Shown here: piece by piece, positions 1 to 64,000 of the stretch
Numbering within the stretch: the stretch's first letter is position 1
Layout of the letters: every line of letters begins with the position of its first letter
Assembly (NCBI RefSeq): GCF_027942865.1
Contig: NC_134509.1
Location: 17,138,017 to 17,202,016, forward strand
DNA: 64,000 bases
Direction: 5' to 3'
Source: Odontesthes bonariensis
Taxonomy: Eukaryota; Chordata; Actinopteri; Atheriniformes; Atherinopsidae
Notes under the pieces: generated by a model
The model's database searches: none
What the model saw: the letters and a program-made list of their open reading frames with translations, nothing else
Told to the model about the DNA's origin: nothing
Made by a program: the position numbers and the translations under genes

Positions 1-104
1 GAGTGTTTTTTTTTTTTTTTTTTCAATGCGAGTGAGAGCGTGCAGGCAATACAATAACTATAATAATAACTCGTGCACCATGCGCGTTTCGACTGCGCCG
101 GCAC

Positions 105-122
105 GAGAGAGAGAGAGAGAGA
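105..122. repeat. (GA)n microsatellite
   Basis: An uninterrupted run of about nine GA units. A poly-T run lies at 7-23. Apart from these, positions 1-325 hold no gene I can support. Confidence 0.9.
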
Positions 123-325
123 GGGGTGTGGGGAGAGGTGTGAAACCTGTGCGTATGTGTCCAAAGCGATGCTCTGTTCAACCAGCGCTCAGGGCGACTG
201 CTGGTCAGAGGGCGCGCTGATTGGTTTAGTCAGCAAAATAAGCCAATAACCTTCGGTGTGGGAGGGCTTCGATTTACACTCTGACAGTCACCTAAGTTAC
301 CACTCAAAACTGTGCATCCTGCCAA

Positions 326-560
326 ATGGCAGAGGGTGAATCCCCGAGTAAAAAACGAAAATATAAGACTCATTTTACAGCAGAATATACTAAAGTATAC
401 CCATGTCTAGTGAAGGTTAGGAATGATGACACCGTGCGAGGTGCACTGTATGCAATAGTGACTTCAGTATTGCCCACAGCGGACTTAATGACTGTAAAAC
501 ATGTGGAGGTAGGCTGAACGCGCCATCATCTGCATTTTATTTCTGTTGGTTAAATGCTGT
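326..560 (+). pseudogene. Broken BED-like zinc-finger start of a hAT-type transposase
   Basis: The frame from the ATG at 326 begins with a lysine-rich KKRKYKTHF segment followed by a block with a conserved YPCL. This is the usual N-terminus of fish hAT/BED-type proteins (family recognition from memory). Around position 450 the expected Cys-x-x-Cys finger, with SDFSIAHSGLND after it, is found in the next frame, so a frameshift lies between 430 and 450. The frame opened at 326 ends at 517. Nothing downstream extends it cleanly, although transposase-core homology reappears at 1339. Read as a dead fragment; a spliced exon of a domesticated gene is a less likely alternative. Confidence 0.45.
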
Positions 561-1265
561 TATAAAATAAAGCAAAACGTATCAAAGACTTATTTAAAGC
601 ATCAAACACATTTAGTTACTAAATTGTGTAGGCCTGTATCTAACTAGCCAGCTACAGTATCTAACTATCTATATCCAGCCTGTCTAAGCCTTTTAAAAAA
701 TCCCCAATTTACTATGTTGATATATTGTTGTTATTCTGTACACATACACTCACAAAATACTTTGGCAGGCTGGCCTTTGAGGGAGGGCTTTACTTCTGGG
801 ATAATGCTGGAATTTTGTAAAGTGCTGGGAAGTCCTCAAATTTCTAAATCATTCCTATGGCTTGATTTTGCTTTCAAAGCAAACACTGAACCACTGTTAT
901 TCCTGTCCACACACAAAATCTTTTCGTTGGTCCTTTCATTGGTAAATGTAAATGGTGGTTTTACTCATGTCCATTTTGTATTTTAGTTCTGTTAAGCATA
1001 AGATCATTTAGTATCTCTGGCAGTGAAAACATTATTTGATTTTCACATGTAACTTACTTGTGTCATGGAAATTCTAATCTCTCTCTCTCTCTCTCTCGTT
1101 TGATCTGAATAATAAACATATAATTTTGGCAAATGCTGGAGAAATCTGAAACTGATTTTACTGTGGAGAGTTGATACCATTGTTAGTGGCTGTGCAGTAT
1201 TGGTTTATTGCGATTCTTTAATCTCAATTTAAAGTAAGGGTATTGGGATGGTAATTTGTTTTATG
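561..1265. other. Non-coding stretch
   Basis: No gene seen. It is AT-rich sequence with a (TC)n microsatellite at 1078-1097. The 90-residue open frame at 714-986 has no recognisable domain. Confidence 0.5.
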
Positions 1266-1625
1266 TGTGTATTTAAAAAATGAGGGCCCCATGTCTATAT
1301 TTTGCCTAGGGCCCCAAAATGGCTAGATACGCCCCTGAGTGGAACAGGTCGGGTTCAAAGAGCTAATTAAAAAGCTGGACCCGAGATACGAGCTTCCCAG
1401 TCGGAACTATTTTGCACGAGAAGCACTGCCGCAAATGTATAGTGAAGTCAGACAGAACGTTGCGGACCGGCTCGCTAACGTCACCCATTTTGCGTTGACC
1501 AGCGATATGTGGTCAAGCAGAACCTGTGCGAACCTTGTATGAGCGTGACAGTTCACTTCATGCAAGACTGGGAGATGAAAACAGCTTGGCAACTGGTTGA
1601 GACTGTTCAGAGAAGCTATTAAGTT
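1266..1625 (+). pseudogene. hAT transposase core fragment, frameshifted
   Basis: The frame at 1339-1542 reads GFKELIKKLDPRYELPSR, then a region ending in LTSDMWSSRT. This is the part of hAT/ZBED-like transposases around the first catalytic aspartate, which falls in the SDMW motif. The conserved continuation, TVHFMQDWEMK, is in a different frame from about 1537, so there is a frameshift, and that frame soon ends in TAA near 1621. No RNase-H-like remainder or dimerisation domain follows. The preceding 70 bases, with 'gggccccaaaatggct', resemble the end of another repeat. The fragment is inactive. Confidence 0.65.
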
Positions 1626-1889
1626 AACAAAAATAAACAGGTAATCTCAAGCTGATGTTTAAAAACGTTTTTCTTAAACTGAACACTTTATTTTGTTATC
1701 TCTTTATATATAAATGCTGCCCTCAGAAAAAGATTTACCTATTTTATTTTATAGGCTAATTTTATTTAAGATATTTTTTTTATTTAAATGTGCACCTTAC
1801 GGAGCTTTGTTATACAGTGTTTACAATTTATAGTGAGTTTTCAATAAAACTACTCGTATTTGGCTTTGACTTTGACTGAGCATTTCATT

Positions 1890-1998
1890 TCACAGCTCTC
1901 ACTTTGCGGAAAAAAATATCGGGATATATATCGTATATCGATATTCAACCTAAATATATCGAGATATGACCTTTGGTCCATATCGCCCAGCCCTAGTA
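1890..1998. repeat. Single end of a 'gggcgatat'-type non-autonomous DNA element
   Basis: An AT-rich block of alternating TATATCG motifs ends in 'catatcgcccagccctag'. That resembles the outer end of the hAT-like elements found elsewhere in this window (9819-10267 and 58883-59745). Only one end is visible, so it is a solo or truncated copy. Confidence 0.4.
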
Positions 1999-1999
1999 T

Positions 2000-3215
2000 T
2001 GACATTATAGTACGTATTCTAATAAATAGTGCAGCTTACTCTTTGTCTGTGTTTAGTATCTTTTATTCCCTGTCACTTGTCAACCTTTTAAAGCATTTAA
2101 AGCATTAGCTAATATATTCTCAGTGGAATAAAATTATTTCATGAGTGGAATGTTTGGGCTGCAGTTTCAACAATGAAATTATTTTAGAAAAAAAAAACAT
2201 CTATTAAGAAATATCCAAAATATGCACTTTACCAAGAATTCAGCAACCTCTCTTGCAATGAATAGTGGACATTGTACGCATGTTCGTATGCTGAGCGAGT
2301 CCCACTTTATCCGAGAAACACACAATTTGTTCTCTTAGTGTAGATTCATTTTGTTCCCTCTTACAGAAACAGAAAACTTGATTTTAAAAGCAGACAAATC
2401 AGATTTCCCTCAGTGAACCCAGACTAAACCTGGATGTCAATTTTACAGTCAAAGAAATCCAGTTACTTTCCAATCTCGGCAGGGACTGTGCACCTGCACT
2501 CCACTGAACAGAACTTGTGATGTTCAGCCCATTACATCAGCTCTTTTAAATCAATACGTAACGGTTCATTATAATGGCAGTTTATTTATCCTTTATTAAG
2601 TAAGGTGTGTTTAATTGCAACTCAGTGTTTGATCGACACAACATCACAAGATTAATAGAATTTCGGCGAGTTTCTGTGCTCAAGAATCCCCAGTTGAGAC
2701 TTTTGCACTTGGTAATCATCGTAGTCTACCATTAGGTTGTCATGGAGATGGTTCAGTTAAAGTGTGGAGCCCTGGCCACATGAGAACAGGTGTTAACTCT
2801 TTCAATGTGATCTTTGTCATGAAATGTAATTGGCCTCCCTAATTTCTCTCCAGATATCCGCTGACTCATCGCTCACTTTGCGTTATAAAAGTCAACAGGA
2901 AGTTTTTCTAAAAGTGACCGGTTTGATTATGAATTTTTAAAACTGTAGCATGGGGACGTGTTTCCCTTGTCATCTTAAAATGATGTACACTCCCATGGAA
3001 ACATTATTTCAAACTCTGATGTGCCTTCCAATTCCTTTTCCTGGATCTTTTTCTTGTAATTGGCTGCTTCTTTGCATGAATGCTTGATTCTTGAGTCATG
3101 GTCATGGTCAAGGTCAACTCACTTTCTGTATTATTTTGTTATATTTCACTCTTTGTTCAGTTTTCTTCCAGTTTTCCACTGCAGCTGTGTTGAAATCTGT
3201 TTATGATCCCAGAAT
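2000..3215. other. Non-coding stretch
   Basis: No coding exon, RNA gene or element with clear borders is visible on either strand. Confidence 0.4.
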
Positions 3216-3219
3216 ATTC

Positions 3220-3765
3220 ATTCACCAAGTCAGAAAAAGTTAGGACAGTATGGAAAATACAATACAATTTTGTTTTAAAAAGTCATTTTATTTCTTTGGT
3301 GTGCAATGATAGGGAGATCATTACCACAAATGTGTGAGAGAAAAATCATTAAACCTTTAAGTGTTCTTCAAAGAAATATTGGAAGGGACTGGCATAGTCC
3401 CCACCCTGCAGTGCATAATATCATGAAACTATTGAATTATTCAGTGAATCTGGAAGACTTTTAGTGTGTAAGAGAAAAGAGGGCAAGCCTCAGCTGGACA
3501 CCCGTGGTCTCCAGCGTTGCATCAAGAACTGACATTCATTCAATAGCTGACATAATCAGATGGACAAATGATTAGAGTCAGAAACCTTTATCAAGCACTA
3601 TAATAAAAAAGCAGCCTAAAACTTTATGGTACAACAAAGAATCCCTATCTTAGCCTTTTCCAGAGGCGGGGGAGACTTCCCTGGGCTCTGGGAGCATCCG
3701 GGATTTATCATCAGATGAATCTGCAGATATTCATTTGCCAGTGTTTCAGCTGTCCTGAGTTGCTG
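3220..3765 (+). mobile_element. Decayed Tc1-like DNA transposon fragment
   Basis: The start, 'agtcagaaaaagttaggaca', and the later segments near 3510-3560, 3580-3610 and 3660-3720 resemble a widespread fish DNA transposon whose transposase has a DDE-type core; this is recognition from memory. No frame longer than a few dozen codons remains, and stops and indels are everywhere. A conceptual match to a known consensus would be needed to fix the family. Confidence 0.4.
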
Positions 3766-4334
3766 GATAGCGCACTGCTGGCCATTACTTTTGAAAAGAT
3801 TGAAAAGATGGTACTTTTTTTGTGCTTTTTCAGGCTTTTTTCTCATTTGTACTCTCTCGTCGTTTGGAGAGTAGACCAGCAGAATTGTCCGTCACAGGGT
3901 ACACTGAGCAGCCACCGTGCATGCAGCGATGTGTAACAGTACAGATGTTGTGTGATTGAGGAAATTGGGATAAATGAAATAGCTGTCTGATGCAAAAATG
4001 ACATGATGTAAAAATCCACAATATAGTGTTCTCTCAAACTGCCATGAAATCTCTTTTGGTCTGAGTTGTTTCAGATGATGTTAAGGAGCTCTTCTGTGCC
4101 CTTAGCTTAGCTCTACCATCAGAGTTAGTTCTGACTGATGTCTATTTCAGGTAAGACGCTGACGACAGATAATTGATATATGCCAATCTACTTAAAAAGA
4201 AACAAAGGAGAACTAACAAGGAATGACAGCGTGTGGCTAGCTTTACTTTCCATTTTTAAAGGGGTGGAAATGGATGTATATGAACAAGAAAAATGAAACT
4301 AATGAGAAGTAAATTAGATATCTCAGGTTCACTC

Positions 4335-4556
4335 TGAGGACTGCACGATGGTGTTGTGGTCAGCACGGTCACCTTGTAGCAACAGGTTTCTGGTTGAAAT
4401 TCCAGCTAGGGCCTTTCTTTATGGAGTTTGCATGTTTTCCCTGTGTGAGCGTCCATGGTGGTTTGTCTCTGTCCAGGGTGTACTCCACCTCTTACCCAAT
4501 GGCAGCTCATCTGACCCTGAATTGGATTAAGCGGGTATAGTAAATGGTTGGATGGA
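4335..4556 (+). repeat. tRNA-derived SINE-like repeat
   Basis: It starts 'ctgcacgatggtgttgtggt', contains 'ggagtttgcatgttttccct', and ends in 'accctgaattggattaagcg' followed by GGATG repeats. The same family occurs at 18835-18925 (3' part only) and 55746-55975. The head resembles a pol III A box, but the B box here is degenerate. It is an old copy. Confidence 0.65.
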
Positions 4557-4559
4557 TGG

Positions 4560-6270
4560 GTTCATCCTGTCTACAACAGATTAAGTCAGAGTAAATAATA
4601 AAATAAAATAAATTTTTTGCTTTTGCTTGTTCCTTATGGTCTCAACCTTTTCTGATTTTCTGATTTACATGCACAAGTTCCATGCTTATGTTTGCTTTTC
4701 TTTGTGAATTTAGTTATATTCTTAATTTACAATATTTTTTTTGCCTGTTTCTTGAATTTTTACTTGGGTCTGTTCCCTAATCAAATAAGAAACAATTGCT
4801 CCTTTTTGTTGCTTTTGGACTCCTCTGTCTTCTGAACTTGTATTTCTCTCTCTACCACCAAGAGTTGTGAATTTTAGACTTTCATCAGTCTCTAGCATCT
4901 TGCATTTGAGTCGTCCTCGCTTTGGTTCATCGCAGCTAAACGTGTTCTGTTGTGAGACGGGAGCCAAAAGTTTGCTTTCATGTTATGCTGTCTCTGCATC
5001 CTGGAAGCATCCGATTTTCTCTTCTTTTTTTTTTAAGAGGCTGTTTCATCAGGTCATAAAAATGTTTTTGAGCATTTCGTCACAGTATTTGTTTGCAGAA
5101 CTGCTTGTATATTAGAAAATCCAGGCATCTCACAGGTGAGTTCAGTTCATTATGGTTGTTGGAGCTATTTATTCCTTATCTTCATTACTTTGAATTTTGT
5201 TCAAATTCATTCTTGGGTTACTTTATATTTTAGGGGGTTATTTACAGAGTTTACTTGTGGGTTAATAATTGTTTGCTCTTTGTTTCTTTGTTTAAAGTTG
5301 GAAGAACTGTGGGTCCATTCCCTATAAATATAGGGACTGGTATAGGACCAGGATGGATTGGGGTGGGGCCTATGTTTTTTTTTTTACCAGAGCAGGAGAA
5401 GCAGCAGAGGACAAAGAAAAGTTGTATCAGTATTATTTGCTTGCCAGCTGGAAAAATAAACCGTCAAAACATAATCTTCAGGTATTGGACATTGGACTTC
5501 TTTTTTGCCTGCGTACGAAACCCAACCCCAGTTCAGTAGTTGCTTGTTTCAACTAATAGGATGTTTGGTTTGACAAACAATCGCCACTACAATGGTCTTT
5601 TAAATGGTTTGCTTCCATTTAAAAGTTTTGTTGACAACAACACATCAACCAAAACAAACTATGACGAGGGTTGATTTATCTAATTGTAACATTCCTTTCT
5701 CGTCATGAGTCTTTCTTGCATGATCAGATGCTTTTTAATGTTTCTTCTTTTAAGATTAATCTTTTACAACTCACATTCTTGAGTGAAACGCTTTTGTTGG
5801 TTGTTTTCACAAAATTGTGTGCAAACGCATCCAAGCAAAGGAAAGAACAGAGCATTGATCTTGGTACCACAGCGTCGGAATGTCATATTCCCTGCAGTAA
5901 TGATCAAAACATTTATCTCTAACTGAGAGTGCTTGTATAGTTTTTCATGTCTTGCTTTTATCTGGCAAAGCCCAGCACTTTTCGAAAATACAGCAGTGCT
6001 GACAATATAAAAGTATCTGTTGCACTTTTCAAAGAACACACCAGGAAGCAGGTAGAAATACATGTTTAATGTAAAGTCAAAAGCAAGCGAGCACGATCAG
6101 TACAATTTGCAATTATTATACTACAGAAAAAGAAACCTATTGCACCAACATTGAAGCCACAGCATGATGTGAGTGTGGCATTAAACTCATTAACTTTGTC
6201 AGTGATACTATGCGACATAAAAGTACCATTGGGACACTCCTAAGAGTTTTGGCCATTCACAATACACAAT
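4560..6270. other. Non-coding stretch
   Basis: No gene supported. Several 60-100 codon frames occur (for example 5255-5539 and 5764-6063 minus), but none has a recognisable domain or splice-flanked structure. Confidence 0.4.
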
Positions 6271-6272
6271 AC

Positions 6273-7120
6273 AAACCTGCAGTTTGCTTATCGCCATGGA
6301 GTTGGAGTTGAAGACGCTATCATACACCTGCTTCAACAAACCCACTGTCATCTGGACAAAGCAGGCAGCACTGTGAGGATCATGTTCTTTGATTTCTCCA
6401 GTGCATTTAACACAATCCAGCCTGATCTGCTTCGTCTGAAACTCCAGAAGACTCAGGTGGAGGCCTCAACAATCACCTGGATTAATGACTACCTGACAAA
6501 CAGACCACAGTTTGTCAGACTAAAGAATTGTGTGTCTAACCAGGTGATCAGCAGCACAGGAGCACCACAGGGGACTGTACTCTCACCATTCCTTTTCACT
6601 CTGTACACTTCAGACTTCCAGTACAAGTCAGACTCCTGTCATCTACAGAAATATTCAGATGACTCTGCAGTTGTCGGGTGTATCAGAGATGGACAAGAAG
6701 CTGAGTAGAGAGAGCTGGTGGACCGCTTTGTGGCATGGTGTGGGAACAATCATCTCATCTTGAATGTTAACAAAACAAAGGAGATGATTGTAGATTTCAG
6801 GAGAAACAGGGTCAGATCAAACCCTGTTTCCATCATGGGAGAAGAAGTGGAGGTGGTTGAGGAATATAAATACCTTGGTGTTCATCTGGACAACAGACTG
6901 GACTGGAGACACAACAGTGAAGTCATCTACAAGAAAGGACAGAGCAGACTGTACTTCTTGAGGAAGCTAAGGTCCTTCAAGGTTTGCAGCAAGATGTAGC
7001 AGATCTTCTACAAGTCTGTTGTTGAGAGCGTCATTTCCTCTTGCGTCATCTGTTGGGGCAGCAGCATCAGAACCAGGGACCTAAAAAGACTCAACAACCT
7101 GATAAGGAAGGCTGGCTCAT
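6273..7120 (+). pseudogene. LINE reverse transcriptase fragment (Rex1-like)
   Basis: A single frame covers reverse transcriptase from the FFDFSSAFNTIQP motif (A) through GAPQGTVLSPFLF (B) to KYSDDSAVV, the catalytic box, where Ser-Asp-Asp replaces the usual A/V-DD context. It then continues through the thumb region with WGSSIRTRDLKRLNNLIRKA. In-frame TAG stops at 6706-6708 and 6997-6999 break it. There is no endonuclease domain upstream and no recognisable 3' end. Assignment to the Rex1/Babar group is from remembered motifs; the general call of non-LTR RT is firm. Confidence 0.8.
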
Positions 7121-7462
7121 ATAGATCCTGTTGTAGTTTTCTTTTTGATATCTTTATTAGGCTTTATCCCAGTCTTCGTGCTCATAATCTGTATTTGACC
7201 TGCGACTGATAAAATGGATCAGTTCTAAAGAACAGAGCACTGAAATGCATTAATGATGGATGACAGATTAAATTAGAAATGTATCTCAGAATTGATGTAT
7301 GGCAGCACCACTTTTAGCAACAGATTAATATCCTGTCATGACAATTAAAAACAAAACAAGTGTAGTCAAAACATATATACAAATCACACATCTAAACAAC
7401 AAAAAAAAGTCAAACATTGCATTTCTATAAGAGTCTGTGTCCATACATTTGTCTCCCATTGC

Positions 7463-7468
7463 CTTTAT
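7463..7468 (-). promoter_or_regulatory. Poly(A) signal AATAAA of the first lrat gene
   Basis: AATAAA on the minus strand lies about 45 bases after the stop codon at 7512, which would give a very short 3' UTR. Confidence 0.6.
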
Positions 7469-7511
7469 TCAAAGACCAGTATTTTCTCCTGAGCTGCCTC
7501 ACCCAGCCGGG

Positions 7512-8930
7512 TTAGGATGCCATCCAGATGGTGAAGGAGATGAGCAGGGTGAGTATAACTGTCAGCGGCGTCACGCAGCTCAGATGCAACATGATGCACA
7601 CTCCACACAGTGCGGTCAAGTAGGCGCTCAGTCGGCTGAACACAATCTTCCGTACAGTTGTGCAGAACTGCAATAAAAGAGAGTGAGACCCAGAGAATGA
7701 TGTGGGTGTAAAGTAACACTAGATGGAGCCGCACGCCTCCTGAATGAGTGAGCCTTGTTTCCCTGTGACAGAAGCAGACACATCAGCGGGTCTGAATCAG
7801 AGCATTAATCTATTGGTTTTTTGCTCACACACCTTCATAAGGACATTTGGCTTAACACTGATTTACTCTGAGGGTTGCGACTTTGCACGTAACCCATGTG
7901 CAATTAGACTTTGGCCTTTTGTCACATGCACAATGTAACCTTTCTGACACCTTTTAATACAAAGCTTGCGAAGAATTTAAGTTTGTTGTAAAAGAAAAAT
8001 AAATAAAGGCCACCTTTCAATAGAAAGCCAAAAATCATTGTTTAAATGCTAATCATGGAAAGATGATACAACTTTTTTGCTTGTTCTGAATGTAAAACAC
8101 ACCTCTTTGTAGATGGAGGCAAGTTTTAAAGGGTAATTTCATGTGTAATTTCATTAAGAAAACATTCAAAAGGCTGTTCTAACTGAGTCTTCTGTTCACA
8201 CTGGGGACAAGAGTTTCCTCTCAAGAGATGTTAATATACTGAGTGATGAGGGACAAAACCTACAATCTAATCTGAGCCTCGAACAGTTTGACTTAGGGAA
8301 GTTAATTGTCTTGACTCTTGACGGTTGCAGTTTTGTCTTTGTTGCACAAGGCCTCATTAGCCAGTGAGGACCAAAAACTATTTCTTGTCGACATATTGTC
8401 ATGTTAGTACAATTTAAAGACAGACAGTAGTCTAGTCACTCTACCTGGTATGTCTGATAGCTTATGGCCATCCCATATCTGCAGTACATGACGTAGTGTT
8501 CACAGTTGTACCACAGTAAGCTGTAGGTAACTGATCCCAGGAGTTTCTCAGCCCTCCGTGCCACCTCGTCCTGATCCAAGGGAGGCTGGTTGCACACTTT
8601 ATCCATGTGATTGATCAGAATTTCTGATCCGTAGGCAAAATCTGCCACTGAGTCCACTCTCACACTGGCCATCTTGGTGATGACCCCCAGCAGTAAGCGG
8701 TTGTTTGTTACCATCTTGGCAATGGTAGATTTATCCTGGGTGACTGCAGGCAGGATGTCAGGTATGAGATGAGCCACCCGATTGTTGCCCAAGTAAATAC
8801 CAAAATGGGTGAATAAAGTCCTGGGCACCTCTAACAAGTCCCCGCGTTTATATAGGGACAGGTCATATTTGGAGTCCTCTTCCTCTTTGGAGGCTGCAAA
8901 GAAAAAGTTGAGGAGCTGGTAGAGAAACAT
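7512..8930 (-). CDS. lrat: Lecithin retinol acyltransferase, copy 1
   Basis: The gene moves a fatty acyl chain from phosphatidylcholine onto retinol to make retinyl esters in the endoplasmic reticulum, the storage step of vitamin A and the visual cycle. There are two coding exons, 8930-8445 and 7667-7512, joined at CAG/gtagag...attgcag in phase 0, giving 213 residues (human about 230). The NlpC/P60-like core shows THFGIYLGNNRVAH with His42 and His54, and NCEHYV with Cys143. The His-to-Cys spacing of 101 equals that of human His60-Cys161. Exon 2 encodes the C-terminal membrane helix ending WMAS. I chose the start at 8930 because it gives a hydrophobic N-terminal helix; an upstream in-frame ATG at 8960 would add ten residues. 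The symbol is family-level, since fish paralog naming cannot be settled here. Confidence 0.9.
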
Positions 8931-8960
8931 GGTGGCGGTATGAAGCAAAGAGCCTGACAC

Positions 8961-9810
8961 CTGGGCATTTTATTCATGCTGGAAATGGGAGGGGTAGAGG
9001 TATTTAGCAGGATTAAATACTGGTCAATGTTCAGTTTGTTTTTGGGAGAAAGAAAGGAGCTTTCTTTAACCACTTTGCCGTGTGGCTTTATTTTGAAACT
9101 CAGGCTTTGTTTGCGGTGTATTAAGGTCAAGGATCCTCATTAAAAGAGCTGACTTGGCAACAATTTCAATCCTAATTTAAAAGGTCAGACATTGAGCCAT
9201 CATGCCCAAATAACCAGCCTTTGTTCAGCATAGAACGGCCCACAACTGTTTCGATTTACCTCAGCATTATTCAGCACTTTCTAGAATATTAACAGAAATG
9301 TGTACATATCTGAAAGTGCTTTAAATGTAAGTGCATGCATGCTATAAGATGTACGTTCAGTGTAACTATACAAAACGTCCACATGTTTACTGTATCAGCA
9401 ATTAAGGAGCTTTTATACTGCCAACCCTAAAACTAAACATTCTTCAAACATTATTAAGGGTAATTCAGGGTTCTCGTTCCCCTGATATGTGAATACATGG
9501 AGATGTATGAGGAATCAGAATCACACAAGGCTCAAGTAAAAATAAGCTTTTTATTATACAATTGACATATTTACAGCTTTAAATCTAGCAAAGACTGCTA
9601 CTATATATTAATACATATGAATACAGTATATACATCAACATAGTGATTTAGTCCCCTGTTTACCCACTTTTGTGTTAACTCAGAAGTTAGCAATAAGAAA
9701 TCATTGTTTTCCTATATCAAAGATTTCACGTGTTTTTACTCCCACCCTGACGGGAAGAAAGGATCAAATTACACAACAGTAGAAATGCAAATAACACAAA
9801 ACATTCAACA
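8961..9810. other. Intergenic region upstream of lrat copy 1
   Basis: It holds the presumed promoter of the lrat copy at 8930. A weak TATTTAA box lies near 9012-9018 on the minus strand. No other gene or bordered element is visible. Confidence 0.35.
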
Positions 9811-9818
9811 TTGTCTGC

Positions 9819-10267
9819 TAGGGGTGGGACGATATGCTTTGGTCACGATTCGATTTGTATCACGATTCTTGATAATTGCGATTCTACAAGTATTGCGATT
9901 CGATATAATCAGTAATTGCAATTTTCTTCCTCTTTAAAAAAGTTGAATCATACACTTCAAGAATGAATGTCATTCCCATAAACAATGCACATCAGTCTGT
10001 GTCAGTCAGTCCAGCAGCTGACATTTATTTCAACTGAGACAAAAAGAGGCATTTTTTAAAGTTTACAGTTACTAAATGAATTGAAATGTCCACACAGCAC
10101 AAATGTGGGCTAGTTTTAACATAGCTTAATGTAATGAATTGATGAAGTTTTTCTGGACACGGATATGAAGTAATATAATCGATTCAGGGGAGAAAAATCG
10201 ATTTTTAAAATCATCCCATAAAAAAATCCTGATATGTACATGAATCGATTTTTTTCGCCCACCCCTA
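9819..10267. mobile_element. Non-autonomous hAT-like element (449 bp)
   Basis: The ends are inverted: 'taggggtgggacgata' on the left and 'tcgcccacccccta'-like sequence on the right. Flanking 8-base direct repeats are TTGTCTGC (9811-9818) and TCGTCTGC (10268-10275), matching 7 of 8. The 8 bp target duplication and TAGGG-type ends fit hAT MITEs. No coding capacity. It lies just downstream of lrat copy 2 and supplies the nearest minus-strand AATAAA (10024-10029) after that gene's stop. Confidence 0.75.
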
Positions 10268-10414
10268 TCGTCTGCACAATAAGACTAAAGTGTGGTTGCA
10301 AACCACAAGGCACCACATGACAACAGTGCACCATTTGGAGCATATTAGTCTGTCTTCTTTGTTGAATTAATGTTCGACTCAGTTTCTACACCCGGTTCGT
10401 TGTGCTGAGCTCCT

Positions 10415-12671
10415 TTAACCAGCCATCCACAGAGTGAAGGGTATCAAAACTGTGGGTAACGTAGTTGCCGGGGCCATACCAAAACAGACCATCGAGATAA
10501 TTCCAAGAAGCCCGGAGATTATGACGCTGCGCTGGTCTCTGATGATTGATTTCAAGCACTCACAGAACTACAAAGGGAGAAAAAATGAGAACCTATGGTT
10601 TATCAAGATTTTCCACATTATAGAAATATTCAATATGAGTAATAATAATAGATCACTGTCAATTCTGATGGACAGAAAATGCTTGTTGGAACCATTTCAG
10701 GACACTTGGAATATGTGGTTAAGTCAATAATGATGCTGTGAATCAGAAGTGATGGCAGCAATATGTTTCACCACTTCACTGTCATGGTGAAATAGCTTTA
10801 AGACCGTGTTAGATTTAGATAAGGTGGGACAATAAAAAGGACGGCTAAAGAAAACACGGCTGATCAGATTTTCAGTCCAACATAATCAAATGTATGTTTG
10901 TCCACATGTCAAAAATGTGGAAGTGTCAAAATTAAAGCCTGGAAATTGTGAGGTGATAAAGTTTTTCATTACCTGTTGTTGGAGGTGTTTTAATATGTAC
11001 CCTAACTATGTGGTTTTATCTCTAACCCCAACCATGTATCTATATTCTCTAAACCAGCCCTAACCAACTGTTAGGGACAGAAAAGTTCTTGTTAAATAAT
11101 GGGTAAGAATGAACTCAAACTTGATTCCCTTGTGTTACAATCCCAACTGCTCACCCCTACCTGTGAATTGATGTGTTTTGGAACATCTAATAGCTGTGGA
11201 ATAGCACATTTGTGATAGTTTCATTTCTTCAAAAAGGTACGCATAGTCCTTAAAACATAGGCATGCAAGATTTTTGGAATCTGGGAAAGAGGGTAACTTT
11301 ACCAATTCTGAGAATGTGCGACAGTTTGACATAATTCAAAAAATGGGGATTAAAGGATGTTGTACTACAGTGATTTTACAGTTTCCAGGGATTCATCTTA
11401 AGGCTGTTATGTTGTGAGATGTGGAACAAGATTCTGCTGTGAGACCGGATTTGAAGAAAGGACACCTTTTTATCAATAATGTCTCCAAAAGTATTTTGTT
11501 TTTCAACTTTTATTGATTGGATAGAAAGGCTCTGCTATTATCAGAAAAAAATTGCACGTTTCGGTGTAACACAAAACAGACGAGGGTGCGCATTCTTAAG
11601 GCCATCAACAAATTATATTAACCTAAACTGAGATGTGTCAGAATCTGTGTGGCAGCATCTTGGCTTCATTTATAGGTGGAATCCTGATAATCGTATAAAC
11701 CTGTGGGTCTTGTTGATCTGCCCAATATGGAAGGATGTCAAAAGTGTAAAACCTGTGCGTTGTTTTTACATGATCTATTTTCTCAGATAATGTTTTTTTT
11801 TGTTTGTTTTTCTTCACATTTTTAAAATGACTAAATTGTAACTGTGAAACAGAAAAGCTGGATGTAGATATTATCACTGGGTTTCAACAGATGTTAATCC
11901 CCTAAAACAGCCCGGTGATTTTTAAAGAACTACAGAAAAACTTCCAATATTAAATGTGGAACTAAACATTTAACCCCCCCCCCCATCCATAAGTAGTCTA
12001 ATAGCTACTGATGCGTCTTCCTTAAAGGGAAGCATCCTAAAACTGCCAATTATCAAATGATAAGACCTGCAATGGAAGTAGGTTAATGCAATTCATGGCA
12101 ATTCTGCACTACTTCAAAAGAAATGTTGGCACCGTACCTTCTCTGTTTGCTGACTTGTTGCAGATCCGTATCTGCAGTATGTTACAAAGTGCTCACAGTT
12201 ATTCCACAGCAGACTGTATGGGAAGGGTCCGGTTAGTTTCTCTGCTCTCTGGGCGACACAGTCGCTGGGAAACGGCTGCATCTTCATCATCTTATCCATG
12301 CGGTTAGCAAGGATGCTGGAGCCATAAGCAAAGTCCTCCAGTGTGTCTACTCGCACCGTGGCGCATTTGTAGATGCAGCCGAGGATGAGTCTGTTATTTG
12401 TGATGACAGAGCTGATGAGCTTGTGGTTGTTTGTAAGCACGGGTAGGATGTCAGGGATCAGGTGTGCTACTTTATTGTCACCTAAATAGATGCCGTAGTG
12501 GGTAAAGAGGCTTCTGGGGACCTCCAGCAGGTCTCCCCTCCGGAGAGGCGGATGTGGACCGCGCTGCACGGGACGCTCACGGTCCTCACGCTCCAAACAG
12601 CTGGACTCAAAGATCTTGAGCTGAAAAATTAGGGAGAACTTCTCCACCAGGAATGTCAACAGCTGCAGCAT
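10415..12671 (-). CDS. lrat: Lecithin retinol acyltransferase, copy 2
   Basis: Second, tandem retinol acyltransferase. It has two coding exons, 12671-12138 and 10567-10415, joined at AAG/gtacgg...tttgtag in phase 0, giving 228 residues, close to the human length. His58 and His70 ([14 protein letters not shown]) and Cys159 (NCEHFV) form the thiol-protease-like active site, again 101 residues apart. An N-terminal hydrophobic helix (residues 1-20) and a C-terminal helix ending LWMAG should anchor it in the ER membrane. This copy is closer to mammalian LRAT in its linker (SSCLERED...), its EHF motif and its C-terminal IIRDQRSV. A longer frame opens at 12863, but its first 64 residues are basic and unlike the family, so I use the ATG at 12671. 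A TATA-like GATATAAG lies about 50 bases upstream. Confidence 0.92.
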
Positions 12672-12720
12672 CGTGACGGTTTTAACTGGAAATTTCCGAA
12701 CGTGCCTCAACTTAACAAGC

Positions 12721-12731
12721 CTTATATCCTC
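12721..12731 (-). promoter_or_regulatory. Possible TATA box of lrat copy 2
   Basis: GGATATAAGG on the minus strand lies about 50 bases before the chosen start codon. A transcript starting 25-30 bases downstream would have a 5' UTR of only about 25 bases, so this is tentative. Confidence 0.3.
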
Positions 12732-12871
12732 ACTGGCACGAGGAGGAGAATAAGGTCCGATAAAAAAAAACAAGAACGTGATTGGCCGCTGATTGGCCTG
12801 AGCAAACGTGCAGCCTCTTTCCTTGATGCGTTTGTTTCCAGCTGCGTGTTTTCTGTGGGGCACAGATAAAT

Positions 12872-15100
12872 CTTTTGTTTTTCTACTTTGAATTAGGTGC
12901 CATAAATGAAAAATAACAGGAGAACCATTTAAGAAGTTTTAATTGATATAATCTAAATAACCGAGACCATGTAAACGTGTTGTGTTTGTGAAATGAAACT
13001 GCTTTGGGCTACATGTGAACATGGAGATTTAAAGAAAGTATGCTGAGTGGCTAGTTGTTAAGCTGCAGCTTTGGGATCACCAATTATAAAGGCTTTACAA
13101 GCTTTCACTAAAACTAAATTCCTAAAGTCATTTAGAAGATTTTTTGTTGTTGTTCGACATATGAACCCTATATTAAAGTCGATATTGGTATTATGTTCAT
13201 TTAAAGTGAAATACATGTGAAGTTAGAGTCTGTGGTCAGCACCTTACACAAATCTCCAAGAGAGTTTATCTTAAATATGAGAAAAGAAAAAAGAATCACA
13301 CAAAGGTATAACGCAGAGTAGCCAAAATGTTTTACATTTGGTTAAAGAGACGGTCGTTAAATATATTAGTTGTGAAGGAATTTTATGGAAAGAGCCAGAA
13401 AACAACCAAGAAATGCAAAGTGACAATAAAGACACGGAAAGCTTAAACAAAGACACAGAAATAAGTAGAGTCAAAGAAAAAGAGCGACAAAATAATCACC
13501 AAGAGACTTCAGGGCTACAGAGTTATGCAAAATGACAGTGGTTAAAACACAAAATGACAACGTAGTCACTCAGAGACCACAAAGACCATTATAAAGACAT
13601 AAAACAACCAAAAGGAGAAATAAACTATTAAAAAGAATTGCAAAACAAAAATCAAAAAGCTCAAAACTACCCCATGGACAGACAAAATAGCTCACAATGA
13701 GACAAAAAAGATCAAAATGAACACAAAGACAAAAACCCACTTAGACTAAGTCCCACTTAGTTTCTAACGCTTGTCGTGCTTTAGACACTAATAATTACCT
13801 TTGGACATACCCACTTTTTAAAGTATCTAGTGTATTCTGAACTGAGGTAAATTATACTCTGGTATATTTGGTGAGTGTATGAGAATAAATTAAATAATCA
13901 TTAGCATCCCATAAGCATTGAGGGATTGGCCTAGACATAAGGGTGACATCTTATTTCTAGCTTTATCTGAGGTGAAGTCCACACTTCCTGACTTTAAAAG
14001 CTCCTGCATTAAGGATATATATTACTGTTGTTGAGGAAAATCATAAATAACTGTTTGTGCCAGCTGTTCATGACATTCCCAGTGTGTCTACTTCTGAATG
14101 ACACCACCTGTTACTGTCTTGGCTTTTGGGTTGTTTCTTTTGTCTTTCTGGACTTTGTTTTGGGTTTGTGGATTTGCTCAATCTTAGTCAGCTTTACTTT
14201 CTTCATCATTTTCAAAGTAGTTTTCCTTGTGAACTTCAGTTGTGCTTCCAGTACTTGTCTCATACCAGGTCACTATCTACTGATTGCAACACCCTTTCTC
14301 ATGTTAGTCAATACTCTACTTAGCACGTGCTTGTATACTATGTGGCTTTATTTCCCCCCAGCTACATCCTGGTATCACAGTCACATCACTATCCCTGCCT
14401 TGATTTGTATTTTGTTTGTTTTTACTTTTATCTTCCAATGTTCTATTGGTTTTACTTACATTATTGCAGCCCTCAAAACTATGCAATATAATGTCAAACC
14501 CCTCTGTACCCCCACTGGTAGTGGTGCATCGTCTTACTTTTCATGCGTCATGCCTGGGAGGCTTCCATGTGGTCACAGCTCTCGTGCTCATGGTTGCTTA
14601 TTCTTTTGCACTTTATCCTCTAAAGATTGAGTTAAGACTCTTATTAATTAAATAAAGCTCTTAGCTGTGTAAACTCTCGTGTCGTCCACCACTTCATGTC
14701 AAGGCCCACAGTCTGGATCATAAAAGAAATCAGTTCTCATCCAGTTTTCTGGACTCCATCTCTGGTCTGCCACCTGCTCCCAAGTTTGTTGTTTTAAAGC
14801 TGCCTCGAGTCTGATCCAATAGGTCTCTGAGCTGTAGGTCTTTTGTCAAGATTGGAAATTAAAGGAGGAGAGTTTCACAATAAAATTAGTTAGTAACAGT
14901 GGTTTTATAGTTTATGGGGAAAGCTAAGTTTGTTTCAAAAGCTTACAAAAAGCAGAAAGTACCAATTTTCTGTACTTTCTGCGTTTTGTATGCCATTGCT
15001 TTGTAGAACTAAACCACTTGGAGACCATTTGTTACTGGTGGTTTTACATTAATTTCAGGTAGGTTGTCAACTCTAGGTGAGCTAGAATGTTGAGTTTTAG
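12872..15100. other. Intergenic stretch without a supported gene
   Basis: AT-rich, with ACAAAGAC-like runs at 13380-13740. A 200-codon frame at 14028-14630 is hydrophobic only because of T-rich composition; it has no domain and ends near a repeat-like AATAAAG. I see no gene here. Confidence 0.4.
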
Positions 15101-15811
15101 GCAAGGCAATTTCATTTGTAGAGCACAATTCGTACACAAGGCAATTCAAAGTGCTTTACAGCTACATAAAATCACAAGAGGGCAAATAAAATAAAATAAA
15201 AACTTTAAAAATAATCATTAATTAATTAAATTAAAAGCGAAGAGGGCAGGTAATTGCAGGTAAAATACTTTCAGGTGTCATATGCACAGCTAAATAGAAC
15301 TGTTTTCAGCCTGGATTTAAACATTGTCAGAGTTGAGGCCTGTCTCACATCTTCTGGAAGACTGTTCCAGATTTTAGGAGCATAAAACTGAAACGCAGCC
15401 TGACCTTGTTTAAGAGCAGAGCTGTTTTAAAGTCTATTCTCTGAGCGACAGGAAGCCAGTGCAGAGACCTGAGCACTGGACTAATATGGTCGTATTTCCT
15501 GGTTCTAGTCAGGACTTGAGCAGCAGCGTTCTGGATATACTGCAGCTGTCTTACAGCCCGTTTAGAGAGCCCAGTGAGCAGGCCGTTACAATAGTCTAAC
15601 CTGCTGGAGACAAACGCATGGATCAGTCTCTCTAAGTCTGGTTTAGACACTATTCCATGTTATTTAGATGGTAAAAAGCTGCTGATGCTATTGATTTAAT
15701 GTGTCCAATATTACCCCTAGATTTCTAACTTGATTATTAGGTTTTAGAGAGAGGGTCTCAAGGTGACTGATGACACTTTCTCTTTGTTTCTGTGGGCCAC
15801 AGACAATGATT

Positions 15812-16594
15812 TCAGTTTTGACTGAGTTCAGCTGGAGAAAATTGTTTTGCATCCACACACTGATCTGTTCGATGCAGTGACAATGTATCTACAGGCCCGT
15901 GTTCTCCTGCCGTCAGTGACACGTAGATCTGAGTGTCATCTGCGTAGTTGTGGTAGGACACATTATAGCTGCGTATTAGCTGGCCTAATGGAAGCATGTA
16001 CAGATTGAACAGTACGGGTCCCAGGATTGACCCCTGGGGAACCCCACAGGTCATAGCCATTTGGTCTGAGACACAGTTACCAATTTCAACAAAATATTTC
16101 CTGTCCTCCAGATAGGACTTGAACCAGTTTAAAGCACGACCAGAGATTCCCACCCAGTCTTCTAACCTCTGTAATAAGATCACATGGTCAACTGTGTCAA
16201 AGGCAGCACTCAGGTCCAGCAGAACTAAGACTGTGACTTTACTTGCATCTGTGTTCAGGCGGATGTCGTTTGTCACCTTGATCAGAGCTGTCTCAGTGCT
16301 GTGGTGGGGCCTAAAGCCTGATTGGAAAGTATCAAAAGCATTGTTAGACAGGAGAAAGTCACTAAGCTGCTGGTATACAACTTTTTCTAGGACTTTGCCT
16401 AAGAATGGCAGGTTTGATATGGGCCGGTAGTTGTTCAGTAATGTGGCATCAAGATTGCTCTTCTTTAGAAGAGGCTTAATGACAGCGGTTTTTAAGGCCT
16501 TTGGAAATGTTCCAGTCTGCAGTGAGATGTTGACTAGATGAGTGAGTTGTAGTAACAAACTGCTCAGCACAGACTTTAGGAATCTAGTGGGCAA
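15812..16594 (-). pseudogene. LINE reverse transcriptase region
   Basis: The open frame has NYRPISNLPFLGKVLEK, LLDLSAAFDTVDH (motif A), GVPQGSILGPVLFNLYM (motif B) and YHNYADDTQIYVS (catalytic YADD). The sequence before 16594 is still homologous, so the listed start is only where the track opens. After KQFSPAELSQN a frameshift takes the reading to a stop at 15812. The conserved tail reappears at 15650-15345 as LDYCNGLLTGL, IQNAAAQVLTRT and PVLRSLHWLPV. Confidence 0.88.
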
Positions 16595-16888
16595 CTCATC
16601 AAGGCAGCACGTTGATGAACTCAGACTGCAGATGATCTCTTCGACTGTTTTGTCAGTAACAGGTGTGAAATGTGTCAGCTCTAGGTGTGTAGCTGTCTGC
16701 AGAGTAGTTATTTGTGTTGTGGAAATTATTGCATTTTTAATGCCTTGAACTTTGTCATTAAAGAATATTGCAAACTCATTACACTTAGATGTAGAAATTA
16801 GTTCTAAAGGCAGTGAAACTGGTGAGTTTGTTAATCTGTTTACTGTAGCAAACAGGACACGAGAGTTGTTACTGCAGTTTTTGATGAT

Positions 16889-17989
16889 TTAAGAAAAATA
16901 ACTCTCCCTTGTTCTATGCAAAGTCTGGTTGAACACACATAGCTTTTCTTTGTAAGTCTCATAATGAACCTGGAGCTTTGACTTGCGCCATTTCTGTTCG
17001 GCTCTCCGGCACTCCCTTTTCTGTGCCCTGACCGACTCTTCTTTCCTCCATGGCGCCCTTTGTCTACTTTTAACCATCCTAACCTTGACAGGAGCAATGG
17101 TATCCAAAACATTTAAGAGACTTGATGTGTAAGAGTGCAACAGATCATCAACATCAGAACACAGGGTGTTCTCAAACCTAATCATTTCCATAAACTGTGT
17201 CCCTGTTCTGTCATTTATGAGTCTTCCCCGAACAACTGCAGACCCAGCTGCTGGTTTGGGTGTAACAGACAGGTCGAAGAAAACACAGAAATGATCAGAT
17301 AAAGCAACATCGACGACATCCACGTTTGAGATAACAACACCCTTTGACATTAGCACATCTAGAGTGTGCCCTCTGTTGTGGGTGGGCTCAGTCACATGCT
17401 GAGTTAGACCAAACATTTCAAGGACAGCAGGGAGCTCTTTAGCTTGCTTGTTATGGGCCACATCCACATGCACATTCAAGTCCCCTGTTATGACTAAACA
17501 GTCAAAAGCAGTGCACACAATTGAAAGTAGTTCAGTAAAATCATCAATAAAACAATTCTGTGGTGGTTTATAAATGGTGAAATAAAGTATGGAAGATTGT
17601 TTTATCTCCATTTTGAATGACACATACTCAAATGATGAAAAAAACCCAAATGACAACTTGTGGGTGGGTATATTGTCCCTGAACATGGCACAAACACCCC
17701 CACCCCTCTGGTTTTCTTGTGTTTCAGACACAAAATTGAAGTGCGGTGGACTAGACTCAATCAGGACTGCATTTGCTGTGTTTTTGTCGAGCCATGTCTC
17801 AGTTAAAAATATAAAATCAAGATAGGGAGAGGAAATAAAACTATTTATCAGGAATAATTTGGTACTTAAAGATCTGATATAGAGTACTGCGTGTTTGAGA
17901 TTAGCTAGAGTTGAACTGGACGCTGTGTTCTTGCAAGGGATATGGATAAGATTTCTCTGATTGAACAGTCTGATTGTCCCTCTCTTCAC
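16889..17989 (-). pseudogene. LINE AP-like endonuclease region
   Basis: A 366-codon frame. It contains LTETWLDKN (catalytic Glu), GDLNVHVDV (Asp and Asn of the active site) and the terminal LSDHFCVFFDL (Asp-His), the standard motif order of apurinic endonuclease-like LINE nucleases that nick the target for reverse transcription. The frame stops with TAA directly after a basic linker (KSRQRAPWRKEESVRAQKREC). The homology continues in the same frame beyond the stop, so this is a nonsense change inside a single ORF2-like protein, not a true end. Confidence 0.85.
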
Positions 17990-18260
17990 TCCATCCTTGG
18001 ACCTCTGGCTGAGATGGTGTTTACCAACACAGAGGCCCTTAGCATCCTAGACAACAGCATTGACGCTGTTGGAAATAACAGCTGTGGGCACCGGTGGTGG
18101 GGGCCAAGCTGGGGGGGCTTTGGTCGGTGGAGTAGGCTGAGGAGGGAGTGGGGCTCGATGATTCTTTGAGGATAGAATTCTTGATCTTGCCATGTTTAGT
18201 ATTAATCCTGTGGATACACACCCATTAATTGTGTGTACACCCAACAAGTCCTTAATTTAT

Positions 18261-19173
18261 ATAGATTTTATGTGCATATGTTTTATTATGACCCATAACA
18301 GATTTCTGTAAATCATCATTCCTGTTTTTAACCAGATGTTCATCAGTGTTTTCACTTGTATCAACTCATCTTGGTTGAAACTTCAGCTGGGATAGCCCTA
18401 AAGAGCAACAGGTATTATGCACTACTCGCAACAGAAAACCCAATATAGCATCAAGTTCAGCCATGCCACGCCATGTGATGGAAAGGGTCCACTTAACTGT
18501 CTCATGTTATTTTTCTGTAGGCTCAGGGTAACCGCCGTATGTGATTCTTATGTACAGGGGCTTCCGTGAATGTTTGGCCAAGCCCTCCAACTATTTGATA
18601 GGAGCATTTAAATCCTTTGCATACATGGCATATGTTTGATTAATGGTTTCATGTGTATGCCACAGCAACATTCTTGGCTCACCTCTTGGCTTCATTTTCC
18701 CACAGTGGTGATGGGGAGAGTGACATGTCACTTGCATGAGAGCAGGACAGTTGCTTAAATCAATTGTATAAACATAAAGTCAGAAATCTCTTAATACAAC
18801 ACATGCAGTTCTGTAATTTACTGGTAACCTTTGCATGGTGTACCCAGCCTCTTGTCTGATGGCTGCTAGGATAGGCTCCAGCCTCTTTGTGACCCTGAAT
18901 TGGATTAAGCGGCTATAATAGATTTCTGTATGTTTTTAACTTTTTGAACTGACTGTGATAAATGACTCTAATTGAGTGCTTCTTATTGTAGGGTTATTAT
19001 CAAAAGAAGAAAAAAGTTATGTCACTTCACATACGTTCACTATGTCCCCTGCTTTAGCAGTGCACAGGATATGTGTCCGATACAGAGGAGAGGCTGCAAA
19101 CACAATAGTAGATCATCTGATGATAGGGAAAACCACAGAGTGTGAAAGTTCAGGCTGTGCTGTTATTCATTCA
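18261..19173. other. Intergenic stretch with SINE 3' remnant
   Basis: No gene. Positions 18835-18925 match the 3' half of the SINE-like family seen at 4335 and 55746 ('ctaggataggctccagcct' and 'accctgaattggattaagcg'). Confidence 0.45.
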
Positions 19174-19177
19174 TTAA

Positions 19178-19730
19178 AGGTAGGGTAGGAGATCCTGGAT
19201 TTTGAGTCCAGCGAAGCTGCATTTTGAAAATACACAGGTAAAAAGTCCCAACCCTTTTCTTCACTTTCCCCCTGAAGGCACGCCTCTAGAGTACATGAAC
19301 GCGCACGAGCACGAAGGTGCACGAGCGCTGTTCTGACAGCAAGCATCGATCGTTGCCGTATTTAGTATTTAGTATATGCTAACTATACGTTTAATAATGC
19401 TAGGTGCTAGCCAAGCTGGCTCTAGTTTAGCTTCCTGCCAAGCTTCGTTCACGGAGCAGGGTACGCGCACAGGGAGAAGGAGGGGGAAGGAGGGGGAGGG
19501 GGAGGGAGGAGCAGATTGCAGTTTGATAGACGGCATCAGAATCCAATCATTGTGAACGGTCCGTTCACAATGATTGGATACTGTTTTTCCTAGATTGTAC
19601 ATTCTAGAGGCCACTAAAACTTTTCATATTTGTGTCAAAACTTTTAATTAATTGGTTGCAATGGGGGTGTGAAGAGTATTTCAAGCAATATGTAAAAAAA
19701 TGTTCCAGAAAAAGATCCCCTACCCTGCCT
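19178..19730. mobile_element. TTAA-flanked MITE with internal palindrome
   Basis: The ends are inverted ('aggtagggtaggagatc' and the reverse of 'gatcccctaccctgcct', about 15 of 17 matching). They are flanked on both sides by TTAA (19174-19177 and 19731-19734), the target duplication of piggyBac- and Kolobok-type transposons. There is no transposase. A 39-base inverted repeat with a one-base centre occupies 19541-19579. An AGGGGGAGGG-rich tract lies at 19480-19510. Confidence 0.7.
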
Positions 19731-19734
19731 TTAA

Positions 19735-21366
19735 TCTAATGGGGCCATACACCCTACTGCACCCCCACTGGCCTTGTAGCCTTGGTCTTGTAGTCAGTCG
19801 TTGCCATCATCACCTCAGATCAGATTGAGCTCAACATATTGGCTCAGTCCCAGAACAAAATCAAATGTTGTTAGCTGGAAAAAATTAAGTCTAGGCTATT
19901 TTCCCGATAATTATCCTCTGCTTTGATTATTTTTGCACAACTAACCTGAACAGTATCCGGGCAATAGCTCGTAGAGGATTTTGTGTGTATCGGATACTAA
20001 TGAGTCAGTGGATAGAATGTAATGAATGATCATGAATCCAGGATTAGTCTTGCCAAAGAGGCCCTGTTTGATGGCCTACACTTTCCCAGATGAACTATAT
20101 GAAGAGATAAAACAATCTCTTGACAAGATTACCTTAATCCTAAAGACTTTTAGTCACACTCTCATCTTTTAACTTAGAGAGTACTTTAAGATACACCACT
20201 GCTTTTGATCCCGGGTCCTGCTTCAGATAATTTGCTACAGTACAAATGCTGACCTAGATTCTGCAAAATCCATGCAAAAGGGATAAATGATTACTGGAAT
20301 TTGGAATTTTGCCTTTAAGTCTGTGAGAAAGTCAGTCTGACCCATATAGTGTTTTCTGCTTTGAGGAATTAATGAGCAGGTTGATATAACACTACAGAGC
20401 TTGTCACAAGATATCAGTAGCACTAACAAATGATAAGCAAATAAAGGACTCATACTCCAGTGTCACTGTTTATTCAGTGGGCGCGCCAACAATGCCAAAA
20501 TAAACTTAACCTTCAATAAATGATGTTATTATTAAATGAATACTGACTGTCCCTCAATAGAACCTTTAATATAATTCTTACTTTTACATCTTTCTTCCTT
20601 AATGAAAGCCCTTATGATGGCTGCACATTGTGAAATTTCACTGAATTTTTTATTGCAGCCCCATTTGTAAACCAATGGACCTCTGTTAAAGAAACACACA
20701 AATACCAGAATCTGCTTTAAAGCTGCTTGAATGTGAAAAAACTAATAAAACACATTTCTTCTGTTCTTTCTGTTGCTATAGCATTTAGATCAAAGTGTAA
20801 GTCGTTAAAAATAAGGACAATGCCCCTAATTTAAAGCAAAAATTTCATGTATGAAAATAAAAACATCCAATAAGTCAAATGTATAAATTCATTTCAAAGG
20901 CTTTGGTGAATGAAAACGTCGACTGTGAAAGTAGTATTTGCTTAAAAAGAAAGAAAACACTGCCAACCTTTTCAGAAATTATTTAACTTTCTGATTTTTT
21001 TTGTTGTTGTTGTTTTTGTATTTTTTTCCAACTCAAATTATATAGTTATGGACTCTTTCTAAAGATTTATATTGGTTAGAATATCACAGTCTCACTCCAT
21101 ACCAATAACATACTACTGCTTTGTCAGGACCCTTGTTTCTGAACCCATTTTCACACATGCACTAGAGTCCTGAAATCTTCGACAGATATTCCAAAGTGGT
21201 GGCATGTAAGAGCACGAGTTTCCACACCACTCGCTCTGGGTTTCTTACAGATATTTTCAGTTCCCTTCAGTTTTATCATTAGCTCCACTGCCACACCTGT
21301 TACCTACTCTATTGTCCTCAGCTGTAAACACTTCCTCATCAGCTCCCTGGTTTGTCACAGTCATTA
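19735..21366. other. Intergenic stretch
   Basis: AT-rich with no supported exon or bordered element. Confidence 0.4.
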
Positions 21367-22070
21367 GCTGCATTCGCACTGTAGGAACCTTTGGCAGTTC
21401 CCATAACTTTTTAATCCACGGGGCCGTTTTCTCCCGCATGCGCACATACAGAAACTCAGGACCATCGCCCTCAGTTCCTGGAACCATTTCAGCTCCTTCT
21501 CCTCAGCTGGGTCTTTTCTGGGTTCTATAGGAACACATCTGACGTAGGTGTTTGGTGGTTGGTAGCTACGCCCCTTGTCATGTTGTCACGGCCAAAATGT
21601 TTACTCATACGACACGGACACAACCTGCGCGTGTTTAATAAGTTAAACTTACACATCGTCTCCTTTGTCTGCGGCGCTCTGCTCTCCTTCCTTCATGAAA
21701 CCAAGAAGTATCGCCTGCGCTCGATCCTGCCTCTCTCTGTGTGCTCTTCCAGCCTCGATGTTTGACGCCCGATGTGATCGTCCATGATTAATATCACCAT
21801 CATGCAGACCATGGCCTCCCCGCTCTCCATATTAGCTTCTTTGTTGTGTTTTTTTCTTCTCTCCTTACTTTTCGCGGGTTTTATTTTGTTTCGTTGTTGA
21901 ATGTGGCGCTAAAGTAACACGTCACTGTCGCAGACGGTTGCGTCGCATCAGTCTCTGTCAGGTCCCGACTCATGTGCGAATGCAGAGTGAAACAGTTCCG
22001 CTGGGGAAGGACAGTTATCAGAACGAAATTTGAGGAGGACCGTTCTTAGAACGGCTCTGTCCGAATGCAG
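21367..22070. mobile_element. Candidate Harbinger-like non-autonomous element (704 bp)
   Basis: It begins 'gctgcattcgcac' and ends '...gtccgaatgcag', an inverted pair of about 11 bases. A further inner copy of the same motif ('tgtgcgaatgcag') lies at 21974-21986. TTA flanks both sides (21364-21366 and 22071-22073). The 3 bp TWA duplication fits PIF/Harbinger, but the left end is offset by one base. Its sequence is more GC-rich and CpG-rich than its surroundings. Confidence 0.45.
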
Positions 22071-25000
22071 TTATTGTCAGATCCTCACTATTATCCCCCC
22101 ATGGGTTTCTCTGCTGTTCATGTCCGTTACCAGGTTTGTTTGCACTTAGGGTTTTGTTTTAGTTTTATGGTGTTCTGGCTAGGCTGCGTTTTTGGTTATA
22201 GTTTCAATAAATCAAGTTCGGCATCCATCAGCCTCCAGTTTGCTAGTGTGCATTTGGGTCCTCATCTCTTCCCCACTCACCACAACACATAGGACACATG
22301 AGGGACTGGAGCCTCAGTCTTTAATGTGTCTGACACACACGTGTCTGAGACACAACCAGCTTTAACAAAATGGCGGTACTTAACACCAGAGGAATGGCAT
22401 TGAGTTGAACTATGGCTTGAGTCTCATTGTCACAAGCATGCTACAGAGCTCTGAAAACAGGTGGAAGTCAGAAAATTTTGAAAAAAAGAAAAATATATAA
22501 TACCAGCTTTTTTGACTTAACATAGAATGTGCCTAGTTTAATTAATTTGTTTTGATTAGTCACTAACATGACAACATAGACAGTTATCATTATTGTTATA
22601 GAGAGATAAAATCGCATAACACAGATCAGAGTTAAAGATTGACAATCGAGCAGAACGGGAAAAATAACACAAAAAGTTAACTTCCTAATAAGGACACAAA
22701 CAGCATCAAGTATAGTGAAAGGAATTTAAACTTGAAAACGAACTACTGATTACAAAAGAACAACTGAAAGAAATACAGTTCTAGGAAACTAAACATCACA
22801 AAAACTCCCTGTTTAAAGATGTAGGTACTTATGATAACTGAATTCTTTAAGATGTGTGGATAACAAAGTGGCAGTCTTTCTGCATGTTTTAGGGCAGATC
22901 ACACCACTTTCAGCTGAGTGGACTTACCGTCTGTGGCCGCAAGCTGAACCCTGATGTGGCATTAGAACAAACCTTTGCTCCGTGTCTTGCGAAGATTTAC
23001 ACCATGGCCAAACGGCTCCAGACTTAAAGCTAAGGCTGATGGGGGGACCCTAACGAGGCTCTTTACATTTAATTCCTGGTCAGGCAACCTGTGAACTATG
23101 AAGACTTTGTTTTTCAGCCTTGAAACTTAAGTTGTTTACCAATTCATGGACACATTTCCACAAGACGTTAATGTTTTCAGGAAAACACTGTACAATGATT
23201 CATTATCGTATTCTGATTCATGGGGTGGATCATTCAAAGCTTCAGCTGATGCTCTAAAGAAGACTAATATGGTTGTACGTTTGCTTTTCGCTTTATCTTG
23301 TTTCTTTCCATCCTAATATTGTTCACACTAATGCCAAATGTCCGAATGGCATTAGTTGCTGGATACATCATCAACATCCTGGACATGGTGTCCAGAGAGT
23401 CTTCATAGCAGTCAGAGAAGAAAGAGACGCTTTCCATCTGGTGTGTCTCCACACAGAGATAAGTTCAGCAAAAGTTCAGCATAGTTTAGGTTCATGGGCC
23501 TGGCAGTTCATTTACAGGTCAACAAGGCTTTATATCCATCCTGGGCCTGTTTTTACAACATCATAAAACCAGGTCACATAAGGTAAGATTAATCATCTAA
23601 TGTCAACATGATGTCTGCAGATGAACCGTTATTAAGCTTTAGTCTGCCACATGTGTATTCACTGTTTGATTTGATGTAATAAAAAGAGGTGTTTCACCAG
23701 TGGCACCTGGAGGGAAAATGGGTTAATAATCTCTTATCAACACCCACAGTTGAAATTTTGCAGCATACAAAATGTTGGAAGGATAAAATCATTGTATTAC
23801 AACTATGAATTACATTAAATTGACTGCAAACATTCAGTCAAAATGTTGGTCTTGCTAAAGTATACAGCTATGCTTGTAAAGCCTGCACATAACTGATTAG
23901 TAAGACGTCTATTGATTTAGTGACACTGATGCTGTAAAATCCATTTCTCTTTTGTACGTGGGGTACTTTCAAAAGATAAAGCTTCAGGTAAATCCATCAC
24001 AAGAGAGGAATAATCTGTATTAAGTGTGAGACAAAAGCATGGCAGAACAAAACTGGAGGTGAATAAGACTGAGAAACCTGGATCTTCTTACTGTTCTGCT
24101 GATGTAAAATGGCATATGCAACCTCTACATATTTATGATGTCATTGAACATACAGTGGCATTTAAAAGTTTTGGGTTTCACAAGTCAAAGTCTGATACTG
24201 TAAGAAATGAAGTAAGTTTAAGATGAACTGATTATCAAAAGGCCTAAAGATTTGCATTTCCTCCATCCTCATCACAACATTATTATTATCATTCATGAAA
24301 CAGCTGCGCAAATGAACATCTCAACAAGCCTAATATATTTTGGAAACAAGTCTATTGTAGTTGAAATATAAGTGTCTGCAGACATTGATGAAAAGAACAC
24401 CTCTCCAGTTGTTAAGAGTGGGGGTGGATCAATTATGCCATCTGTTTTAGGAACATTTCACTGATATAAAGAAGAATGGATTCAATCAAAAACCAACAAA
24501 TTCTGGGGGCAAAAATGACCAAAAACAAGCAGAGCATGGAAAAAGAATGACTACATCAGCAGGATCCATAATGAACTATAATGAACAGGGCATGCAAGCT
24601 GAAGGTTTGGCCCTGTCCCTAACAGTATCCCAACATAAACATCACTCAAAATCTTTAGACATCAGGAATCTCTACAGGCCAGCTACAGGAAACGTTTGTG
24701 AAAATCCCCAAACATGAACTCAAGACTCTGAGCTACATACAGAAAGTTTAACAAAGCTTTCCTACCCAACAAAGGGTGTGTTACTAAGTACTGATTGTGC
24801 AAGGTGGCCAAACCTTTCCTTTGGGCTGCTTTCAGTTACAGCTCTTCTGAAAGTGGAAAGACAGAAAAAGTTCTTAAATGACTCCTCTATAACTTCATAC
24901 CCCGTATAAATCTGATATCTTTTCTTAAAGTTAATATTCACAGTATTCACAAAATACTTTTTTATTGGGTGAGCACAGACTTTTGCATGCTTCTGTAACA

Positions 25001-27880
25001 TTAGATACTGTATATCATTGAATGAGGGCTATGTCTATGTTCCTCAGAAGTTTAAAGGTGACTAAGTTAAAACTGTGAACTAAAATATCATGGTATATGT
25101 TTGATTATTGCAGCTGCGAAATGGTTAAAAATACATGCATTCTGAATTCTAACTTTGTTTAAAGTAAGAGCCACAGTTTTAGAAAGAACTGAGGTGACAA
25201 GATCAATTGATCCGTTGCAAATTAAAGGGAGGGGACCCATACAACCATGCGTGTGGGAATACCTCACACACATCTAGAACATTTATTTTAAACAGCTCCT
25301 CTTGTAGTAAACTCATTGATCTGCTACATTTTTTTTCACAGAAACACTGTACAAAACCTGTACTTTACATTTAAGGGCCCTTTGTTGCCTCATTTCCACC
25401 AACATGTATGTAAACTAAAAGTTCATTCATTCCTATGAGAGTTGCTCCAATCTCTGATGAATGTGCAAACACTTTGCCTTCAGCTTTTTTACCCACCAGA
25501 ATTTGCCTCGAGTATGTTGAAATCTTTTAACTCTTTGAAGAGAGGCCGCATGGTGCGTCAATAAGTTTGACAAACAAAGTCTCAAAACGGGCTAACAAAC
25601 AACCAGCTTTACAATTAAGTGTATCATTACATTCTTATCCAGTTTTAACAGCAAACATACAACAGACTGTCCTTATTGTTAACTTGCTGCACTTTATTAC
25701 CGTCTCCCTCATAACACTTCTCCACCCAGAAGTACAACCACCTAATTCCCGGTCTCTTGACTCACCCGGAGGTGATGTACACTAAAGTGTTTTAAACTAA
25801 TTCAATTGAAAACTCAACAGTCGTGTTTAGCTAATATTGGTTTGAAATTCTACGATGTGCACACACAGAGTCACATACTTTACTACTTGGAAGGAAAAAA
25901 CCCTTAAATTGACCTCTCATCATATATTATATGTGTCTTTCTCTCACTGTAATTTCATGCACATATCTTATTAAACTGGACAGGCACACTCCTACTAATA
26001 GCCTCTCCCATAGCTGAAGTTAAGTTCATCCATCCAAAAAAGAAGGATGTGCTTACAGTGAAGACTAGGGGGCAAAGTCTCTGTATCAGATGGAAGAATT
26101 GCAGACTGAACACACTTGTATTTGGAAACAAGGCATCATGTTTGTACAAAGGTATTCCTGTTCATTGCTTTCTGTCCCACAGTCGAGTATAATTTGAATA
26201 CAGACAGAAGGACTGTTCTCCAAAAAGATAAATTGCACTGACAATCCTCATTATCTTGAAGCTTAGTTTTACTCCATCACAATGCAGCTCTTTGTCCACT
26301 TTGACTTCTTCTTTTCCTCAGCAGAGCAAAACTAAAGAAGCAGCAACGCCACCGACACAACCAAGAGCAGCCCACATCTCAGGTTGTTCCACATATTTCT
26401 GATACTTTCCCAAAATGGCAGCAAGTCACTGTAACGTGAAGATTTTTGTTTGCAAAACCCCAACACAGAGAGCCTACGTGTTTGAAGCTTAACTGAAATA
26501 CAATGTTTTGCTGGCCAGACAATCTGATCTCATGGCAGAGCTTATGGTGAGTTAGAATTTCTACAAATGCAGGGGGTGAGGATTGAGATACATGGTAAGG
26601 GCTTAGATGTTTTTTATCACTCATCCACCTCTGTTAAGGTAATGTCACGTCGACACTGACCGACACAAAACAGCAGCCAACACATACATCGCCATCTCAT
26701 GATTTGCAACCCTAAATTTTGTTTGCAAGAATACATTCTTCAGTAAAATTAACTTGACATGCCTGTTAAGATTACACCAGAAGGACTGAGTGGAATTAAA
26801 TGTCATCTAAAATAAAAGGACACATTAAAAAGGTTGGAAATATTGACTGGATACACAGCGTAAAAGCAAATAAAAATGTGTCCTGTTGTTGTTATTACTG
26901 TGCATTTTTGAGAATTAGATTAAATCTGATATGTTTAGGAGTTCAAAAAGAATGTCAGAATTAGTCATAAAGCATGTCTTAGCTTTGTTTTCAAGATTAA
27001 CACTGAGATTTATTTTTCCTGCTTTCTTCACTGGCTCAGTACTGCCTCAAAGTGTTTGGCCTCAGTTCAGTCAACATCTCCGCTACACATTTGCTGCTTA
27101 CAAATCAAGCCAAAACTTTGCTTCTCCTTTTGCACAGAAAAACCAAAAAAAATCCTACAAAGCAGGAAAATCATCGGTGCTCTTCTTAAACACAGACTGC
27201 AACTTGCCCTTGGGCAATTATATAGCAATAATGTTCATGTTCACAAATTTTTCTTACTATTATATTTGATATTATCACACTTCCATCATACTAGTCATCA
27301 TTCATCATGAATGTTCCGTCAGAAGTATCTTTTTGGATGCTCTTGGTCAGATTTCTCAGAGCATGTAATTCCAATCTCTTCACAGTGCTCCCAGTGTCTG
27401 GGTTCCCCACAAACAAGAACATCTTCAATGCTGCCACTGCAACACTCTTGAACTGCTAGAATAATCGTTAGTTTGGAGGCGCATGTTTGGTGCTGGTACT
27501 TAAGCGCTTGTTTGGTTTGTAGTGATTCGACTCCCACTAGTGGTTTTATGCTAAAGTGCAGTCTTAATTTAAAAAAAAGTTTGTGATATTTTGGTTATAA
27601 TATTTTAAGAAAAAAATTCCATGATAGAATCTCTTTTCACACATGATCAAATCTTAGAATTTTTTTGTCTTATTAACTATTTCAAATAGCTTTGTGATGA
27701 AGAGAAACTCTGTTCAAAGTGCAATTGTCCTATTAATGCTTTGTATATGTTTGTAAATCAAAGTTAATTATTTACTGTTGTTTGTGACTACTGCAAATTA
27801 CAACTTTGTAAGGTTTAGAGGCTCTTTAAGGTAATAGCTTCTTTGTGAACCCTTGTATTGTGTGTGAGTAAGTTTGGCTT
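22071..27880. other. Long repeat-rich intergenic region
   Basis: No exon with convincing homology on either strand. A decayed transposon fragment starts near 24150 ('cagtggcatttaaaagtttt'), and 22090-22290 looks like the tail of another repeat. The longest frames (97 and 112 codons, at 23273 and 26931) have no domains. Confidence 0.4.
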
Positions 27881-27884
27881 CTGC

Positions 27885-28186
27885 TCTGGGTCACAAAAGC
27901 TGATCCAAAATGCTGCAGCCAGAGTTCTGATGAGAACTTGCAGGAGAGATCATATTTCTCCAGTTTTAGCTTCTCTTCATTGGCTCCCTCTAAATTTCAG
28001 TTCAGTTCAATTTTAAATTCTTCTCCGCACATATAAAGCTCTTAATGACCAAGCTCCATCATACCTTAAAGATCTCACAGTGCAATATTTTCCCAACAGA
28101 GCACTTCGCTCTCAGACTGCAGGTTTACTTGTGGTTCCCAGAGTTTCTAAAAGTAGAACAGAGAGGCAGAGCCTTCAGTTATCAGC
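27885..28186 (+). pseudogene. L2-type LINE reverse transcriptase tail
   Basis: Frame-by-frame reading gives LIQNAAARVLMRT and HISPVLASLHWLPL, then after a frameshift LLRTYKALNDQAPSYLKDL and PNRALRSQTAGLL. This is the C-terminus of an L2/CR1-type polymerase, closely matching the minus-strand LINE at 15345-15650. It is cut off at 28186 by unrelated sequence starting 'agaggtgggaccaagtcatt'. Confidence 0.75.
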
Positions 28187-28585
28187 AGAGGTGGGACCAA
28201 GTCATTATTTGGAAAGTCACAAGTTTGCAAGTTTTTTAATGAATATTTGAAATATCAAGTTTTTTACCATTTATTCAAGTAGAGTATTTCACCAATTAAC
28301 ATATAAAAAGCTGATGTTTTGTTACTAATTTAAGGGCCAACAACTTGTACAAATAATGCCTAAAGAGTTTTTTTTTTATGAAGATTACTAGTAGCATTGC
28401 TGACATTGGCTTTGAGGTGGGTTACACTCTCGATCTGCACACAGAGCCAAACAACCATTAGCACTCCGCCTGCAGCAATTTAAATCACATATCAACATGA
28501 CAGGCATGTCTTTTTGGAGTTCAATATATTTGTAACGTCAAGTTGCTGTCACTTTACGTTACTTTTTTTGACAAAGTTAGAGGTG
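28187..28585. repeat. Probable MITE fragment interrupting the LINE tail
   Basis: The sequence 'agaggtgggaccaagtcatt' with 'gaaagtcacaagtttgcaag' is typical of a common fish non-autonomous element (from memory). No matching inverted right end is clear, so the borders are uncertain. Confidence 0.35.
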
Positions 28586-28589
28586 GCTC

Positions 28590-28915
28590 AGTTGACCCTA
28601 GTTAAGCTGCTATAGGCCTAGACTGCTGGGGGGCCTCTCACGATGCACCTTTCCTCACTCTGTTCTCTTTACTCTCCATGTACATATGACATTATTGTTG
28701 TCATTGACTCGTGTTTCTCTTTCTCAGCAGGTATCCCTGGTCTGGTGTTATGCTGTTTGGTGTCCCCTCTGTCCTCTCAAACCCCAGCTGGTCGAGGCGA
28801 ATGGCCACCTTTCCTGAGTCTGGTTCTGCCAGAGGTTTCCTCCTGTTAAATGGGAGGTTTTTCCCACCCCCCACAGTTGCCTCGTGCATGCTCAGGATGG
28901 AAGGTTGGATTGAAG
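28590..28915 (+). repeat. Fish LINE 3' UTR-like repeat
   Basis: The blocks 'aagctgctataggcctagac', 'ctggggggcctctcacgatg', 'gtcctctcaaaccccagctg' and 'gaggtttcctcctgttaaat' match, from memory, the conserved 3' region of an abundant teleost LINE. It lies downstream of the RT tail at 27885 and may be its 3' end. Confidence 0.45.
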
Positions 28916-29719
28916 AGAGGTTTTGGTGCAATTTGTTTGAAAAGTAGATCACCTGGTAAACTGACAGCTGCACCGTTTGGCTCAGCTCTCTCACTCCCCA
29001 CGACAGACCAGTATAGTATCCTGATGAGTGCAGACGCTGCTCCAATCCGCCTGTCAGCAGAGAGGTCTCAGCTTCATTCAACCACCATTCGTGAACAAGA
29101 CCTTCGGATAACTACAGCAAGTTTGGCAACAAACCACTCCCAACCCACCCTTTTCCACCCTTTTCTAGCATATAACTATGACAATATACTTTGAGGTGCT
29201 AAACATCTTCCCAGCTGTTTTACAGTTGTCTGGAAATTGTTGCAGTGCCCACTGGAGGTTTCTGCTTGATTAGACATTTAGGATCACCTCATTTGTGAAA
29301 AGCGAAATTACAATCTCAATCTGATCAAACTGAAACCGTCCATCCTTTTTACTGCGACAAGAAATTCTGTCCATAATGGTTCGAAAAAGAATTGGTGACA
29401 AAGAGCAGCCTCTCAAGTATGTGATGCAAACAAAGTTCTCAGTCTAGTTGTACATGGATCAAACGACCTGTGGAAATTACATTGTTCACATAGCTCGTAA
29501 CTGGGAAAAGGGTCAATATTGGTGAAGTATTTTTATATATGAATAACGTCTGTGCTGTTATAGAAATCCAATTAGTTTATTCTGACAGACTTGCAAATAT
29601 TAGAGGGAAAAAACACACACAAGGATGAAGGTGGGAGGATAAATTAATGATTCATAATTTTCACACAGAAAGTTATTGTATAATCATTTCTTTCTATAAA
29701 ACATTTTCATATAATCATT
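28916..29719. other. Intergenic stretch left of the BEL element
   Basis: Nothing supported as a gene. At 29706-29715 the sequence 'ttcatataat' is the same as at the right border of the BEL element. Confidence 0.4.
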
Positions 29720-30019
29720 CTATTCTGTCCTCAGTGTGTGTGTCTGTACACAAATTGACAGATAGCGAACAAGATCCAAGAGAACTCAGAGGCTGGAGTA
29801 AAGTTGAATGGCCTTTACTGTTGTCTTCATTCTCATGAACAATATTTTATCTTGTAAAAAAGCGATAATTTTCCAAGGCACAAAAGTAGGAGTCATGTGA
29901 CTAAATCTACCTTTTCCAAATAAAAGCGTAAATAAACAAAGTAATGAACTACTCTTAAACGCCAGTAGGGGGAGAAAAGGCAACACAAATACAGGCAAAG
30001 TTCACATAGAACATGACAC
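29720..30019 (-). repeat. 3' LTR of the BEL/Pao element (300 bp)
   Basis: It aligns end to end with 36448-36829, apart from one substitution near the left end (gtgtgtg versus gtgagtg) and the absence of 82 bases, present in the other copy at about 36620-36701. It contains minus-strand poly(A)-like and AT-rich segments. Confidence 0.92.
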
Positions 30020-30088
30020 TCCCCGTCTGGTATTATTCAAATACCACTATCTGAATAACCCGAGCATGTGTTAACAGAGAAACTAAAT

Positions 30089-30313
30089 TCACTCTGTGTC
30101 TTCCGCACTCTTGAGAAGAATCGTCTCAGAGATGGGTCTCAAGAAAGTCTTAGCTGACCCAGATCTCGTGACCTTGAGTTCAATCTTCCTGACCTTTCCA
30201 TGTTGGCCAGGGAAAGTTTTCGTGACCAGAGCCATTGGCCACTCGTTCCTCTTCGCCTCGCTATCCTTAAGAAGAACCAAGTCACCTATCTTCAGATTAG
30301 GACGCACGTCCTG
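30089..30313 (-). pseudogene. Integrase C-terminal domain piece of the BEL element
   Basis: NLKIGDLVLLKDSEAKRNEW and the following GQHGKVRKIEL form the small beta-barrel domain (DUF5641-like) that ends BEL/Pao integrases. It is in the same frame as the larger integrase frame but separated from it by a TAG at 30317-30319. Confidence 0.8.
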
Positions 30314-30316
30314 CCA

Positions 30317-31942
30317 CTAACTACGACTTTGAAGTGTTGGTAAGTATTCGCGTCTCCATCTGTTCCAAAAGGTATTGGCTAGATGTTGGACCTGTCTCCA
30401 CTGCTGGCGGTGGAGATCTTTGCTGTCAAAGGTTCCCGGAGGAGGAGGGTAAGTAGACACCTTCTGTGTCAGGAGTGAAGCAGTGGTCAAAAGAAAAGGT
30501 GAGTCTGGGTCTGAAGAGAAAGGCACAAGCGGCCTGGCATTAATGATCGCCGTGACCTCTGCCATAAAGGTTGACAACACCTCATGAGTAAGGCGTGAAG
30601 GGCTGGTTTGCATGAGCATGGAGTTCAATATCCGTCTGGAGATGCCAATCATTCGCTCCCAAACTCCCCCCATGTGGGAAGAATGGGGAGGATTGAAAAC
30701 CCAAGTGCAACTTTCTTCACTCAAATACCTTCTAACATTGGGTTCATCGGGATCCGTGAGGAGTACATGCAATTCCTTGCAGGCGCCTGTAAAGTTGGTT
30801 CCGCAATCGGAACGGAGTTGCTTAGCGGGTCCCCGCAGAGCAAAGAAGCGATGCAAGGCGTTAATGAAACTTGAGGTGTCCATTGCCTCGACCAACTCTA
30901 TGTGCACAGCACGTGTGCTCATGGACGTGAAAAGTACGGCCCACCTTTTGCTGTTAGCTTGACCTTCTCGGGTGCGTCTTGTTGTAATAGTCCAAGGGCC
31001 GAACACGTCGAGACCCACATAGGTGAAGGGTGGCTCTGTACCCAGGCGATCGGGGGGCAGATCTGCCATCTTCTGCTCAGCAGCTCTCCCTCGAAGCTTG
31101 TTACATGTGACGCATTTGTGAAGGATACCGTTGATGCATTTCTTGACCCCAACAATCCAGAACCCTGCTGAGCGAACAGATCCTTCAGTAAAAACACGAC
31201 CTTGGTGTTTGACCTTTTCGTGATAATGCCTCACGAGCAGCGTTGCGATATGGCTGCGGCCTGGGATGACAAGAGGCAGTTTTTCTCTTGCGTCGAGTGC
31301 CGACTGGTTGAGCCTACCTCCTATTCTTAGAAGTCCATCTTCGTCCACATAGATATTCAGCTTTCCTAGAGGGCTATCTTTTGAGATGTTCTTCCCGGCA
31401 GCTAGACAAAAGAACTCTTTGCTGTAGGTCTCTCTTTGCACAGACTTGATGATGAGAGTTCCTGCTTTGAGCAGCTCTTCTGCTGTATGAGGCCCTTTGC
31501 ATAGATGCCAGCCATTACAGTCTTTGTGTTTGACCATAGCGGAGCTCCCGTGAGACTCGGTGACGTGTGTCAGGAATGCTATGGCTCTCACCAAAGACTT
31601 CCAGGATGAGAATCGCTCAAAACGATGAGACCCCAGGTTGGCTGGAGGAACAGAGAGCATGGTAGCATGAGAACGCACCTCGGTGTCGAGATCTGGAGCG
31701 ACAAGGTCATATGACTCCTCTTCTGAAGTGGACGCTCCTTCAGGCAGGGACAGGAAAGGAGGCCCAGTGATCCAAGTCGTGTTAGCAAGCTCAACTGCGG
31801 ATACAGATCGAGTGGCGTGATCTGCTGGATTCTGAGTGGTACGGACATAGTGCCACTGCTCTGGTTTGGTGGACTTTCTGATCCGCTGTACTCTGTTGGA
31901 AACATACATATAAAAACGTCTGGTTTGGTTATATATGTATCC
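30317..31942 (-). pseudogene. BEL/Pao RNase H end and integrase
   Basis: The open frame listed from 32023 starts inside the nested element. Homology begins near 31942 with YIYNQTRRFYMYVSNRVQ, the end of RNase H. Integrase follows: an HH-CC zinc finger with HYHEKVKHQG and HKCVTCNK, then a DDE core with GLDVFGPW (Asp), LRSDCGTNFTG (Asp) and WERMIGISRR (Glu). All three catalytic acidic residues are present. The frame ends at TAG 30317-30319, inside the protein as judged by the continuing homology. Confidence 0.88.
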
Positions 31943-31945
31943 TAA

Positions 31946-32559
31946 AGCCTGGTTTATAGTCGGTAACGCAAGACGCAACGCAAGCCCTTGCGCGGTTGCA
32001 AGCCCCCCCTTGCGTGCTTGCATGTCACCTCAATTTTCTAAACTTCACGCAAGACGCAAGCGCAAGCCACTGGCTGTGGTCGAAACCGCCTACTACTTGA
32101 TCGATCTGACAGTATGCAGAGCGTTTACACACAGTGCACTTCACTCCTGCCCGAGCCGAAATCAGCCGGCCTGAAAAGCTGATTTCCCTTAAGCTATAGG
32201 CTAAACTCTGTAAATATATAACTTTAGCAACATTTGAAACATTTTCAGGCGAGAAAGTAGTCGTTTAGACCCCCAAGGTGTTGAAAATCTGACAAAATAC
32301 CGGCTATTTACAAGAAGAAGAAGAAGCATGAATCCACTCGAAGAGAGACTTGCTGAAGAGGTCCTGGCGGTGAATTTCCTTTCATCGTAGTAGGCTTGTC
32401 ATTGAAAAAACCCGCTACTCCACCTACTGTCCTGGCGGTGAATCGCCACGCAGCACACACAACCGCCGACAAAGCAAAATGAAGTATAAACGTCTCGAGC
32501 CATTAACATACGCGCAAGACGCAAGCGCAAGGGCAGTTAAAAGAAGTATAACTCAGCCT
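31946..32559. mobile_element. Nested 614 bp inverted-repeat element (PIF/Harbinger-like) inside BEL pol
   Basis: The ends are 'agcctggtttatagt' on the left and, reversed, 'aggctgagttatact' on the right (11 of 15 matching). TAA is duplicated exactly at both sides (31943-31945 and 32560-32562). A 3 bp TWA duplication is the mark of PIF/Harbinger transposons. Repeats of 'gcaagacgcaagcgcaag' lie near both ends in opposite orientation. No transposase. It splits the RNase H coding region of the retrotransposon. Confidence 0.8.
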
Positions 32560-32625
32560 TAAGACAACCTTGCTGTCTGTGTAGAACTGCAATGAATCTA
32601 CACTGATGTCTAACTCACTCTCCAC

Positions 32626-35600
32626 TTACTCCGCCATCTCTACTGCTAATACAGCTGCACCCAGCTCCAGCCTCGGGACAGTGTGGGCAGCTGCGGGAGC
32701 TAGTTTCGCTTTTCCTAGGACAAAACCTATATGACACTTTCCATCGCTGTCGACGACCTTCAGGTAAGCTACAGCAGCGATGGCCTTCACCGAGGCGTCA
32801 GAGAAGATGTGCAGTTCCTTTCTGCGGGCTGTGGTAAGGGTGGTAGGAGTGTAAGCTCTCGGGATCCTGAAGTCACTCAGACTTTGTAAGGAGTTTTTCC
32901 ACACTCTCCATTCAGCTTCCTTTTCATCTGGAAGTGGACTGTCCCAGTCAAGGATCTCACCGCTGGTAAGTTCACGCAGTATGAACTTCCCCTGAATGGC
33001 GACTGGTGCAACGAGTCCGAGAGGGTCGAAAAGACTGTTCACAGTGGCTAGAACACCTCTACGAGTGAAGGGTTTCTCTGTAGCAGCCACTCTGAAAGTA
33101 AAGAGGTCATGTTTGAGATCCCAGCTAAGCCCTAAGCTACGTTGGATGTGATCTGAGTTGTCATCAAAATCCAGATTCTGAAGACCCTTTGCATGGTCCT
33201 CTGGAAGGAAGGCTTCCAAGACTTCAGAGGCGTTTGATGCTATCTTATGGAGCCGCAAGTTCGAGACAGCAAGCAACTCTTGTGTTCTTTTGAGCAGGTC
33301 GATGGCCTCAGCCGCTGATGAGAGGGACTTGAGGCCGTCATCGACATAGAAGTGTCGCTCTACAAAGTGTTTGGCATCCGTGCCGTATTCGCTTGCTCCA
33401 TGTAATGCCGCACGACGAAGACCGTAGATGGCTACCGCCGGTGACGGGCTATTGCCGAATACGTGGACTTTCATCCTGTACTCGACAATCTCATTGCTGG
33501 GTTTGTTGTCCTTGAACCAAAGGAACCGGAGAAAATCTCGATGGTCTTCTCTGACTATGAAGCTATGAAACATCTGTTCGATGTCCGCTATCACAGCCAC
33601 AGGCTCTCTTCGGAAACGCAGCAAGACGCCAAGTAAGCTACTGTTCAAATCCGGGCCAGTAAGTAGCACATCATTCAATGAAACACCACGATACTGGGCA
33701 CTGGAGTCAAAAACAACTCTGATTTGAGTTGGCTTACGAGGGTGGTATACACCAAATATGGGAAGATACCATCGCTCTTCTCCCTCTGACAGTGGAGGCG
33801 CTAACTCTGCCTGGTCGTGATCAAAGATCTTTTGCATAAAGTTCAGAAAGTGAGTTTTCATTTCAGGCTTTCTTTCCAGCGTGCGTCGAAGAGAAGTAAG
33901 GCGACTGAGAGCCTGCTCTCGGTTGTTTGGGAGCTGTAGCCGAGGGGATCGGAATGGAAGAGGTGCCACCAAGCTATTGGTGTTGTCCATGAACATCTCT
34001 TTATCCATGAGCTCCAGGAAAAGCTTGTCTTCGATGGAGAGACCCACCTTATCATCATCCTTGGTTCTTTCAAAGATTGAGCTGCCGAGGCTACAGTCAT
34101 CAAAGACTGTGGTGCTGAACTTTTCTTTCACTTTCAGGTGCTTAGGGCATGGAGAAAGGAGGGACGGACGCCCGTTTTCAAGCACGTTGGTCCGAAAGGA
34201 AGTGACAGCCTGGGGCTTGTGGGCCGAGCCCAAGCAGACATTGCCAACGACAACCCAGCCAAGGTCTAGTCTCTGAGCGTAGGGGGCATTGGGAGGACCG
34301 TTATGATGCTCTCTGACCTTATGAACCTGGAGGATGTCGTGTCCTAGGAGAAGTAATATCTGAGCCTCTGGATCTAGATGTGGGATCTTATAAGCTATGG
34401 ACTTCAGGTGAGCATGGTGCTGCGCAGCTGCAGGAGTCGGGATCTCCGACCGATCGTCTGGCATGTGATTACACTCGATGAGTGTGGGAAGCATCACCCT
34501 TGTCGTTTCATCCAATGACTCCACCACAAACCCTGTAGCTCTTGTCCCAGATGTCTCAGTAGTACCTGCACACGTACGTAGTGTATATGGCGACTCTAAC
34601 CCTTTGATTTGGAAGAGGTTGAAGAATTCGGACCTAGCTAATGACTTGTTACTTTGATCGTCTAAAATAGCATAAACTTTAATGGCTTTGTCTTGGTGTG
34701 CATTGGGGTAGACTCTCACTAGGCAGATCTTAGAACAAGATCTAGGTTCCTCACCTCTGTCGCAAACTTCTGTGCACCTGGATGTGACTGCTGACTGAGG
34801 TGCCACTCCTTCACCCTCCCCGCCATGCTCTAAGGAGGGGTCTCTAATGTCCCATGGAGCAGGTCCAGGGTGTAGTGCAGCGATGTGGCCATCACTCTCA
34901 CATTCTTTGCACTTCAAGGCCACTTCACAGTTCTTTGCAAAGTGAGCAGTAGAAGAGCAACACCTAAAGCAGATGCTGTTCTCTTTAAGAAAGGCCTTGC
35001 GCTCTCCAAGTGGCTTGCTTCGAAAACCTCTGCACTTTTTTAGATGATGGGGTTTTTTATGGATGGGACATTGCCTATCGATGTCGCTCGGCTTGCTGCT
35101 CAAACTGTCTGACTGAGAAGCTGAATGTTGGTATGCCACTTCAGTTTTGTGAGCAGACACATGACTTTTGATGTATCCTGACCTCCTTTCCACTCGTTCA
35201 GGCTTCGGTGGGTCTGTGGAGAATCTGTGGGAACTGTTTGATGAAACCATGGGGAAGGTTGAGAGTGTGAAGCTAGGGTCGTTTCTTCTGCGTGCTTCTT
35301 TACATATGAAGTCTGTGAAGAAAGCAAATGGAGGAAAATATACATTGTGCTGCTCTTTGTACAGAGAACCATGAGCTAGCCACCTCTCTTGCAGACCGTA
35401 TGGTAACTTTCCCACGATAGGGTTGACTCCCCTGGCGGTATCCAGGTATGAGAGACCAGGTAAGTAGCCCTCAGACTTAGCAGACTCCCTTAATAGGTCT
35501 CCCAGCTCCCTGAGCTTCAAAGCGTCGTTGGGACCGATTCTAGGAAAGCTCTCTATCCTTTCAAAAAGAGCTCTTTCGATTACTTCAGGGGAGCCGTAAC

Positions 35601-36324
35601 ACTCCTCTAAGCGATCCCAGGCCATCCTTAAGCCTACAGCGGGGTTAGCGACGTGCACAGAACGGATCCTTCTGACGTGCTCTGAAGACTGATTTCCCAA
35701 CCAATTTGTTAAGAGGTCAAGTTCCTCGCTTGTGCTTAAGTTAAGTCCATCTATGGCATTGTGAAATGAAGATTTCCACGCCCAGTAACTTTCTGGGCGA
35801 TCACTGAACTTGACTAGACCAGAGTTCACAAGCTCGCGACGCACTAAGTACCTTGTGATATCACTCATACCAGTCCTATCATCAGTATGCGGCTGAAATG
35901 AAACTTTGAAACTTCCACTGCCCTCTCTCTCACCTGCCTCTGCTGCTGCTTCGAGGACTTCAGCTTCTGCCAAGGCTACAGCTACCTCCTTCTCATGTTT
36001 TAAAGTGGATAACTCAGCCATTATGCGTGCCTCTTTGATTTTCACATCTGCAGTTAGACGGGCCTCTTCCACCTTCAACTCAGCGGCTAGACGAGCCTCT
36101 GCTAACTTTAATTCAGCTTCGCATTGAACGAAAGGGGCACTTGCACGTGCGGCTTCAGCTTTAGCACGGGCTCTGGTTGCTGCCCTGCTCACAGAGGAAG
36201 AATTAGATGAGGTGGAGGAGATAGAACTCTGTGATTTTGCTTTGGGTGCTGCGTTCTTCTCTGTAACACCATGATTTTTGTCGGGTGATTGACCCTGTCC
36301 AACTTCACTAGCATGTGACATCAT
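32626..36324 (-). pseudogene. BEL/Pao gag-protease-reverse transcriptase frame
   Basis: A 1232-codon frame from an ATG at 36324. Residues about 35-135 are an Ala/Glu-rich coiled coil. A gag region follows (about 150-370), then two zinc-knuckle-like Cys/His clusters (about 416-465, with CFRCCSSTAHFAKNC). A retropepsin-like aspartic protease lies at about 553 (LDDQSNKS), and reverse transcriptase runs from about 840 (VVFDSSAQYRG, IADIEQMFHSF) to the FYVDDGLKS catalytic box near 992. The start of RNase H comes last. It ends at TAA 32626-32628. Homology goes on past this stop for about 20 codons up to the nested insertion, so it is a nonsense change. Confidence 0.9.
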
Positions 36325-36447
36325 AGATTGAGCTTCTCCAATGATGTATGAGAAGAGGAGATGTGGAGACTTTTGAGAGAAAGGCGTTGAGCTTGCACAG
36401 TACCTTGCTTTCCAAGCTGTCGTACCTGTTGTGACAACGCTTTTTTA

Positions 36448-36829
36448 CTATTCTGTCCTCAGTGAGTGTGTCTGTACACAAATTGACAGATAGCGAACAA
36501 GATCCAAGAGAACTCAGAGGCTGGAGTAAAGTTGAATGGCCTTTACTGTTGTCTTCATTCTCATGAACAATATTTTATCTTGTAAAAAAGCGATAATTTT
36601 CCAAGGCACAAAAGTAGGAGGAAAGGAGACAATAGCAGGAGCTGAAAGCAGGCCGCATGGCATGTAGACACTAAGCTCTTCCTGATCAGACTCTGCACAG
36701 TGTCATGTGACTAAATCTACCTTTTCCAAATAAAAGCGTAAATAAACAAAGTAATGAACTACTCTTAAACGCCAGTAGGGGGAGAAAAGGCAACACAAAT
36801 ACAGGCAAAGTTCACATAGAACATGACAC
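36448..36829 (-). repeat. 5' LTR of the BEL/Pao element (382 bp)
   Basis: The upstream LTR in element orientation, it starts (minus) 'gtgtcatgttctatgtgaac' and ends at 'cagaatag'. It keeps the 82-base block (about 36620-36701) lacking in the other LTR. Next to the right edge is 'ttcatataat', also found 4 bases outside the left LTR. Confidence 0.92.
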
Positions 36830-37361
36830 ATTCATATAATATGTATTTACTATCTCGTCTCAAATTAAGATTCGAGATATTTACCTCTTCCACGTTCTTG
36901 TTACTCAAACGCGTTCATCTAGAATTACATGACATGGCCTGAGGAATGACTCATGTTGTGATCCGATTTTTGTCATGTCTCAAATAAGACGGGTAAATAA
37001 ACTGTTTCAGTCTTAACTGGAAAAAGTTTCGTTTGGCTGGCAGTTCGAAGCCAGTGCAAGGTCATTTATGAAAAACTTGAGTCATCATTCTGATATCTCT
37101 ACCACCAGCTCTGGGATAAACACGAATATAGCTGTGTTCTGATGGTTGAACTCTAGCTGTCAGTTAGTGACCGTCACATCTGGGAAGTAGCTACGGTTGA
37201 ACATTTGAGTCACAGGTTTGACTCAACAGTGAGTGGGATGTTGGCCTATGAACCCCTTATCAAAGGATGAACACAGGACTTTGTTCAGATAAATATCCCA
37301 TCAAGTCCAGCCGCTCTCCACTCTCCAAGAAGACACAACCGCAACTACTGGTGGAAGAAAC
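36830..37361 (+). promoter_or_regulatory. Upstream region of fgg
   Basis: These 530 bases between the retrotransposon LTR and the fgg start codon must contain the fgg promoter and 5' UTR. No clear TATA box. The BEL insertion has replaced or pushed away anything further upstream. Confidence 0.4.
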
Positions 37362-38701
37362 ATGGCTCCATCACTTCTTGCAACAGCAGGAGGAATTTTA
37401 TTACTTTTCTCTTTCTCGTCTGCTGTAAGTCACTGAGCTTAAATTGCTTTGCTTTGTTATTGTTTTTTCTGCTGGCATGCTTTATTTATGCAGAAAATCT
37501 AAATGGCTATATCTCTTTTCTCAAATAGCAAATTAGAGGAGATGGTATGCAAACATGCACTACAAATGATGGCTTTGTAAGTATGAAACTCTAATATCTG
37601 TTTGAACGCGTGTAAGTGTCTGTGTGTATGTGCACAGTAATGCAGTTGTTTTTCAAATGTTCTTTCCATAATCAGGGAAAGTACTGCCCTACTACATGTG
37701 GAGTTGCTGATTACTTTTTGAAGTACTTACCAGCAGTGAGCAATGATTTGACTGATATGCAAAGAGAATTGGAGACGATTACCAATTTGACTCAAGGGGC
37801 AGAAGATAAAATTGTGTACATGAAAGATTCGGCAACCTCAGCTCAAAAGAGTTCCCAACCAGGTAATGCAGCTCATTTGGTTTGTAGTTCTCCAGAGCGT
37901 TCATAAAACTAATTTTATAAAACAATATTTTTTAATAATCTGTCTGCAAAGCATTCTGATATACATATATATGTATTTGTTGTTTATTTACCAAAGTGCT
38001 AGCATAATACAGATCTCACTTAGATTGACATGTGTTAACGGATTGGCTTTTCATATTTATTTCAGACGCATACTTCAAGAAGTCCTCAAGCATGCTGGAT
38101 GATGTCCTTAGATTTGAAAAGACCATTATTGCACAAGAACAGCAAATGTAGTAAGTTACTTAGCCCTCACACCACGCCTGTAAGGGCTTGGGTTTAATGA
38201 GCTGATCTTAAATATCATTTTGACATATTTGGCTATTTGTAAAGTAGGCCATGGTAATTGAACCTCTGTACCCACACAGTTACAACTGGCCAGGTCATAG
38301 AGTGATCTCCCACCCACACATCTTTCCCCTTTAAACATACTTTCGATGTTTGTTTGTTTTTCGAGTTTGACTCATGCATTTTTATTCCTCGTGCTTTTAC
38401 TGTAGTTTCTAAACGTAGCAATTTGGGGACACAGCTTTGGGGTCTTAATTTTATTTTTTCCCACATCTGTGATATATGTGTGTGAAACTATGACAAAATA
38501 TTTCAGATGCAGCTCACTCAATTCATATTTGTGAAACTTCTTCCAGTGCACTTCAGAATTTACTCACAACCAATGAGAGAAGAATGGCAGACTTGAAACA
38601 GATTTCCCTTCAGCTGCAACAGAAATGCAGTGAGCCCTGCAAAGACACGGTGGAGATCCAACCAACCACAGGAACAGGTAAAAATAGATAAATATATGGC
38701 A

Positions 38702-38742
<41 letters not shown>

Positions 38743-40378
38743 TGATGCAATTTGACCCTCAGTCCACCCTATTTCATAAGAAGTTTCTCAATCAAGGCCT
38801 CATGTGAAAAACATCTGTCCTCATTCAGTGTTTAGTTAGAGACTTCAATCAATACACTACTTCAAAGCTGAGTAAACATATTTATTCTAAAGGAGACGAG
38901 TTAAATTTCCACTTCAATGCTATTATATACAAAACACAGTCCAAACTGAAATTAGAAATTCATTTTAATTTTAATATGACTCTAATGATGATTTTCTTTC
39001 TCTCTTATCAGACTGCCAGGATGTAGCAAACAAAGGGGCCACCACCAGTGGTCTTTACTACGTGAAGCCAGCAAAAGCACCAGAGCCGTTCTTGGTCTAT
39101 TGTGAGATTGACGGCTTTGGACGTGGCTTCACTGTCATACAAAGGGTATGGATCACTTGTTACGAAAAGTCAAAGAGCTTTTAACTGTCTTCATCTCACA
39201 AATAAATAATTCCTGAACATTTTTTAAATGACTAGATAAAAGGATGTGCTTATTAATACAGAAAGTAATTGACAGATCATGACTGAATAGAAGTCTAAGT
39301 GCTCATGAATAAATAGATACGTTTCGACCCTTTTTTTTCTCTTTCACGTCCCCAGAGACGTGACGGCAGTGTGGACTTCCACAAGGACTGGACCCAGTAC
39401 AAAGAGGGCTTTGGTTATCTCTCTCCAGATGACACCACAGAGTTCTGGCTCGGCAACGAGAAGATCCATCTGCTGAGTACCAGTTCAAACATCCCGACAG
39501 TGCTGAGGATAGAGCTTGAGGACTGGGAGGGCAACAAAAAGTACATACGCACATACTCACACAATAACACATTATGTAAGACGAGAGCAGAGGGACATAG
39601 TGACAGAGCAAACATGACCCCTCAATGATAAGGTTATCTTAGGAGAGGAAAAAAATTAGTCAGTAGAGGTTACAATAAACTAAACCCATCTTTTTTTTTG
39701 TGGCCTCCTTTCTTCAGGCATGCCGACTACAACATGTTCAGACTCGGTCCAGAGATCGACATGTATCGTCTGACCTATGGTTACTACTACGGTGGTGATG
39801 CAGGCGATGCTTTTGATGGCTTTGACTTTGGAGACGATCCCAGTGACAAATACTACACATCGCACAATGGCATGCAGTTCAGCACTGGTGACAAGGACAA
39901 TGACAAATATGATGGCAACTGTGCACAGCAGGACGGGTCAGGCTGGTGGATGAACAGATGTCACGCTGCGCATTTGAATGGCAAATACTACCAGGGTAAG
40001 TCCCTGTGGATGAAAGCAGTGCCACGGCATTTATTTGATGTTCTTTTGCACAAGTGGAACAGCTATAATTGTGTTGTTATTGACAATTCAGCAGCAAACC
40101 TACACGTGGAAAAAAAACTCAACTTGTATCCAATAATCTAAACTTGTCAAATATTTCAAGGTCTGAACTGGCTGTGCTTTCCTCACCCAGGTGGCAGGTA
40201 CTCAGAAAAGGATGCCGGTGAATATGGCTTCGATAACGGCATAATTTGGGTCACATGGCACAACCGTTGGTACTCCCTGAAAGAGACCACCATGAAGCTC
40301 ATTCCCCTCAGCCGCATCACAGCAGGTGGTGGACAGCAGGCTGGTGTGAAACAGTTTGGCGGACTTGGGGACATATAG
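37362..40378 (+). CDS. fgg: Fibrinogen gamma chain
   Basis: Subunit of the secreted (AalphaBbetagamma)2 clotting protein, made in liver. Nine coding exons: 37362-37424, 37529-37576, 37676-37862, 38066-38150, 38547-38677, 39012-39145, 39356-39540, 39718-39995, 40191-40378, all with GT/AG borders, giving 432 residues. Residues 1-21 are a signal peptide. [10 protein letters not shown] is the disulfide ring at the start of the coiled coil, and CSEPCKDTV is the ring at its end. The fibrinogen globular domain starts near residue 172 (DCQDVANKG) and includes [39 protein letters not shown], the calcium loop [11 protein letters not shown] and [18 protein letters not shown]. The tail has Gln419-Gln420 and Lys424, the factor XIII cross-link residues in the family, and ends LGDI. 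Identification as gamma is firm. Confidence 0.96.
38703..38733. repeat. (CA)n microsatellite in fgg intron 5
   Basis: About 15 CA units just after the donor site of exon 5. Confidence 0.9.
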
Positions 40379-40436
40379 AGAGAAGAAATTAAGTTTGAGG
40401 TCTGCACTTTTTAACGGCTCAAACCCTGTCAGACTG

Positions 40437-40442
40437 AATAAA
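40437..40442 (+). promoter_or_regulatory. Poly(A) signal AATAAA of fgg
   Basis: It lies 59 bases after the stop codon. A second AATAAA lies at 40544-40549 and could be used for a longer 3' UTR. Confidence 0.75.
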
Positions 40443-40559
40443 CAGCCTCCAATTATTATTAAAGTTTGCATGTTTCTGTGATCTTACACATCTGAAAACT
40501 GATGTTCATCTTTGCCATTTCTTCACTCTTCTTTTAAGCACTAAATAAATGTATTTCCC

Positions 40560-43031
40560 TGTCTAACTCTGGTGGTCGTTACTTCGTGAAGTGGGGTCTT
40601 TGGGTGTAATTGCGGCTTGCCTTGCTAGCTGAAGTGGTATGTATTACTTAATGGACTACAAACAAAATTTCAAAACCATTTCTTTGTAGTAATATACTTT
40701 GTGGCCAGAAATGAACACCCGTTGCTGAATGTGAGGTGAAAACCCTGAAAAAAATGCCACCATAAATGTTAACATTTTGGCCACATCAGTTGCTTATACT
40801 ACATGACATAATCAACATGACACAGTAAAACTGGTGGCCAAGTGGCCATCACGTGGCAAGCAACTAAAGCTTCCTCGTCATTTAGTTGGTTCATTATACT
40901 GTTTTCTTAAAGATACAAATCATGTACACATGGGCACACAAGCTGAGCAAATCAAAGTTGCTTTCATAAAATTAGTGACATAACAAAGTCTTCTCAGGGA
41001 AATGAATGTCTGCCTGGGTGGTTATCTTCAGAGCACTTGAAAACATTTTAATCTGCACAGATCAGCCTTTGCATTAAAACCACTGACAGGTGACACTGCT
41101 CATCTTGTTACAATGCAGTCAATCTGGCACCAGCACTCCTCAACAGCAGCTGCACCCTCAAGACAGAAGTGGGACTGCTAAAGAATGATACAACAGGACA
41201 CAATACAATGCAACACAATCCGATACAATGTGATGCAATACAGTATGCTATGATACTACTTCAATGTCCGTTTATTCTGAAATTCTTTTAGAATCTCTCT
41301 TTGGGGAAAAGTTCAATGGACATGACAGACTGAGGTGTTCACCTGGCCTCAAATCTTCCCGAGCATTTCACAGCATCAAACCAAGCACTAACAGAATCAC
41401 TTGACCTGGCAACCAACAGGGTTCAAACAACCTATTGCAAAAGTCCTGATATTAGAAACTTCAGGACACCGTCAGATGTTCCTTGTCCACACGCTGACTG
41501 GCTCTTTAAAACAGCTTCAAGGGGACTTATACTTAAGCGGGTGGTCAATATGTTATGACTGAACAATGTTAAGTCTTAGCAGAGTAATTGAATTACTGAA
41601 GACTAAACATGCTTCTTAAACAAATTGAAATCACATATGTTTCCCTTATTTGAACTGGAGGGTTACACCGTATAGCTGGTCACAGGTTCAGACATTTTTT
41701 ATTATCCTTCACTTTCTAATAGTGACCCAGATTTCAGTAGGAACTTTTCCAGATGTTGTTTTCAGCACATCAAAAGCACATTTTGGTAAGTTTAGCATAA
41801 CAGAGTCAACAGGACTGTCACAGTTGCCATGTTTGTTCTGTATCCAGCTTTATACAGTTTATTTACTTTTCAGTGAGTACTTGTAGTACTTGTTCCCATT
41901 TCTCGTTGCCCTCATTTCAGTACTATCTTGTTGAGTCCAAATTCCACCTGTCTCATGGTAGATGGCTGTGCCAAATGGCAAAAGAGATAATGTTGGAAAA
42001 GCCGATACACAATAATTAATTTATTTTAATTGATTAATTAATTTTGCAGCCATTAAAAGCAATTAGTGTTTTTGAGACAGGTGTCACCATGATTTTAATT
42101 CAAATTAAAATCCAAAATTTGGTCCTAAACATAACTATTTTGGTTATAAAGGGTAACAACATGGCAGTCTGCACACTACATTAAATTGCCTTCACTTTGG
42201 GTTATGATAAAGAGCTCAGGGAAAAGAGCCCAGCTGTTGGGCGAAAGGCGGGGTAGACCCTGTGATGAAATAGTGACCAATCCAGGGTCTACCCCGCCTT
42301 TCGCCCAAGGGCAGTTTGGATGGGCTCCAGACCCATTTGGGCAAATGTGATGCTCTAAAATCTGTATATACCTTACAGCACCAATGGTGCCATTCCACAT
42401 GTGCAAATTGACAGTTCCACATGCACTAGTTTTTTTTCTGTGCAGGTTAGAGCCCTAACCAGTCAATGATTTCTGAAAGTGTTCCTGAGCCCATGCAATG
42501 ATTTTCATTAATCATTTGTGCTTTCAATACTGTCTCACTTGAGGGCACGAGGACCTCAAGGGCACGAGGATATTCAAAGTATTCAGAATTTTAAATTGAG
42601 GTACATTATTTGGAAATTGCTCCACAATTTGTAGACGCGGCTTTTTGAAGATTGCTGAACCTCTGTATATCTTTACTTCTGAGAGACTCTGCCTCTCTAA
42701 GGTACTCTTTTTAAAACCCTTTTTTTTAAATCAGTTGCATAACAGAGCAGTTTAATCAATGTTTCTGTCGAGCAAATATGTTTTGTTACAGGAGGAAAAG
42801 AAACTTCTTCACCGTGAGCTCTTTCTGCAAATTATGTTGATTTAAGTTCAGAACAATATTCCAGAAGACATATGTAAAATTGAAAATGATTCAATTTCTG
42901 TGAGAAATAGCGTACCAAAAATGACATCGGAAAAACTTAAGCCTCGTTTCCATTATGTAGTCCTGGCCATTTACAAAGTTTATTTCTTTATTATGGTCCT
43001 GGCCAGTTGGTGGCGCTGACAGAACTCCAAC
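40560..43031. other. Intergenic region between fgg and plrg1
   Basis: No fibrinogen alpha or beta exon is found here. A decayed repeat occupies about 41060-41570: 'attaaaaccactgacaggtg' at its left end and 'gtggtcaatatgttatgact' at its right end form an imperfect inverted pair. A fold-back repeat lies at 42237-42308. Confidence 0.5.
42237..42308. repeat. Perfect 26 bp stem fold-back repeat
   Basis: Arms 42237-42262 and 42283-42308 are exact reverse complements, separated by 20 bases. The arm sequence includes 'gcgaaaggcggggtagaccc', which resembles a common fish repeat tail, so this looks like two head-to-head copies of a repeat end. Confidence 0.85.
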
Positions 43032-43032
43032 G

Positions 43033-43061
43033 ACTTCCGTTCCGGTCTTGTATACTTCCGG
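43033..43061 (+). promoter_or_regulatory. Two ETS-type sites in the plrg1 promoter
   Basis: ACTTCCGT at 43033 and ACTTCCGG at 43054-43061 match the ETS/GABP core. They lie 135-165 bases before the plrg1 start codon in a locally CpG-rich, TATA-less segment, as is usual for housekeeping genes. Functional role is inferred. Confidence 0.45.
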
Positions 43062-43197
43062 AGCATCGGTCGTCGCTTGGATTGTGGCGTCGGTCATGGT
43101 TTTGTGTCTTTGATACATATCGTTTGCGACTAAGGAATATCTACCTAAACAATATATTCTTCCACCACGGTGTGACACTTAAATATTGTTCACCACA

Positions 43198-46100
43198 ATG
43201 ACTGAGGTAAGAATTTTTCTTTGTTTCCGCTGAGACGCGACAAAACGTACACACCGTTGGGCCCGACTAATTACTGGAACGGCTAACGTTGACTACTTTT
43301 TTTTTTTTGTATTTGTAGCGTAAATACTCGCGTCTTTTGACTTGTTCGTTACATTGTTTGTTTAAGGCAAATGTTATTTTTCTACAGGATGTCCAAAAGC
43401 ACTCGGTCCACACGTTGGTCTTCAGGTCTCTTAAAAGGACACATGACATGTTTGTGTCCGACCATGCTAAGGCTGTCGCGCTGGATGACGAGAGGTAAGT
43501 GTGGCAGCTCGAAGCTACACAGTTGGTTTAAGTTTTGTTTTATACATGTATAAATGTTTTATACATTTGTGCTGATATTCGCAGATCCTGTTTTATATAG
43601 CCCCTGTTGATTAATGTTTACGGTTACATCAGTTGGCGTGGTCAGTTTAGCAAAGAGAGGAGATGATGTGACAACTTTTGTTATTTCTGTTGTAGTTATG
43701 GAGTTGGAAAAAAGTATTTAGCTTAGAGAAACATGTGCAGGAGTTAACTTATTTTGTGGTGCAAAAAGAGTGAATGAATTGGGGAAACCTAAGTTATGCT
43801 CGACCATCCCTCTGTGGACCTAAACATTTTATGTAGTGTTAGGGTTAGCTAAAAGCTGGTAAGAGCAAATCTGACGTTTTATGGAGCTGTGAATGGATTT
43901 TGCAGGACACTGATTGGTTGTTAATAATATTTTGCCCCCCCCCCTTTATTATCACTATGGTATTCATCAGTTTTATTTTAGTTGCTGCTCTACAAATATA
44001 TGAGATCAATGGTTGAATTGCCTTTGTCTACACATTTTATGCCTCTGTTGGGTTTAGATTGGTACCAACACCTTCTGGCAAATCTTTTCAGTTGTTTGGT
44101 TCTGAAATCATTATTTTTAGTACAATTTGCAGAGTAATTGTCTTGTTGATGAACCAATTAATTTGTGCATGAATGAAAAAAAAAAAACGTTCATTTGTAA
44201 TTTCTTCAAATCTATAACAATTACGATTAATCAATAAATGTGTTCATTTTAGTTGGTGTTGTGATGATGGTGTTTACGACAACATCATTCATTACCTGAC
44301 ACAAAACGCACGTTCTCCAGGCACAGAAATCCATTGTGTCCTTCATTTGCAGCCAAAAGATGAAGATGGGTGTTAAACTGAAAACGGAGTACAGTCCAGT
44401 TTTACACATGCCCGTCCTAAAGGAAGGGAAAGACAGAGTCTCACTGCCAGCAATCAGCCTGCAAGGCCTCCAAAGCTACAGTCAGCCAGGTGAGGTGAAA
44501 ACTGATCCCGCATGTCTCTTTGAGTATAGCCCTTTTTCCATCAGATTCTGTAGCGAATTAAAAGTTATATCGCATTACTTTGTTGCGATATAAGATGCGT
44601 TCGGTTGGTTTTCCATCAAACAGGACGATTCTAGCGAAATAAAATGACATCACCGGAACGTGCTGATGCGCATTATTCTGACTCGACCAGATGATTTTCC
44701 ATTACAAAAGTGGCGAATTGTAGCGAATTAGAATGCTCGGTAGCGGGAATTTAATTGCTCGCGCTGTTATTGTCAGCCTCCTGTTATAACAGTTGCTATA
44801 ACTTTCAAGGCTACGTACCTATTCACCACCGGCTTTCGTTTTATTTATTAGGCTAGTTACTTATTTAGAGTTATGGACCGTAGGATAGGACTAAACATGC
44901 TGCTAGTGCTGCTGTCAGCTTATAATAGCCGTCAGAAATTTAAGGAGGATCCTTCATCCGCAGGATCCGCAGCATAATGAATTCTCGCCTCGCTCTCATC
45001 GATGAGAGCGAGGCGAGAATTCATTATGCTGCTTCAGGACCTCCCGACTTGTGTTTAAAAAAAAGCAGAGTCTCTGCTCTCGACCAGTTGTTTCTTTTAT
45101 CATCGGACATTGTTGTTACTAGTTGTTGCTGCTGTTTTGATACCGACAGGATAGGTGAAATGGGGTGGCTGAGCGGCTCAACAACAACATTCGAATCCTC
45201 GCGCTTTACCAATACCATCTGCGCATGCGTGGCTAGTCTGAATCGCATTAACCTTTTCCATCACTTCTGTAGCGATTCAACTTAGCCCTGAACCACCTAT
45301 TTCGAGCAAATTGATTTAATGCGACAAAACAGGCGTTCTAGCGATTTAACCGTTTTTCCATCACATGGATCGCACTAACTTCTTGATGCGCATCAAATTA
45401 AAGCAAATCATGTCGTTGATGGAAAAAGGGCTCATGTTAACACTTGGTTAAATGGGAAAGGAAAAGTTTGTGTACGATTCAGTTTTGTGGTTTTCTTTTA
45501 CAATATATTATAGGCGATGACCCAGATTACCTGATTACTGGTACACTTGCTTATCCCTCTGGACCTGGTGAGTGCCATTTCTTTTCAGAGCTTGTGATTG
45601 TTAGCCTTTTCAGTGAATTGGGTTGACGTTAGTTCCGTGTTTATCCCAACAACGTTCACCCGACAGGAGTGGCTTTGACCGCTGACACAAAGATGCACAG
45701 GAATCCCAGCGAGGCAGGGGTCCACTCCATGGCGCTTGCTTTGCCACCCTCACAAGCTCGGTAAACGGTCTCAAACACTGTGAAAACCAAGTCAGTCAGT
45801 GGTGCCGATGTGGCCTAATGTGAGCTGAATGGCATCAGTTATTTAACTGTGTTTTCTCTGTTGGGCCATTTTAGACAGGATGTCAGCCGCACCGCCGCGA
45901 GCGTTGCCGACATCCATCGACATGCAGGAGGAGCAGAGAGAGCTCATCCTCAGTCAACTGCTGTGGTAGGCCCAAGCCCATCCCCACATTTACTCAGCCT
46001 AATCACCACTTTTATGGCAAATCTAATGTCTATCTAACGGGTTTGTTTCAGTCACTGATGGATGGAGGGACCACCAGAAATTCTGCGCTTGCGAGGAGAG

Positions 46101-49100
46101 CGCCGACGATGCCTAAACCTCAGTGGCATCCGCCGTGGAAACTGTTTCGGGTAACTACAGATCATTTCGCAGTCTCCGCTGCATTTGTGCCTCATACGGT
46201 GGTGGTGGTGAATAAAGACTACGTGTGGAATGCATCTGGTGTTGTTCAACTGTAATTTGTGTCATTGTCTGTCAGGTCATCAGTGGTCACCTGGGCTGGG
46301 TGAGGTCCATCGCCGTGGAGCCTGGGAATCAGTGGTTTGTCACAGGCTCGGCTGATAGAACTATAAAGGTGAGTCACGCCGAATATAACAACAGCTTCAT
46401 CTGTTCGTTGTTTCTTTGGTTGATCCCAGGATGTCAAAAGTAAGGCCACGTGTTGAGCACTCACTCTTTTGATCTGGTCCTTTGATTACTTTTACAGGTC
46501 AGGGGTCAAGCCATATAAATAAATGATCTGTAACCACCTGGTCTGATAACTGCGTAGTTTTAAAAATTCAACGCACTGCCTAATAAACATGAAAACTCCT
46601 TTTGGATCTGGGGAAGTGTAAGTTTTCTGGATCCAGCATGTTAAACATTGTTTAAAAAGTCATCTCAAAGTGGTGACTTTACAACAACCTTTAGTTTCAG
46701 ATAGTCTGCGGTGCAAAGAAAAAGCACTTTTTAACTTTTTATTTTCTTCTCACTCGCTCACTCCAGTAAATAATTTTTTTTACTGTTTGATTTTTTTATT
46801 GAGACATCTTATCTTATCTTATCTTATCTTATCTTCTGCTTTTGTTGGACACAGTCGAACCATTTAAGCTGTTGTATTTTATGTTTCTACAGACATCAGA
46901 TTGTCTGTTTGCAGCGGTAATACCTCGAGGTAACATGTATATTTTCTGTCAGGTCATGTCAAAAGTCCCCTCTTTAGTACCAACAAGTGCAGCAATCCCT
47001 TCAATCACTTAGCAATCTCTCGTGGAGAATCTGTTGCTGGAAATGTTTCTGTACTCGTCCTGATATGAATCGGAGGCTGTTTGACTTGGCAGATCTGGGA
47101 CCTGGCCAGCGGGAAACTTAAACTCTCCCTGACTGGACACATCAGTACGGTCCGTGGTGTGGCAGTGAGCAACCGCAGCCCTTACCTGTTCTCCTGTGGA
47201 GAAGACAAGCAAGTCAAATGCTGGGATCTGGAGTACAACAAGGTATGCCTTTAACACCAGCTTTAGACAGCAGGGAGCTATACAGATGGAGTCTTGTGTA
47301 CGGTGTGGGTTTATTGTTTTTAATTTTCGTATTATGTATGTGTTTTAGGTCATCAGGCACTACCACGGACACCTCAGTGCTGTGTATGATTTGGATTTAC
47401 ATCCGACCATCGATGTGCTTGTGACATGCAGCAGAGATGCCACAGCCAGGGTAAGCCGTTACGCTGCATGTCTTGTGTTAAATGTTTTAAAAATCAGGAA
47501 AAGCTGTCACACAGAATTTATCGAGTCCCTCCCCTCCGCAATGATATGAATGGACTGAAGCCTGGGAACGACGGTCACATGGTTTTTGCGAGGATTTGTT
47601 TTGGGTTGTATCGTTTTGGTGCAACTCTTTCTAATTCATCTCAGTTATAGATTTTTTTTATAGTGTGTTTGTTTGTTTTCCTGGTGTCCAAACTATAGTT
47701 CTCTGTTTAGTTTGTTTTCTTCTGAAGTTACAGTTTTTGTGAATGAAGAACGTCTTGATATCAGATATAATCTGGCATCTGCAGCCTTACATTTACCCAT
47801 TTACTGTCAAACTCCTTTTGGAAGCTCTTCGCTAACGATGTACACTCAAGTTCATGTAGGCTTCAATTCTGAAGGCTAGTTAATTCAATCCGATTCAGTC
47901 TCTGCTGAGTTAAAGAAGCAGACTGACTGGGTTTGCGCTCTCTCCTCGCAGGTCTGGGACATCAGGACAAAAGCGAACGTGCACACACTGACTGGTCACA
48001 CCAACACTGTTGCCACAGTGAGATGTCAGGCGGCAGAGCCTCAAATTATCACTGGTAATTCTTTTTTCTCCAAACTAGAAAATGACTCCATTGTGTGTAA
48101 CTCCTTTAGAAAGACGTTGTTTACTCTAAAACTGCAGCTTATCAGTTGGCGTCCTGTTAATCCCCGACTCTTCTCTGCTGCTTTTTGCAGGCAGCCACGA
48201 CTCGACCATCAGACTGTGGGATCTGATCGCTGGAAAAACCAGAGCGACTCTGACAAACCACAAGAAGTCTGTCCGAACTCTGGTGATGCACCCCAGACAG
48301 TAAGTCTTCACATCCGGTGCTGCGCGTGGCATTAAAACACAGGCCTGTTTCCAAATAAATATGTTTATTCCGGAAGGTTTTGATGGAGACCGAATTTGTG
48401 CCCAAACGATCGGTGGGAGCTTACACTTGTGACCTCACGCGACCTGTTATTTAGAAATAAGTAGATAAAAATGAGCTCTCTGTAAACAGTTATTCTGTTA
48501 ACACAGTGAAGACTTTTCATCTTGGAATTTTGAAACCTGAGATTCAAGGCATCCATCCAAGTTAAAATGTTAAAGATGTAGAAGAACTCATTGAGTGCAT
48601 CCTCTTGTCCTCAAAAACCGTTTAACGTCAGGGCAAATGGACTGTAATGCTGCTGTCGCTGCATTTTTAAAGCAAATGGGGAGTTTTCTGTGATCCACTC
48701 TGTCTTCTTGTTGCACAGATACACATTTGCCTCCGGGTCAGCCGACAACATCAAGCAGTGGATGTTCCCAGATGGAAGTTTTATCCAGAATCTGTCAGGC
48801 CACAACGCCATCATCAACACTCTGGCTGTTAACTCTGATGGCGTGTTGGTGTCTGGAGGTGATGACACGCAGCTTCGCCTTCACCTTTTTGTCGTTAGAG
48901 GTTTTAGGCTTAGACTCTATGTTTGTCGCTAACCGACAATATGTTTTTCACTCAATAGCCGACAACGGAACCATCCACATGTGGGACTGGAGGACGGGAT
49001 ACAACTTCCAGAGGATTCACGCGGCCGTGCAGCCCGGATCCCTGGACAGCGAGTCGGGAATCTTCGCCTGCATGTTCGACAACTCGGAGAGCCGACTGAT

Positions 49101-49302
49101 CACCGCGGAGGCTGACAAGACCATTAAAGTTTACAAAGAGGACGACACGGCTGTAAGTCACGATAATGAATCGCATGGGATTTCTGTGCTGATTTCCAGG
49201 CCACGGAAAGATAATTTGGGCAACTTTGTTTCTTTCTTGCAGACAGAAGAAAGTCACCCAATCAACTGGAAACCAGAAATACTCAAGAGAAAAAGATTCT
49301 GA
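43198..49302 (+). CDS. plrg1: Pleiotropic regulator 1 (splicing factor, WD40)
   Basis: Nuclear WD40 protein of the PRP19/CDC5L complex, needed for catalytic activation of the spliceosome. Fifteen coding exons: 43198-43206, 43388-43494, 44353-44489, 45514-45567, 45667-45760, 45875-45965, 46052-46150, 46276-46368, 47093-47242, 47349-47450, 47952-48054, 48191-48299, 48719-48858, 48959-49152, 49243-49302, giving 513 residues (human 514). The N-terminus has [20 protein letters not shown] and [13 protein letters not shown]. Seven WD40 repeats start at about residue 198 ([20 protein letters not shown], then [45 protein letters not shown] and a last blade). The C-terminus ends [11 protein letters not shown]. 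Start: exon 1 codes only MTE, like MVE in human. Introns 3 and 8 carry repeats. Its 3' end faces the TIR gene. Confidence 0.97.
44528..45432. mobile_element. 905 bp inverted-repeat element in plrg1 intron 3
   Basis: The ends 'agccctttttccatca' and its exact complement at 45417-45432 form a 16 of 16 inverted pair. Variants of the end ('ccttttccatcacttctgta' at 45251 and 'gtttttccatcaca' at 45352) recur inside the right half, so termini are repeated or nested. No transposase. A clear target duplication is not seen (only AT on both sides, allowing one extra base), so the superfamily is unassigned. Confidence 0.7.
44969..45032. repeat. Perfect 64 bp palindrome
   Basis: Two 32-base arms, 44969-45000 and 45001-45032, are exact reverse complements with no spacer. 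It sits inside the inverted-repeat element of plrg1 intron 3. Confidence 0.95.
46806..46835. repeat. (ATCTT)6 microsatellite in plrg1 intron 8
   Basis: Six perfect pentanucleotide units. Confidence 0.9.
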
Positions 49303-49473
49303 AGATTTTGGTTTTTATTTTTGTTCCCCTCTCATCTCATATGAATTTTATTTAGCTGTCAACACACAACCCAAGTTCTGCCTGCTAGTGTTTTGTTTTT
49401 TGTTTTTTTTTTATCAAGCAAACTTCCTCTCGACTAAGCTGTAAGAGAAGCAGTCACCGTCTCCGTCGCTTGC

Positions 49474-49479
49474 TTTATT
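49474..49479 (-). promoter_or_regulatory. Poly(A) signal overlapping the stop codon of the TIR gene
   Basis: On the minus strand the last sense codon and stop, GAA TAA, run into A, so AATAAA shares five bases with them. A 3' UTR of only about 10-30 bases is implied if this signal is used. Confidence 0.6.
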
Positions 49480-51010
49480 CCAGGAGCCATTTGCAGTCCT
49501 CATTGTATGATGTCAGCCCAGTAAAGCTGCCATTTTGGACAGCCAGGAACCTCCCAGAGCGTTTGTTCTTGATGACGACGGCCCTCTGACGGCTCTGGTT
49601 TGTCTGATCCATCAGCAGGAGCCACTCTTCAGATTCTGTGGGACCGGCTTGAAAGTGGACCCGATCCTGTTCGGGATCAAAGCCTGCAGCAGAAACAGTT
49701 AGCATTGACTCGAGAAGAAAGGGGCAGTGTGTGTTTCCATGTCTGTACAACCGGCAGTTCTGTTGTCAGAGGTTATTTTTTGCTCCATTTTTAATAAAGA
49801 CCACATTTTTCACATGTTTTCTTTTTATTCTTCATGGTAAAAATGGGTTTCCAGAGTTACCCAGGTAACTCTTGGTGACAGTGTTCCTGTAGTATTTACA
49901 GCCACTACCCTTAATCTCCTGATATAAAAAGGAGTTTAAATTCTGGTCTAAATTTTACAGGGAGCCAATATTGAGAGAGGGTATCACAGCAGACGTAAGA
50001 TCCAGCGGTCGTTACTCTGGCTGCAGCATTTTGGATCGATGCAAAAATAATTGGCAATTCTTTTTCTTATCATTTCTGATGAGAAATCAACTTATGATTT
50101 GCTATTTAACAGTTTCAGTGTACGTTCTGATTTCTCACCATACTGACTTAACTGAAAGAAAAAAAACAACAACTATGAACTATGATTAGCATTATTGATG
50201 GCTGGCACATTGTCTCCACACATACCAGAGTCACAAATGTAGAGCTTTGAGATGGCGTGACAGAAGCCTCGGCCTGGTTTCCTCTTCGGGCAGAGTTTTG
50301 TTGGTTCTGTCTGATCGACCAACTTTATTTGAGGTTCTTCATCTGCGAGGAGGTGGCCTGCATTAAACATGACCTCCTCTTCCAGAGACCTGAGACGCAT
50401 CTCAAAGTGCTCCTCATCCTTTTCTGCATTTCTATGGATGACAATGCAGTTTAGATCCCACGCATGCACACATGCAATTCCTTCAGCATCCATTCTTACC
50501 TTTTATAAAATGAACAATACAGTCCTCCTGACAAAATTCATTTTCATCCAGCTAAACTTTTGAAAAGAAGAGATGGGTCAGAAATGTGTTACTTTACCTG
50601 AAGTCCACCCACAGCAGCCCCGCAGTGATCAGTCCCAGCCACTCGCTGGCCTCCCAGTCGTGCGTCAGCATCACCGGCACCATAATGACCTCCCTTGTGT
50701 CAGCATAGCTGAGCTCCTTCTTGCAGTTGCGGGACGCCTGGTAAGCTGGCGTCATGAATGGACAAATCACAGCAGCCTCCTCCACTCCTGCAGCCATCCT
50801 GAGAGCACACACATGTGTCAGTCAGAAATGATGACGGATGGTTGGTGTGTTACTTGTATCTAATAGTACTCACGCATCATTGATGTTCCCCGTCACCCCT
50901 CCTTCGACATCCATCCAGACTGGGAGTCCAACTTCTTTCAGGCGCTGGTAAACCTTTTTCACAAGAGCCTGATTATCCCACTGGTAGGAGAGCACAATGT
51001 GAGATGGCAT
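49475..51010 (-). CDS. TIR-domain protein with unidentified C-terminal segment
   Basis: Four coding exons, 51010-50874, 50798-50598, 50431-50226 and 49683-49475, with correct splice sites and phases, giving 250 residues. Residues 1 to about 130 look like a TIR domain: HIVLSYQWDN (strand A), LKEVGLPVWMDVEGG (strand B and BB loop), AAVICPFMTPAY, CKKELSYA and VIMVPVML. Glu74 in CKKEL lines up with the catalytic Glu of SARM1-type NADase TIRs; this is my alignment by eye. Residues 114-181 form an acidic linker (NAEKDEEHFEMRLRSLEEEV). Residues 183-250 (FDPEQDRVHFQAG, IKNKRSGRFLAVQNG, CKWLLE) resemble part of a beta-trefoil. No signal peptide or membrane helix, so probably cytosolic. I do not recognise a named gene. 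It is not a Toll-like receptor: no leucine-rich repeats. It converges with plrg1 and diverges from dchs2. Confidence 0.82.
49793..49798 (+). promoter_or_regulatory. First plus-strand AATAAA after plrg1
   Basis: The nearest canonical poly(A) signal downstream of the plrg1 stop. It lies in intron 3 of the opposite-strand TIR gene, so plrg1 mRNA may overlap the TIR gene's last exon unless a variant signal is used. Confidence 0.4.
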
Positions 51011-52620
51011 CTTTTTTTATACATTTCCACTAAAATGAATGTGAAAATGGTTAAAGCTGCGTTACACTTCTGAGTTGGACAATTACTGAGCAAACAAACC
51101 CAGACAAAGAGAGACTGTAGCTATGGTGCTTGTTTGCCCAGTCACAACGCTCAGGTTACATCTGTTGCTTGGCTGCAGCGCCTGTTTGCACCAAAGAGCA
51201 ACCATGATGGTCATTATGTCCTGTGATACCATAGAGAGGAGCACAAGAGCATTCGGTATGCACCTCTGCAGTTTGCCCTGCGAAAATATGTTCGAAAGAC
51301 TGATTCTGTGCTTCTTTTGTGTCAAGGAAAGCTTTTTTTTAGACACACTGGCACAGTAAAACAGCAACATTTTTTCAAATTCATTTTCATTTCATGGATG
51401 ATTAGAAATCCCCATTATTTTTTGGTTTAGGTGATCATCTTATTTTAGTAATCTGGGTTGCAATTTCAAGCCTTTTTTCAAAAGGAAATACTTGAGAACG
51501 AAGCTCAATGTCACAAATTCAGCTTGGATTCACTGTGTTTGTCTTCAGGTGACAGAGTAAAACTGAGCAAAGCAGGAAGCCAAGGATGTTGTTACATTTC
51601 CATTTTCATTCTTTTGACTGTTGAAGTCCTCTGTTGCTTGGAATTCTTTTTGTTTTGTAATAAAATATTGTCTCTTGTAAGCAGGATTATTCATAGGTGT
51701 GAAGAATATATTGATAATGCATTAGATTAAAAGCAGAATTCAAATACTCACAGGGAGCAAGTTGCAGAATCCTGTTTTTGAAAAAGTTTGAACATTTTGT
51801 GAAAACACAAGAGAATGGTGTGCAAATTTCATTTCAATCCTACATTTAATTGTAAATAGAGCAAAGATCACATTTGAATAAAGAAAGTCCTTTTTCTCAA
51901 ACTTTATTTAAAAAGTTAAAAAAAATCCTAAAGTTTTCTGGTTCTTTTATCCATAATTGGAAGAACATAACAGGAAGAATGCTCCGTGATTTCCTGAGCC
52001 CATCTTGAAACGTGATCGTCTGTTTGAACATTTTTCCCCCTTTTTACCACTAGAGGGAGCTCTTCTGACACTTTTTCCAAGTCTTGCCAAGCGGAGGAAT
52101 CTCGTTAAACCACTTAATGTTTATTTATTCAAGTTCACCTCGATCCGGTCGAAACAAATTGTGCCATCTCAGCCCACAGTCTTATGCAGTCTCACCTCGC
52201 TTTCCAGCTCATTTTGATCTTCAACAGGTCGGACATAATGCGCTACCTGTCAGCACTGAAGGTAATCTTTCCTCCTGATTAAATCTTAAGCAATCGGAGC
52301 TTCAGATGGAGCAGCTCAGCGTGGGACAAGAGGAGGAGCGTTCAAAGCGCGCAGTCGATGTTCCGCAGGACTCTTGGAGGTGTCGTGTTGTGTGAGGGAA
52401 TCAATGGGATTTAACCTGTTGGGCATTTGGATTTCTACACGCCAAAGTTCTGTGAAGGAGAATGACCGCTTTCGTGCGCGCAAAACTGTGCGATCCGTTT
52501 CCCTGCTTTTGTCTGGAAAATGGCTCTAATACGTGATTAAAGCTTTTGACTTTGAGGTGGAAAGATGTAGTCTGATTTACCTTTCACGAGACCATAGTAA
52601 AAGCAACGTGCAGAGGAGGA
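51011..52620. other. Shared upstream region of the TIR gene and dchs2
   Basis: 1.6 kb between two divergently transcribed genes. No exon homology seen; it should hold both promoters or 5' UTR exons. Just before the dchs2 start (52310-52500) the sequence becomes more GC- and CpG-rich. Confidence 0.4.
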
Positions 52621-61484
<8,864 letters not shown>

Positions 61485-64000
61485 GTGAGAAACCTATATG
61501 GTGCGGTGCATGCTGACTGAGACCGGTGGAGGTTATTGGCAGCAATAGAAATCCGATTACTCAGAGTAATTTTACTATATGCAGAAAATCGGGGTTTCAC
61601 TGCTCTCTCAACACATCTATCAGCATGTGTTCCACTGAGTGTGATTACATGCACATTAATATCACCATCGGTACAGAATGTTCAAAAACCCAGACTGACA
61701 AAGATTTTTTACATGCTACATTATCAATGTTTCAATTAGAGTAGTCCAGCGAAAAGATTTACACATGCAACACATGACCAGGACACTCCAAGAATCCAAA
61801 GCACTAATGTCCTTGTAAACATCTTCATAGTGAGGCGCAGATTATTAATCTAGACAACATAAAACTGAATCATTCACCATAATGACCTGACCGCATTGAT
61901 TATTTTAACAAAGAAAGTGAAAAAAACGGATTAATAAATCCCTAGACAACAGCCTAATTAAGAAATATGTTTGGGATTTGATTAATTTGGGATTTAAAAC
62001 AAAATAGTTGTTTTTCTTCTGAAAGTGGCCTAACAGAAAACTGTATCCCTAAGTTTTAAACATCCTCAAAAGGCTAGTTGTGCCACCGAATTGCAACGTC
62101 TTCCCAGTTTTTACAGATCGCTTTCATCAAACTTGTACAAATTATATTTTAAACCTTATAATTTAGTAAAGATTAGATCTCACAAGAGTCAAGTGTATCT
62201 TTATTTTCTCCAATGATACTGATAAATCATTATTTCAAGTAGTAAAGCATTTTGATAAGGGCATTTGATTAGATGTTACCTCTTTCTTGTGCCTTTTTGG
62301 TCTTTTTGGCCCACACGTGGCTTCAGTTTAATTTAGACTGGATGTCTGTTTGTTGCTCATTATTTGCATAAGTTGGTAAATCTTTCATTATAATTTCAAA
62401 TAATTTTGCATGGCAAAAAAAAATAAATTACACATAAAATATTAATTAAAAAAAAGTTCTCACATCTAACTCAAGAACCCATTAGATGTTTTTTTTTAGA
62501 GTCTCCAACCTGAAAGGTAAAGCTATATCTCTGATTAGTTATTCCTGCTCTTGAACTCTTCAGTCATGAATGAAGTGACGGCCTTTCTTAAGAGTTAGTA
62601 TGTAAATCTATATATATGATTATAAGTGTGTCTGATTGCTCAGAATAAAATAAAATAAAATATTCAGCTTTGTATAGTTCAGTTAGTACTTTCCACCCTA
62701 TATTTCACCTTTCTCTTAGTAGCTGTAGTCTGTTGTAGTCTGTCACAATGGCTGCTGCCATTTTCAGCTTTGTGCGAGCATGGCCATGTAGCCACAGCCA
62801 ACAGATTATAAACCCTGAGTACTCTGTGAAACACGGAAAGATTTACTCAGGGCTGATCGAGGCTTAATCGACTTTGTGTGAACTCGTTTGGCAAGTGCTG
62901 CGATGCAATGGACATTCATTGATGTAAAAGCCGTTCTCTTCAGCCTCAGTATGACTAATATTGTGCTTTTGTCCTTTCACACAATTCTTTCAGAGTAATA
63001 GTCGTTTTAAAGAGCACCGAGATATCAGTAAAGTAGGGTATTTCCTGACAGATGTTTGTGACAAAAACAATTGGGGGATCATTGCTGTTACTCAAATCTA
63101 CTTGCAGACATTAAATGGTGAGAAGTAAAGAGGAAGACTACAGTTTAATCTTTAATCCCTCTTATCCACGTAGACACCTGACAGATAATAAGGGGGTCAA
63201 AGACAGTTGTACTATATACTGTAAATATATCGTTAAAGAAGTTTAACAGTGTCCTCTCATAAAAGGGCATATAGGCTGTGTTTGTTTGGGGTTTTTTTGC
63301 ACCGTTGTTTGTATAAATTCATCTTTTTTTTATGTATGGAATTATCTTTAATAATCGAACATATAACATTTATATATAACGGTATAATTTCTAATTAGTT
63401 CAGTTTAACCTCCTCTCCGTGGGCCAGTTTTCTAGCTCTTCAGCTCTCCAGTTTTCCAGGATTATCTTTTCATTGTCATACTTTTACACCACAAGTCCCT
63501 TCAACAGTTGAACCACACTACCACACCAGACAGTCATTTAAGGCTGTCTAATCAATTAACAGATTAACTCATCAGCTTAAAGCGGAATCAACAGGGTGAG
63601 GCATCATTAAGCTCTTTGCTTGTTTCAGTTTAGAGTTGGTGTTGAAGCGCAACAAACGCTTAAATGGGATTAATGGGATCTTCGGACCTCTTCCGTAATT
63701 AATGTGTGTGAGGGAAGGCTCTAGTTCTATGTCGGTGCTCAAATAGTACAGAGTGTATATAGTATAGAGTGTTTCTCTTTGAATTCTTACCCGCTGTAAA
63801 CTCCATAGCCATATTATGTGGACCTAACTGTGCCTGTCATCTGTTAACAAGAGGTTAGATTATAACTGAGCTGAACAGAAAGGAAGTGGCTGTTGCTCCC
63901 TAACCTGACTACGTGACATGATACATGATCTATGTATTTATTGATGTATTTTCTATTTTTTTTGTTAGTTTATGTTTGTTGGTTGGTTCATTCATGCATA
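61485..64000. other. dchs2 intron 4 (incomplete)
   Basis: It starts with the GT donor after exon 4 and runs to the window edge. No cadherin exon is visible, and the sequence is AT-rich without bordered elements. Confidence 0.55.

Follow-up and report, generated by a model that had tools for sequence, protein, structure and literature searches.

A four-exon TIR gene of Odontesthes bonariensis encoding a putative NAD-cleaving effector

The window, a stretch of 64,000 nucleotides from Odontesthes bonariensis, contains a real, intact, nuclear TIR gene of four exons, whose product belongs to the TIR family and matches catalytic TIRs at several residues. There is about an even chance that this product is a small cytosolic effector whose TIR belongs to the catalytic (bacterial/SARM1-like) lineage, putatively cleaving NAD to ADP-ribose, and the case for enzyme activity of the protein is evenly balanced. 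Catalysis, oligomerisation, a trigger, a cytosolic place and an immune or cell-death role are what we infer. Asp34 and the modestly supported grouping with bacterial and SARM1 TIRs are better evidence for the NADase reading than Glu74, on which the preliminary description had relied.

The four minus-strand exons are spliced via three GT-AG introns of 75, 166 and 542 nt into one frame with a coding length of 753 nt, corresponding to 250 codons and the stop codon TAA (Table 1). The four-exon, 250-residue gene previously described therefore holds in its frame, introns, stop and TIR_2 match, and DVEGGVTGN (residues 34-42) does lie at the BB-loop position, with Glu74 within CKKELSYA. An alternative exon 3 donor, 6 nt further on, also leaves the frame open and gives a 252-residue variant. 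An in-frame TAA is the third codon upstream of the ATG, indicating a complete N-terminus if that stretch belongs to the transcript. Codon-position GC of the gene is 0.59/0.37/0.62, and the sole finding of a repeat search inside it was one A/T-rich inverted pair. Intron 1 (50799-50873), at 75 nt a multiple of three, is in frame save for two TGA stops. In intron 3, about 49924-50039, a DNA search revealed a dispersed repeat with at least 11 further genomic places, 71-87% identical. ISRE-like (9) and NF-kB-like (3) sites in the 64-kb window occur at near chance frequency, with none near the TIR gene.

Table 1. Positions of the exons, key codons and poly-A signal of the TIR gene within the window.
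Feature	Position	Strand	Description
Exon 1	50874..51010	minus	Residues 1-46, codon 46 being split; strand A of the TIR through to the BB loop (DVEGGVTGN); GT donor
Exon 2	50598..50798	minus	Remaining TIR core, including N70 and E74
Exon 3	50226..50431	minus	TIR match ends; acidic stretch; C-terminal segment begins
Exon 4	49475..49683	minus	C-terminal segment, weak beta-trefoil hints; stop TAA 49477-49475
Asp34 codon	50909..50911	minus	Counterpart of AbTir D167; from alignment
Asn70 codon	50726..50728	minus	Trp position of WxxxE TIRs; from alignment
Glu74 codon	50714..50716	minus	Counterpart of AbTir E208 and SARM1 catalytic Glu; from alignment
AATAAA	49347..49352	minus	123 nt past stop, within 3' flank of convergent gene (presumably plrg1)

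The gene is convergent with a plus-strand WD40 frame ending at 49302, whose match is weak and below the cut-off, and diverges from a plus-strand frame with Pfam-matched cadherin repeats (52576-54486). We take these neighbours to be plrg1 and dchs2, respectively; with names so assumed, both frames fit the position between plrg1 and dchs2 proposed earlier. The frame at 39632-40138 has a match to the fibrinogen C-terminal family, in keeping with the vertebrate order fibrinogen-plrg1-dchs2. Elsewhere on the minus strand, the window carries BEL/Pao-type retrotransposon remains (30317-36444), comprising a Pao peptidase frame of 1272 codons (PF05380, 2.8e-37) and a frame of 570 codons matching DUF5641, and a LINE-like element (15812-18046) with a reverse transcriptase frame (PF00078, 3.9e-32) and an adjoining 385-codon frame. 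Two LRAT (lecithin retinol acyltransferase) frames, at 8436-8969 and 12114-12938 (2.2e-40 and 1.2e-39), also on the minus strand, are likely a tandem pair.

Pfam assigned the product to a single family, TIR_2 (PF13676), over residues 5-123 (E 9.8e-22, 78.2 bits), exceeding the curated cut-off of 28 bits; a match at this E value indicates that the gene is more than chance. The TIR part alone matched TIR_2 at 2.4e-20 and gave no PF01582 match at E<=1, in contrast to the receptor-type TIR L015 of the same genome, which matched PF01582 at 1.6e-22. The best PADLOC matches were anti-phage TIR effectors (SAVED_TIR at 7e-6, ThsB at 2.9e-4), NCBIfam gave weak matches only (best 0.012), and PHROGs returned one family of unknown function (0.039). 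Among plasmids a single record was matched, from Enterobacter asburiae (E 7e-4, 30.8%), and phages gave no match. With viral contigs, the TIR alone produced no pattern match and the two-row alignment described below had 0 of 150 stretches confirmed; for prokaryote genome contigs, 0 of 14 and 0 of 121 were confirmed. A phmmer search of the PDB with the whole product yielded no TIR at E<=10, and the literature search found no paper on this TIR gene among the matches listed.

A search of the fish's own genome (945 Mb, 187 contigs), in which only top candidates from an initial pass were scored, found no second copy of the product, all four matches at E<=1 being its own exons. The TIR_2 family search of the genome gave 21 matches, two of which are the window gene. 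SARM1, which we take to be L030, is a separate locus, and the receptor/adaptor labels of the remaining own-genome TIRs, including TIRAP-like L018 and TICAM-like L028, are likewise our assumption. Among single-frame TIR_2 matches in the genome, L014 (G000:C12:26042366-26042692, minus) scores highest (75.8 bits); it lies in an open frame of 457 codons and has a BB loop of receptor type. Another TIR match, L027 (G000:C4:17038146-17038370, minus), lies about 100 kb from the window, scores 27.6 bits, just below the cut-off, and is receptor-like by eye.

Active-site residues were compared in a 16-row alignment that took in the window TIR, SARM1 and 10 receptor/adaptor TIRs, all from this genome, along with four bacterial TIRs. 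Its own-genome rows represent 11 of the 19 TIR_2 matches outside the window gene; the eight dropped were L021, which nearly duplicates L020, and seven frames that were partial or interrupted (L024, L026, L027, L029, L032, L033 and L034). This alignment was preferred to a three-row MAFFT alignment, which did not line up the SARM1 catalytic region. Glu74 lines up with AbTir E208 and with the catalytic Glu of Cat1 and SARM1, bearing out the proposed correspondence to the SARM1 glutamate. The column holds Glu in all five bacterial/SARM1 rows and also in six of the 10 receptor/adaptor rows, so Glu74 alone is no mark of an enzyme; the putative NADase glutamate thus retains its column match and loses its specificity. 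Asp34 is a better NADase mark, its column holding Asp in 5/5 bacterial/SARM1 rows and 0/10 receptor/adaptor rows (Glu in two of the 10). Position 70 is Asn in the window protein; Trp occupies it in SARM1, in three bacterial rows out of four and in seven receptor/adaptor rows out of 10, and the receptor-type row L022 shares the Asn. The window protein thereby misses the tryptophan of WxxxE, which counts against the catalytic reading.

In an alignment with AbTir set by hand, S140, R151, D167, V193 and E208 correspond to S8, K18, D34, P59 and E74 of the window protein, so that three of the five key positions are identical, one is conservative (K18) and one is changed (P59, against the reading); in the 16-row alignment AbTir R215 falls opposite Arg81. 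The register was checked by numbering from E208, after which S140, R151, D167, V193, K201, W204 and R215 all coincide with the expected amino acid. According to Table II of PMC11374754, these five residues are needed in AbTir and their partners in TcpC, with D167 listed as required for NADase activity. The same paper gives R215 as needed in AbTir, its TcpC partner falling outside the mutants tabulated, and reports that W204A abolishes AbTir activity; the TcpC partner, W240, is dispensable. W204 is required for the cyclic product, per another study cited in PMC11374754, and the catalytic E208 of ligand-free AbTir is surface exposed and points away (PMC11374754).

Kinship was assessed by local pairwise alignment of nine rows, each against 500 shuffles. 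The Enterobacter TIR reached z 14.4, a biased value given that this row was chosen as the sole plasmid match, and L014 reached z 5.7. SARM1 gave z 3.0, its score of 40 lying below the shuffle maximum of 48 and its local match ending before Glu74. TIRAP-like L018 (z 0.7) was no better than shuffles, receptor-type L015, L017, L019 and L022 gave z 1.4 or less, and L028 gave z 0.2. In the 16-row tree the window TIR groups with the five bacterial/SARM1 rows at 86/89, a split that is not starred and in which long branches meet. A two-row profile of the window and Enterobacter TIRs, its ranking biased by the bacterial row it includes, placed Cat1 (3.7e-7), 3h16 (2.3e-5) and AbTir (9.2e-5) top in the PDB, with TLR1 at 0.011 and SARM1 chains below it at 0.58 or worse. 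These comparisons favour a lineage of catalytic type for the window TIR, closer in character to bacterial TIRs than to SARM1, with descent and activity unproven.

The C-terminal part had been described as possibly of trefoil type and as a possible sensor domain, which the searches did not confirm. Its Pfam matches lie below the cut-off (FGF 0.12, RicinB_lectin_2 0.21, DUF6698 0.091), with 0 of 8 shuffles giving any Pfam match, and exon 4 alone matched an FGF1 chain at 0.72 in the PDB. Searched against the PDB at E<=10, the longer C-terminal segment hit no trefoil chain; among plasmids, the C-terminal part had no match. Of the 124 positions in the FGF profile the match covers 33-76, stopping 3 residues short of the C-terminus, meaning that the last third of any trefoil would be missing, and an internal repeat between the two supposed lobes did not rise above shuffles. 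The predicted exon-4 model consists mostly of strands (pLDDT 60); Foldseek gave it no match at E<=0.001, and none of the best 50 of 179 rows names a trefoil. An AlphaFold model of exon 1, intron 1 and exon 2 read through was uninformative (pLDDT 34). The segment may be beta-rich, and a C-terminal beta-trefoil is a lead.

If the protein is a catalytic effector, its TIR monomer would be inactive, and a trigger acting via the C-terminal part would lead to oligomerisation, with Asp34 and Glu74 helping to build the NAD site in the oligomer. Cleavage of NAD+ would then release nicotinamide and ADP-ribose. The product is predicted to be linear, not cyclic, since the AbTir tryptophan tied to the cyclic product is Asn70 here. 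Of the NAD-consuming effector previously proposed, the TIR domain, the BB-loop position and the Glu74 match stand; the tryptophan is absent, and the trefoil sensor did not emerge. Also counting against catalysis is Dictyostelium TirD, whose toxicity did not depend on the Glu presumed to be catalytic (PMC13142454, Discussion).

A non-enzymatic adaptor or decoy, whose TIR would bind other TIRs and tune receptor signalling with Glu74 serving structure only, is a substantial possibility, if a tentative one. It agrees with the Glu of six of the 10 same-genome receptor/adaptor rows, with the lost tryptophan of WxxxE, and with the named small TIR proteins of vertebrates being mostly adaptors. It is harder to reconcile with a BB loop lacking the RD..PG of receptor rows, with the 86/89 grouping with bacterial/SARM1 TIRs, with an Asp34 absent from all 10 receptor/adaptor rows, and with an alignment to the TIRAP-like row at shuffle level.

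It is improbable, at the present state of the comparison, that the protein is a TIR-fold enzyme acting on another nucleotide substrate, or giving a cyclic or base-exchange product, in place of bulk NAD+ hydrolysis; Asn70 is unusual as an active-site neighbour, and phylogenetic likeness among TIRs is described as no predictor of biochemical function (PMC13142454). That the gene is merely the remnant of an ancient animal TIR gene, decaying or unexpressed, is very unlikely: four intact exons with canonical splice sites, an unbroken frame, a poly-A signal and the codon-position GC given above speak against it, set beside the absence of a second copy among the matches, the lost tryptophan and, if the C-terminus is a trefoil, its absent last third.

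Returning to the catalytic reading, a speculative extension is that some vertebrates keep a second, predicted TIR NADase beside SARM1, which would be small, single-copy and cytosolic, with a C-terminal sensing module, a Trp-less site and linear ADP-ribose as product, directly linking bacterial anti-phage TIRs to vertebrate cell-death effectors. Were this so, the lack of a second copy in the search would make for an easy knock-out, rendering the role of unstudied animal TIR groups testable.

Among known systems, the presumed SARM1 TIR (L030) shares the Asp34, E36, G41 and Glu74 columns with the window protein and aligns gaplessly from Glu74 to the VPV strand. Unlike SARM1, the window protein has no ARM and SAM domains, its product beginning with TIR, and no insert before the catalytic Glu; it has Asn for Trp, and the pairwise z is 3.0. 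AbTir shares the TIR core and the S8, D34 and E74 positions, and differs by K18 for R151, P59 for V193 and N70 for W204, with 11 of 74 aligned residues identical; Cat1 shares D34 and E74. Set against the named adaptors (MyD88, TIRAP, TICAM), of which the rows presumed TIRAP-like (L018) and TICAM-like (L028) were compared, the window protein lacks the RD..PG of a receptor-type BB loop and stands apart from both rows. TcpC was compared through the mutant table of PMC11374754 only.

A survey of 26,414 domains describes a metazoan/protozoan TIR group whose architectures are mixed and whose members are 13% early-chordate or bony-fish TIRs; the survey gives SARM1 as the only metazoan TIR with known NADase activity (PMC7075850). 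Like the window protein, these Group 18 TIRs fall outside the named receptor/adaptor families, have mixed architectures and include some bony fish; the words trefoil, ricin and lectin are absent from the main text of PMC7075850. A 2026 preprint presenting a eukaryotic TIR atlas reports several uncharacterised eukaryotic clades (PMC13142454). As described there, clades 10-13 resemble the window gene in being animal TIRs that are uncharacterised and lie far from any studied protein, and differ in that arthropods, molluscs and cnidarians are named and fish are not. Compared by description only, the window gene is probably a Group 18-type protein of PMC7075850. A catalogue of unstudied, architecturally mixed animal TIR proteins exists already, and the window gene is probably a new one among them.
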